From NCBI GenBank assembly GCA_023362775.1, contig JALMGJ010000004.1:57465298-57529297 (forward strand): 64,000 bases of DNA. Direction: 5' to 3'. The notes beneath the pieces are model-generated. The model saw only the letters and a program-made list of their open reading frames with translations, was not told the origin of the DNA and did not search any database. Of this stretch, positions 1-64,000 are shown piece by piece; position 1 is the first letter of the stretch, and every line of letters begins with the position of its first letter. This DNA is from Charina bottae (lineage: Eukaryota; Chordata; Lepidosauria; Squamata; Charinaidae). The position numbers and the translations under genes are program-made.

Positions 1-777
1 GCAAGGGCTGCTGAACTGCCAGCACAACTATTTATTGCTATTTCATATATGTCACTGCCCTGCTGCCAGTGGCATGTGCAGCCATCAGTCAAACAGAACT
101 ACCCACACGTTTGATTTATTGTGGCTGAAGCAAATCTGTTTGTGGACTCCTATAACATAAAACATTCTTCAGGAGATTAATTCTCTGATTTGCATGCAGC
201 TCCTGGGCACCATGTTATTATTTCCTCCAGCTACACATTCTGAAGTGTAACAAGAGTAGCTTGCTTGCTCATTTATTTATTTATTTACTTATCTATCTAT
301 TTTACATGCAGTTATTTTATGCTGGGGCCATGCTGATTTGTTTGTTGGGCATTTGCATTAGCATTTCAAAATCTTCCTCCCCCTGCTCAGTTGTGCCTAT
401 GCAAAATTGGGGAAAGGTTAAACAATTGAACCTTAAAAGCAGCCCATTTCTAATAGGCTCTTGCCACCCCTGGGGACTGCATTGAGAAACCACATGCCTC
501 TGCTTTTGGCAGAGGGCCCTACCTAGACACATTGCACTGGACCTTAGAACATGACACTGAGTTTGTTCATTTTATATTCTATGAAGGAGATCCAGTAGGA
601 GGATAAATACTTACAAAAATGGTTGTCCGAAAGGAGGAAAACAATGTTGCTAACTTAGTGTTATGCCAGCTCAATCAATGGAGCTAAGAATATTCCTGTG
701 TTTACTGAGACTTCCCTGATGGAAATCTTTATTTTTATTTTAAGATAGCTAACTTAATCTACCCTTTGTAAATGCAT
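1..777. other. No gene seen; short ATTT/ATCT simple repeat
   Basis: I find no coding signal. The reading frames here are short and of low complexity. A short ATTT then ATCT tract lies at about 269-306. The rest is ordinary AT-rich sequence that I cannot assign to a family. Confidence 0.5.
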
Positions 778-785
778 AACCTGCT

Positions 786-2276
786 GCTAGCTGAGAAGGT
801 AGCCAAACAAGAGTCCTAAAGACTAACTTCAAGAGAGACGACGGTATCCCAGCTGAACTGTTTAAAATCTTGCAAGATGATGCTGTCAAGGTGATGCATG
901 CCATATGCCAGCAAATTTGGAAAACACAAGAATGGCCATCAGATTGGAAAAAAACAACTTATATCCCCATACCAAAAAAGGGAAACACTAAAGAATGTTC
1001 AAACTATCGAACAGTGGCACTTATTTCACATGCCAGTAAGGTAATGCTCAAGATCTTGCAAGGTAGACTCCAGCAATTCATGGAGCGAGAATTGCCAGAT
1101 GTACAAGCTGGGTTTAGAAAAGGCAGAGGAACTAGAGACCAAATTGCCAATATCCGCTGGATAATGGAGAAAGCCAGGGAGTTTCAGAAAAACATATATT
1201 TTTGTTTTATTTACTATTCTAAAGCCTTTGACTGTGTGGATCATAACAAATTGTGGCAAGTTCTTGGTGGTATGGGGATACCAAGTCATCTTGTCTGCCT
1301 CCTGAGGAATCTGTATAACAACCAAGTAGCAATGGTAAGAACAGACCACGGAACAACGGACTGGTTTAAGATTGGGCAAGGAGTACGGCATGGTTGTATA
1401 CTCTCACCCTACCTATTCAACTTGTACGCAGAACACATCATGCGACATGCTGGGCTTGAGGAATCCAAGGCTGGAGTTAAAATCGCTGGAAGAAACATTA
1501 ACAATCTCAGATATGCATATAATACCCCTTTGATGGCTGAAAGTGAGGAGGAGCTGAGGAAGGTGAAAGAAGCAAGTGCAAAAGCTGGGTTGCAGTTAAA
1601 CCTAAAAAACCCCAAGATTATGGCAACCAGCTTGATTAATAACTGGCAAATAGATGGAGAAAAAGTGGAGGCAGTTGACAGACTTCGTATTTCTAGGCAC
1701 AAAGATTACTGCAGACGCTGACTGCAGCCAGGAAATCAGAAGATGTCTACTTCTTGGGAGGAGAGCAATGACAAATCTTGATAAAATAGTTAAGAGCAGA
1801 GACATCACACTGTCAACAAAGGTCTGCATAGTTAAAGCAATGGTATTCCCCGTAGTAACCTATGGCTGCGAGAGCTGGACCATAAGGAAGGCTGAGCAAA
1901 GGAAGATAGATGGTTTTGAACTGTGGTGTTGGAGGAAAATTCTGAGAGTACCTTGGACTGCAAGAAGATCAAACCAGTCCATACTCCAGGAAATAAAGCC
2001 AGACTGCTCACTTGAGGGAATGATATTAAAGGCAAAACTGAAGTACTTTGGCCACATAATGAGAAGACAAGATATCCTGGAGAAGAAGCTGATGCTGGGG
2101 AAAGTGGAAGGCAAAAGGAAGAGGGGCCAACCAAGGGCAAGATGGATGGATGATATTCTGGAGGTTACGGACTCGACCGTGGGGGAGCTGGGGATGGCGA
2201 CGGCCGACAGGAAGCTCTGGCGTGGGCTGGTCCATGAAGTCACAAAGAGTCAGAAGTGACTGAACGATTAAACAAC
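786..2276 (+). mobile_element. Bov-B/RTE LINE, 5'-truncated
   Basis: This is a truncated RTE-type LINE in plus orientation. It ends in the ACTGAACGATTAAACAACAAC tail class typical of Bov-B. The 8-mer AACCTGCT occurs just before it (778-785) and just after it (2277-2284) and is my best candidate for a target-site duplication. The left boundary rests on that duplication, because I can only follow the reverse transcriptase reading from about 820. Its last 170 bases match the short fragment at 16793-16977 much better than the Bov-B at 55.4 kb, so the window holds two RTE lineages. The copy is dead (see the coding remnant). Confidence 0.85.
834..2262 (+). pseudogene. Bov-B reverse transcriptase remnant, frameshifted
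   Basis: The reading opens with the RTE fingers motif DGIPAELFK near 836 and continues through IPIPKKGN, CSNYRTVALIS, QAGFRKGRGTRDQIANIRW and QGVRHGCILSPYLFNLYAE. A one-base insertion near 1680 shifts the frame, after which the C-terminal part (FVFLGTKITADADC, YGCESWTIRKAE, WCWRKILRVPWTARRSNQSI, KYFGHIMRRQD) runs to the stop near 2257. The palm is destroyed: the first catalytic Asp (usually FIDY) is Tyr at 1212-1214, and the YADD box reads YAYN at 1512-1523. All three metal-binding Asp residues are therefore gone, so the enzyme cannot work. The endonuclease domain is absent through 5' truncation. Confidence 0.9.
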
Positions 2277-2284
2277 AACCTGCT

Positions 2285-3980
2285 TTCAAAAGCAATTTGA
2301 AATCCAGTTTTTGCAAATGAACCAAATGATTTGATACTAGCAGCAAATCTTGTTTTTTTTTTTTTTTAAATCAGGGAATAAGATTAAAGCATAGAATCAG
2401 CTTGTCATTGATTATATAAATTGTTAGGGGATATATATTTTTATTTTTATTTTATACTTACTAATGTTTTAGGTTCACACTACCTAGGTAACAAATGTAT
2501 TAATATAGTAATAGCAGAGTAAATGCTATATTATTATGTGATATATTTTATCAGTTGGTAGTATATTATTGTATTTCTTTGTTTTACTTTGTTTTTGTCC
2601 CTTTAAATTTTGCTGGTCATTGACCGAATAAATATTATTGATTGATTGATATAGCTAGTACAGACTAATTGACATTGTTTTGACTATACTAATATTTTGC
2701 TGTATAACTAAGATAATTTAACCTAGGTTTCAGCTTATCTACATATGAATCCATTAGATTACTTTCAAACTACAGATATGTAGAAGGCTGATCAATTTTC
2801 ACCTTCAGCATTTAAATCTAAGTGTTTGCCTATTAGTATATATTTTTATACATTGAATTGCCAACACATGGCTGTAGATGCATGAATTCAACTTTAAGTG
2901 TAGCAAAAAAGTGTCACAATATATATTTCTGGACTTAGAAAAATGGTTTTGCTCCTTAGGTTAAATTTGTAGATTAAAAACTGAAAGCACCCTTTTCAGT
3001 TTGCGATTTGGCAGTACATAATTTTTAAAAGAGGCTTAAAATATAAAGCATACTTTAGCAGCATGAAAGTTTTAACTACCAGAAAACAAATAATCAAAAG
3101 GCAGGGGCAGAGGGGAGAGAACCATTTGGAACCTAGTGCTTACAGTATTGGGATGACAGCACTGAAATTGAACAGAGCTTTCGCGGTTGGCTGCATTGTC
3201 TCGTGTTTGCCATTTTTCTTCCCATTAATGTAGTGCAGTTGGGTTTAGTGTTAGCTGACGACCAGAGGTTACCACTGAAAAGTAGGTATTGAACAGGTTG
3301 ATTGATGAGGGTGCAGTCACTCACCTGACATACACTGTGCTTCATTTCCTCAGAGTTCAGAGCAGGTAAATTACTCAGAGCTTCAAACCTAAAAGCTCTT
3401 AAAATGCCTTGTTTAGTAGTATGTTTGAAGAAGGAATCATTAATCATTTTCATGTTTTTATCAACACGATTAATTAAATGCCCCCTGAGATTACTTGCCT
3501 GCTTGTAGCCAGTCTATCTTTAGAAAATAAATGGCCAGGCCTAAGGTTTATCTTCTGTTTCTGTAGTGTTTCACTTGACTCTTTCATCCAATTAACAAGT
3601 TGAATTGATTTCTCTAAAGATAAAAATAGCCAACATGAGCTTTCTAATTGCTTAGCATCTGGTTATTTTAGGATCATTTGTCATTCTTGCTCCAGCATTT
3701 GTATCCACTGACCTCCTTTTGGCATTGTTTGAAAACTAGTGCTGTAGACTAGAAACCAACAATGGATTCATTACTTGGTTTTCTTTGAGAATGTAATCCT
3801 TCCTACTCAGCACACATTACCTTAGATACTTCCCTGATATGTGACAGCCTCAGTGGGGGCTTGGTATATATAGCAAGCATATTGCCAAAAGCATTTTGTA
3901 TTGGAGAATATAATAGCAGATTTATAAACATAACACTTGATTCCTATAGAAGCTATAGCATTCTTTGGAAGCTGATGTAT
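2285..3980. other. No gene seen; one LINE-tail-like site
   Basis: AT-rich sequence without a supported gene. The only recognisable item is the tail-like sequence at 2611-2651. A minus-strand frame at 3133-3453 has no recognisable domain and is probably chance. Confidence 0.45.
2611..2651 (+). repeat. CR1-like LINE 3' end with ATTG repeats
   Basis: The stretch reads TGCTGGTCATTGACCGAATAAA and then (ATTG)n. This is the shape of a CR1-type LINE 3' end, where a short conserved terminus is followed by a tandem tetramer. I cannot follow coding sequence upstream, so it may be a very short 5'-truncated copy or an old decayed one. Confidence 0.45.
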
Positions 3981-3984
3981 ACTG

Positions 3985-5760
3985 CGCTGGAAAGAGCATT
4001 ACTACAATCTCCTTAATCGTCACTCTACTGTGGCTGATGAAGTCTTCTTGCAAATCCCGCAAAAACAAATAAGAAATGAGCTTGCAGTACCTCCTAGTTT
4101 GGAGGAAGTCAGTAAAGCCACTAAACAAATGAAAAATAACAAAGCTAGTGGACCTGATGGGATTCCTGCTGAAGTCTTTAAAGAAGGCGGGCCTGAACTT
4201 ACACAACAACTTCATAAGCTCATCGAAAAAATCTGGATGAGGGAGGAGATTCCAGCAGACTTTAGGGATGCCATAATTATCACTCTCCTTAAAAAGGGTG
4301 CTAGAACAGACTGTGGAAACTATCGAGGCATCTCCCTTCTAGCCACAGCAGGCAAAATCCTCGCAAGGATCCTCGCAAACCGTCTCCTATCTGTATCAGA
4401 AGACATCCTCCCTGAAACGCAAAATGGCTTCCGCCCTTCCAGGGGAACGGTGGATATGATCATCGCTATGATTCTGCACCTTGTTGAAGAGAAACTTCCT
4501 ACTGGTGTAGAAATCATATATCGAACAGATGGAAAGCTTTTTAATCTTAGTAGGCTGAAAGCAAAAAATAAGGTAATTACAACTTCTGTTATAGAACTTC
4601 AATATGCTGATGATAACGTAGTCTGTGCACACTCCGAGGAAGATCTTCAAACTATCCTAAACATCTTTGCAGAAGCATATGAAAAGCTCGGCCTCTCGAT
4701 TAACATTAAAAAAAACAAAGTGCTTTACCAGCAAGTTTGAACCAATCCCTCTGCAGCGCCATCAATCCAGCTTAAAGGTGTGTCACTAGAAAATGTCGAC
4801 CACTTTTCTTATCTCGGCAGCCATCTATCTACAAAAGCCAACATCGATGCTGAAATTCAGCATCGCCTGAGCTCTGCGAGTGTAGCTTTCTCCTGAATGA
4901 AGTGTAGAGTGTTTGAGGATTGGGACATTTGCAGGGAGACCAAAATGCTTGTTTACAAAGCCATTGTACTACCAACCCTTCTGTACGCCTGTGAAACATG
5001 GACCCTCTACAAACGCCACCTCCAACTTCTTGAAAGATTCCATTAACGCTGCCTCCGAAAAATTCTGCAAATTACTTGGGAAGATAGGCGGACTAATGTT
5101 AGCGTATTAGAATAAGTGAAAAGCACCAGCATTGAAACAATGATCATCCAACATCAACTTCGCTGGACCGGTCATGTTGTTCGAATGCCTGACCATCGTC
5201 TTCCAAAGCAGCTACTTTACTCCCAACTTAAGAATGGAAAACGGAATATTGGTGGACAGCAAAAGAGATTCAAAGATACTCTCAAAGCTAATTTAAAAAA
5301 ATGTAATATCAGCATTGAGAACTGGGAAGCCCTAACTCATGAGCGTTTCAATTGGAGGTTATCCTTTATTAATGGCGCTATGGACTTTGAAGAAGCACGA
5401 GTACAGGGCGAAAGGGAGAAAAGAGCTAAAAGGAAGGCACGTCAGGCAAACCCTCATCATGACCGTCTCCCACCCGGAAACCTATGCTCTCACTGTGGGA
5501 GGTTGTGCGGATCCAGAATTGGCCTTTATAGCCACTTACGGATCCACTGTTAAAATTTTACCTTTGGAAGACAATCTTACTCGGCTACGAGTGATCGCCA
5601 ATGGTATACATTTCTTGTTTATGTTGTGTATTCCATTTGTGTGTGTTTGCTGTTGTTTTACTTCCTCAGACTCATATCACCATTTTAAGAATAGCTACTT
5701 AGCCTAAGGAGCATTTTGGTGCCCTGCTGTAAGGGCACTGCATTTTGGAGGAATTAGAGG
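3985..5760 (+). mobile_element. Non-LTR retrotransposon with C-terminal zinc finger
   Basis: A second, unrelated LINE in plus orientation. The translation starts inside the endonuclease-to-RT linker (EHYYNLLNRHSTVADE) and runs to a C2H2 finger followed by a stop. The copy is 5'-truncated and carries an internal deletion. The 3' end is uncertain; I place it where the sequence stops resembling a LINE 3' region (GATAAATACTAATAAATG near 5780). A C-terminal CX2CX12HX3H finger is known from Ingi-group elements and also occurs in other animal LINE groups, so I leave the clade open between Ingi/Vingi-like and RTE-like. Confidence 0.75.
4030..5553 (+). pseudogene. Reverse transcriptase with C2H2 finger, four stops
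   Basis: One frame runs all the way from 4030 to 5553. RT motifs in order are KASGPDGIPAEVFK, GNYRGISLLATAGKI and ILPETQNGFRPSRGT, then an in-frame jump near 4500-4590 to YADD (4603-4614, intact), LGLSINIKKNK, YLGSHLSTKANID, LPTLLYACETWT, LRWTGHVVRMPD and finally CSHCGRLCGSRIGLYSHLRIH (finger at about 5485-5550). The jump removes the middle of the RT, including the first catalytic Asp. Four stops interrupt the frame at 4738, 4894, 5044 and 5113. Their contexts fit two CGA-to-TGA and two CAA-to-TAA changes, all C-to-T. No frameshift is needed. The copy is inactive, but its coding text is well preserved. Confidence 0.85.
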
Positions 5761-5763
5761 TAA

Positions 5764-6410
5764 TTTGTATTTGCCCGATAAATACTAATAAATGTCACCT
5801 GGAAACTATAAGTGCCTCTGAAGCATATTTAAAAAATTATGGTGCTCAATCTTCATTTTGAAATGTCCACCTTCTGACTAAGTATTCTTCTCCCACTATT
5901 ATATTCCTAATGATTATCAAACCCATCAGTCTAGCAAATCACTAGATTTTAGTTTATTGTTTCCAGAAGGAAAAAAAATGCTAACAAAACTTATTTCTTA
6001 AGCACATTGAAATACTGGTAATATCATATATACCTTATCTATTTTACTGGACATTAGAAAGTCTCAATTGATTAAAGACATAGTAGGCACTAGAGATTAA
6101 TACCTGTGGGCCCATATGGTGATGACCACAATGTATGGAAGACTACAACTTAGAATGGCTATGAAAAGTTGTTTTATATGTGTACGAAGACTATACCTCT
6201 GCCTGGTGAATGGAATAATGTCATCTTTGCTCTATACAAAGGCAAAGATGAAAGAGTAAATGCAAAAACTACATGGGGATACGTTTATTAATTGTTCCTG
6301 GGAGAGTATTTTGTGGAATATTGATTAAAAGTGTATAAGAAGTGACAATGGTTACAAAACAGGAAGTAAAATGTAGCTTTATGGGTGGCAGGGAGTGTGC
6401 AGAACGTATA
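5764..6410. other. No feature recognised
   Basis: AT-rich intergenic sequence between a LINE and a SINE. I see no domain, tail or inverted repeat that I can support. Confidence 0.4.
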
Positions 6411-6660
6411 GGAGCCAGTGTGGTCTAGTGGTTAAGGCAACAGGCTAGAAACCAGGAGACTGAGAGTTCTAGTCCCACCTTAGGCATGAAAGCCAGCTGG
6501 GTGACCTTGGGCCAGTCCCTCTTTCTCAGCCCAACTCACCTCACAGGGTTGTTGTTGTGGGGAAAAGAGGAGGAGGAGGAAGGAGTATTAGGTATGTTCG
6601 CAGCCTTGAGTTATTTATAAAAATAATAAAGGCAGGATAGAAAATAAATAAATAAAAAAT
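6411..6660 (+). mobile_element. Sauria-type SINE, long-tail form
   Basis: A tRNA-derived SINE. A promoter A-box-like TGGTCTAGTGG is at 6421-6431 and a B-box-like GTTCTAGTCCC at about 6466-6476. The body (GGCATGAAAGCCAGCTGG, then GACCTTGGGCCAGTC) is shared with the copies at 20.9 and 53.6 kb. The 3' part reads CACCTCACAGGGTTGTTG, then GAGTTATTTATAAAAATAATAAAGG, ending in AAATA repeats. This tail differs from that of the copies at 19.7 and 21.3 kb. Confidence 0.9.
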
Positions 6661-7000
6661 TCTGCTCAACGGATCACTTAGCAATGTATGAATATGAGTA
6701 ATAAAATATATTGTATGTTTTTGTGTTAAAGTGTATAATCAGTGGCATCTGCAGGGTCTTGTTGTTTTTGTCAGAATTATGAAAGCAGCAATGCAGCATC
6801 ATGCTGCAAGTCCACCTGATCTGTGTGCATCACAGTGCACATAGAAAAGGGGCAGGGCTTGCACTGCAACACTTCCTGCATCACTCTGACCACCATGCCC
6901 CCCACAGGGATGCTGCTTCATATAATAAACCAAATAGACTTGCATTATGCAATATTTATAATATGGAATATAATGTAAATTGCTCAACTTGTTGAGAGCA
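6661..7000. other. No feature recognised
   Basis: A short spacer between the SINE and the L2 tail. Two overlapping frames around 6800-6990 on opposite strands have no recognisable domain. Confidence 0.4.
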
Positions 7001-7121
7001 ATTTATTTATTTATTTATTACATTTATATCCCGCCCATCTCCCCCACAAGGAGGGACCCTTGGCAGTTCACAACAAGTTTAAAATCAATTAAAACAATAA
7101 ATATCAATAATAAACAATATA

Positions 7122-7130
7122 AAAATACAT

Positions 7131-7167
<37 letters not shown>

Positions 7168-7195
7168 CACACATACACACACACATATACTATAC
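7122..7195. repeat. (ACATAT)n and (CA)n microsatellite
   Basis: About eight ACATAT units followed by CA-rich units, inside the L2 3' untranslated region. Confidence 0.9.
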
Positions 7196-7255
7196 AATTT
7201 GATCCAAAAGTGGTAGAAATTATTCCACTGGTCGATAAGGCTGATCAGGACATAT

Positions 7256-8090
7256 CTAGGGGGCTAGCCAACCCCAAGACTGGCTATTCCCCTCCCCTCC
7301 CCAAGCCTGATGACATAGCCAGGTCTTCAAGTTTTTGCTAAAGTCCAGGAGAGAGGGGGCCGATCTTATTTCAGGGGGAAGAATATTCCAAGGGGTGGGG
7401 GCTACTGCAGAGAAGGCATGCCTCCTAGACCCTGTCAGGTGGAACTCTCTTGCAGACGGGGTTCGTAGCGTGCCCGCTCTGCAGGACTGGGTGGGATGGG
7501 TTGATTGAATGGGGATGAGCCAGTCATTCAGGTAACCTGGACCCATGCCATGTAGGGCTTTAAAGGTAATAACCAACACCTTGAATTGAATCCAGAAGCA
7601 AACTGGGACCCAATGCAGCTCACGGAGCAAAGGTGTTATGTGTGCCGATCTTGAGGCACCTAAAATGGCCTGTGCGGCCGCATTTTGAACCAGCTGAAGC
7701 TTCCGGATGCTCCTCAAGGGTAGCCCCATGTAGAGCGCATTACAATAGTCTATCTGGGAGATGACCAGGGCATGAGTGACTGTTCGAAGGGCCCCTCGCT
7801 CTAGGAAAGGGCGTAATTGGCGCACAACACAAAGTTGTGCAAAGGCCCTTCTGGCCACGACTGCCACCTGCTCTTCGAGCAGGAGTCGTGAGTCCAAAAG
7901 GACCCCCAGATTACAAACTGGGTCTGTCTGGGGTAGTGCAACCCCATCCAGAACTAAAGATGATAAATTCCTAGATACCGAGGGGCCATTAATCCACAGC
8001 CACTCCGTCTTACCAGGGTTCAGCTGAAGCCTGTTGTTCCCCATCCAGACCCCTACAGCCCCCAGGCACTTGGACAGGGTAGTCAGGGTA
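7256..8090 (-). pseudogene. L2 reverse transcriptase C-terminal region
   Basis: The open frame covers the RT thumb and downstream part of L2: LQLNPGKTEWLW, LGVLLDSRLLLEEQVAVVAR, THALVISQIDYCNALYMGLP, KLQLVQNAAAQAI, LRELHWVPVCFWIQFKVLVI, FKALHGMGPGYL and a terminal LKTWLCHQAW. The YADD palm lies 5' of the truncation and is missing. The frame is open for about 275 codons with no stop, so this copy is fairly young although it is a fragment. The first residues of the open frame (before about 8090) belong to flanking DNA. Confidence 0.85.
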
Positions 8091-8097
8091 GTATGAT

Positions 8098-8615
8098 GGA
8101 TGTACTTATGGCAAAAGCATGAGAATAAAGAGAACACTTATGATTCAACAGGGAATAAAACTATGATGTCTTGTTTGTTTAACAAGATGCAAGGTGAGAA
8201 GTCAAAGAACAGAAAGCAACATATGGACATGGTGGGAAAAAAGGACAGTTTGCATGGAGAGCTTGGAAACCTACAGTGGATCGTGTTGGTATAAGCCAGT
8301 TTTCTTTTAGTATCTCATGTATCTAATTTCTTTGGCTTACTATTTCTCACTGCTTTTCTGAGCTCTGAATAATGATGGAATAGCATGATGGATATGCCTG
8401 CTTTGTATTAAGCAAAATTGTCTCAAGGCAAATGGTTATTAGTGGTTTACTGAACGAACTATTGCTTGCCCATTCTGCAGAAATACAGCAGGAAAGGAGA
8501 TTCTTTGCCTTTCAAAAATGAGCTGCAGAAATCGAGATGCAGGATATGGTAATCAGTGACTTGCCTCTGATGTAATCACTGCATGGGTGTGATTATCCCC
8601 TGTCCAGAGCTAATG
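8098..8615. other. No feature recognised
   Basis: Flanking DNA between the L2 truncation point and a hAT MITE. I see no supported gene. Confidence 0.4.
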
Positions 8616-8623
8616 TACTAGCT

Positions 8624-8771
8624 CAGGTTTCTCAATCTTAGCAACTTTAAGATGTGTGGATTTCAACTCCCAGAATTCCCCAGCCAGCAAGCAAGCAAGC
8701 AAGCAAGCAGGCTGGGAAATTCTGGGAGTTGAAGTCTACACATCTTAAAGTTGCTAAGGTTGAGAAACCTG
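8624..8771. mobile_element. hAT MITE, fold-back type
   Basis: A 148-bp non-autonomous DNA transposon. The ends read CAGGTTTCTCAA... and ...TTGAGAAACCTG and continue as near-perfect inverted arms of about 60 bp (GCAACTTTAAGATGTGTGGA with its complement). The 8-bp target duplication TACTAGCT is perfect at 8616-8623 and 8772-8779, the hAT signature. The loop carries a small GCAA microsatellite (about 8683-8709). It has no coding capacity and would need a hAT transposase supplied in trans. The copy at 38799-39053 belongs to the same family. Confidence 0.95.
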
Positions 8772-8779
8772 TACTAGCT

Positions 8780-11700
8780 GTAGCACTTCTCCCTTTCCAT
8801 TCACTGCCACTTCTCACTGCAGAAAGGGAGATACAAGTTATCTTGTATAAGTAGGAGCTTCTGAAGGTGAATTATTTGGGGTATAATTTGTGTTTTCTTA
8901 TTTTTCAGCCAGAATAATCAAAGAGAATCTATGTATTTGCTAGCCTTGTTACTTATGCTATTCCCTTTTGAAGTATTCAGTATTAGGCAAAGGGCAGAAA
9001 AAGGGAGAATTGCTCAACATTCTTAGAAGATTTGTGTGAAAAGCAACCAAACTACAACTAAAATATAAAATGAAGAATTTAATAACCGAGAATTAGAATC
9101 ATGGTAAATGACAGGTTTCTGAGCTGTTTTTCAAAAGACGTGGTGGAAAGCAAACAGAACCTCCATGCAATAAGGGAGTGCATTCCATTGTTGGGGAAGA
9201 ATGGAGAAAAGGGCTAATTGCCAGATATATAGAGATTGGAAAACAGGAACATCTTTCCAATGGCCTTTCTTTACAGATCTTAAGCAATCAAGTATTCAAG
9301 CCTCAAAGTCTTTGGGGACTTTACAAGTTAAAATCACCACCCTAAATTATGTCCCCCTCCTTCAGAAAAGCATCAAAAACATTTCAATACATTTTGCTGG
9401 CATGATAACAGCTAGAGTTTGGAACAGAAATATTACTAATTTCAAATTATAATTTTTCAGGGTATTTTTGGATTGCACCAGGCACATCAGTGTTCTCTAG
9501 ACTATCTAACGCTGTTGGGAGGCCATGATGAGTGCCTTGAAGAAATGTGGGATGAAATATAATGAAGAAATAAGAAATAATAAACCTCAAACAAACCACT
9601 TTTGACCAGTTTCGTGTCTCCTGCAGTTTTTAAATTGCCATGACCAGTGCCTAAGGGCTGGGGGATAACTAATGAAAATGTCTAAAGAAGAATAAAGATG
9701 ATACCTTTATATCAAGCAGTTTGCTAAGAGAAGACCCACCAACAGCTTATTTCAAAGATAGGGAATGCTGAGAAATCCACAGAGAAGCCAAGACTTTGAA
9801 GCTTTTGAAATATATTTGGGAATAAGCCTCAGGTGTTGCCAATCCTACGATAAATAGTTCACAATAAACTTCTGTAGGTTTTTTTAAATAAGGTAGTTGA
9901 ATCTTAACTATACTTGTACCAGAGAACTAGCAATCTCAATCTGCTGTGAGGGTAAAACCTTAGAGAAAGGTTGCAAATAAATGCAAAGTCTGTTATATTA
10001 AATAATCAATGTTTCTGTGTATTTGATGAAATTGGCTTTCTTCTAAGCACTGATACAGCCAAAGCAGAAACATACTCCTGAAAATGCCAATTACATTTCT
10101 CATTGGGTGTTTTGGATGTGACAAATACTTCATATTAATTAAATTAAATTAAATTCCAAATGTTTGAAATGGCCATGCTGCTTCTAATCCAGTTCCAAGC
10201 ATAGAATCAGCTGTGCCACGGCAGCATTTAAAAATGCCCCAGGTCAGTCTGCAGTTATATTTGTATGATACATACCCATTTGAACTAGTCTGTATGAAAG
10301 ACTTGTTTTCTTTCTTTCTGGCTGGTTGGTCCTCAGAATGCATACTATTTGACTAACAATTATTATACTGAATAAATGTTGGAGGGTGGCTAGGAAGTAC
10401 ATCAACAGTTTCATTTTGTTTTTGTTTTGGTATGTAATTTGTTGGGATATACTGCCAAAGAAGAAGCACATCAAACTAAGAAATATAAATATTAATTTCT
10501 AGGAGTATTAGTAGGTAAGTAGTAAGAATTGAATATTTAAGACTTCAGGAATAAGATTATGGCAGAAGAGTGCTCTGTAATCTAGTAGTTAGGCAATACA
10601 ATTTCTTTGCACAGCACAGCTTATTAACTGAGATGGGACTACTGCTGGATGACATACAGCAGAATGATATGCAGCAATAACTCAAAATATATCTAAAATG
10701 AATGTGTGTGTATATATGTGTGCATGCGCTGCAACCCTGGCTGAAATTATTTTATGATTGAGATAATACTGCAATTTAATTTGATGTTTTCCCTCTTTTC
10801 TACTGTTGTTTTAGTGGAATAATCTTCCCAGTGAAAGTGGGCAGTTCTTTGTTTTGACTTAAATTCAGCAGTTGGACATCTTACATTAATAGCCAATAAC
10901 ACTGTATTTAGAAATCTCTACCAAGGTAATCAAAGCTGAGATGTAGTTGTTCAATCTAAGAAGGTAACCCCTGCACTGGCTTTTTTCTCATCTAAATGGG
11001 TATGCTGGCAAGGTTGCAGTCAATGAAACATCTTTGCATTCAATTATCAGTGAAATAAATCAGCTGCTTTAGTCTAGGGGCTCTTCCCCACACCCACTTT
11101 CCTCCTCAAGATAGTGGGAAAGTGGAAATCACTTTCCACTTTCAGTTGTTGCTCTTACACAACAACAGAGGCAGCAGTTTCTGCTGCTCTTAGTGAAAAA
11201 ATGAAGAATTGTTGGGAAAGTGAACATGGTCCTTTTCACCTTCTCTTCCTCTCTTCTAATCCTCTCGCTCCAGCACAGATCCCTCACTACCTCCTAGCAC
11301 AGGGTTTCCCACAAGGGAAAGGTTCACAAGGGTAGGGGTTACCATGGTGGTAAACTGTGGCTTTCTTTTCTTTTACTTTATTTTTTACAGTTTGAGAACC
11401 AACCAGCATACCTTAAAACATATACAAAATTAAAAAGTGTGCATAAAAATGAGATAAAACTAAGTCAGCCAAAACTGTGAGGGAGGCACCAGTCAGTTTC
11501 TATAGGCTAATGCTACAGATAGAAATTTAGCCACTGCCCTTGATACATCTAAAAATTGGTCACTTAGAATAAAAAGTTATCTCCTTATCAGGAGGGAAAT
11601 TAAAATTCCTAATGGTTGGAGTTATGAATTCTAATCACCGATATGAATATAAGGGACATTTTAATAAGATATGAGATATGGATTCAAATTCTATGGTTGA

Positions 11701-12835
11701 ACATACATAGTACAGGTGTGATTTTCATATGGGAGATTGGAATATCTTCCAGTTGTCACTCTCATGAGTACAGTATCAATACAGGCCAGAGAAAAAAGCC
11801 TTCTGTGTGGAGCATATATGAACTTGAAGAAATAGGAGGAGTTCAGTGGAGGAGATGATTCCCTTATAATAATGTTGGGAAATTTTTGCCCTATCTGCCT
11901 GAATGTCTAAGTCCCAGACCCTCTGCTTAAATTCAGCTATGTTTTTAACAAGATAGGTAAGGCTGGTTTTGACAAACCACAATATACCAGATCTTGGTCA
12001 ATTTGTCTTCGTAGAGTGGATAGATTCACATCTATTGTTCAGGGTAAGATGAACCAAAGAAGTCCCCCAAACAATTTCCTTTGCCCAAGAATTTAAGAGG
12101 CATAATTTTGCATGAACCTACAAAAAGATGTGGCCTAATTCTAACTGTGTTAAGGCATTAGAAGTCAAATGAGGTATGTATGCTATTTTTTTTTTGAAAT
12201 TTAGATTGTATGGAATCCAAGGTTGAGATCTTCAGATGCATAACTGAATTCCATATAGCAACCTACTCAGAACTTTGACCTTGAGTAACTTAATAGCAGA
12301 TGGGACAAAATTATTCCCATCTCAGCTTGCAAATTTGAAAATATCTAAAGATACCTTTTGACCCTTGTAGATAATTCCCTTGCTTAATTTCCCTAGTGGG
12401 TAGAGAAGCAGTGGATATTACCGCTAAGAATAACAATCTACTGGAAAAGCTTCATGAAATCTTCTAATGGAGCCAAAAAGGTGGATGGGAGGGGAGAAAA
12501 CTTTGGCTTCCAGGTGATGCTCTGTTCTCTCTGGCAGTTAAAGGAAAAATGACCACAGAGGCACAAAGCCCCATGCCCATATGGGAGGTGGCAATCCTGC
12601 CACAGGCCAATTGGAGCCCTCCAGATCACTGACCTCCATCAGGCTCCTCCTACATGAGAATCACAATGTTAACACATCTTCAATGGAAAACACTAGTTCC
12701 CTGTAGTTTACCTTAATATGGATTCAGCTTGCCTTAGCATCAGGCTGTTTCTAAGATGGAGGTTCTAGTCTAAGAGAGCCTCAAAGACTGGTAACCAGGT
12801 CATCTTGTAGCTAGGACAAGAAGGCTGTGTGGATT
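8780..12835. other. No gene seen over 4 kb
   Basis: AT-rich sequence with only short, unremarkable reading frames. Positions 11350-12450 have the texture of an old repeat (A-rich blocks, no CpG), but I could not match a protein motif on either strand. A small TTAAA repeat lies at about 10135-10155 and a TG repeat near 10700. Confidence 0.4.
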
Positions 12836-12970
12836 ATTTATTTATTTATTAATTAGACTTCTCGACCGCCCAACTCGAACAGGACGACTCTGGGTGGTTC
12901 ACAACAATAAAAACATTTCATTAAAATACAAAATACATATAAATATAAATATATATAAATAAGATATACA
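12836..12970 (-). mobile_element. L2 3' end fragment
   Basis: TTATTTATTTATTA is followed by CGACCGCCCAACTCG and then GACTCTGGGTGGTTCACAAC. This is the minus-strand L2 3' terminus. Only about 130 bp remain, and they run into A-rich sequence. Confidence 0.75.
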
Positions 12971-14690
12971 TAAAAATACAAATATGATGTATAAATACCA
13001 GATGGCATAATCCCTATGAAAGTATTGTGGATTGTGTCATTTGTCTTAGAATACCTAAAATTGTGTGATACCTATTATTTCTACTGAAATATATGGAATT
13101 GTAGGGATAAAATACAAAAAATAGTTCCCTTCTGGCTACCAATCAGCTGCAGTCTTGGCCAGAAACCACAGCTTCATGAAAATGGTGCAAGTGCTATATA
13201 TATTTGCTGACTGTTTATATGCTTAAGAAGATATAGACAATTAAACCATTCAGATCACTTCATTAAAACTGGATCAATAAACAATATGGAAAAAACTTAT
13301 GTTAAGAACTTATGTTCTATGCAGGATGATACTTGCATTCTTTTGTTACAAATGGTTATGGATGAAAGGCATACAGATAATACAGACTGGGGTATCTCCT
13401 TCAGTCAGAACTAAAGATAAATCAGGTATATTCTACAAGGATAAGTTAATATAAAAGATTGCCAAAGAAGTAACATGAAATAAATAGAGAAAATTACCTT
13501 TGCAGGATAAAACGTAGGTTAATATGCATTACAATAAAATCTATGGAAAACTCAGACCCAAAAAACTAATTTCATCCTAACCCAAGGGGAGTATAGAAGG
13601 CAACTGGAAGGAATGATGCACTGAAGCCAGTCAGGATGTGCTCAGGATGGGTGCCTTTATGTGGGCATTGCTCATAAATCTTAAAACAGCTGCAAAGGAA
13701 AATGAAAAGACATCTGCAGAAGTTCAAAGGACAAAGCTTATGATTGAATATAGGTATGGAAAAAGGAACCCTGAGCAAGGAGAACCAAAGCACTCAGTAA
13801 GACAAAGGCTTTCATTTAGTTCAGGGTTTTCCAAATAGCTGGGATCCATTTTTTTCCTGGGGCCTTGTTTCCAGCTCCAAAATATAAGCATGTATTTTTA
13901 AAAAATAAATATTATTATTATTTTTTTAAAAAATACATTTTCACTGTTTTTTAAAAAACTTTAACCAAAGTTAAAGCAAACTGAACAATGGGCTTTTATG
14001 CAGGCATAAAGTAGTTTTTTAAGGATTCAGTCACCCAATCACCCAGGCTGTGACTGAAGGCTTCAGAGAAAGGCTGCCTCTTTCCTCTTTCCCATCTGAC
14101 AACAGTGCTGGCAAATTCATGGCTGCAGCACATTGGTTGGATGGAAAAGAGAATTATTCTTTGTATATTTTCTAAACACCAGCATTTTTGTTCTGTTTTG
14201 CAAGAAATGGTATTGAGATGCATATTACATCCTGATAACTGCTGAGCTAAGATAAAGAACTAAATGTAAAGCAAAGTCAAAGAGCTATATCAAATTGACC
14301 ATGAACAGGATCACCCAAATATATACTGTCTCATAAGGAAAGGCCAAAATGGACATAAACACGCACATAGTGCCATGTTCATCATAAAGCTGATTATAAT
14401 TAAGTTTTCTAATTGTAAATAGTGGAACCAATTTAGAGATAACAGTGAGAAGGGAATTGACCCCAAGGGTTAATCTACCAGCCCCACTGCCATTAACTCA
14501 ACTAAATAAACCTGAATACAAAGAAAGATTCTGTTCTACAACTTGGCCCCTGAATAGCTATTGAACAGGCTGACTAGCATAGACAATGGCATTGTTATTG
14601 AAAATGAATTTCATAGTTCTGCACATATCTACTTATTAAATATATGCCCCATTTCTCTACTGTAAAGTCAAAGCAGCTTATGAGACAAAG
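12971..14690. other. No gene seen
   Basis: AT-rich spacer. CAGGGTTTTCCAAA at about 13822-13835 resembles a hAT terminal sequence, but I found no matching second end. A run of A/T-only sequence occurs at about 13898-13965. Confidence 0.4.
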
Positions 14691-14920
14691 AATTTTGTTG
14701 TTCCTTTGTTCAGTCATTTATAGCTCTTCTTGACCCAATGGACATCACATTGCCAGCATCATTTTTCAGTAACTGTTATTTGAATAACATTGTAAGCTCA
14801 TGTTCATAATATTACTGATAGTACCTAACCTTCTTATCTTGGCCTCTTTTTCTATTGCCTTTATTTTTTTTTGAAGCATTAGAGTGTTCTCCGATGACCT
14901 TGCCTTCTCATTATGTGTCC

Positions 14921-15045
14921 AAAATATATAAGCTTTATATATTTATATTATAATATATTTATATTTTATAATATTTTTATAATATTATAAATATAATTTT
15001 AATAATATTTTATAATACTCTTATATTTATATTATAATCTTCATT
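14921..15045. repeat. AT-rich quasi-palindromic block
   Basis: About 125 bp made almost only of A and T (TATTATAATATATTTATA-type repeats), with many short inverted repeats. It lies between two recognisable parts of the old Bov-B, so it is probably an expansion after insertion rather than part of the element. Confidence 0.8.
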
Positions 15046-15214
15046 ATCAGTGCTTCCAATGAGTAGTCTGGTTTTATTTCCTGTAGTATTGAATGATTTG
15101 TTCTTGAGGTCTAAGGTGTTTTCAGGATTTTCTCCAGAACTACAATTCAAAGGAATCTATTGAAGACAATTTATTACTACAACTTCTCAGGGCTGGCATT
15201 GATTGTTGACATAA

Positions 15215-15412
15215 TCATAATTGGGTCTTCTTTTTAAAAATATTGAGCAGCAGACTAGCTCCTGTACATTCCTCTTTCACTTTCAACAAGAGATTCCTTA
15301 AGTCTTCCTCATTTGCAGCCATCAAAATGATATCTTCAGCATATAAGATATTGTTGATGTTTTTCCCAAAATTTTTAATTCCAACTTCCATTTCTTCTAG
15401 CCCAACTTCCAT
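15215..15412 (-). pseudogene. Bov-B RT fragment with YAED box
   Basis: The short open frame reads NFGKNINNILYAEDIILMAA and then NEEDLRNLLLKVKEE. This matches the Bov-B segment around the catalytic YADD box, with the first Asp of the box changed to Glu (YAED). The frame ends at a stop shortly after. It is a fragment of the old element. Confidence 0.75.
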
Positions 15413-16065
15413 TTCTTCTCCTCATGATACTTTTTTCGTATAAGTTAAATAAATAAGATGACATTCTGCTTTCTCAGTTTTGAATTATTTAGTTGCTTCA
15501 TTTTTACACTGCTATTTTATAACCAAACAAATCCTTCAATGTGCAGATTAGATGGGCTAATATACTCATAGTTTTAAGGGCTAATCCACAATTTGTTGTG
15601 GTGTACATAGTGAAAAAGCCTTTGTATAAGAATAGTGAAGCAAAAATAGAAGTCATTTTGGAATTTCCTTGCCTTTACTATTATCCATTGGATGTTAGTA
15701 ATGTGATCTTGCATGCCTTTTCTGAATGTATCTGCTGTATCTAGCAATTTTCATTCCATGTATTGCTGAAGTCTCAGTTGCAAAATCTTGAGCATTATCT
15801 CACTAGCATGGGGCATAAATATAATTGTTCAATAATCTGGGCATTCTTTAGCACTGTCCTCTATGGTACTGGAATACCAAATATCAAAGTCCTTTAGTCT
15901 TTTCCATACCTGTTTACAAGGTCCATAACACATTTTCACTACCCTTGTAAGATTTCAAGCAGTTTTGCTAGCACTTAGCCAACTCCTGAACATTCTTAGT
16001 AATATTTTCTATAGCTTATTTAATCAGAGACATCATTTTGGCTTTAAATCAGCTACATCATAAGC

Positions 16066-16133
16066 AACAGAGTCCCTTTGAGGGAGTTGGGCGGTGATAA
16101 ATCGAATAAATAAATAAAATAAATAAATAAAAC
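16066..16133 (+). mobile_element. L2-type 3' tail insertion
   Basis: AGTCCCTTTGAGGGAGTTGGGCGGTG is followed by ATAAAT and AAATA repeats. It is a tail-only L2-mobilised insertion in plus orientation, sitting inside the old Bov-B. Confidence 0.65.
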
Positions 16134-16442
16134 AGTGCTATTCATATACACCCACTGATGTTTTCCAATGGCACATTGGACACCTTTGGCTCAGACTGGG
16201 GAGAAGCATCTTCCAAATCATGTTGACGTTCTCCTAGTTGTAAATGTCTGTTTTGTTTTCATGGCAGATTACTAGAGTGGGTTGCCATTTCCTTCTCCAG
16301 AAGATTGATTTTAGTCCATGCCCTGTCTATTAGGGTAACCCTTCTGGAAGTATACACTTACAATCGTATAGCTCATATCATTATAGGGATGGACAATCCC
16401 ATTCACTACTACAAGACAATAATCCATCAAAGGGAAGATCAA

Positions 16443-16560
16443 ACATATTATTATTATTTATTTATTATTTATTATTTATTTATTATTTGGATTTATCCCC
16501 GCCCATCTCTACCGTGGTAGACTCTGGGCAGTTATCATTAAAAAAATATATATTAAAGAA
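16443..16560 (-). mobile_element. L2 3' end fragment
   Basis: ATTATTTATTTATTATTTGG is followed by TTTATCCCCGCCCATCTCTAC and CTCTGGGCAGTTATCATTAAA. This is a minus-strand L2 terminus of roughly 115 bp. Whether the following sequence to about 16780 also belongs to it is unclear. Confidence 0.75.
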
Positions 16561-16792
16561 AATGCAAAATTTAAATTAAAAAATAATTTAACCCACCAGT
16601 TAAAATCCATCTTAGCAAACAGTTTAGAACCCCAAAGCTTTTCTGAGTAAAATATATTTGCCTTACAAATAGAAAAACATGGGAATGAGTCTAACTGGGC
16701 CCTAACTTGCCTATGAGCTGAATGTGCTTTCATTGTTGGGATATAGAATGCCTCTTTTTGAAATAGGATATGATACAAGATATGATAACATA

Positions 16793-16977
16793 GGGAAAGT
16801 GGAACGCAAAAGGAAGAGGGGCCGACCAAGGGCAAGATAGATGGATGATATTCTGGAGGTGACGGACTCGACTGTGGGGGAGCTGGGGATGGTGACGGCT
16901 GACAGGGAGCTCTGGCGTGGGCTGGTCCATGAAGTCACGAAGAGTCGGAAGCGACTGAAGGAATAAACAACAACAAA
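16793..16977 (+). mobile_element. RTE/Bov-B 3' end with exact 11-bp TSD
   Basis: A 185-bp extremely 5'-truncated LINE copy. It matches the last part of the element at 786-2276 (GGGAAAGTGGAACGCAAAAG through GTCGGAAGCGACTGAAGG and an AACAACAAC tail). The 11-mer ATGATAACATA flanks it exactly at 16782-16792 and 16978-16988, so both boundaries are certain. It is too short to encode anything. Confidence 0.95.
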
Positions 16978-16988
16978 ATGATAACATA

Positions 16989-17832
16989 ACCCACCTAAGA
17001 AAGTTTATAAATTCATAAAGAATCAACCAAAATTTGTGGTTGCTAGGAACGCTACATCTAAGTCAGAAGCACTATGCTGGAGACACTGGGGACAAATAAG
17101 AAATAAATGCCTGTTTACAAGCTTCCTTTAAAACTAGCACTGTACTTTAAAAAATCTGTATATTGATATATGTTTCTATGCACCAATTAAGTTCCATGTA
17201 ATGTGCATGAAAAGTAGCCTTTATTTTATTTTAAGTACCTGGCACAGATATACTAAAATACCTGTGACTACCAGGTGATTCCACATAGTGTTAACAGAGT
17301 ATACACAAAAGCTGGGATGGTACCACATGTTTTGTAGAATACTGTGCATATGTTTATAAATATATTGATACTGTATAATTTGTGCAATATCCTCATGTAA
17401 TTTGTATAATTGTAAAATGATCCTGAGAAGAGCTAGATGAAAACTGAGTGCAGAACTAGATTTGTATTCACCATCAATATGATTTATAGTTTAGCCATGT
17501 TACAGTTAAAAATATCAGCTTTGGGAATTTAAAATGTACTAAATGTATAATCATGGAAATAAACCATTTTGTAACTTTTAATAATAGCAAACAAATGGGA
17601 TGCATCTACCCTAGTAACAAATAATAACTAAATATTTTTCTTAATTTACTAGAAATATTAATATTAATGTTAAACTCATTTCACCCCGAACTGTCCAGTA
17701 ATGTACTGCTTTAATTGATTTCTTAAGGTCTGACCCATATTAAAGGATTCTGTTTAATGTACAAGTTAACCTTAAATCAGATACTGTATATGATCAGTCA
17801 CTTTTAATTAGGTTACACATCCAAGTTTAAAT

Positions 17833-17867
<35 letters not shown>

Positions 17868-19086
17868 TTAATTATATATCTCAGTCCAAATTCGGTTACA
17901 CTGAATTGTAGACCAATTTATTAAACTTACTACTTGGATTTATTTGCCCTTGTAAATACTTTGCATTAGTCAGCAGATGGCATTCAGTGTTCACCAACTA
18001 TTTAATCATTTAACTGGAAGCATATGTTTGACTCAAAGAGACACATTATTTCCTCATTTGCAACATGGTGTTAATTTGTGAACTATTTAGTGATAATCAG
18101 TAGAGGTTATATTTCATTCCCCCTCAGTTTGCTTAACAGATTTAATTTAGTACACAATAGTGTAAAAGGCAGGTGATGGCGCTTTTAATAGACTTTAAAA
18201 GTGTGGAAGCTTATGGAAGGTCACACATTGATTATTTGGCAGAAAGCTGAATTGATTGCAGGAAGTACATTAGATAAATTTCAGCAGGGCCCTGAGCAGA
18301 AGAACAGAGGCAGAATGGCACTTCCGGTAAGCATGACTTCAAACAGCCAAATACCTAGTAATCCATTTGATGTAGTTAACCTGCATTGAATGTGAAGTAG
18401 AAATGTCACATTTCTTGTCATAAAGCACTGATAATCAGCATAGATTGCCCTTTCAATATTTCTGGGTAGAAATAATTCCTTTCTGAACATACTATTTTCT
18501 GTCACAGTTCACATCTATATTCCTCTCCATCTGTTGAAATGGCATAGTGCCTGATTTAAGGATGTTACATTGGCTTCAGTAGGGCTGAAATGCCAATTAA
18601 AGCAGGAGTTGAAAAGCACAAGAATATAAAGCTTCATTTTATCCGAAACAAGATGCTAAAATGAAAGCTGTATGCTATAATTCATAAAATCCATAATTAT
18701 GATTCAGGAGATTTTTGAATAAAAGGAACGTTTACTCACCTTTCCTCTCCTAGTGAAATTATTTTCATTCCAGAGTTATTATTGATTAATATTAACACAA
18801 AGTTTTCAAGTGTCTGTATAGACCTTTTCTTATCATTCTATAGAAAATAATGTATGCCTTGTACACAAATGTATCTATTTTTAAAGCCTTTTGGTCCAAA
18901 GTATAATGTCCTAAAGTGGCTAGTCACTGTTATATCTTATAACTAATGTTTGTTTTAAAAAGAAATAAATAAAAGAACTAGTAAATCTTAAAACAAATAG
19001 TAAAAGACTCCAAAAAATACATTGTTGAAAAGTGTACTTGAGCTAAAATGCTTTCAGTTGGTTCTGCATGTCCAGTAAGGCTGAAG
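16989..19086. other. No gene seen; one TTTA microsatellite
   Basis: AT-rich sequence with no supported gene. It includes the TTTA repeat at 17829-17876. The short frames near 18201-18505 show no recognisable domain. Confidence 0.4.
17829..17876. repeat. (TTTA)n microsatellite, possibly an L2 tail
   Basis: About eleven TTTA units followed by TTAATTATATATCTCAGTCC. Many L2 tails in this window begin like this, but the diagnostic CCCGCCCATCTC is not recognisable here. Confidence 0.7.
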
Positions 19087-19190
19087 ATTTATTTATTTAT
19101 TTATTGCTCACATTTATATGGCTGCCCATCTCATGAAAGGAGACACTGGGCGGCCTACAACAGATGTTGAAAGATGTTCAATAATCAAAG
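19087..19190 (-). mobile_element. L2 3' end fragment
   Basis: GATTTATTTATTTATTTATT is followed by GGCTGCCCATCTCATG and GACACTGGGCGGCCTACAAC. It is a minus-strand L2 3' terminus of about 100 bp. Confidence 0.75.
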
Positions 19191-19745
19191 TGACACTACC
19201 AAGAAGACCTTCCCTGTTCTACCTCCCAATTGTATCTCACATGGAAACTGAAGATCAATTTATGTCAGCTAATTTATTTTTCTAAAATAAATGAACAATG
19301 GGTTTTTTGACATTTTTTTCTAAAATGTATTTGACACAGAAATTTTTTAAGGTTTGCATTTCTTGAATGGAATGCCTCAAGTATGCAAATAACATTGAAC
19401 AGTTATTCAGAACTTTTCTTATACAAGTGTTCTTTCTAAAAAAAAATGATGAAATACCTGCATATCTTTTATAGCTCTATGCTTGTAATTACCAAATGAT
19501 TTATTGTTAAAAAGTTATTATATTGAACTTCATGCCTCAGTACCTATAAGATTTTTTTTATTACACAAGGGAGTCTATGAATTTTGTTTGCCCCTGAATA
19601 GAAATTAGTATACCTGCAAGCCATCCAATGTTTGTTCAGACTATTTGGTTCTCATAGCTATATAATGCCATAACTTAGAGCATCTGGCATATACTGTAAT
19701 CAGTTATTTTCATCACTGTATTTTGTAGCTCTTTTGTATACAGAA

Positions 19746-19975
19746 CTTGTTTGGTCTAATGGTTAAGACAATAGGCTAGAAACTAGGAAACCAAGGGTTC
19801 TAATCCCACCTTAGGCATGAAACCAACTGTGTGACCTTGGGCCAGTCTCTCTCTCTCAGCCCTAGAAAGAAGGCAATGGCAATTTTTTTCTTCCAAAAAT
19901 CTTGCCAAGAAAACTGCAGGGGCTCATACAGGAGTCAAGACTGACTTGAAGGCACAAAACAAACAAAAATAAAAT
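19746..19975 (+). mobile_element. Sauria-type SINE, Bov-B-like tail
   Basis: The head TTGGTCTAATGGTTAAGAC and the B-box-like GGTTCTAATCCC are those of the SINE at 6411. The 3' part instead reads CCCTAGAAAGAAGGCAATGG, then CTTGCCAAGAAAACTGCAGG and GAGTCAAGACTGACTTG. This second tail resembles the Bov-B end and matches the copies at 21.3 and 31.7 kb. Confidence 0.85.
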
Positions 19976-20896
19976 AATGTAACTGAAAAATGGGGACAAA
20001 AGAAGTTAAAAAGTGTGCTAAAGCCAAACTATTTTCAGTTGATTTCTGCATGTTCAATTTTTTTTAAAAAAAATACTTATACGCCTTGACACTGAAAATT
20101 TGTACTATTTTCTTTTTATCCTTATATATTCTATTTTACCTCTTTTACTTGTATCTGACTGCTGGCCTTATGGCTGTTATAAAGGTTTGGTTTGATTTGA
20201 TTTGATGCAAGTACTGATGTCATTGTGCGCTTCGTCCTCCCTCCTCCCTTCCCCCATACACCTATACTCAGTATTTCCCATGTAGTGAGACTGCAGCATT
20301 TTCTGTTACAATTGTAGAAACAGAAGAAAAGCCCTCAAGCTTGTGAAGTACTTCAGAAGACTATGATGTGCTTCAAAGCCCCCCAGAATCATTTCTCTAC
20401 TTCAAAACAAACCTCTGCTTTGCTGTGTGAATCTGCTTCAACTGGTGATCCAGTCAAAGCTTAATTAATCAAAGTAACCCTTTGAAGCTTTGACTAGCTC
20501 TAAAATCTGTATTGTTGAATAGATGGGTGGGATGCTTAAACTTTAACTTTATTGTCTAGCAATTTAACTTTAATCATTACTTCTTATGGGAAGCATAGGC
20601 AGCAATACAACCTGTGTTAAATGCTTTTAAATGCAAATACAGCAAAATGCTTTTGCTGTATCTCCTGCCAGTGATGAAACTGCGTTCCTGTTAATTTTAA
20701 AACATTCTAGAATCTCTTGTTTTATCAGCTCAATAAAATTGCTGTTATTCAACAAAGATACAAATTCCATTTGAAAAATGAATGTTAATTATTGTCAAAT
20801 GAGGCTATTAACTTCACAGGAAATATAGTCTGAAATCATTCTAACATTTTTCATATGTCTTAACTTTAGATCCAAAGGAATGAAGTATCAGGAAAT
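19976..20896. other. No gene seen; one LINE-tail-like site
   Basis: Spacer between SINEs, with a LINE-like terminus at 20159-20206. I see nothing else that I can support. Confidence 0.4.
20159..20206 (+). repeat. LINE-like 3' terminus with GATTT repeats
   Basis: CTGCTGGCCTTATGGCTGTT is followed by ATAAAGG and TTTGGTTTGATTTGATTTGATG. The form is a conserved LINE end followed by a short tandem tail. The clade is uncertain (CR1 or L2). Confidence 0.4.
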
Positions 20897-21137
20897 AGCC
20901 AGCTTGGTCTAGTGGTTAAGGCTCTGGGCTAGAAACCAGGAGTCTGTGAGTTCTAGTCTTGCCTGAGGCATGAAAGCTGGCTGGGTGACCTTGGGCCAGT
21001 CACACACTCTCAGCCCAACTCACCTCACAGGGTTGTTGTGGGGAAAATAGGAGGAGGAAGTAGTATTAGGTATGAGTTATTTATAAAAATAATAAAGGGA
21101 TAAAAATCAAATAAATAAATAAATAAAAATAAATATA
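20897..21137 (+). mobile_element. Sauria-type SINE, long-tail form
   Basis: It begins AGCCAGCTTGGTCTAGTGG and shares both head and 3' part with the copy at 6411 (CTCACCTCACAGGGTTG, then GAGTTATTTATAAAAATAAT). It ends in AAATA repeats. The A-box-like and B-box-like promoter blocks are intact in outline. Confidence 0.9.
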
Positions 21138-21285
21138 TATTTAGTCTATATGCAGAAGAAAGGAAAGAATATTTAAATTGGTGAGGAGAATGCCAGACTG
21201 TATGTAATCATACAGTCACAGTCACCATCTTGATACACACAGATGACCATCCCTGTTTCAGAACATCATGAGTTTTACAAAGAAA

Positions 21286-21497
21286 CAGTGGTTAAGGCAT
21301 CAGGCTAGAAACCGGGAGACTGTGAGTTCTAGCCCCAACTTAGGCATGAAGCCAGCTGGGTGACCATGGGCCAGTCACTTTCTCTCAGCCCTAGGAAGGA
21401 GGCAATGGCAAACCACTTCTGAAAAACCTTGCCAAGAAAACTGCAGGGACTTGTCCAGGCAGTCTCTGAGAATCGGACATGATTGAATGGATAAAAA
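21286..21497 (+). mobile_element. Sauria-type SINE, Bov-B-like tail, head clipped
   Basis: It starts within the head (CAGTGGTTAAGGCATCAGGC), so it lacks the first bases and most of the A box. The tail reads CCCTAGGAAGGAGGCAATGG and ends with GAGAATCGGACATGATTGAA, close to the Bov-B terminus (GTCGGACACGACT type). It therefore shares the Bov-B-like tail with the copy at 19746. Confidence 0.85.
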
Positions 21498-21500
21498 AAA

Positions 21501-23592
21501 TGATTGTATCTTGTACAACATGCTCTCTTTATTGTTAGAAGAATTGTAGAGCTATTGTAATTCATAATGGTTGATACCCCCCAGGAATTAATTTATCCTT
21601 AAACTGTTCAAGTTGTTGCCCTTTACTATGACTTTCCTACTATAAAGTAGAGGTATGGATATGAATTGCTTTCAACTGGGATTAAACAGATATATGGAGG
21701 ATAACATACTATTTTCAACAACAGAAGCACTCTGCATCCCAGTTCCAGCTGTTGGGTATTTCAAGCAGGGAGATTATATCTGATTCATGTCCTGCTTATC
21801 TTGTACACTTGTTATAGGCACCCAGTTGCCATTGTAAGATTGGACTCTATTGGACTTGGACTCTATGGGAACAGAAAGCTATACCAGTTAGTAAATAAAT
21901 AAATAAAATAAATAAATACCAGTTAGGCTTTTGAACTGATCTAGCTTGGCATGATTTATATTTAATTAAAACAAGGTGATATTATGCAAGCTGTAACATA
22001 ATTTCAAAATGTTAGTAACTTATAGCAACCAAAATTACAGTATTTGGTTGCCAAATATCATGTGTTTTGGCATTAAACTTGTTTTGTATTTCCATGGGAG
22101 CCAGATGGCCACTGGTTTTAAGAACAACCTCATAAAAACTGGTTTATGACGAGATTTTACAGAAAAATTCTTATCTCTAATAACTCTTTGCTGGAAACAA
22201 AGAGGCAGTTACAACCTATAGGTATACTAGCTGTAACCTTCTTTCTCCATCCTATTAATGCTTCTCAAGAGAGGCTCTGCAGTACTACTGCCAAGTAAAC
22301 CAGTCTGCAGATGACAAATCATTCTGCTGATGAAAAGGCAATTAGACACCTGGAGAGAAGCATTGCCAAATGACAGATCTACAGTTAACGATAACAATCA
22401 TGATAATGATAATAATAACAGATAAAAAACAACCCACAGACACAGCACATAAGGCATATAATTTCTGGACAAAATTATGAGATCCAAGATGACAGAGCAA
22501 GAAATTCTCTATTAGAATAGCCTTTTTGGTTTTTTGCCAAACCAAAAATATAAGTGAGTGACCAAAATGGACAGAACTGAAAAAAGAAAAACAAAGTATT
22601 CATAGTTCAGATTTTTTGTTGACAAATATTAGCATTCTTGAACACAAAAACTCCAAAATAAGATTGTAAGGTGACACTGCTGAATTACAAACAGTCGAGA
22701 AACTATCTATGACTTGAATTGGGATAATATTTTTTTTATCACACTACATCTGTTAATTAGTTTACCAATGCCAGGATATTTCTATTATGACCACCTCTTT
22801 GTAATTGTTTACTATTAATAATTTAATTATCATATCTGTACTGTCTCCTTTCACTGATACAGCAAACTGGACCCTGCTCCTTGCAAATTGATACCATAAT
22901 TAATTTGTTTTTCTTAAAGATACCATAAATCTATTTATGTTGCAAACACCTAACAAGTTTAATTTCTAGTGATGTTCAGTGATGGTTTTTAAAATCTTAA
23001 GCTGTCTTACAAAAGCAGGTTTTTTTCGTATGTAGAAGATAAAGTAAGGGTGCCCTCAAGTTGAGCTCAATTCCTGATGACTATATGAATATGAATTTTT
23101 GGGGGGCAACAACGGAGAAGTAGTTTATTATTCTCTTCTTCCAAGATACTTTTTGCTAAACTTTTCAATGTACTTCACAATGCTGGGATTTTCTATGGTC
23201 TCCTTTCCAGTACTAGCTAGACTTGACTTTAGTCAGGAAAAGAAGGGGCTGGTGGGGAAGATACACAACCTCTGTCTCTCTGCCCATGCAGAGCCAGTCA
23301 GGAGTCGTGGCAACAGTTACAGAATCTCCAGAGAGAGGCTCCCAGAGGGCCTCAACAGTTGTAGCGGGGTGCAAGGCAGTATTGGCCAAAGAGCAATTGC
23401 TGAATAGTGATGGAAGCTGTAGCAGCCACAGCCTGGAATGCCTGCCTGATGAGAGATGGCTGCAGCAGCCTGGCAACCCAAGAGAAGTAGAAAAGACACA
23501 AGTCAGCCTGAAAGGGTGCCAGAGGCAAGTGAAGGAGGGCCTCCTTTGGATGATAAAGGGAGTTAGAAATAAACATCTCAAAAATAACCATG
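21501..23592. other. No gene seen; tail-only insertion inside
   Basis: Mostly unassigned DNA. It contains the tail-only insertion at 21881-21926. The open frames that start near 23100-23220 and run into the GC-rich MITE are carried by the MITE's composition and have no recognisable domain. Confidence 0.4.
21881..21926 (+). mobile_element. Tail-only retrotransposed insertion
   Basis: A 24-bp AAAT-rich tract (21892-21915) is flanked exactly by the 11-mer ATACCAGTTAG at 21881-21891 and 21916-21926. This looks like a retrotransposition event in which only the L2-type tail was copied. The alternative is slippage within a tandem duplication. Confidence 0.65.
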
Positions 23593-23600
23593 ACCTAGCC

Positions 23601-23965
23601 CAGAGCTTTCCAAACTGTGTGTCGCGACAAAAAAGTGTGTCACCACACACAGCGTGGTGTGTCGCCACACCACCCGGAAGCGGCGGCGCGCACGTGCATG
23701 GTGGCAGCGGCCGCTGCTGCCGCCGCCACCATGCACGCCCGCGCCGCCGCATGGCCCCCGTGCTGCTGCCGTGCGCGCCGCCGCACGCCCCCCCGCGCCG
23801 CCGCACGCCCCCCGCGCCGCTGGCGCATGGTCTCCTGTGTCGCCGCCGCGCACGCGCCACCACACACTCTCCTGTGTCCCCCGCCGCGCACGCACGCCCC
23901 CGCGCCGCCGCTGTGCCACCGCCACCACTGGCGTGTCGCCAGCAGCGGCACTTTGGAAAGCCCTG
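23601..23965. mobile_element. GC-rich hAT MITE
   Basis: A 365-bp non-autonomous hAT element. The left end CAGAGCTTTCCAAA and right end TTTGGAAAGCCCTG are terminal inverted repeats, and the perfect 8-bp duplication ACCTAGCC lies at 23593-23600 and 23966-23973. The interior is extremely GC- and CpG-rich (GCCGCC, CGCGCC and CACGC runs) in AT-rich surroundings, and has a short TGTGTCGC inverted pattern next to the left end. Long open frames cross it on both strands in several phases, but they encode low-complexity Ala/Arg/Pro/His text and I do not regard them as genes. Confidence 0.95.
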
Positions 23966-24007
23966 ACCTAGCCACAGGTGCAAGGTCACACAGCCACCCT
24001 AGAAACA

Positions 24008-24112
24008 TATTTAAGGATTCCCTTACAAACTTTGCTCAGACTGAAGAAGCTTCTTGGATAAGGAGCGAAACGTTTCCACTGAGAAAATAGAAATCCAGTT
24101 GACATGATTCAA
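24008..24112. repeat. Single arm of the 47.7-kb palindrome family
   Basis: About 105 bp from TTTAAGGATTCCCTTAC to ATTCAAGCTACAGA match one arm of the palindrome at 47720-47943 with only a few differences. It shows that the arm exists as a dispersed repeat unit. The core CTGAAGAAGC...GGAGCGAAAC keeps its internal hairpin through a G-U pair. Confidence 0.85.
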
Positions 24113-25820
24113 GCTACAGAGGGCCTTGAAAGCAAATTTGATGCCTAGAAAAGTGTTTCCAAAGAACCTCAGAAAAAGCATGTATGCCAGTGGGAGGTCA
24201 GACAATGCCACAGCAACTCCCCCTTTAGAAGGAGATGGGCAACCACAAGCCCACAGGGAAGCTGGCAGGAGCTAAAGGCAAGTGTCACAGAATCCCTTCT
24301 CAGCTGCCCGCAGTACTGACAAATGGGACCGGCCAGAGAAGATACCAATCAAGTGACTATAAGACGTTTGTGGGGATGGTAGAGGAGAGTATTAGGCATG
24401 AGGATTTAGAAACTGTACTAGATAAATAGAGGACTGAGAAATGGAAAATTGAATATAAGATATAAGAAATATAGCTACAGAGTAGAATTAATAATCTTAG
24501 AAATACAATGAAACTATAAAAATAAGTAAGACAATACATATTGAAGGTCAGCATAAGGAAATAAGTAAAAGCAAAAATGTGTAGAAAAGGGGGCATAGGT
24601 TAGGAATAACAATAGAATAGATTTCAAGGCTAAAAAGTATAAGGCATAGGAAGAGAAAATAAGAATATAAAACAATATAGGAGTACAGTGCAGAAAAAAT
24701 AATAAAAGACATTAGAAAACAAAAGACAGAAATATTATAATAGATGAGAAAGTACATCACTGCTTGATGTAAAACAATTTATTTTCCTTTTGTAATAAAA
24801 AATCTTCTCAAGGAGTTTGCCTGGGTCTGTACCATCTCCAGATCTATGACAGTCAGCTAGAGTTCTTTGGAATATGTTTAATTCAAAGTTTATTGCCATG
24901 ACTCATAAAGATCAATTCATGTAATAATTTCAGATATTGAACTCTGCATTGGACGTAGTCTCCTCCCTATCTGGTGCTATTGCTCACTGCCTTCCTAGGA
25001 AAGGTATTGACTTTACTTGCTTCAATCAATGAAAGGCTAACCAGTAGGCACATTGGCAGATCAAGATAGACAGGCAGATCTTGAAAAAAAATTGAAGGAA
25101 ATCAACAAAGCCTTTTTGGCAACTTCGAAGTCATATTGTGAGAATTCCTACTCTGTAACTGCAAGAGTATATTTGCCTCTGAATGTGCAGAACATATTGA
25201 CAACAGGGTGGAGTAAATGATTGCTTCTGCATTTGGATGATTTGTTGTGGGATCCAAAGTGTTCTCTTCGATTGATCCAAAGTGTGTTTGAATGCACAAG
25301 TATAGCAGAAGCGCACAATGAGAAGTAGACATATGTGCTATGCATGTTGATAAGTATTGTAACCATCCTAATGCTGGTATCTGTTGCTGCAGGATGGATC
25401 CAATGATCATTGCTGAAAAAAACTTTTTCTTTACTTGCTGGTATCTGCTACAAATTGAACTTGGAATAATTATTCTACAACATGCTTCCTGAGGAAGCTT
25501 CTCCATAGAATGCACAGTATTTATTAGTAGTCCCATGAATATATGGCTGTGATAATGGTAGAAGAACTAATAATCTGCCATTGGTAAGGAAACATAATCA
25601 GGATGACCAGAATCCCTTGCTTTCAGCTTCTTCATTCTAGTATTTCTGAGGTTGTGGATGAAATTCCATTTTGCATGACTAAAATACTGACTCTGGCACT
25701 GTAGTTAGCTCATAATTCCAGCCTGAGCAGAAGAACAAAAAGTCAAGAAATACAGAGACATAAAAAGGAGTCCCTGCTGCAACTGTTTTTTATCCTAAGG
25801 ATGTTACGGTATGGTATCCT
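24113..25820. other. No gene seen; A/G-skewed block
   Basis: Positions about 24420-24750 are strongly purine-rich on the plus strand, with few C or T. I cannot say whether this is a decayed repeat. The minus-strand frame at 25102-25536 (144 codons) has no recognisable domain. Confidence 0.4.
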
Positions 25821-25885
25821 CCGGAATGGGGGGAGATGGGCGGTGATATAAGTTAGAAATATAAATAAATAAATAAATATAAATG
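25821..25885 (+). mobile_element. L2-type 3' tail insertion
   Basis: CCGGAATGGGGGGAGATGGG, CGGTGATATAAG and AAATA repeats form a plus-strand L2 terminus with almost nothing upstream. Confidence 0.65.
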
Positions 25886-27180
25886 GCTATTGCATATCTA
25901 TATTTTGTTTTGTTTTGTGCTAAGACAGTGTTCTTTGATTTGTATACAGTGGAAATGAATCTCAAGTTCATAGCAGAAATATAATGTATCTGGATGTACA
26001 GTATTTGGTCAGGCCATAAGGTTAAATTTATCTCTGTATTCTATAATTATGGGGTATTTGAGGTTGGCATTTCAAGGCAGATTAATCACTGTTTAAGGAA
26101 TAGGAAAGGATGGAGGCATTTGGTTCTGATTTGTCTTTAGTTTCAGCAGTAGCCAGGAATTATGGGAGAAAAAAAAGACTATCTGGGCCTATTCCTCTGC
26201 TGTTTTGTGTGGTAACTAAGCTCAACACTATATACAGTATAAAACGTGTGTTTGTAGTAATGTTAATAATCTCACTCTATATAACTTAAGCTCATGCTTT
26301 ATTCCTGTCATTGGTTACATCAATGCATTATTCACCATCAAGTGGACTTTTGTTTTGTTTTTGCATTGCTTCCTAATACTTAAATTATTATGTAACGGTT
26401 TGATTAGGATTGCTGGTAGGAAATGAGATGCAGAGGTACAGATGTTTCTGTGGGAATACAGCAGAATTCTCATATCATCCAACCTGAAGAAAGCTACATT
26501 TCTTTATTCATATGTTATATGACTTCACAGCATCCTGTTCTCAAACTAATGTGAGGTCAATTCAGAGATTAATCACCAGGATACAGAATTCTCCAGTTGT
26601 TTCATGAATATTTTTTCAATTCTCCCGTAAAATGATTTATTTTGAATATTTTCTGGAGATACCAATTATAGTAGTTCTCACTACACTGGGACATTTGAAA
26701 ATAAATCTTCGACCAAAGGAGAGTGAAAGGTTATATCAGAGTAACAATTCCACACTTAAAATGAATGTGGAAATTGGGTGCAAGCCTATAGCTGCTAAAA
26801 ATTCAATTCATGGAAATAGATGACACTGTTATCTCTCATGAACGTCTCAGTATAATTTGCTTTTAACCATATATTTCTTTTAGTCATCTCTTTATAATAA
26901 GTCTAAAAGAAATATAATGCAATTAGCAGAGAACTTGATGAAACCAGTTTCTTGAGTTTTCCCCAGACACCTTGAATCAAAGTGAAAAATGCAGAGAATA
27001 GTTTTTTTAAAAAATGTGACTTAGGAAGCATACTTCTTTCTCTCTCTGTGTGTGCATACACACAAACACACACACAAAACATTAATCATCCATGAAATAT
27101 ATACATATGACACTGAAATCAGTTATAGTCAAAACTCTGGACTGTTTATTTAAAAAATACTATTATAATGTATATTATTC
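25886..27180. other. No feature recognised
   Basis: AT-rich spacer. A short CA-rich stretch lies near 27050-27080. I see nothing else that I can support. Confidence 0.4.
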
Positions 27181-27222
27181 TCCCCCCTCCCTCCCTCCCC
27201 CCCTCTCCCCCCCTCTCTCATA
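27181..27222. repeat. C/T-only tract
   Basis: About 40 bases of C and T only (CCCTCC and CTCTC runs). Confidence 0.85.
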
Positions 27223-27290
27223 AGCAGCCCATGGTTGTTTGGGAGTCAGATGGCCTATTAAATAGATAAACAAACAAACAAACACAAAAA
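27223..27290 (+). mobile_element. L2-type 3' tail insertion
   Basis: AGCAGCCCATGGTTGTTTGG, GAGTCAGATGGCCTATTAAA and TAGATAAACAAACAAACA form a plus-strand LINE terminus related to the L2 end, now with a CAAA tail. The preceding C/T tract may be part of the target. Confidence 0.5.
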
Positions 27291-30121
27291 TATAAATATA
27301 ACAAACACATAGAAGATAGAAATCTTTTATATCTTCTTCCACCCCCCTCTCATATGTAATATTTTTTGTATCCATTTTATTCCAGTTGCAAAATCTTTAA
27401 ATTAAGGGTATGCATTAAGAACACAATCCTGTTGGGGCCTGAATTTCTGAAAACAACATGATTTAAATCTAAGAGAAAGCTGTACTGTCTGTCCAGGATT
27501 CAAGTCTGAAGGGAGATTCATACTTTCCCTAACCAGCATACAAGTAGGTGTATTGTTAAAAACTTGTTTAGAGACATAGGAAATTATTTTGAAAAGTTTT
27601 GAAGCCTGCCTGATTTCAGATGTTTTGAGTTAGAACTTTGATAAAAAATAAAAATAAATATTTTTGATTTTGGCAGAATTACAGTAAATAACACTTAGCT
27701 TCTACTTCCATGGGGATACATTTCAAACAGATACACTGGGGGTTGGGAGTTTGCAAAAAGAATCTTTATAAATTGGAGGCATACAATTATTAATTTTCTC
27801 TGATTCATTGGCTGGCATTGTCAGTGGAAGTGGAAATGCTACATTTCAATAAAAACATGATTACAAAAGCATAAGGGGAAAACAAAACAAAACATAGTTT
27901 TATTTTAAAAAATGCATTTTGAAAGCATGAAAATCAGACTCTTGGTTCCAGTTTAATGAATTCAGGTCTTGTCATGGAGCACTTGATGGAGTCACCGAAT
28001 TGGTCAAAAGCAGCTCACTTTAAATTGGGGATTTAGGATTTGGATGTATCTAATACATATTCCATTGTATATTTTTATATATACTTCTGGCAAAAGTTGA
28101 AAAAGAAAAGTCTGCATTAAAAGTAATAATATAAATATGTAGCTGTTATTTAACATGACACTTGTGGTATAGTATTTTCACAAAATACTTCTTTACAAAC
28201 TATACATTTAATGTGGATATTTGATTTTAAAAAGTTCTTTCATGTGTTATAAATAAAAAATGCTATGATGGCAGTAGAATTCTTATGTTTACAAAATATA
28301 CTTTGTTCGTTTCATTTATAGTCACATGTCTAGTTGTGAAAATGTAATAAATTCTCTCATCCAAAATGTCTTCCGTGGGAATTTGCTGACTGAAATTAAA
28401 GGATGACACACATTTTATAGAGGAGATATAGGAATAATGGTAAGAACTATATTTTTGTAATTAGGATAAAAAGAGGTTCTAGCAGCTTGAGTTTTTTAAT
28501 GCAAAACAAGGACCTCTCAAAATGAGGTTTTAGTTTATGAAATAATCATTCCACTCGCAGTTGCATTTTTTTTCAAGTGAGTGAGAGAAAAAAATGAATT
28601 ACCTTGTCAGTTATTTATTGATGTTTAACTCTATTTTATCTTTAATATTTTAACCAATATAAACATTGTGTTTGACAAAAAAATCTATCTATCTCATGAA
28701 CACTGTGACAAAAAATCTATCTCTACATTTCTATTTACATTGAACATTTATTTATTTATTTCAGATTTGAATAAAAATCTGCAGCAGTGACTTTTTTTAA
28801 AAAAAATCTAAACAGAATTGCAATAAATGTGTCAGAATATTTTCAGTTACTGCACAACTTCTCTGTGCCCATATTTCTTTGTGCAAGTTCCAGCATTAGT
28901 ATGGAACAGGGTTATAAAGTGTAGTAAGGTTCACTGCCTGGTGCCATATTGGACTGGGTGGCTGTTTACAATACTTTCTATACATTATGCTGAAAGAAGC
29001 ACTGAGTAAGCTTCAGCAAGACTAATAGTATTTGTGTATGTGTATAGAGAAGCTGTAGGGAGATAAGGCAAAAGCTGTTTGTCCTTGCATTATAGATTGT
29101 TAGGGCAATGATACATGCTGTTCAGAGGCAACCAGTAGCACCTCAAAGTATCTGGAAGCTTCCAGATGTGGGAGAATAAGATGTCTATTTAAATATGTCA
29201 ATGACATTTTCCATCTACTCAATAAGAAATAATGGGTTAGGATTATATAATTGTATAATTCAGACTGAGTTTCATCCCTCTATCTTCAGCTACTTTAAAA
29301 ATTAAATTGTTTTGTCCACACATAACATTTACAACATGGGCTGGCTTCATACAATGTTTTTAACCTTAATTCCAACTTCTGGGTTCACACAGCTTACTAT
29401 GCCTATTACTATGCCTTTCTCATAAACTGATGTGATGATCTAATTCCCATGGCATGCTAAGACTATGGATGGATCCTCTCAACATGCTGAACCTCAAACT
29501 ACCCAATGTATTTTACTTCACCTAATATTGTGCATATTCAATTCTGATAAAGGTTGCTGAGTATAGTGTCTTTTAAAAAGTAATCTATATGGAATTCTAC
29601 AGATAACAGTGCAATCCTATGCAATCTTATCAGTAATCCTCACTAAACATAATGGTGTTTTAATGACTACCCAAGACTGAACCGCAGGAGACTGGAACAA
29701 TTAAAATAATGCTTCTCCATCATTCTTCTTTCTGACACGTATACTGTAACTGCTTTTTCTGCCTTAACTCTATATGTGTCCACTTGGGTCAGAAGTCTTG
29801 GGTGATCATGAGATAATTTTACCAACAGAGTTCTCCAACCAGGAACTGTAGTTCAGTAAGACATTGCAGATAATAACAGTTCCTTAGGTGTTCAGCTAAA
29901 AGAACCCTCTACAGAATTACATTTTTGCAGCAGGAAGCTCTATAGTTCGTGCCCCAGTAGTTATGACGGAGCTGAGAGAAAAAAAAAAACTTTTGCTGAT
30001 TTTAGAGAGATAAAAGAACACAGAGAACAAGGAAGAATCATAGAAAAGCATCATTCACTTCTCCAAGGAAGCTTAGTGTGCTTATACAGCCATCCTAACT
30101 GCAGCAGGGCCTTTCTCTGTT
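27291..30121. other. No gene seen over 2.8 kb
   Basis: AT-rich sequence with no recognised repeat or exon. A short duplicated AAAAAATCTATCTAT motif occurs near 28676-28725. Confidence 0.4.
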
Positions 30122-30125
30122 TTTT

Positions 30126-30160
<35 letters not shown>

Positions 30161-30611
30161 TTTTGATATTTATACCCCGCCTATTCCCTCCCTAATGGAG
30201 GACTCTAGGCGGCTTACAAGCATATATACATTAGTTATACAATTCACCATTTTAACCGCGCATGAGGGGAGGGGGTAAGGCTCTTTCAGGCTCTGGACTA
30301 CATTCCCAGGATGCCTTGAGCCGGCTGCTGACGTCCTGTAGCTGTTGCATCCGGGTCTGTCATCACCGCCGCCATTCGATCTTCCTCCGATCCTTTCCTC
30401 CGGTGGTGCCGACTTCCCAACAGGACGCCAGCAAATTAGCCTACTTAAGGTGGTACCCATTTATCTACTTGCAAAGGTTTCGAACTGTTGGGTTGACAGG
30501 AGCTGGGACTAGCAACGAGAGCTCACCTTGTTACGCGGGGTTCGAACTGCAGACCTTCTGATCTGCAGCCTACAGCTCAGCAGTTTAACCTGGTGAGCCA
30601 CCGCGTCCCAT
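30122..30611 (-). mobile_element. Composite tRNA-headed SINE with L2 tail
   Basis: Read on the minus strand from 30611. The head has an A-box-like TGGCTCACCAGG (30589-30600) and a B-box-like AGTTCGAACCC (30538-30548), followed by a body ending near 30420. Next comes a GC-rich middle (30260-30420) that includes ACTACATTCCCAGGATGC. Last is an L2 3' end (TAAGCCGCCTAGAGTCCTCC, GGGGTATAAATATC) with (AAAT)n. The order of promoter head, unique middle and LINE tail is that of a SINE mobilised by L2. It could instead be two adjacent insertions. The head family differs from the Sauria-type SINE. Confidence 0.7.
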
Positions 30612-31734
30612 TTATAGTCAGATCCTCCCGATTTCCATGTAAGGGAAATCTCTGCTTGGCTTAGCCTATTGTCTTTTGATAGAAATAGCATAGGTGACTA
30701 AGTCAATCATTTACTGAAATTAAATTACCAGATTTTTGAATGGATACAGTGAAGGAGAAGAGAATTTTAGATTTTTCTATGCTAATTTTTCTGCTGAGAT
30801 ATTTGCATACAACTCATTTTACACTCAATTGTTTTGTTCTCCTGACAGCTGTGTTTGCACACCTGCCTTCTCCCATGGTTTAATTGAATTTTGTCCTCTG
30901 TTGGATCAATGTATGTTGTGCACAATATTTTAGGGAATATTGCATTTGCTTTACTAAGCAAACAGTTATAGTTCTCATTTCCTTTCAGAGATGCTTACAT
31001 TAGGAGTTTATTTTGAAACTTGACATATATAATTATCTGATTTTCTCTCCACACAATGATTTTCTTTCTTTTCAAAACAGGATGCATGGTAAATATATAG
31101 TCTTTTCTGCCTCTAGATGATGTAAGAATCTTTCATGCCAGCTTAACATTTTTCTCTCATTTTTAAACTGCCCTCTGTACTGTGACTTTTAATTACTATC
31201 CTCCTTAGGATATAATATCAATACTTTAAAAATTTATTTTTCTATTTATTGATACCAAATTGTAATTTCTGACTGAATCTGTCCAAAGTGTCACATAATT
31301 ACATGCTGTCATTCATATATATATATATACATACATACATACATACATACATACATACTTTGTCTCTTAACTCAATTAAGAATCTAGGAAACAAAGCCTT
31401 TTAAGCTATGTAACTAATTAAATGTTTCTGTGGTAGGATGCTAGTAAGATACTTTCCTCACCCTAACCCTAAATCTTTCCAACAAAATTAGGCCTTAGGT
31501 TCAGATTCAGTTTATGAAGTGTGTTCCAGGAAGATATGGGTTTCCACCATTTTTATCCATTGTCTTAGAATTTTGTACCTTTACCCAGGGGCCAGAGTCA
31601 TTACACATGGTTTTCTTTCTTGACGTATTATGTTATATCGTGGCACCAGTCAAGGATGCCATCTGTCTCCTTTAATTTTTAAACTGGTTGTCAAATCCTT
31701 AGATTCTCTCTTTAGACAATCTCAATTATTATTG
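30612..31734. other. No gene seen; one microsatellite
   Basis: AT-rich spacer containing the AT/ACAT microsatellite at 31314-31362. Two CCCTAA units near 31460 are too short to mean anything. Confidence 0.4.
31314..31362. repeat. (AT)n(ACAT)n microsatellite
   Basis: An AT run followed by about eight ACAT units. Confidence 0.95.
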
Positions 31735-31862
31735 TCATTTGTGTGGGGAGAGTACCTTTGAGTCCATCTTGACTCCTGGACTAGTCCCTGCAGTTTTCTT
31801 GGCATGATTTTCAGACGTAGTTTGTCACTGCCTTCTTCCTAGGGCTGAGAGACTGGCCAATG
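31735..31862 (-). mobile_element. Sauria-type SINE 3' part, minus strand
   Basis: GAGTCCATCTTGACTCCTGG, CCCTGCAGTTTTCTTGGCAT and CTTCTTCCTAGGGCTGAGAG are the complement of the Bov-B-like SINE tail seen at 19746 and 21286. The tRNA head is missing. Confidence 0.8.
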
Positions 31863-32063
31863 ATACTCAGCTCCCTTCAGTTAAGGAATGAATTCAGGAT
31901 GTGTCTTACACATTTTTGAAAGTCCTCATATTTTAAAGATAAGAAGAAACAATATATTTCTATATGATCTAGATTTAATGATAAATTTAAGGACTGAAAT
32001 AATTCCATATTGATACTAAATGGATACTATATTGATTTTATTAGTTTTTTCCTTTTATCTCTA

Positions 32064-32800
32064 ATAGCCTATTAATTTATTTTATTTATTTATTTATCAA
32101 ATTTCTATCACCGCCCATCTCCCTCCTCAGAAGGGACTCTGGGCGGTTTACAATAAGATAATTTATTAAAACAATAAGCATAAAATATAAATACATTATA
32201 TAAAATATAATAAAATTATTAATAATTATAAAATCAGAATAAAATCCAAGTGACAAAAGTGGCAAAAAGGTCTAACTCAGTCCATGTGTGTGAGGAGCAC
32301 TCTAAGGCACTACCCATCCCCAAGAGTAACTATTCCCTTCCCGGCCCCAAGCAAGGTGGCAAAGCCAAGTTTTCAGGTTCCTCCGGAAGGTCAGGAGTGA
32401 TGGGGCTAACCTCACCTCCAGGGGCAGGATGTTCCAGAGGGCGGGAGCTACTGCAGAGAAGGCTTGTCTCCTGGACCCTGCCAGATGGAATTCTCTTACA
32501 GATGGGGTCCGCAGCATGCCCTCTCTGCATGATTGGGTGGGACGGGTTTATGTATTGGGGATGAGGTGGTCCCTCAGATAACCTGGCCCCATGCCATGTA
32601 GGGCTTTAAAAGTGATAACCGACACCTTGAATTGGACCCGGAAGCAGAATGGTACCCAATGCAGCTCGCATAATCTTTGAGCAGGAGTTGTGAGTCCAGT
32701 AGGACCCCCAGATCCCACACCGGGTCTGTCTGGGGCAGTGCAACCCCATCCAGAACAAAAGATGATAATGTCCCGGATACGGACATTATCCCAGATATTT
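32064..32800 (-). mobile_element. L2-clade LINE, 5'-truncated and internally deleted
   Basis: A minus-strand L2. The tail (TTATTTATTTATTTATCAAA, then TCACCGCCCATCTCCC) is at the left. Coding text follows: LKTWLCHLAWG, WNILPLEVRLAP and SVREFHLAGSRRQAFSAVAP. Near 32668 it jumps from the text that encodes LHWVP directly to LLDSQLLLK and FVLDGVALPQTDPVWDLG, so about 350 bp seen in the 7-kb and 51-kb copies are deleted. The 5' junction near 32764-32790 is a small hairpin. Confidence 0.85.
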
Positions 32801-34453
32801 GGGAGAAGAATATGTGTAGCCTTCTAAAATAAATCAAAATAAATATAATAAAGGGCTGCTCTGATAGTGCAAGCTCTAAAGGTTGCCATTGGATCAACAG
32901 CATACCCATAGTTGGCCTGGAGACTGGTTCACTCTGCCTCTAGTAAGGTGAATATTCCTCTTTTTGAAGTTAAATAGCAAGAGAGGAATTTAACTGATGC
33001 ATTTCCCCCTTTTCAATTTCCTAGGAGCTAGCTAGCTGAGGGGAAGAAAAGAATTTCTGCAGGATTATGGTGTAAGAGTCAGGAAGGAAAAGTCTTGGTG
33101 AAGAGAGAGCCCCTTATACCAGATCCCCTTATACCAAGAAAGAGAAAAGTATCACATGAGGAAGGGTTAGAAGAGATGGTTGGCCTACTGGGTGGTCCTA
33201 CTGGATTCATTCTAGTTCCACTTACAGTTTCTTTAGCTCTGCTCATTGATGGCATACAGCTTCCAACCTATGACAGAATTCGGCCTTAATTTTTTTAAAA
33301 AAGTTTGCCATCTCTACTATAAGGATAGGATCTGCAGTTCTGATGAATCATTTCTTTTTCATCTTGTTTTCCAGGATTAAGGATTCTCTGACATGCAAAT
33401 TTATTTTCATTACACTTAAGTGAGTTTTACTCTTCAATTACCCGCAAAACTTTTTATCTTATTTTTCAATGCTGTTCCTATTCAATATTATGACAGAGAA
33501 GGAAAAAGTGAGGGTACTTTGCTTGCCAAAGACATTTACCTAGGTAATTTGATTCACATTTACTTTCCACACTGCCAGTGCTTTGTTCTCATAGCTCAGT
33601 TTTATGCCAACCAAATTGATGACTCTGATATATGATCCCTTCCCAGGATAGGATCTGTGAAGTCTCACTTTTCTTATAGTGAGAAAAGCTCATCTGTTTG
33701 TGTCCTTGCAAGGAGTAAGAAATCAGATTGTATGACCCCCTTTGTTAGTCAACCTTCACCAGTTACTTGCTCACTGACATATTGACAAGAATGTTTTATG
33801 ATCTGATTTTTATTGCTTATTAGGTAGTTCATCTGCTTCTCTTCCTGAATTGATTGCTTAGAGCAAGACCCTTTGCTCTTTGCAAGCAGCAAGGGCTGGA
33901 GAATGGTGGAATGTGTCATTTTCTTTTGAAGACAGTTTGAAGTCTGCAGACTATAAAATTAGCTCTTTCCTGTACAATAAAATATGAAACTTCCTTGAAA
34001 AAATTACTGCTTTAGTCATCTTTCTCATTTTTGAGGCCTAGTATAGAAATTACAGGAACCTTTTGATAGAACCTTGGGCCATGGAAAAGGGTTTGGGATG
34101 GTTTATATTAAGGCTGGGAATAAACATTGAACATCTTTATATCTCTACATCTCAGCATAATCCTTGATGGCAAATAGAAGTGTGCAAGTCACTAAAGATC
34201 CACATTAGGAGGGCAACATTCCAATCTAGCACAATTTTTAAAATATTGCATATGAAGATTCTTGTAACATGGAGATGTCATAAACATCTTCCTCTACTTA
34301 TGTAACTGTTGACATAAATAGACTAATAACTTTTATTTTTTAAAAAAAAATATTGAAATCACCCTGCTTTTGTTGTTTGAGATGTAAGTTTCTGTAGTTC
34401 AGGCTTTTAAAATAAATCTGCCTGATATAAGTACTTTAAAAGCCTGTTTGTAT
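32801..34453. other. No gene seen
   Basis: Unassigned flanking DNA up to the chromovirus. Short open frames at 33095-33289 and 33420-33635 show no recognisable domain. Confidence 0.4.
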
Positions 34454-34458
34454 ACAGC

Positions 34459-34815
34459 TGTCAGGGTTCATGTCTATGAATCCTGCCATTAGGATCTATA
34501 ATAGCTTAGTGCTTGTATAGTAGTTGGGAGGGGGAATGACAGTTGAGTGTTATGTCTGCTGCTGGAAGCTAGAGACAGCTAGGCCAAGGTCACGCACCTG
34601 CAAAGGAGAGGAGATGGGACCGTTTGCTCCATGAGATCATCGCTGGTGAATTGGCGCGCAAAGGGAAGGGTTAAGAGAGCATAGTTTGGCGGGAATCAGT
34701 ATTCAAGTCTTTAGGAGTGCTTCAATGAACATGTATCCTAAATAAAGCTTTATCTGCATTTCAATGAATTGCATGGAGAAGTGTTTATTGGGACATTGTT
34801 GTTGAGATCATCACA
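34459..34815 (+). repeat. 5' LTR of chromovirus
   Basis: It starts TGTCAGGGTTCATG and ends GATCATCACA. A TATA-like TTAAGAG lies at 34671-34677 and a polyadenylation signal AATAAA at 34741-34746. If transcription starts at 34701 (see the primer site), U3 is 34459-34700 and R begins 30 bp after the TATA-like box. Confidence 0.97.
34671..34712 (+). promoter_or_regulatory. Predicted LTR core promoter and RNA start
   Basis: TTAAGAG at 34671 is a TATA variant 30 bp upstream of 34701. ATTCAAGTCTTT at 34701-34712 is the exact complement of the primer site, which in self-priming elements marks the first bases of the transcript. The start site is inferred from these two signals agreeing. Confidence 0.6.
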
Positions 34816-34816
34816 G

Positions 34817-34828
34817 AAAGACTTGAAT
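34817..34828 (+). promoter_or_regulatory. Self-primer binding site
   Basis: AAAGACTTGAAT starts one base after the 5' LTR and is perfectly complementary over 12 bases to 34701-34712 in R, with mismatches on both sides. In Tf1 and sushi-type chromoviruses the RNA 5' end folds back and primes reverse transcription at such a site, instead of a tRNA. I did not compare it with all tRNA 3' ends. Confidence 0.7.
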
Positions 34829-34919
34829 CTACAATCCAGTCGGTTTATCCTGAGGTTACAAGTGGTAACTCCATTTAGTGCCTCCTGAGTGAGAATCGGC
34901 TTGTCCAAGCAACTTCAGC

Positions 34920-37889
34920 ATGGAAGAATCTATGGAATGCTTCCAGACGGAGGAAGGGGAGCAACCAGGCCCCTCTTCAGGTTGGGAAGCGAAGAGTGCG
35001 GCTGCTGAACCCGAAGCAGCTAAGAAAAAAGCCTCTAAGAAGGTGTCTCGACGAAGTGGCGTAGAGACTACCGAACTAGCCATGGCACGCACCCCTCGAG
35101 TGGGAGCGGAATGGTCCGTGGGAATTGGAGGCGGCATCCGGGCTGGGAAGGGAAAACGCACTGCTAAACCCAGAGTGACCCAGTCCCAGAGGATGGCTTC
35201 ACTGGAAGCGAAGACGGCACGTATTGATGGTGAAATGGAGACTATTAGTCACCAACTACAAACCCTTATTCAATCCGTGCAACAACTGGCTTTGATTTCA
35301 AAGCAGGAAGGTATTCCAGGGGCGGATTTACCACCTAAATTGATGACCACGGCAGCAGAGAGCGGCACGTCTAGTGGAGAGGAGGAGGAGGAATCCTCTG
35401 GATCCGAAATGGAGGTGCCTCAACCGGCCGTGAGTAAATTACAAAGGGGCCAACCTAGGGTGTTCGCGTTGAACAAACTGAAAACAAGATTTGATGGGGA
35501 CCCAGCGAAATTGGCTTGCTTTATGACCCATGTCAGGGGTTTTATGGAGGAGTTTGAAGAGTCTTTCTTAACGGAAGAAGCCAAAGTAAGGTACGTCTCA
35601 AGTTTCTTAGAGGGAGAGGCTGCTTTATGGCTGGTGGCGTTGCATGACTCTAACTCTCCAGATTTATGGACTTTTAATGGCTTTATGCTAGCTTTACGAC
35701 GCCGGTTTGAAGATACCCTCTCTAAAATGTCAGCTAAAGTGCAGCTGCAGCAGCTACGCCAGGGAAACCGATCTGTTGCCGAATACGCAATGGAGTTTAA
35801 AAAACTCATAGGCATGGTCCCATCTTGTCCTGAGACGTTTCAGGTGGAATACTTCCAGATGGGGCTGAAACCCGAGATTTTAGAGATGGCAGCAGGACGG
35901 GGTGACCCTGACACCCTAGAAGAATGGATTCAATTAGCCGGAAAGGTTGAGAGCACCCAATTAAGACTGAGATCGTACAGGAAGCTACATAGCTCGGGGA
36001 AAAGCCCTTTGGGACAGCCCCCGGCGAAGAAGCTAGCTAGAGCCACTGCTTGGGAAAAGGAAGCTTTTGCAGTGCGACATGCTCTAGCTACATGGCGACA
36101 CCTGCTGGAGGGTTCGCCTCATCCCTTTGAAGTCTTCACTGACCATAAGAACTTGGAAGCACTTAAAACGCCTCGGAAATTAAATCCTAAACAAATCCGT
36201 TGGGCTGAATTTTTCAGTAGGTTCAATTTCACATTAAAGTATTTGCCAGCTGGAAAAAACTTTTTAGCAGATGCTTTATCTAGACTGCCACAGCATGACA
36301 CTCAACCAGAACTGATGATATCCACAGTAATGTCTCCCCAACAATTGGGATTATCCAACCAGGAGGAACCTGGTTCTGACAACGATGCAGCACCCATACC
36401 TGTACAATTGCAAGGGAAGGTGGCTATCACTAGAAGCAAGGCCAAACCACCGAAACCTTTATGTGAACCCTCCCTAGAGAAAGAACTTAAAACCGCTATA
36501 GAGGCTGACGATTGGTGGAAAGAGCACAAGCAAACATTAACTGAGACGAATGGGGTGTGGTGGAATGGAGACAGATTATATGTTCCAGAGACTGTGAGAA
36601 AGGCTATTTTACAACGTTGTCATGATAGCAAAATTGCCGGACATTTCGGATTTGTAAAAACTTTACATTTGGTCAGAAGGCAATTTTGGTGGCCAACTTT
36701 GAGGAAAGATGTTAAACAATATGTTTTGTCATGTCATGTTTGTGCATCCATGAAAAAAGCACCCGGGAAACCGGTGGGACTATTGCAAACAGTGGCTGAG
36801 CCAACAAGCCCATGGAAACAAATTTCAATGGATTTCATTGTAGACTTACCAGAGAGTAAAGGCAAGACCGTCATATGGGTAGTAACTGACTTATTTTCTA
36901 AACAAGCTCATTTCATCCCTTGTAAAGGATTGCCATCTGCTGGTCAACTGGCAAAGTTATTCATCTTGCACATTTACCGAGCGCACGGCGCCCCCTTGCG
37001 GATTATCAGCGATCGCGGAAGTCAGTTTACCGCCAAATTTTGGAAATCATTTCTAAAATTGATTGGAACTGAACAGGGTCTTACCTCTGGGCATCATCCG
37101 GAGGGTAACGGAGCTTGTGAACGGCTTAACTCCGTGTTGGAACAGTATTTACGGTGTTACATTAGTCATCAGCAAGATAATTGGGTGGAGTTGTTACCCT
37201 TTGCTGAGGTAGCGTATAATAATGCTGTTCATCAGAGCACTGGATTTTCACCATTTAAAGTGGCTACTGGCCAGGATTTTGTACCTATTCCTGAGCTACC
37301 TGACCCTGCCATGCTTCAACAAACTGATCCTGTACTAGCAGATGAATGGATTACAAAAATACGATCAAATTGGCCGATAATGTTGAATATATTACAAGAA
37401 GCAAAAAATTCATACAAAAATTTTGCTGATCGTAAACGGGCTCCAGAATGGCCTTTAGTGGTGGGAGAAAAGGTCTACCTGTCTACAAAACATTTGAAAT
37501 CAACTCAGCCATGCAAGAAACTGGGGCCTAAATTTATTGGGCCATTTCCCATTGTGAAAGTGATCAACCCAGTAGCCGCTCAATTGGACTTGCCAAAGAA
37601 CCTTCGTAGAGTACATCCTGTCTTCCACATCAGCTTATTGAAACCAGTTAAACCAGCTGATCAGTGGCATCCAGATCCAGTGGCGCCGCCACCTATCATG
37701 GTGGGAGATAACGAACATTTTGAAATTGTGAACATTTTGGACTCCAGATTGCACCGGGGGAAATTACAGTATTTGGTGCAATGGAAACATTTGCCTGTGG
37801 GGTTTGAGGAGTGGGTTGATAAGATTCATGTTTCAGCGCCAAGGTTATTGAAGAAATTCCATGATCAATTCCCTTCTAAACCTGGTTAA
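34920..37889 (+). CDS. Gag-RNase H(end)-integrase-chromodomain fusion ORF, no PR/RT
   Basis: 989 codons, open throughout. Residues about 1-180 are a charged N-terminus. Residues about 185-360 are a Gag capsid-like domain (RFDGDPAKLACFMTHVRGFM, FLEGEAALWLVAL, LRQGNRSVAEYAMEFKKLIG). At about residues 365-377 Gag passes straight into the end of RNase H (WEKEAFAVRHALATWRHLLEG, FTDHKNLEAL, ADALSRLP), which lacks its first catalytic Asp. Protease, zinc knuckle and the whole RT are missing. Integrase follows: the zinc-binding region (RCHDSKIAGHFG, CHVCASMKK; about 560-610) and an intact D,D35E core (MDFIVDLPE near 637, SDRGSQF near 698, CERLN 36 residues on). A GPF module and a C-terminal chromodomain (about 930-985, EIVNILDSRLHRGKLQYLVQW) close the protein. 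I chose the first ATG after the leader. Upstream neighbours are the primer site and LTR. It probably acts only with RT from a complete relative. Confidence 0.9.
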   Translation: MEESMECFQTEEGEQPGPSSGWEAKSAAAEPEAAKKKASKKVSRRSGVETTELAMARTPRVGAEWSVGIGGGIRAGKGKRTAKPRVTQSQRMASLEAKTARIDGEMETISHQLQTLIQSVQQLALISKQEGIPGADLPPKLMTTAAESGTSSGEEEEESSGSEMEVPQPAVSKLQRGQPRVFALNKLKTRFDGDPAKLACFMTHVRGFMEEFEESFLTEEAKVRYVSSFLEGEAALWLVALHDSNSPDLWTFNGFMLALRRRFEDTLSKMSAKVQLQQLRQGNRSVAEYAMEFKKLIGMVPSCPETFQVEYFQMGLKPEILEMAAGRGDPDTLEEWIQLAGKVESTQLRLRSYRKLHSSGKSPLGQPPAKKLARATAWEKEAFAVRHALATWRHLLEGSPHPFEVFTDHKNLEALKTPRKLNPKQIRWAEFFSRFNFTLKYLPAGKNFLADALSRLPQHDTQPELMISTVMSPQQLGLSNQEEPGSDNDAAPIPVQLQGKVAITRSKAKPPKPLCEPSLEKELKTAIEADDWWKEHKQTLTETNGVWWNGDRLYVPETVRKAILQRCHDSKIAGHFGFVKTLHLVRRQFWWPTLRKDVKQYVLSCHVCASMKKAPGKPVGLLQTVAEPTSPWKQISMDFIVDLPESKGKTVIWVVTDLFSKQAHFIPCKGLPSAGQLAKLFILHIYRAHGAPLRIISDRGSQFTAKFWKSFLKLIGTEQGLTSGHHPEGNGACERLNSVLEQYLRCYISHQQDNWVELLPFAEVAYNNAVHQSTGFSPFKVATGQDFVPIPELPDPAMLQQTDPVLADEWITKIRSNWPIMLNILQEAKNSYKNFADRKRAPEWPLVVGEKVYLSTKHLKSTQPCKKLGPKFIGPFPIVKVINPVAAQLDLPKNLRRVHPVFHISLLKPVKPADQWHPDPVAPPPIMVGDNEHFEIVNILDSRLHRGKLQYLVQWKHLPVGFEEWVDKIHVSAPRLLKKFHDQFPSKPG

Positions 37890-38048
37890 CTGCACAATTA
37901 TTCTTATTTCTGTTTTTCAGATCTCAGTGCCTCCCATTGTCTTGCAGCCTGAAGAATTCTGGAATTTGTCCATGTACCTTTATGTATACTTGTATTTCTT
38001 AACCTTTCTTGTTCTTGGCATACTATTCTTTCTTTTGGAGGGTCGGCA
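37890..38048 (+). promoter_or_regulatory. 3' leader with polypurine tract
   Basis: The region after the stop ends in GGAGGGTCGGCA (38037-38048) directly before the TG of the 3' LTR, the usual position of the plus-strand primer. It is purine-rich but not pure, as in other chromoviruses. Confidence 0.6.
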
Positions 38049-38405
38049 TGTCAGGGTTCATGTCTATGAATCCTGCCATTAGGATCTATAATAGCTTAGT
38101 GCTTGTATAGTAGTTGGGAGGGGGAATGACAGTTGAGTGTTATGTCTGCTGCTGGAAGCTAGAGACAGCTAGGCCAAGGTCACGCACCTGCAAAGGAGAG
38201 GAGATGGGACCGTTTGCTCCATGAGATCATCGCTGGTGAATTGGCGCGCAAAGGGAAGGGTTAAGAGAGCATAGTTTGGCGGGAATCAGTATTCAAGTCT
38301 TTAGGAGTGCTTCAATGAACATGTATCCTAAATAAAGCTTTATCTGCATTTCAATGAATTGCATGGAGAAGTGTTTATTGGGACATTGTTGTTGAGATCA
38401 TCACA
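38049..38405 (+). repeat. 3' LTR of chromovirus
   Basis: 357 bp, identical to the 5' LTR. The polyadenylation signal AATAAA is at 38331-38336. It is followed by the target duplication ACAGC. Confidence 0.97.
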
Positions 38406-38798
38406 ACAGCTTTGTACTATTATGCCAGGTTTTTTTGGGGGGGTGGGGCGCAAAGGTTTGATTAGGCAAACATGATTGCTACTGACTGCTCATTGTGCTG
38501 CAAACATTAATGGGAACAAAATACCCAAATTCAATCCCAAAATGTATTACCAGCAACATTTTTTAAGCTCCTTACTGGCAAGTCTCTCTACTTTTAGCTA
38601 CTTTTTGAAGCCAAGGTAAAACCTCTCTAAGCTTCTTCTTTTCTACAAATAAACAACAATGGTTGGTTTCTTAGGAGTATCTCATTTTAGTCCATGTTTA
38701 CATGTGAATAAAAAAAAGCAAGAGTTAAAAGGGAACTTATTTCTCAACTGGTGAGAATGTATTTGTTAAGATGACTGGAACACAGTAGAACAGTAGAA

Positions 38799-39053
38799 CG
38801 GTGTTTCTCAACCTTAGCAACTTTAAGATATGTGGACTTCGACATGGCTGGCTGGGAATTCTGGGAGTTGAAGTCCACATTATTTTTTTATTTACTTTAT
38901 ATCCCACCTTATTTTTTTTAATAAATAACTCAAGGCAGCGAACTTGCCTAATACTCCTTCCTCCTCCTATTTTCCCCACAACAACAACCCTGTGAGGTGA
39001 GTTGGGCTGAGAGAGAGTGACTGGCCCAAGGTCACCCAGCTGGAGAAACGCTG
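38799..39053. mobile_element. hAT MITE interrupted by a SINE
   Basis: The left end CGGTGTTTCTCAACC and right end GAGAAACGCTG are the terminal repeats of the family at 8624. The perfect 8-bp duplication CAGTAGAA lies at 38791-38798 and 39054-39061. The left arm and centre are intact to about 38879, then a minus-strand SINE follows. Only the last bases of the right arm remain, so about 20 bp of that arm were lost when the SINE entered or later. Confidence 0.88.
38880..39043 (-). mobile_element. Sauria-type SINE inside the MITE
   Basis: Read on the minus strand it has CCAGCTGGGTGACCTTGG, CTCACCTCACAGGGTTG, and an A-rich end. It is the long-tail form, lacking its tRNA head. Confidence 0.85.
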
Positions 39054-39061
39054 CAGTAGAA

Positions 39062-40088
39062 TGGGTGCAGGAGATAGATAGTGATGTGTATTTGTTTATC
39101 AGCAGATGGAGGCAAAACAGATAATTGAAGGTTTATTTATTTACATTTTTCTCTTCCACTTAAAAGCTCACAGCAGAATATTAGTTATATTATCTCCCTA
39201 AGAGGGAAATTGCATGAAATTGTGCAGGGATTGTGTGTAGATGAATTCTCTGATATTACTGAGGGTAGGGAGGAAAGAGCTTTTCAGAGCACAGATTCTA
39301 CTGTGATAGTCCTCCCATGAATGACCACAGAATAGCGCACTGTATCCCTCCACCTTCAGCAAGAGGTCCCTTCATGGTTTTCGCTACTGAATAAATCTAC
39401 TGGATCTGCACTGCAAAAATAGAGATATTCATCAGATGCCAACATGAATCAGAGTTTTCTCCATCCCTTAGCTACCATCTAGTAGTTGTCTCAATTTTTG
39501 CACCTCCAATCTGGTAGCCCTAAAATAAATATTGCAGCCTATCTTTACCATATCCCCATCACCACAGCCAATGGAAGTACTTCTCTTTAGAAGTAAATTT
39601 TTAAGTAATTAGCAGGGCATTCCACTTCTTTTTTAAAAATCATTTTTAACATTTTTTTTTTAAATAAAATCTCCTGGCTATTAGCTTATTGAGCTTGCAG
39701 ATTTGCAGATTTGTGCATATGTGCATGCATGTGACCTGTCTCCTTATATTTCCTTATATTTCTTTGTATGATTTGTTTTGTACTTCTGAGAAGGTTTCCA
39801 TGGTGCTTCCTACTTGTTTCTCAGTTGTTGCCTTTTACAAGTAACCCTGTTGGAACCTATCACTTGAATTTGTACTAAGACAGAATGACTGTATGAGTTT
39901 ATAGTAGAGAAAAATATTAAGGAACATAACTGTTATTTACAAAGTAACTATTTCTATAAAACTTCAGAAGCAACTATTATTGGCTATTTATTAACAATTT
40001 GAGTGACTTTTATGATTCAAGCCATGCATAAATCCTATAAATCCCATTGCAATTGGTGATTATATCAAGACCAAAATGAACCATAGTG
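39062..40088. other. No gene seen
   Basis: AT-rich spacer with no recognised repeat. Confidence 0.4.
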
Positions 40089-40324
40089 CAAAGGTTCCCA
40101 GACTTTTTGCCATCACACTACCCTTTAGTGTAATCTTAATGTACACACCTTCCCTAAAAATCCAAACACCAAAAGTAACACAAATGAACAATGAAAACAA
40201 TACAATGAAACTTTGGGAAAGGTGGCTTTATTGTAACAATGTAACTAAAAGGTTCTTCACACCTCCCTTGGACTCTGTCTGCACCTCCCCAAGGGAGGAA
40301 GACCTCATAGTTTGGGAAACCCTG
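40089..40324. mobile_element. Old hAT-like MITE
   Basis: The left end CAAAGGTTCCCAGACTTTTT and right end AGTTTGGGAAACCCTG form imperfect terminal inverted repeats (CAGNGGTTCCCAAACT type). The flanking 8-mers CCATAGTG and CCTTAGCA match at five of eight positions, so the duplication has decayed. It has no coding capacity. It is older than the MITEs at 8.6 and 23.6 kb. Confidence 0.7.
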
Positions 40325-40332
40325 CCTTAGCA

Positions 40333-41375
40333 AGATTAGGAACATAGTGTTTATTGTTCATATTTTAATTTTTAGCCATTGTCAATTGAAGACCCTGGTA
40401 ACATTCCATTGTTATTTGATGTCTACTGACATTCTATTTTAAACAACTTTTAATTTTTTTGTTTATGCATTTTCTTGTATATGCTTCTTTAAGTAATAAT
40501 GAAGCACGTGCTGATGCTAAGCAGATTTGATCTTAGGCTTCACACTGATCTGTTTTAATATCAGACTTATGATAAAGATTAGAAAGGGCAGACCAAGTTT
40601 GACTATGCATTCCAGTTAAAGTCACAGAAAGTTGGAAGCATGTTACCTTGACAGAGATTAATTTTTCTTTCATGACCTTTCACTCTTTATTTTTGTAAAT
40701 TATTTATTCTTCTGCTTCTTAGTCACTGAAGATTATGTCTTTGGAAATGATTTTTACTCCTGTTGGTATTCATGGAAGTAAAACAAATGGAAGTAAATCC
40801 AAATTAGTTGGGAAAATGCTTCCAGATTGACAGCTATGAATGCCACCAATCAAAAGGCATGATGCAATGGACTTCTGGATAAGGAAATGGTAGACTGAAG
40901 ACAACTCCGGAGCTGATAACTGTGGCGAAGAACAAAGAGGCAGTGAGTAAACTGGCTCTTCGGAACCTCTCTGGACAAGGAGAGAAGAGGAGATCGCCCA
41001 CATGCGCTCTGAACAGTTGCTTCTCATGAGGAGACTGCAAGACAGCAGTCCCCAGCAAGCTTTAAGCACTGGGAGATGATGGGAATAGCCATCTTGCAGT
41101 TGGCATCTTTTAAAGGACACTGAGTTTGCAAACTTCCTTTTTTATCACATTCGGAAATTGCTTGTTAACTACTTTTAAGCTATTAGAGATCTTTGGATTG
41201 ACAAATCTGAAAATTCAGGGTAAGGTTTCCTTCAATCTTTAATGAAAAAAAATTTAATTATAAGTTTGATAATTTAAAAAAATGAAATAAACAGCAAGAA
41301 GCTAAATAAGGCTTTGATCCTAGAAAATTATAAATGGATTAAGTGTCCAGATAAATTTGGAATAAGATTTTAGAA
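40333..41375. other. No gene seen
   Basis: Spacer. The minus-strand frame at 40770-41120 (116 codons) has no recognised domain. Confidence 0.4.
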
Positions 41376-42440
41376 TTGATTATAAAGAATCCCATGGGAA
41401 ATAGATTTGTGAATCCCATGGGAAATAGATTTGTGAAGACCTGGAAGCTCCTTACAATGTACAGAGGTTTCCACCCGAAGTCCAACACCCAGAGACCGTG
41501 CATCAGGCAGAAAGAGGGCGGGCAGGGTCTGGTGAGTGTCAAAGCCACAGTGGATGAAACCCAGAGCATCCAGGAGTTCATCAGTAAGATGGCACCTTAC
41601 TGATGAAGACTGATGATGAAGAGAATGCCTGAGGCAACAGCAGAGATGGGAGGAAGATCAAGCAGAGGAAGTGCCATGGCAAAACAAGACCCTGCATGGG
41701 ATGTACCATTGACAGATAGCTGAGGTGGCTGACATTGAGATATCCTACCAGCGGTTGGAAAGGGCTGGACTAAAAGACAGCACTGAGGCACTGATCATAG
41801 CAGCACAAGAACAGGCACTAAGCACCAGATCCATAGAAGCAAGTGTCTACCACACTAAACAGGGCCCAAGGTGCAGACTGGCAGAGAGGCCTCAGAGACA
41901 GTCCAACACATAGTGGCAGGGTGTAAGATGCAGGCAGGAACAGCATACACTGAATGGCACAACCAAGTAGCTGGCATTGTGTATAGGAACATCTGCACAG
42001 TGTATGGACTAGACCCCCCCAAGTCCAGATGGGATATTCCATTGAAGGTTGTGGAGAATAACAAGGCTAAGATCCTGTGAGACTTCCAGATCCAGGATGG
42101 ACAGGCAGGCACTGGCCAATCAACCAGACATCGTGGTAGTAGACAAGGACCAGAAGACAGCAGTGGTGATAGATGTAGCGGTGCCAAGTGACAGCAACAT
42201 CAGGAAGAAGGAATATGAGAAGCTGGAGAAGTACCAGGGCCTGAAGGAGGAACTAGAGAGGATGTGAAGGCCAAAGTGGTCCCAGTGGTGGTAGGAGCAC
42301 TCGGGGCTATGACTCCTAAGCTGGGAGAGTGCCTCCAACAGATCCCAGGAACAACATCACAGCTCTCTGTCCAGAAGAGTGCAATGCTAAGAACAGCTAA
42401 GATAGTGTGCAGAACCCTCAAACTCCCAGGCCTCTGGTAG
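41376..42440 (+). pseudogene. RLE-type LINE C-terminus, frameshifted
   Basis: The text in order, across frames: KTWKLLTMYRGFHPKSNTQR and GGQGLVSVKATVDETQSIQE; a degraded stretch with a stop near 41600; YQRLERAGLKDSTEALIIAA; ETVQHIVAGCKMQAG (knuckle-like) and YTEWHNQVAGIVYRNICTVYG; then NQPDIVVVDKDQKTAVVIDVAVPSD, which fits the PD...D pattern of the restriction-like endonuclease, followed by KYQGLKEELERM. At least three frame changes or stops (near 41600, 41890, 42079) break the reading, so it is inactive. A 24-bp direct duplication lies at its start. Confidence 0.75.
41387..41434. repeat. Two-unit 24-bp tandem duplication
   Basis: GAATCCCATGGGAAATAGAT plus TTGT occurs twice in tandem (41387-41410, 41411-41434), giving MGNRFVNPMGNRFV in translation. 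Confidence 0.95.
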
Positions 42441-42490
42441 AGGACCCTAGGTTGAGGAAGACACAGACCACCCATAGGGGGGGGAGAAGA

Positions 42491-45400
42491 GAATTTTGTT
42501 TAAAAAAGCATGATGCAATGATTTTGTATGCAGGAAAAATGGTGGGCAGACGGGCAGACATTGGATGCTTACAAATGGAGATACATCTGTGCTACCATCT
42601 TAAAATTGTAGAGTAAAGTATAAAATAAAGGGTATTTAACATAAAGAGTAAAATAAAACCCTTGTCTGGGTTATTGTTTCCTAATCAGAATTTATCAAGG
42701 CCCAATATGCATGAATAAAATTATTCAGATTTACAGCCATTCTTCAGTGTGTTCCCAGGTTGGCTGTTAGGGTCAGCATTGACAATGTGAGCAGATATTT
42801 GCAATGACTGGATGGCACCATGTATGTTATGAGAAGCACCTTTTGGTAGACCTACCAAAGCTGCAGGATATATTCAGCCATCACTTTCAGATTCTGTAGG
42901 TCACCTAAATACACTTACCAGAGTATAAACATTGTTACATTCAGTAGGACTTACTTCTCAGTTAGTATGTTGTCTGAATACTCCTAATTTTTTAAAAATG
43001 AAAGCCTTGGCATTCTCATGGAATTCAGATCAAAGATCACTGAGAGAGCTTTACAGGAAAATATTGGCTAGTTCCAATTCAATCCTGCTTCACTATCTTT
43101 CCCCTTCTACTTTTTAAAATCTTATATCATTGTAGCTGCAGTATGCATATGTCATGTTTAATTTAACAGCAGGCTTGCTTCTCCCAAATGGTGGATATCA
43201 TGATAAAAGTAAAACTAAATCCATACCCATTGCTTGCAGGTGAAATATTGCAAATTGTATGAACAGGATGCAGTACTAGCCAAGCAACTAAGAAAAAAAA
43301 ATTTGGAGAAATGATTCAGACAAAGTTAAGCAATTTAAAGAGAAAAGTGTAAGGACATGTTCAATTTTCCCTCTGAGAACAATAACATAAAAATAATTGC
43401 CCTTTCTATATAATGCTCCTTTTTTTTTGGCTGGAAGTGAAAAGGTCAAAAGTAGCTTTATGTTTGCCCCCAATTGTTCATTTGGGTTCTTTATGTTTTT
43501 AATTGTACTGGGAGAGGTGGCAGGAAGTCCAGAAATTATAAAAGCTTCTTCTTTGGGGATGCATTTGTTCACATGACATTATCCTCTAATTTGCCCAGAT
43601 GAGAGTCAGGGCCAAACTAGATACAGTGTTAAATATCTTCAGTGCCAGCAGGACAAAGGGTATGTAAACTTTTGTGGCCAGGGGCCATACTATTAGCATT
43701 TTTAATATTTTTGGTGGCTGAAGGTTATAGGATGTAATAATGTAAGTGATGTAGTAATATCATCAGAAAAAACGGGGCCAAGATTTTCTCTGCAATTTTC
43801 CTCTTTTTCATTTGTTCAACTTTTATAAATCCCAAACTGATAGCCCCAATTAAGATCATTAATTAAGTGATATAAGTGCTCCATGGAACGTAATGACCCT
43901 TTGGCCTGATTGGTTTCAATTCTAGGCACTATCCCTCCAAAGATTATAGTAGGGAATATTAGAATTGGGCTGCAGAAATCCATATGACTACTAGGTGGCA
44001 GCAAAGATTTAGAGGTTAGGGTTAGGATATCTACTGGTAGCTAAATTGTAGTCATTCCAATAACTATCTTCACATAGTCTTTGAGTAGATTTAACATGTC
44101 CATTATAGTAGATGAAGGGACTTCTTCAAAGAAGTAACCTCATCCTTTAACATAAACTTTTTTGCTACAGGTATTTAATCTCCTATATATTGTTCAGTTA
44201 GTTAATCTTGCAATGGAAGAAGAAGCAGAAATACTGATTGACATAGAAAATCGATTCTATCTGAACTTGGGCTGTTGGAGACATTTTAATTTATGTCTCC
44301 TCCTTTACTACCTGGACATCAGTTTTCATTTGGGAGAAAATATCACTCAATTGGAAAATTGGCATTTTTATTTATGGAATTATCCTAAAGCAATGTCAGC
44401 CAGTGTACTAAAATATTTTCTTAGAAAAGTGTCATCACTGTTGCTGACAAACACAGAGTAAAAAAGTGCTAATGGATCTAAGTGAGGGACAGTCTGCAAA
44501 CTATCACTAAAAGACATAAAGTTGACTTTCCTGTGAATTAAATTGAAGACCCTAACCTTAAATTATTCCCCCAGACTCTAGGAAAATTCAAGTTATTGTT
44601 CAAGATTTTCTATATGCTGAGGTTATTTTCTGACATTTTAAATATAAAGCTAAAATCTCTGAGCACAGCCTAACTTACCTAAATATGGTTGGCAAAAGCA
44701 AACATTTTGTAGTTCCAGCTGCCCACTAGTGGTTCTATTTTTGTAAATCAGTATATATAATTTTGAACCAGCTGATAATTTAATCACTTTCCCCTCCATC
44801 ATTTTACATATTAAAAAAATGTGTTTCCTTTGCCTATTGTTTACATGCATATAGATAGTTCCTTTTGTTTCATTAATAATTTGGGGACATTTTTTTTCTC
44901 TTTTCTCTGAAGTGCTCTATTTGAGAAATAGTATGACAACTTCAGCCTGATGAATGACACATATTGTGAACATATGGAGTTCCTTCATAAACATATATAA
45001 TCTTCCTCTGCCTCTTTCATATGTATATATTCATTATAATCACAGTCCCCAAATCTTGTAAAACAAATGTTTGGTGGGATGGATGGGGACAGGACAGAAT
45101 ATTGAGAATATGTAGTAATTGGTGTTTGTCTTTTAAAGAAGCATGGATACAACTCAAATAGTAGTCAAGTAGAGCTCCATCTGGAGTACCGTTTCATCAG
45201 TCTCCCAAGCCCTTCCTATTTAAATTGTACTCCCAACATTTCTGCAAAAACATACTTAATAGAATGAGTGGGAGCACAATCTGCATGGAACACAAAATGG
45301 AAGAAGGGTTAATTTTTCCCTTCCTACATACCAGTTGTTCCTTAGTGGCAGGAAAACCTTGACATTGGAGGAATGATTAGATAGAAGATAGCTATGGCCC

Positions 45401-47672
45401 CAGAAAACCATAGAGAGACCATCTAGAGTTAGCATGTCATTTATGGAAATGGATAGATGTGGCAGGTAGAGAGATACAATATTAGCATTCAGAAGTTATT
45501 TCCAAACTCACAGTGAATCTGTAAGGTAGCCGGCATCTCAACCCAGGGACTCAGCTACTATTTTATTTTATTTATTTGTCAAATTTACAAAGCCACCGAA
45601 CCCTATCAAGATTCTGGATGACATAGAACATTAAAATCAGTAAGGAAAATAAAACAAAGAAAAGACCAATGTCCATCCAGAAGAACTTTCAGAAGAACGT
45701 ATAAAAAATCCTATAAATGCTAGAGTTGCATCTATCCACTCTACAAGAATCAAACAACATAAAGAACTAATAGGATGTACCTGATTTTATAAAGATGCTG
45801 AGTAGCTGGGCTTTTCCAATGGTTTTCAGACCATCATTCCCAACAGCTCTTATTTTTCCTATGACTATGGAACAGCTATAACTGCTAGAGTGTCATAGAA
45901 TTATAAGACTGTGGAAAGTAAAAGCATTTGTTCTGTATGTGTGAAACAGTCCCTTAATAATATTCAAACCATGAAGCAGGATATATTTATTGAGTAAGCA
46001 GACATCTATTTACCTATTTTCTTCCACAGTCAGATAGGGGCTATTCTGCATATATTTAAGTATTGCCATAACAGCAATTATACTATTTTAAAAATGAAAA
46101 GTAATTTGAAATCAAACAGCTATATACAGTAGGTGAATGAATATATGAGACTATTCATTGTAAGATTTGCTTCTATTTAAAAAAAATCATTCATAAATAG
46201 TTTTCTGACAGTCACACATCTTGCCCTGTATATTTTCTGAAGAGTTTACAAGCTTTTTTTTCCAGTTCCCTCTATGTTGTGGTCACTCCTACGGAAGGAA
46301 CTCAACCATACATTTTGTAATTAAGATTAATGCATGGCTATAAGACCTTTAGGGCTTGCAGAACTTCAGAAATCTATTAATTTCTTATTAGTTTCAGTAT
46401 AATAATTAAACCTTTTAAATTGAAGGAAAAATAAACCAGTGAACCCAACTTTGTGAGAGACTTAGCATATGCTGTTCATTTAAGCACTTTCAGTGATTTA
46501 ATTATATTTGATCCATAATGCTTTCGCTGAGTTGGAAATTTGGACATATCATTTAGATTTAAGTGATGGTTAATGAGGGCAGTGGAATATATTTTGTGGT
46601 GCATAAGTTGTGAATAATGCAAACTATAACTCATATCTCTTTCAGCAAAGAAAGCAGAACCAAATCTCACTGAGAGCATAGCACTATCATTAAAGAGGTT
46701 AAATGTGCAACATAGAAGAAATTATAAAATTTTCGTTACACTTACAAGCTTGCAAAAAATAAGCCAGCTTTGTCTGAGGCAGACAGGCTTTCCTTGAGGA
46801 AAAGAAAAAATAACTTGCTTAGCTCATGCAAGTGTTCCAGTAGGGATCATACCCCAAACCTTTCCTCTGATTTATCTTACACTTATTATTAGCTCACTCC
46901 TTTCTCCCATATTGTCCTTCTAAAAAAAGGATAGGGAATCTTTTTGATCCCTGGGACACTTTTGGTAATTAGACAGCATATGGTGGGTGCTGTGACAAAT
47001 TTACATGTTTACAACATGGTCGCCAATAACAAAATACCCATTTATAAGAAGATACAATTTCTCTCTTCTGCATCTCAATGGGATCTTTGCAGGGCTCAAA
47101 ACCAAAGCTGTAAAGAAACATGATGCTAATGTCTTGCTTTATACCACTTTTCTATTTATTTTTTAATTTAAAATAATCTTTTTTTTTAAGCATGCAGGTG
47201 CATCACATTAGGGCTTAAGGGTACGAGATTGCCTATCCCTATTTAAGCAATGTTGTTTGGGCAGATTTAGAGTATCATCAGTTTTGGAGGACTAGGGTAG
47301 CCTCAAGTTTTTAGTTAGAAAGGAAGCAAAGAACTGATATCTGTATGAAAGAAATTTGATAGGGAGCAGGAATGTATTGAAGAGTCAATGCTGTGAAATG
47401 TTCATTTTATGCTGCATATTTATTGAAAAAAAAACCCTGATAACAAAGAAACACCATGAATTTCCAGTGATCTTCCTCCTAGGAAACTGAATTCTGGGTA
47501 ACTATTTCTGAAATCCTCAAGGATTCATGAATGCATACAGGTACATATACTGTACATGTACATATACGTATTGGATATTGAGAAATCCTGAATTTTAACT
47601 GAATTGGCCTGAACACATCTGGGAGATATCCTAATAGAAGAAGGGCTCTTCTGACATATTCAAACCTGAATG
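42491..47672. other. No gene seen over 5 kb
   Basis: The longest unassigned stretch. Weak hints only: sequence at about 43645-43730 (TGGCCAGGGGCCATACT and on) and at 46930-47000 has the look of decayed DNA-transposon ends, and 45560-45660 may be a worn L2 tail. Two TTAGGG-like units near 44017 are too short to matter. No exon is supported. Confidence 0.4.
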
Positions 47673-47687
47673 CTCCTGAAACTTTGT

Positions 47688-47942
47688 CTATGAAGGTTCT
47701 CAGTCATCCAGGTGGAATTGTCTGTAGCTTGAATCATGTCAACTGGATTTCTATTTTCTCAGTGGAAACGTTTCGCTCCTTATCCAAGGAGCTTCTTCAG
47801 TCTGAGCAAAGTTGGTAAGGGAATCCTAAATATTTAGGATTCCCTTACCAACTTTGCTCAGACTGAAGAAGCTCCTTGGATAAGGAGCGAAACGTTTCCA
47901 CTGAGAAAATAGAAATCCAGTTGACATGATTCAAGCTACAGA
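47688..47942. mobile_element. Palindromic insertion with 15-bp TSD
   Basis: A 255-bp insertion flanked by the perfect 15-mer CTCCTGAAACTTTGT at 47673-47687 and 47943-47957. The first 33 bp (47688-47720) are single. The rest is a perfect, spacer-less palindrome centred between 47831 and 47832. By chance the flanking bases at 47720 and 47943 also pair, giving 112-base arms (47720-47831 and 47832-47943). The arm is the unit found singly at 24008-24112. Target duplications of this length suggest target-primed reverse transcription. Paired inverted termini are known for Penelope-like elements, which is my tentative assignment. There is no coding content. Confidence 0.85.
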
Positions 47943-47957
47943 CTCCTGAAACTTTGT

Positions 47958-50900
47958 TACTTAGTTAGAATTGAAAGATGACAAAGACATAGACAAATGT
48001 TCTCCCTGTGCTTCGTATATGATAAAAACTCAAGGATTAAGAGAAGATGGAATGAAAGAAGGATGCAGTTCTGTCACTCATAGCTCTAGCTTCTAATTTC
48101 CTCTTATATTCTATCTTCTGTGCTTTGCACTGAATAATATATGACATAATTACTTTAAGGTGTTGAAATAATATATGAGAGGTTCATTCTAATGTTCACT
48201 ACAACTGGCTAACACTTTCCCCTAAGAAAAGATCAGTAAAAGTCATTTCAAGACTCAGGAAGGTTTTGTAGCACCAGGTCCTTGCTTAAGAATGGCTGAA
48301 TGTTCAATGCTTCTTCTACTGTTTACTCACTATCTATCATTGATCCCATTCCTTACTGATTTTGGCATCAATGAATCAGGCATAAAAAACTTAAACCCTA
48401 TAATTCTCCACTAATATTTTCAAAATTTTGCATGTTTCTTAACAAGGGCTAATATTATGCTATATATAATATAATAATTGCTCACACAAAAAAGAGGGGA
48501 GGGGAGGGAATAAGCATGCCATTTTTTTGAAACTCCCAAACCGAAAAGGTTGTTTTTACTGTACTATACTATAAAGTACTAGTGTACTGTAATTATAACA
48601 CTACAACTAAAATAAAACCTAACCTATCTGGCTTAGTTTGAGTGAGAGATATTCTGGATACACCATTGCTCATTGGTCTTATTTGTCTTTTTTTCAGGAG
48701 AATCAACTGAAGTTCTAGTTTACACAGTATGAGATTTAAATGAGGAGAGGTCCCGCTGGCTTGCTCTTCTCGTAACATGCCAGGGATTGAAGCCATATAA
48801 GGTTACTGGTACGCTATAAGTATACAATTTATAGATATACCATTTAGACTGTCACAATATGAGAACAAGGCTACTATGTATACTGTTTATTTTTTATAAA
48901 ATTTTCACTGTGGCTTTAACATTATTTTACTGTGTTTTGTGAACCCTCCTAGGGGGAATAAAGAAGATAGAATGAAATGCCTTAAATAAACAGTTACTGG
49001 TGAGTTAAGAAGATGCCAACAAATGGTAATTCCAAGGGAAAGAAAATTATTCTGAACTACACAAAAATGTTGTCATTTATATACCCGAATTATGCCTTTT
49101 CATTATAATATTAGAAAACTCCTTTGCCAGATAGGGAGTGGATATGACTGCTAGGAAAGATCACAGTACTTTTGTCTTGATTTCTGATATTATCTTAGTC
49201 TTGTTGGTTAAATCTGTACACCAAATATTCTATAAATTTTTCATTGACATTCAATTGAGTGTCTCAAATTTAAGTGTCTGAAAGAGAAGAGGACATTATA
49301 GGCCCTCAATATAAATGCAAATGCAATCATGTCTAAAAATAGTGCACAGATTTATTAATATAGGCCATTTTTCATTAGAGATCAAACTTAGGGCTGTTAG
49401 CTTCTAGATACTCATTAGTAATAATGATTATTTCCTAGAAGAGAAGAATACACAAATCTCTACTCAGAAATTAAAGATTATTCAATTAAAAAGGTAACTT
49501 TCTTTTTGGCAGAATTGAGGAAACTTTCCATTATCTAGATATGCTGTGCTACTTTTTGGGCAAGGAGCCAACATTTTAAAAGGCATTACAAGTTTTTATC
49601 AGAAAATGCATATTCCTTTGTAATAACTTGGAGAGCCATTGACATTTCTTGTGGATTTCTCTGGAATCCCTTTTCACATCTCCATTGTTTTGATAACGCT
49701 ACCCTATTACATGCATATATTTATGGATACCCTATGAGCTTATAAGAAAAATAAAGGTCGTTCAAATAAATATTACTTCAAGACCGTTATATGTACTTAG
49801 AGAGATTCCTGTGTTAATACCTGTAAGAAATTTCAAGCAGATTGATAAATTAGAAAGTTTTGAAGATGTTGCCCAGGCTAAAATTCACTTTTTAAAAATT
49901 CATTGGGTATTAATATTTTAGACCAACTCATTGCCAATTACATTTTAAAACCATTTGAGTTATTGCAAAAGGGATTTGTATCATCTAAAACTGTGTATGT
50001 GTGTTCCAGACTGGGACTGCAGAGCCACCTCTGTGTCCACAGATGAACTGCACAACAGCGTGTCTTCTTTGAACCCGAAGGACTGCCAACCATTTATTTA
50101 TTTATTAGATAGGTCTTCAGACCCTGATACTTTGTACAGGACTGCAAACATGTTCACAGTGAAGCTGTTTGATAGATTTCTGTTTGTTCACTGGGGGCAA
50201 AGACTTTCATATTGTCTCTTCACTTTGACATGTTGCCATATTTCCCTGTCAGATTTTTTTGGCTAACTATTGAGCTTGTAGCTGGCATTGGTATTGTGAG
50301 CTGCCTGTCTTCCTTGCTGACTTCCATTGATGGAAGTCTCACACAACAGCTATGCTTTCCACAGCATTCCATTCAAATCATTTGGCAATACCCATAAATG
50401 TGGCAAGATGAAAGGTAATTTTTCTGCCTTATCTCTGCAGAAAAGGCTATTCTTTTCATTAAGTATGCCTCTGGCAATGGCTATTATTAGAGCAGGCAAA
50501 TCACATTCATTACAAGTGCTAGTTAATATTCTTTTGATTCATTTCCATCAGCTGAGAGGTTTTATCTTTTAGTAAGTATTTATTTAACCAGTCTCCTCTG
50601 ACCATGAAAGTTGGTAGTTTACATTTGCAATTGTTAAGTGGGAGGATGCTTGTAATTTTCCTCTAAGCTGGGAAGAACAAGAGAAACTAACATTTTCTTG
50701 TACCAACTGTCAATCCATGTGCTGACAAGTGCCCTTTTGAGAGCTGAATAATATCTGAATGCAAAGTGAAAGCAGAAATTTATTTCATTGGCATTGCATT
50801 TTACAAAGAAGTTTATTTTCACTAGAAAATAAGTTTTTTCAGTCTAGGATTTCTTTCTTTAAAAATCTATCAATTTTGAATCAAGAAGTTCATCCAGCTA

Positions 50901-51158
50901 AACCAAAATCCTCCTTGCTGAAAAATAAGTGATATATGCCAAGCTAATGTAAGCCATGATATTGCCTTTGCTTCTGCAGGCACTAGGAATTTATTGCTGC
51001 CACATAAAACAAACCCCATATCCATAATCAGATTGACCGGGAGCATTTACTCTTAATTTTTTGTGGGGAGAGGGTGTAATTTGGGCTTTGCTAGTACAGT
51101 AATTGGAATTTGAAGCTATGCTTAGGAATCTGCTCCAAGCTCTTCTGGATTAGCTGAA
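47958..51158. other. No gene seen over 3 kb
   Basis: AT-rich spacer. Near 48930-48990 the text GTGAACCCTCCTAGGGGGAATAA hints at an old repeat end. The frames at 49955-50572 show no recognised domain. Confidence 0.4.
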
Positions 51159-51266
51159 GTTGTTGTTGTTGTTGTTGTTGTTTCTTCTTCTTCTTCTTCT
51201 TCTTCTTCTTCTTCTTCTTCTTCTTCTTCTTCTTCTTCTTCTTCTTCTTCTTCTTCTTCTTCTTCT
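51159..51266. repeat. (GTT)7 and (TTC)28 microsatellite
   Basis: About seven GTT units (51159-51180) run into about 28 uninterrupted TTC units (51182-51266). The TTC/GAA strand asymmetry allows triplex formation. The poly-Leu open frame across it is an artefact. Confidence 0.97.
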
Positions 51267-51547
51267 CATAATATTGTTTGGAAGTTTTAATTTTGCTAAA
51301 AACAGAAGTGATAGAAACTTGGACTTAATATTTGTGACATTTCTCTGCTTTCCAACAACTAATATGCTGGATACCCATGATGGAATCCATGTAGGAGTCT
51401 TCTTCCTATTTATACTCCAGTGCTTAGGTTACACATACCCAAACATAGATTACAGTGCAATGGACTGTTCATGAATATGTCTGAATCTTTAATACAAATC
51501 ATAATTAAATAAGTGCAATGAAAGATGTGTGTGTATTTATTGCTTTA

Positions 51548-52565
51548 TTTTATTTATTTATTAAATTTATACACTGCCCATCTCACTATAAAAGTGACTC
51601 TGAGTGGCTTACAAATAAAAGTTATAAAACTATTATAAAATACAAAAAATAGAAGAAGATAGAAGAGGGAAACTAAAAGGCGGAGAGAGTATCTTTAAGC
51701 CACCAACCACCCCCAGGGCTGCCTATCTCTCTTGGGTCCCCAAGCTAGTTGGCAGAGCCAGGTCTTGAGGCTCTTCCTGAAGGCCAGAAGAGTGGGGGCC
51801 AACCTCACCTCAGGGGGCAGGATGCTCCACAGGGCAGGGGCAACGGCATAAAAGGCTTTTCTCCTTGACCCCGCCTGTTGGAATTCTTTAGCTGATGGGG
51901 TTCGTAACATGCCCTTCCTGCTGGACTGGGTGAGAAGGGTCAATGTGATTGGGATGAGACAGTTCCTCAGGTAACCTGGGCCCATGCCATGAAGGGCTTT
52001 AAAGGTCATAACCAACACCTTGAATTGGACCTGGAAGCACACTGGCACCCAATGCATCTTGCACAGCAGAGGTGTTACATGCACAGCCCTAGAGGCATCC
52101 ATAACTGCCTGTGCTGCTGCATTCTGTACCAGCTGCAGCTTCCAGATACTTTTCAAGGGTAGCCCCATGTAGAGTGCATTGCAGTAGTCCATATGGGAGA
52201 TGACCAGGGCATGAGTGACTGAGAGAAGGGCTTCCTGATCCAGGAAAGGGTGCAACTGGCACATAACACGAAGTTGAGCAAAGGCCCTCCTAGCCACGAC
52301 TGCCACCTGCTCCTTGAGCAGGAGTCGTGAGTCCAGGAGGACCCCCAAATTGCGCACTGGGTCTGTCTGGGGCAGCGCAACCCCATCAAGGACTAATGAT
52401 GGTAGATTCCCATATGCAGAGGAGCCCCACAACCACAGCCACTCCATCTTACCAGGATTCAGCTGAAGCCTGTGGTTCCCCATCCAGACCCTCACAGCCT
52501 CCAGGTACCATGAAAGAACATCCACAGCATCACTTAGTTCACCTGGGATGGAGACCCAGGCTTTA
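51548..52565 (-). mobile_element. L2-clade LINE, 5'-truncated
   Basis: A minus-strand L2 with its tail at the left (TTTTATTTATTTATTAAATT, then ACACTGCCCATCTCAC). Coding sequence extends to about 52560. It is parallel in extent to the copy at 7 kb. Confidence 0.9.
51700..52560 (-). pseudogene. L2 reverse transcriptase C-terminal region
   Basis: An open frame without stops from SDAVDVLSWYLEAVRVWMGN through LQLNPGKMEWLW, LVLDGVALPQTDPVRNLGVL, THALVISHMDYCNALYMGLP, MHWVPVCFQVQFKVLVMTFK and LKTWLCQLAWG. It begins just downstream of the YADD box, so the palm is missing and no activity is possible. The first codons of the open frame upstream of about 52560 are host DNA. Confidence 0.85.
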
Positions 52566-53570
52566 GCTTTGAGTGCTTGACAACGGACTTTAGTTATTTT
52601 TTTACTCCAGATGCAGAGCAATAATTAAAACTTTGGAGCATTTTTTCAGCCTTCTCATCACCAATAAAGCAATTTCACAGTTTCCTGAATTTTGAAGAAA
52701 AGCTATACTTGGAAGTGTTAATTAACTAAATTACTATTAAGAGGCATTGAAAAACAGGATATGAAATGCAATTTCTACTCATTGGTTTGGACCAGAAATA
52801 GAAGAACAATTATTATATGAAATGTGTAGACTACAACACTTATTGTCAATATTTAAAGGACAGTTACAAAATCTTATACTAATACTGGACAATGGAATAA
52901 AATAAAAGTGTAAATCTCTATTTAGTTATTATTTCAGAACAGAGTATAACAATATCTATGAGCAATATTTCAATATTTGATATAATCACATGGATGGAAA
53001 AATTAATCAGGCTTCAGGTTTTCCTACATGCTGCTGATCTACTTTTCAATAGACCAAAAGCAATTACTCTGACAGAATATAATGGTGGGGAGAAGTGCTC
53101 AAATGAATATTATTTCCCTGAGTCTTCAAAAGATCTAGTAGAGTTTCCTCAAATCCTTCCCATTCTACTATTGAAGAAGACTAAATTGAAGAAGACTAAG
53201 GAAGATTCCTACTGAGGTCCATTTGAAAGTAAGTGAACCATCCTATCTAATTGTGACTGGGAACTGTGATAAATAGATAAAACTAATCCCTAACTCCTTA
53301 AGCAATCATAATTATTCTCATTCTTTTTTCTCCATGTCATTTTGATTATATGTACTTATAATTTTTTTTTCACAAGACTTTACCCCCTACATCTAATGAG
53401 GTGGATATCATCTGTGAAAATTCATCTGCAGTATAATAAAATTGTTAATCTCTAAGGGGCAGTTTTTCCTTTGTCACAAGCTAACATGGCCACATAGGTG
53501 AAAGGGGAGGAAAAGAGGGGAGGTGAGAACAAGGACACATTTTGGTTTGGTCTAAGTTTATGTGAGAATG
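52566..53570. other. No gene seen
   Basis: AT-rich spacer with no recognised repeat. The frame at 52958-53215 has no known domain. Confidence 0.4.
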
Positions 53571-53663
53571 ATGCTTGGTCTAGTGGTTAAAGTAACGGGC
53601 TAGAAACCAGGAGACTGAGAATTCTAGTCCCGCCTTGGGCATGAAAGCTGGCTGGGTGACCTG
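53571..53663 (+). mobile_element. Sauria-type SINE head only
   Basis: GCTTGGTCTAGTGGTTAAAG, the B-box-like TTCTAGTCCCGCC and GGCATGAAAGCTGGCTGGG are the SINE 5' half. It stops at GTGACCTGGGGGG, where the minisatellite starts, so the 3' half is missing. Confidence 0.85.
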
Positions 53664-53797
53664 GGGGGTGGGGTTTGCAGATGGGAGCCAATTGCATGGA
53701 TCAGGGGGTGGGGTTTCCAGGCGGGAGCCAATCATGCGGACCAGGGGTGGGGTTTGCAGGTGGTAGCCAATTGTGTGGACTGGGGGCGAGGTTTGGA
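53664..53797. repeat. ~40-bp GC-rich minisatellite, about 3.4 units
   Basis: Units of about 39-40 bp built on GGGGTGGGGTTTGCAG and GGGAGCCAATTG repeat three times, with a partial fourth. Units differ from each other at several positions. The frame across it codes only low-complexity Gly-rich text. Confidence 0.85.
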
Positions 53798-53872
53798 GAC
53801 TGGCATGGCGGCCTGGTTCCTAACAGGCCACGGACCGGTACCGGTCTGTGGCCCGGGGGTATGGGGACCAGT
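53798..53872. mobile_element. hAT-like transposon end
   Basis: CCTGGTTCCTAACAGGCCAC, GGACCGGTACCGGTCTGTGG and GGGGACCAGTG match the terminal part of a vertebrate hAT family (its end complement is CACTGGTCCCC). CCGGTACCGG is a perfect palindrome. The opposite end is not present, so this is a fragment, perhaps including the minisatellite. Confidence 0.6.
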
Positions 53873-55334
53873 GCTATATAGGACTAAAACTACTTTTATT
53901 GGAACAACTATAGAATCATGAAAATCTGAATCTGCTTCTCTTCTCCCTCACTTCTTCATGTGAATTAGGGAGGTATCTGTTTGAGATGATTTCTCAAATT
54001 AATTTCTTGGAATGGACTAAAGATCAGACACTTGTCTGATAGTTGCCATGGTAGTGGCTCTTCCTTCTGGCTTTCAAGGCCATTCCTTGCTCCCTCTACA
54101 CTTATGAAATGGTGCTGATGGAAGGGACAAATTGAGAATTTATAGCAGCTGTTTTCAGCTGAAGGCTTCCAGTAGAAAATTAAGGAGATTGTTGTCTTCC
54201 CTAAGAAATAAACTTCACTTGATATTTTTGCTGCTTAACAACAGCAGCAAAATAGCATTAAAGAAACAAAGAACCCTGAATCTTAAAAGATAATCAATTT
54301 TATTTTATAATCCTGTAAATTTTTGTGTGAGTATATAGTCAAAATAGTTCTGGGTTACCCAAATAAATCTGTTACAGATGATGATCAATAATTAAAACAA
54401 TCAAATTACATGTTGCCTATTATAGACTGTCATAAATAAAGCTGAATGACTGTATTGTTCGCTTCAAGAAGATAATATAGACTAACATATTTTTTGTTTG
54501 TTTGTTAGAATAAAAAGGGGAAAGGACTAATTTGGTGATATACCACTATCCTGATTTCAAGATATCCCACTCTGCTCTTTTCAACTAAACTTCTCACAGA
54601 GTTCTGATGTTAACATGAAGAGCTGGAAAAGGTCAAGTATGCATATTTATTCCTTGTAATCAGAACTACCCAATTGAAGATTAAATATCTTTCAGTGTTT
54701 AAAAATGTTTTTGCAATTAATTATGGTCTTTTAGTGGTTGCTGTGGCTGGAGGTTAGTGGAAGTAACCATTTCTGATTCAGTTTAATAAGATTAGTTGAT
54801 GGAAGAGGGGGTCAAGATTCTCTAAATTGGAAGATCAACACAAGTAATTTTACCCTGCTAATTAGTTCTGCAGTGCAGCCTGTCTTATAATAAAAAAATA
54901 TAGTGGGAACCATTTTTCAGTCTGTCTTGCTGCAATCTACTGTAGGTGTGAATATTAACCATTCTTTGAAGATAATGAGTATAATATCATATGTACCTGT
55001 ACCTATTTCTCTCTGTATCTTAACATCAGGTCAGCAGGAGAGGCTGGCTTAAAAATGGCCTTGCTTTCCATTTGTCTGATCCACGGCAGAGGGTCTTTTC
55101 TTGAGTTGGTACCAAGCTGTGGAAACTGTACACATCTCAATTTTCTGCTTTTAGGAAAGACAAGATCTTCCTTTTCAGCTAGACCTTTAAGCTTAAATAG
55201 CAATTTTATCTGTTTTTATAAGACATTAAGAGTTACTATTTAGTTGAATTTTAATTGTTAGTTGCCATTTGTGCTTTATGGCAAAAAGACAGGTTACAAA
55301 ATGAATGAATAATAATTATAACTTTCTCCAGTCC
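53873..55334. other. No gene seen
   Basis: AT-rich spacer with no recognised repeat before the nested LINE block. Confidence 0.4.
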
Positions 55335-55430
55335 ATCTTCTTCATACAGGAAATCTCCAGTATGTGAGAGTTCAAAGAAGAAGTAAGAAACTCCACTGCA
55401 TCTCCTGTCCAGCCATGGGTGAAGATGTAT
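55335..55430 (-). mobile_element. Old L2 (copy X), left piece
   Basis: Read on the minus strand, the text GWTGDAVEFLTSSLNS lines up with LSDAVDVLSWYLEA of the L2 at 51.5 kb, directly downstream of the YADD region. It therefore continues the copy-X piece at 56085-56640 across the inserted Bov-B. The match is short and decayed. Confidence 0.4.
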
Positions 55431-56084
55431 TTGTTGTTGTTGTTGTTGTTCAGTCATTTAGTCGTGTCCGACTCTTCGTGACCTCATGGACCATAGCACG
55501 CCAGGCCTTCCTGTCCTCCGCTGTCACCCGGAGTTTACTCAAATTCATGTTCATTACATCGGTGATGCTATCTAACCATCTCAACCTCTGCCGTCCCCTT
55601 CTCCTTTTGCCTTCAGTCTTTCCCAGCATCAGGGTCTTTTCCAGTGTGTCCTCTCTTCGCATTAGGTGGCCAAAGTATTTGAGCTTCAGCTTCAGCATCT
55701 GTCCTTCCAATGAGCAGTCAGGGTTGATTTCCTTTAGGATTGACTGGTTTGACCTCCTTGCAGTCCAAGGGACTCTCAAGAGTCTTCTCCAGCACCACAG
55801 TTCGAAAGCATCAATTCTTCGGCGCTCAGCCTTCCTTATGATCCAGCTCTCACAGCCATACATTACTACTGGAAAAACCATAGCTTTAACTATACGGACC
55901 TTTGTCGGCAAGGTGATGTCTCTGCTTTTTAATATGCTGTCTAGGTTTGCCATAGCTTTCCTCCCAAGGAGCAAGCGTCTTTTAATTTCATGGCTGCAGT
56001 CACCGTCTGCGGTGATCTTGGAGCCCAAGAAAATAAAATCTGTCACTGCTTCCATTTCTTCCCCTTCTATTTGTATTACCGGGA
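55431..56084 (-). mobile_element. Bov-B LINE 3' part, inserted in copy X
   Basis: A minus-strand Bov-B whose (GTT)n terminus lies at 55431-55450 (complement of the AAC tail), followed by GTCATTTAGTCGTGTCCGAC. It is 5'-truncated near 56084, where L2 text resumes. It is much better preserved than the Bov-B at 14.7 kb and belongs to a different lineage from the copy at 786-2276. I could not define a target duplication. Confidence 0.88.
55450..56075 (-). pseudogene. Bov-B reverse transcriptase C-terminal region
   Basis: The open frame reads IEGEEMEAVTDFIFLGSKIT, SHEIKRRLLLGRKAMANLDS, YGCESWIIRKAERRRIDAFE, LWCWRRLLRVPWTARRSNQS, KYFGHLMRREDTLEKTLMLG and RAMVHEVTKSRTRLND. It is the full RTE C-terminal region, open to its natural end, but the RT palm and endonuclease are missing through truncation. 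The open frame extends further upstream only because it reads by chance into the L2 copy X. Confidence 0.88.
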
Positions 56085-56640
56085 AACATCTACATATTGA
56101 TGCTGCACTATACTGGCCAATGATATTACCCAATGACTTCATGTAAATGTTAATCAGTAGATGAGAAAATGCCAAGTCCTGTAGCATCCCACAGCAGAGG
56201 TCCCTTAATCTCTCCCTTTTTACCATTGCTAAGAGGATCAGCTACTTAGAAAGGAGGAGAACCAGTGTAACCCAGTGTCCCACCTGCGAACTCTGACAGC
56301 CAATTCAGAAGAATATCATGGTTGATGGTATCAAAAGTTGCTGAGAGATCCAGCAAGACTAGGAGATCATACCACTTTATTCAGGGCCTGGACAAAGTCA
56401 TCCAATTTAGCAATCCATGTAGTATCTGTTCCATACCCAGATATGAATACTAATTGATAGATATCTGATCAATCTGTTTCATCCAGGATTCTCTGTATCT
56501 ATATGTTAACCACCTTTTCAACAAGATATCTTAATAGCCAGGTTGAGCAATGGCTTCTTGAAGAAAGGATATACCACCACCATTTTAAAGGTGGGAGATA
56601 AATGACCCTTTCTCAAGTATGTATTCACCATCATCGATCG
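56085..56640 (-). mobile_element. Old L2 (copy X), RT piece
   Basis: Read on the minus strand: a decayed RT fingers and palm segment with LLDLSATFDTINHDIL near 56330, and further on LLINIYMKSLGNIIGQYSA, the L2 segment just before YADD. It aligns with 58140-58480 of the full L2 at its upstream end (complement ACCACCACC...CCCTTTCTCAAG near 56575-56620). It is interrupted here by copy Y and resumes at 61437. Confidence 0.75.
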
Positions 56641-57062
56641 GGGGGCCATTCAGACAGTGCCATGGTCATCTAATTATTGGATTATTGCAATGCACTCTAC
56701 ATGGGTCAGCCCTTGAACACCATTCGGAAGCTACAGCTGGTGCAAAATGCAGTAGCATGAGCAGTAATTGGTGCCTATCAATGGGCCCATGTGTCACCAC
56801 TGCTACGCAAGCTGCATTGGCTGCTAGTTGGCTTCAGAGTGCAATTCAAAGTGCTGGTTATTACCTATAAAGCTCTGCATGGTATAGGGCCTGGATATCT
56901 GAGAGACTGGTTATCTCTGTTTCTGCCCGTCTAGTACGTTCCAGCAAAGTGGATGCACTCCAGATCCCTTCCATTAAACATTGCCATCTTGTGGGACCTA
57001 GGAAGCATGCCTTCTCTGTTGCAGCCCCCAACCTCTGGACAGCATCCCCCAGAGATAATGAT
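56641..57062 (+). mobile_element. L2-clade LINE (copy Y), first piece
   Basis: A plus-strand LINE C-terminal region: LLDYCNALYMGQPLNTIRKL, QLVQNAV, SPLLRKLHWLLVGFRVQFKV, YKALHGIGPGYLRDW and RKHAFSVAAPNLWTASP. It breaks off at 57062 in the middle of the frame and continues at 61202, because copy Z has inserted. Stops and one frameshift are present. Confidence 0.8.
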
Positions 57063-57329
57063 TTATTTATTTATTTAATTTCTATAGCCGCCCATCAAAA
57101 GAAGTGACTGGGTGGCTTACAATCATAAAAATTATAAAACAGTTAAAATAATTAAAACAATTAAAAGTACAAAATAAATATAATACATATTGTCACCAAG
57201 TAAGCAATGCATGGATGTTAATATAGCCAAGAAATGGGGCCATTAACACACTCGGGGCCCCAGGCCCGGCACATAAACAGGTCTTCACGGCCTTACGAAA
57301 GGCCAACAGGGTCGGGGACATCCTGATTT

Positions 57330-58500
57330 CTTAAGGGAGAATATTCCAGAGGGCAGGCACTATGGCAGAGAAGGCATGCCTTCTAGTCCCTGCCAAATGA
57401 TATTCCTTGGCTGACGGGACCCATAGCATACTCAACCTACCAGACCGAATTGGACGGGTAGAAACAACTGAGAGAAGATGGACCTTTAGGTAACCCGGTC
57501 CCAAGCCATGAAGGACTTTAAAGGCGACAACCACACCTTGAATTGCACCCGGAAGCACACTGGCAACCAATGCAGCTCACGTAGTAGTGGTGTTACATTT
57601 ACTACCCATGTAACTGTATCCCATGCATTCTGTACCCATGCATTCTGTACCAGTTGAAGCTTCCAAATGCTCTTTAAGGCAGCCCCATGTAAAGCGCATT
57701 GCAGTAATCCAGATGGGAGGTCACGAGGGCATGAGTGACTATGAGCAAAGCCTCTCGGTCCAGGAATGGGCACAACTGACACACAACCCGAAGGTGTGCA
57801 AAGGCCCTCCTAGCTATGGCTGCCACCTGCTCTTCAAACAGGAGCCTTGAGTCTACGAGGACCCCCAGATTGTGTCCTGGGTCTGTCTGGGGCAGTGCAA
57901 CCCCATCCAGGACCAACAATGGAAAAAACTTGTCACCGGAAGGCCCACATATCCAAAGCCGCTCAATCTGGTGACGTCTCTGCCTCCCGGGAGCTCTTAC
58001 CGTTGACTGTGAAACACTGTTTGCGATCTCCTGGCTGCAAACTACCGTTCCGGAGGACAAATGGGATGATTCTGAGTGTTCTCCTTGATCTGGAGAACAG
58101 TTCTGGGCTGATGGTATTGATGATCAATACCATTATCAATTGTATCGAAGGCTGATGAGAGGTCAAGAAGAGCAAGGATGGTTGCACTGACCCCATCCCG
58201 CTCCTGCCAGAGGTCATCTAAGAGAGTGATCAATGCTGTTTCAGTCCCGTAACCAGGCCTGGACCTTGAGTGAAAAGGGTCCAGATAATCCGCTTCATCC
58301 AGGATCCTCTGCAGCTGCCACGCGACCACTCTCTCCACAACCTTCCCTAAAAAGGGGAGGTTGGAGACTGGATGAAAACTATCCAGACTGGTTGGGTTGA
58401 GTGATGGCCCCTTGAGGAGAGGGTGCACCTACTTAAGACCCGATGAAACCACCCCCTCCCTCAAGGAATTATTAACCACCGCCCAGACCCAATCATCCAC
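57330..58500 (-). pseudogene. Copy Z reverse transcriptase, palm deleted
   Basis: Upstream part: SLDSFHPVSNLPFLGKVVER, LDEADYLDPFHSRSRPGYGT and LALLDLSSAFDTIDN. It should then run through the YADD palm, but instead passes into about 130 bp of unplaced text with a fold-back at 58111-58133. It then resumes at IERLWICGPS and LVLDGVALPQTDPGHNLGVL, DYCNALYMGLP, LHWLPVCFRVQFKV and LWNILP. The YADD box is missing, so no RT activity is possible, and several frame changes follow. Confidence 0.8.
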
Positions 58501-58564
58501 CTCCTCCCGGGCAGCCTTAATCAGCCAGGAGGGACACGGATCTAATACAGAGGTGGCTGAACTA

Positions 58565-58565
58565 T

Positions 58566-58612
<47 letters not shown>

Positions 58613-58648
58613 TTATTTCAATTTATTCCCCGCCCATCTCCCTTGCAA
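58565..58648 (-). mobile_element. L2 tail insertion inside copy Z
   Basis: 84 bp: (TTTA)n followed by TTCCCCGCCCATCTCCC, the minus-strand L2 3' end. The 6-mer GAACTA flanks it at 58559-58564 and 58649-58654 as a target duplication. The L2 text of copy Z continues directly on both sides. Confidence 0.85.
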
Positions 58649-59246
58649 GAACTAGCAGCTGCAAGGGCCCTGTCTACTTCCTCAGGTGCAACAGGATCAA
58701 ACTCCCCCCAGATAACCATGCAAGACTTAGCCCCCGTAGCCTCCACTGGTGCTGCCATAAAGCTGGAGTCCAACGTAGAGCAAATGCGAGTGACTTTATC
58801 TGCTAGATGTACAGCATATTTCTCACAGTGACCCTGTAGGTGAAACCCTATATTACTCTCTCCAAGGAGGGACTAGGTCACCCAAAATAGGACCGCCAGG
58901 TGACAGTCTGCGGACGCAATAAGAGTGGAGAAATAACCACATTTCGCCACTCTTACCACCATGAGGCAGGCTCTAATAGCAGCTCTAGCTCGTGTTCGAT
59001 CGTCTTCACTCCCCATCTTCCACCAGTGACTCTCTAGGTGTCTCTTAGCCCTGTTAAGCTTCCTCAGCTCTTCCATATACTATGGGGTGCTACGGGAGCC
59101 ATGGGCACAGAGAGGCCACTTAGGCACAATCCGATCCAAAGCCACGGCCGCTCTCTCATTCCATGTGGCCACCAAGGCTTTGGTCGGACCATGCAGCAGA
59201 CTTCCTGGAAAAACCCCAAGCTCCCTCTGAAATCCAACTGGGTCCA

Positions 59247-59880
59247 TCAGTCGCCTGGGGCAGACCGATATAATAGGCCCAGCCTCCCTACAGAGGGGGT
59301 GGCACCAGAGAATTGGAGGCTCACCAGGAAGTGATCTGACCATGACAGGGGAGAAACCAATACCTCCCCCAATTTCAGAACACTCTGCCACTGCTCTGAC
59401 AGAAAAACCAGGTCAGGTGAATGACCACTATTATGCGTCAGGCCCTGGATGACTTGGGACAGGCCCATGGCTGTCATGATGGCCATGAACTCCCAAGCTA
59501 CCTCAGACCCCATGCCCAGAGATGGCAAGTTGAAGTCCCTCAAGACCATAAGCCTGGGGAATTCCACTGCCAACCCGGCCATGGAGTCAAGAAGCTCAGG
59601 CAGGGAGGTTGCTAGGCAGCAGGGAGGCTGGTACAATAGCAACCGTCCCAACTGATCCCTAGTGCCCAACTTAATAAAGAGGGTCTCGCACCCGGCAATC
59701 TTGAGGAGCAGTGCCCCTGGATGCCTCCCAAGTATCTTGGATGACAACCACCACCCCACTGCCCCTACCTTGGGGTCTCGGCTGGTGCCACACCCGGAAA
59801 CCAGCTGGGCACACCTTCTCCCAGCTAGGTCTCCATAATACATGCCAGGTCAACTTTCTCATCCATGATCAGATCATGGA
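59247..59880 (-). pseudogene. Copy Z AP-type endonuclease
   Basis: On the minus strand the text includes a Gly-rich segment (GRGSGVVVVIQDTWEASRG, in an adjacent frame), TLFIKLGTRDQLGRLLLYQP, then PRLMVLRDFNLPSLGMGSEV, HNSGHSPDLVFLSEQ and PLSWSDHFLVSLQF. These are the conserved GDFN, DLVF and SDH endonuclease motifs. The Gly of GDFN is Arg here, while Asp, Asn and the SDH histidine are kept. A frameshift near 59670-59840 separates the N-terminal part. It would nick the target DNA in an active L2. Confidence 0.85.
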
Positions 59881-60268
59881 TGAGGGTGTCCTTATTACAT
59901 ATTCAGTAGCAGCATTCAGTAGCAGCAGCTGACAACCCAGGGCCTTGAAAGTCTGCCATCCAGGGCCCAGGAGTGAGTTTGAGGGGCTGGAATGTACCAC
60001 AGGAACAATATACCTGTGGCCCATTCCTCGTAAATGACTTGCCCCTTGTCTCCTGCCATTTCTCCCTCTACCCATAACTACTGAGATGTTATAGCCTGCC
60101 CTCATCTCTTCAGAGCCCTCTCCCCTCTCCTGTCCATCACGGTCCATGCCCAGGCCCACCCCCCACCTCACACATAACCTGCAATCCACCAATTGGCTCC
60201 TTAATGCCCAAGGCACTTCTGCAATATTCAGCACTCAGCGCCTCCAGCTAATTAAGGGCCACTTCTCC

Positions 60269-61027
60269 TCATCCCTCCATCCACCAACCATACCATGCCA
60301 TAAACCAGTCTCCTCTCACCAGACTGCTTAGGTCCCAATTACACAATCCCAGTGATTCAAAAAACCCTTCCCTGGCTCTCACCCATGGGCAGGGAGACAG
60401 AATCACAGGGAACAACCTAGCTTCCAACTTTACCAACCATTCCAATACAGTTCTTTCAATCAAGTCCTCTTGGGTCACAATGACTACCGACTGAGAACAG
60501 TTCATGTGGATAGCTATTAACAGTGCCTTCCAGCTCTCAGCCAAGGGGGAGGCAAAATGGCTACCCGCCCGCATGGGGGAAGGAACTGCAGCTACAGGGC
60601 CCCAGCAATTGCAACCAGCCTGCTCCAGCCCTGCTTCCACCACAGCAAAATCCCTCACCTCCATGCGACTGTGATAGAAAAAGGTAGCCTTCATCTACAG
60701 TCCAGCAGAATCGTCCTCCTCATCTCCTTGCTCCACAGCACAGTCCCTGCCGCAGGCCAGTAAGGGCTTCCTCCATTGTCGGTGCCAGCTTCCTTCCCAC
60801 CCCCACGTCACCAATTGATGCAAAATGCATGGAGCACTTCCTGTGCGAGGCTGCCAATCCATGTTCCTGGTGGTCCCACAGTCCAGCTGCCGCCGGCTCC
60901 AATCCTCCAAGGCCAGTTCTCCAAGCTGCGATCCAGCCACAGATCCAGGTAAGGGAATGGACCCTGGATGCCACACGCAATCCTGTTCCAAGCTGCCAAA
61001 CAGCCCAGCAAGAATTAGAAACCACAT
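60269..61027 (-). pseudogene. Copy Z ORF1-like region with one stop
   Basis: Two open frames on the minus strand (61027-60695 and 60694-60269) are in the same phase and separated by a single TAG, together about 250 codons. This is where L2 ORF1 should lie, upstream of the endonuclease. I recognise no motif in it, neither an esterase-like GDS nor a clear coiled coil, so the assignment rests on position. It may also be a 5' untranslated region that happens to be open. Confidence 0.45.
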
Positions 61028-61201
61028 GGGCCAGATGGAAAACCAGGCCAGTTAGGTCTGGTCAGGAAGCAACCCCAAGAGACTCCTCCATCATACAGTC
61101 TGAATCTCCAAATCTCTAACCCTCCACAACATACTAAAACCCTCCAACAAACTGCACCCATTCTAAACATAGATACTGACACATCTTTAAAAAAAAATGA
61201 T

Positions 61202-61436
61202 GCCCTTTCTCCTACAGTTCTGGAAAGCTTTGAAAACCCAGGCCTGGGGTTGATGTTTATTATTTGTTCATTGGTCCCTGTTTTGTTTTGTAGTTTTTGC
61301 TGTCTATTATATTATTTTAGTCTGGGCTGTCTGCGTGATTCAATGTTTTTACCTGTTTTTATCTTTTCCCTAGTTTGTACACTACCCAGAATCCACTGGA
61401 GTTGGGTGACCAATAAATTTAAATAAATAAATAATC
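61202..61436 (+). mobile_element. L2-clade LINE (copy Y), second piece
   Basis: It resumes the frame of copy Y (ALSPTVLESFENPGLG after the target duplication) and runs through the 3' untranslated part to a plus-strand L2 end: TCCACTGGAGTTGGGTGACC, AATAAATTT and AAATA repeats. Together with 56641-57062 it gives an element of about 650 bp. Confidence 0.8.
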
Positions 61437-61800
61437 TCTGCAGTTTCTCAGCAGCTAACCTTCTGGCCTGGATTTCACTATTAGGGACTGGGTAACTTTA
61501 AACAAACCTGCCAGATGGTTATCAGTAGATTCAGTAAGAGTGAAGAAGTAAGCCATCTGTGCTTTTATTACTAACATGGTGTTGACATGAATTTGAGCTC
61601 TTACCTGTGCTAAATCTCATTTATTCTTACACCGATATCTCTCTAGGCATCTCTTCTGCGTCATCTCCAAGATCTAAGGATCTCTCTTGGGTTCCTGGGG
61701 CAGATTAATCCAATAGGTTCTTCCTCCATGTGCAAAATTGTGACATCAAAAAACTCCCAGAAGACAAGTGAGTGACCTAACCAATAATATTATAAACAAA
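61437..61800 (-). mobile_element. Old L2 (copy X), right piece
   Basis: This segment aligns by eye with 58798-59390 of copy Z in the same orientation, through shared text such as CAGTAAGAGTGAAGAAGTAA against CAATAAGAGTGGAGAAATAA, CTCTAGGCATCTCTT against CTCTAGGTGTCTCTT, and a closing GTGACC(T)A motif. It is the endonuclease-to-RT linker of L2 and so the upstream continuation of the piece ending at 56640. The right edge is vague. Confidence 0.7.
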
Positions 61801-64000
61801 TCATCAAGAATTCTGCACTAGTTGAAAATCCTACTGTACATTGTTTTCAAGGATCATTATAGCAATTTAACCTGGAGGTTATTAGTCTGTGGATTATTAT
61901 GACTAAGCTTTTCCTATCTAATAGAGTCGATCTGATGAACCAACCAAACCTTGTAAAAAGTGCTCTGAGCCATTCAGGCAACCTGAGTTTCTAATCCTGA
62001 TGTTGGATTACAGTATATCTAGGTTGCAGCTCTGCTACTTCAAGAAATACAAGATGGCCATCCAGAAAATACCTGTGTGATGTTTTCTATGGGAGACTCA
62101 ATGGAACTTTATCCGCTCATTTGAAAGTGCAAGAGTAGTTAAAAAAAAAAGCATTTCTCAAGAGGTGACAGAGATCTGCTTTTTCATACTAAAACAGAAG
62201 TGTATTGTTTCAGAACGGAGAAAGCATTATAAAATATATTACAAGAAAAACAGCTTGCTTCCTTACACCACTTTCTGACAGTATTCAAAGTGTTTTGTTT
62301 GTGAGCTGAAATTCCAGCAACAAATATCCATGATGTTACCTGGCAGACTTTTTCATTTCACTAAATAGCACACCATCTAGCCTATTTCTAATTATTTTTG
62401 GGTATTAATCTGGCAGTAAGCCCTCTGCCTTTCTTGACATTTTCCTAGAAAGTGAGCTGCACATCTACCAGTGAACAATTTTAATGAAGCCGGTTTGGTC
62501 TATTGAATATAAAATAATACCTTTTTGAGCAGGGAAGGGGGCGAGTCTGAACATTTTAGTAATAATAAGCTATATCAAGCCACTTGAATTGCCACATTGA
62601 ATTGCTCTGTAAGTCATTCCCTTGAAGTGAAATTAATAGGTGATATTTAGTTTTTAGAAGTGGATATCACAGTACTTGAACCAATTTGAACCAATTTGAA
62701 ATTGTTAACAGAACAAATGATGTTATCCAGATGTTAACAAGATGTTCCAAAAATATTAAACATCCCACACTTAAAAACAGTCAATAATTGGAAATTCCCA
62801 TTTCATAATATCATCATTTAATCAAGTTATTCTTATGTGCCTGAAAATAATTGTCTAAAAATATCACGAAGCGTATACACTGTAACATTATGTATGTGTA
62901 AGACATTCATACAGTCAAAATGTATTTCAGTGACATACTATGATGCAAGCAATAAAACTACATTTGATTATGAATTTCATAGAGGAAACCTAAGTGCATT
63001 ATATCTGTTGGCTTCTTGTTTTCCTGAAATAATGTGTTAATTGGAATTAGAATTCTGATGGCAAAAACAATTTATGTTATATTTGTTTTACAGTTTTTTA
63101 AATTTAAGGTAAGATATCACCTTCAAATTTCTTTCTTTTAAATAAATAAATAATATATGCATAAGCAGTATTCTTGTTTTAGGGTGTCAGCTTAAACAAT
63201 TAGAAAGAAAAGTGTCCTTTTCCATAATCCACATATTCTTTTTAATCCATGTTATATATAAAAGCAGATTTTGTAGTGGGTACTATAGTCAAATATATCA
63301 CCCCACAGAATTATCCTCTATATGTAGGCTACAGTATATCTAGAACTGGAATTTTGGTTCAGTCTAAGCTCAGGTATAAGATGTAAAGACATCATTGACA
63401 AAGGACAATGATTGTTTTATCAACATGGTTTTGCATAAATCACACCCAAGTTTTGGATGGTACCTAGATTAAACAAAATATGGGAGGAAATACAGAGCTT
63501 GACCAAACCTAAAAGCATGTCCATGTTTGAGTAGAAAGCAGTCTTAATTAACATATTCAGTGATAGATTGCTACATGACTAATGACCAGAAGGCACAGGG
63601 TCATTACCAAGAACCAGTGGACAAAAGCCAAATGCTCATTCTCTCATATGAAGATATTGCAGAACATTGTTATCTATAGTCAGCATTCCAACGATCAGAA
63701 GGAAACAGTTTGTCCCAATGCCTCCCTTCTAAAAAGTATAATAACATTGTATTAACATCCAGATTTGAACTAACTGAAAATTTCTAGTCATCCTACCAGG
63801 TAGTATAGAGAAAATGAACCAGTTAATTCAGCAAGTTCAGTTCTGTCTTGCTCTGTTGCCCTATTTCATCTCTCTCAATACTTCTTGTGCTAAGCACATG
63901 AATGCCCTGGAGATTAAGGAGCAACAAGATATTTTTCTGGTAAGTATTTAACTAATGGATAGGGTTCCCCCTGTTTGCCTTAGTGAGAAAGCAGAGTTGA
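61801..64000. other. No gene seen
   Basis: AT-rich unassigned sequence to the end of the window. A 10-bp duplication GAACCAATTT occurs at about 62680-62699. The frame at 62837-63040 has no recognised domain. No exon is supported. Confidence 0.4.

What the first reader, a model, noticed from the sequence alone, without database searches (positions are those of the whole stretch)
34459..38405. Young chromovirus whose single ORF fuses gag to integrase, with protease and RT missing
The LTRs are identical over 357 bp and the 5-bp duplication ACAGC is perfect, so insertion was recent. The 989-codon ORF is fully open but passes from Gag (about residue 365) straight into the last third of RNase H, then integrase and a chromodomain. 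An in-frame deletion that leaves capsid, an intact D,D35E integrase and the chromodomain, but no RT, fits a non-autonomous derivative that supplies its own Gag-integrase fusion and borrows RT. If it is multi-copy, it would be a distinct, successful parasite lineage rather than a one-off deletion.
Basis: partly seen in the sequence, partly recalled or inferred. Interest (0 to 1): 0.82.

Follow-up and report, generated by a model that had tools for sequence, protein, structure and literature searches.

The report
Young reptile retrotransposon, one-off internal deletion
A recently inserted copy of a common mobile element, probably in a reptile genome, lost its middle third in a single deletion that joined its shell gene to its integrase gene; no second locus with this junction was found, although the family has hundreds of copies, so it looks like an ordinary defective copy and not a new parasite lineage.

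Summary
In detail: at 34459-38405 lies an LTR retrotransposon with LTRs identical over 357 bp, a perfect ACAGC duplication and one open 989-codon frame of Gag capsid, a piece of RNase H, integrase and chromodomain. The host genome settles most of the rest. The family has 309 5' and 414 3' LTR-internal junctions. Undeleted sisters, about 5.9 kb, carry zinc knuckle, protease, RT and whole RNase H; close ones match this copy at about 99.5-100% over the pieces compared. This copy lacks 1,937 bp, with a 6-bp microhomology at the junction. The frame is open because sisters read pol in the -1 frame and the deletion, not a multiple of three, cancels that shift. Other copies carry different lesions. 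Best reading: a one-off deletion copy of a young Tf1/sushi-type chromovirus. Not closed: junction copies with more than 3 mismatches, and other individuals; a wider search did not complete. Interest is low.

The parts
34454..34458 (.). 5-bp target site duplication, left copy (ACAGC)
34459..34815 (+). 5' LTR, 357 bp, TG...CA
   Evidence: identical to the 3' LTR, 0 of 357 differ; 40 of 1,956 candidate places in the genome were scored, all 40 at 100%
34701..34712 (+). likely start of the RNA (R), complementary to the primer site: self-primer
   Evidence: 12-nt exact complement of 34817-34828; role inferred from Tf1/sushi elements; RNA start not mapped
34817..34828 (+). primer binding site of self-priming type
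34920..37889 (+). single ORF of 989 codons: Gag capsid joined to a piece of RNase H, integrase, SH3-like domain, chromodomain
36051..36056 (+). deletion junction: 6-bp microhomology TGGGAA; 1,937 bp present in sisters are absent here
   Evidence: junction found once in the genome at up to 3 mismatches
38049..38405 (+). 3' LTR, 357 bp
38406..38410 (.). 5-bp target site duplication, right copy (ACAGC)

Best explanation
This is one recent copy of a young, many-copy vertebrate chromovirus family of the Tf1/sushi type that probably primes its own reverse transcription. During reverse transcription of a full-length RNA, the growing strand most likely jumped from the RNase H coding region to the zinc-knuckle region of gag, guided by the shared TGGGAA, and skipped 1,937 bases (end of gag, protease, RT, front of RNase H). 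The shortened cDNA was then inserted by the proteins of full-length sisters. By the chance of its length the deletion cancelled the -1 gag/pol frameshift, so Gag and integrase now lie in one open frame. SHOWN: the anatomy, the sisters, the exact deletion and microhomology, a single place for the junction in this assembly at up to 3 mismatches. INFERRED: that the jump came before integration (and not as a deletion in the chromosome afterwards), and that sisters supplied the enzymes. The copy is predicted to be defective on its own. That it is a one-off deletion copy, by either route, I hold at about 0.93; the confidence below is for the route through reverse transcription.
For: LTRs 0 of 357 different, TSD perfect. 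18 of 47 paired sisters have exactly 5,527 bp LTR-to-LTR spacing against 3,590 here, a difference of 1,937. Window versus close sister pieces: 0, 1, 4 and 5 mismatches in 1,241 bp on the gag side (4 copies covered in full); 0 to 7 mismatches over 958-1,992 bp on the integrase side (13 pieces of 10 copies, one piece with 2 gap positions). The sister piece over the deleted segment holds RVT_1 and the front of RNase H by Pfam, and a DSG protease motif read by eye; the sister gag piece holds zf-CCHC, just above its cut-off. Microhomology of 6 or more at random junctions in one sister piece: fraction 0.0018 of 174,991 pairs. Junction 60-mer at up to 3 mismatches: 1 place, the window. Sisters with different lesions: 3 of 47 pairs, and two more rearranged copies with perfect TSDs, one with an inverted LTR segment that starts at the primer site.
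Against: Nothing excludes a microhomology-mediated deletion of the chromosome after insertion. The junction search allows only 3 mismatches in 60, so a copy of the junction in the diverged sister group (87-95% identical over the internal pieces compared) could be missed; the shorter, more tolerant junction search did not complete (first sent, last). The only control of the junction pattern is the tool's backwards read (0 places); the positive control with the undeleted gag side did not complete. One sister, at C110:76.8M, matches less well on the gag side (98.2% over 335 bp). One assembly only.
Confidence: 0.68

Rival explanations
1. Microhomology-mediated deletion in the chromosome after a full-length copy had inserted; still a one-off deletion copy.
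For: 6-bp microhomology fits DNA end joining as well as RT template switching.
Against: The family shows other lesions that look like reverse-transcription errors inside perfect TSDs: an inverted LTR segment beginning at the self-primer site and an LTR-to-gag deletion. This is indirect.
Confidence: 0.25
2. An amplified non-autonomous lineage that makes a Gag-integrase fusion and borrows RT from full-length partners.
For: Open 989-codon frame with intact integrase motifs; LTRs, primer site and 3' end are kept; many partners with the same LTR exist.
Against: Junction found at 1 place only; among 47 paired sisters none has the 3,590-bp spacing (the 3' listing ended at contig C122, so the window, on C212, is not among the 47, and neither are copies on later contigs). 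An open frame is expected in so young a copy without any selection.
Confidence: 0.03
3. Assembly collapse: the true locus is full-length.
For: Young, nearly identical repeats are where assemblers fail (general knowledge).
Against: Collapse merges long identical stretches; the two sides share 6 bp only. Contigs reach 254 Mb and 44 of 47 paired sisters stand in the assembly at near full length. No reads were available.
Confidence: 0.04

Closest known systems
Tf1/sushi group of chromoviruses (vertebrate V-clade, e.g. Sushi-ichi)
   Same: Chromodomain integrase, D,D35E, 5-bp TSD, self-priming PBS; nearest named proteins are squamate, frog and fish chromovirus polyproteins. PMC6317226 (passages seen) says that self-primers have been described in the Tf1/Sushi group from yeast and vertebrates and lists Sushi-ichi in the V-clade.
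   Different: This copy lacks the zinc knuckle, protease, RT and the front of RNase H; its sisters do not.
Non-autonomous LTR elements mobilised in trans (e.g. ETn by MusD)
   Same: Keeps LTRs and priming site and probably depended on full-length sisters; PMC12283350 (passages seen) describes ETn using MusD enzymes.
   Different: One locus only here; ETn is an amplified lineage (recalled).
RT-less or RT-reduced chromovirus frames elsewhere (P0048; P0028, P0030 and P0036 of Dendrobates tinctorius)
   Same: Gag, integrase parts and chromodomain with RT missing (P0048) or reduced to a scrap (P0028) (P0030 and P0036 read by eye and by the listing only). They are 4 among the 120 listed of 246 hits, by reading the precomputed domains.
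   Different: They keep protease; different breakpoints; P0048 keeps a whole RNase H. The Dendrobates ones may be gene-model artefacts; not checked at DNA level.

Membership tests
Tf1/sushi chromovirus | integrase with C-terminal chromodomain | tested here: met
   PF00385 residues 934-982, E 6.9e-07; PF24626 SH3_Tf2-1
Tf1/sushi chromovirus | self-priming: PBS complementary to the LTR's own RNA start | tested here: met
   12 nt exact, 34817-34828 against 34701-34712; the RNA start itself is not mapped
Tf1/sushi chromovirus | 5-bp target site duplication | tested here: met
   ACAGC here; 5-bp duplications also at C201:167.7M and C201:132.0M, at the C1:233.9M solo LTR and at the C202 and C110:76.8M copies
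Tf1/sushi chromovirus | RT phylogeny within the clade | not tested
   no RT in this copy; no tree built from sisters
Amplified non-autonomous lineage | several loci with one shared junction and different TSDs | tested here: not met
   1 place at up to 3 mismatches in 60; more tolerant search unanswered
Amplified non-autonomous lineage | cis signals for mobilisation kept | tested here: inconclusive
   LTRs and PBS kept; packaging signal unknown
Amplified non-autonomous lineage | Gag-integrase fusion protein made and active | not testable with these tools
   no expression or protein data

The most novel reading that the evidence does not exclude
The fused Gag-integrase protein is made and enters particles of the full-length sisters, where, lacking zinc knuckle and protease, it acts as a trans-dominant inhibitor or as an alternative integrase carrier; a single fresh insertion of this kind could be the seed of host control of a young family.
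Probability: 0.03. Interest if true: 0.5.

Novelty: new member of a known kind. Interest (0 to 1): 0.12.

Why it matters
As it stands it matters little: it documents that a young vertebrate chromovirus family leaves fresh copies with one-off deletions and rearrangements, and it warns that a long open fused frame in a young element needs a genome-wide junction search before it is called a lineage.

Tried and rejected
Amplified lineage: rejected for this assembly at up to 3 mismatches. Plain in-frame deletion: rejected, 1,937 is not a multiple of 3. Assembly collapse: judged unlikely from the 6-bp overlap; not testable without reads. Splicing origin: the repeat allows seven cut positions; read by eye from the letters, at none of them does the lost segment begin with GT, so no GT-AG intron. 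Rfam on the window at gathering score: one tRNA hit. A megablast of the window's first 1,000 bases against phages found nothing and was of no use. Paper searches were (listings only, apart from passages of two papers): the phrase 'gag-integrase fusion' together with 'retrotransposon' has 0 papers in that library; no other claim about print is made. Paper PMC1563812 is not held. Rfam on the sister piece L046 and Pfam on 116 residues of its 566-bp foreign piece: 0 families. In one search my cut position in the window was one base off (36055); it was set right.

Full report
OBSERVATION. The element lies at 34459-38405: two 357-bp LTRs without a difference, TG...CA ends, 5-bp duplication ACAGC on both sides. 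One ORF, 34920-37889, 989 codons. Pfam finds capsid (Ty3_capsid 191-346, Retrotrans_gag 225-318), RNase H only from profile position 46 of 105 (374-435), H2C2 zinc binding (555-613), integrase core (630-726), SH3_Tf2-1 (849-910) and chromodomain (934-982). D698 and E734 have 35 residues between them. Just after the 5' LTR, AAAGACTTGAAT (34817-34828) is the exact complement of LTR positions 243-254: the self-priming arrangement reported for the Tf1/sushi group (PMC6317226, passages seen).

RELATIVES. The protein search scored 7,993 candidates and lists 120 of 246 hits; the best is 57% identical over 62% of the query (no organism given), and among named hits Crotalus adamanteus (51-58%), Anolis, Xenopus and Leptobrachium follow. 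The host is therefore probably a squamate; the genome carries no name here. Window = G000:C212:57465298-57529297; the genome has 1,804,297,929 bases in 278 contigs.

SISTERS. The LTR has 1,956 candidate places, of which 40 were scored, all 40 at 100%. The 5' LTR-to-internal junction (50 bases, up to 3 mismatches) occurs at 309 places, the internal-to-3' LTR junction at 414; the backwards-read controls give 0. Only 100 places of each were listed, all with 0 mismatches. Spacing from LTR start to LTR start: 18 of 47 exactly 5,527 bp, 44 of 47 between 5,492 and 5,656, and three at 2,049, 3,858 and 4,866. This copy: 3,590. None of the 47 has that spacing; the window is outside the 47, because its contig lies beyond the end of the 3' listing. 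Where the 3' LTR of the 18 unpaired 5' ends would be expected, 8 of 18 regions hold LTR sequence (5 a whole LTR), 4 hold only internal sequence and 6 show no match: these copies are diverged, shifted or rearranged and were not worked out. The 53 unpaired 3' ends were not looked at further, except the one at C110:76.8M.

THE DELETION. In five of six sister middles the distance between two marker strings is 1,968, in the sixth 1,966; counted on the window's letters it is 31. The missing segment is 1,937 bp; sister gag side ...TGCTTGGGAA|GAGGAAAAAG, sister RNase H side ...GGTGTGGGAA|AAGGAAGCTT, window ...GCTTGGGAAAAGGAAGCTT: shared TGGGAA, window 36051-36056. A random pair of cut points in one sister piece shares 6 or more bases in a fraction 0.0018 of 174,991 trials, so chance rarely gives such a junction. 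In a sister, the lost stretch shows the zinc knuckle (zf-CCHC, 21.2 bits against a cut-off of 20.8), RT (RVT_1, E 3.5e-35) and the front of RNase H, and a DSG protease motif read by eye (Pfam reported no protease at 1e-3).

FRAME. In six of six sister middles gag ends ...PAENERCLA* and pol overlaps it in the -1 frame; pol is open over the stretch read in five and interrupted in one. 1,937 leaves remainder 2 on division by 3, and this shift is the one that brings pol into the gag frame. That, and youth, are enough to explain the open 989 codons.

ONE LOCUS. The 60-base junction at up to 3 mismatches: 1 place, the window. Window against close sister pieces: gag side 0, 1, 4 and 5 mismatches in 1,241 bp for the four copies covered in full, and 98.2% over 335 bp for the rearranged copy at C110:76.8M; integrase side 0 to 7 mismatches over 958 to 1,992 bp (13 pieces of 10 copies, one piece with 2 gap positions). 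Diverged sisters are 87-95% identical over their internal pieces (C1:183.15M and C13:34.64M), and there 3 mismatches in 60 would be too strict; a 29-base junction search and the positive control were sent many times and never answered (first, last). I call uniqueness shown for close relatives and likely, not shown, for diverged ones.

OTHER LESIONS. C1:183.15M and C13:34.64M (diverged) and C110:13.13M (close) carry three other internal deletions with different ends; the last has 566 bp of foreign sequence in the gap, part of which also occurs in this window at 47685-47943 and 23961-24120. C202:8694471-8696979 has LTR, primer site, then LTR 254 to 1 inverted, then the integrase part and 3' LTR, with TSD ATAAG; C110:76798561-76803338 joins LTR position 156 to gag, with TSD GCAAT. 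A solo LTR lies at C1:233913400 with TSD CTGAC. Lesions of one-off look thus occur repeatedly in this family, and this window holds one more; whether any of those other junctions is shared was not searched.

VERDICT. Ordinary defective copy; interest 0.12.

Noticed in passing
G000:C202:8694471-8696979 (L036, L002): Sister copy in which the 5' LTR and primer site run straight into an inverted LTR segment (positions 254 to 1) that begins exactly at the self-primer complement, inside a perfect ATAAG duplication. It looks like plus-strand synthesis copying past the self-primer into U3, or a jump at the 12-nt PBS homology: a possible fossil trace of self-priming in a vertebrate.
   Followed up: partly
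G000:C110:13127800-13131450 (L046, L047): Sister copy in which 566 bp of foreign sequence replace the stretch from gag to just before RNase H. Part of it also lies in the window (47685-47943, 23961-24120). Pfam and Rfam: no match; Penelope-like is only my guess.
   Followed up: partly
L009-L014, gag/pol overlap: Sisters read pol in the -1 frame; the overlap holds a GGAAAAC heptamer in the phase of a -1 slip site and an ATG of the pol frame just before the gag stop. Which one is used is untested; the slip-site reading is by eye.
   Followed up: no
G000:C110:12384563 and C110:12430626: Two copies 46 kb apart share the same TSD CAACC and the same spacing: probably a recent segmental duplication of the host.
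   Followed up: no
G000:C110:25652424: A young copy flanked on both sides by sequence 72-73% identical to the family's integrase region (L017, L028): nested in an older relative.
   Followed up: no
window 870-2259, 4030-4740, 7256-8137, 51695-52621, 55450-56226: ORFs that look like pieces of LINE reverse transcriptases or their C-terminal parts (by eye, recalled; no family search run).
   Followed up: no
window 6414-6486: tRNA-like match in Rfam, 35.1 bits; could be a tRNA-derived SINE.
   Followed up: no
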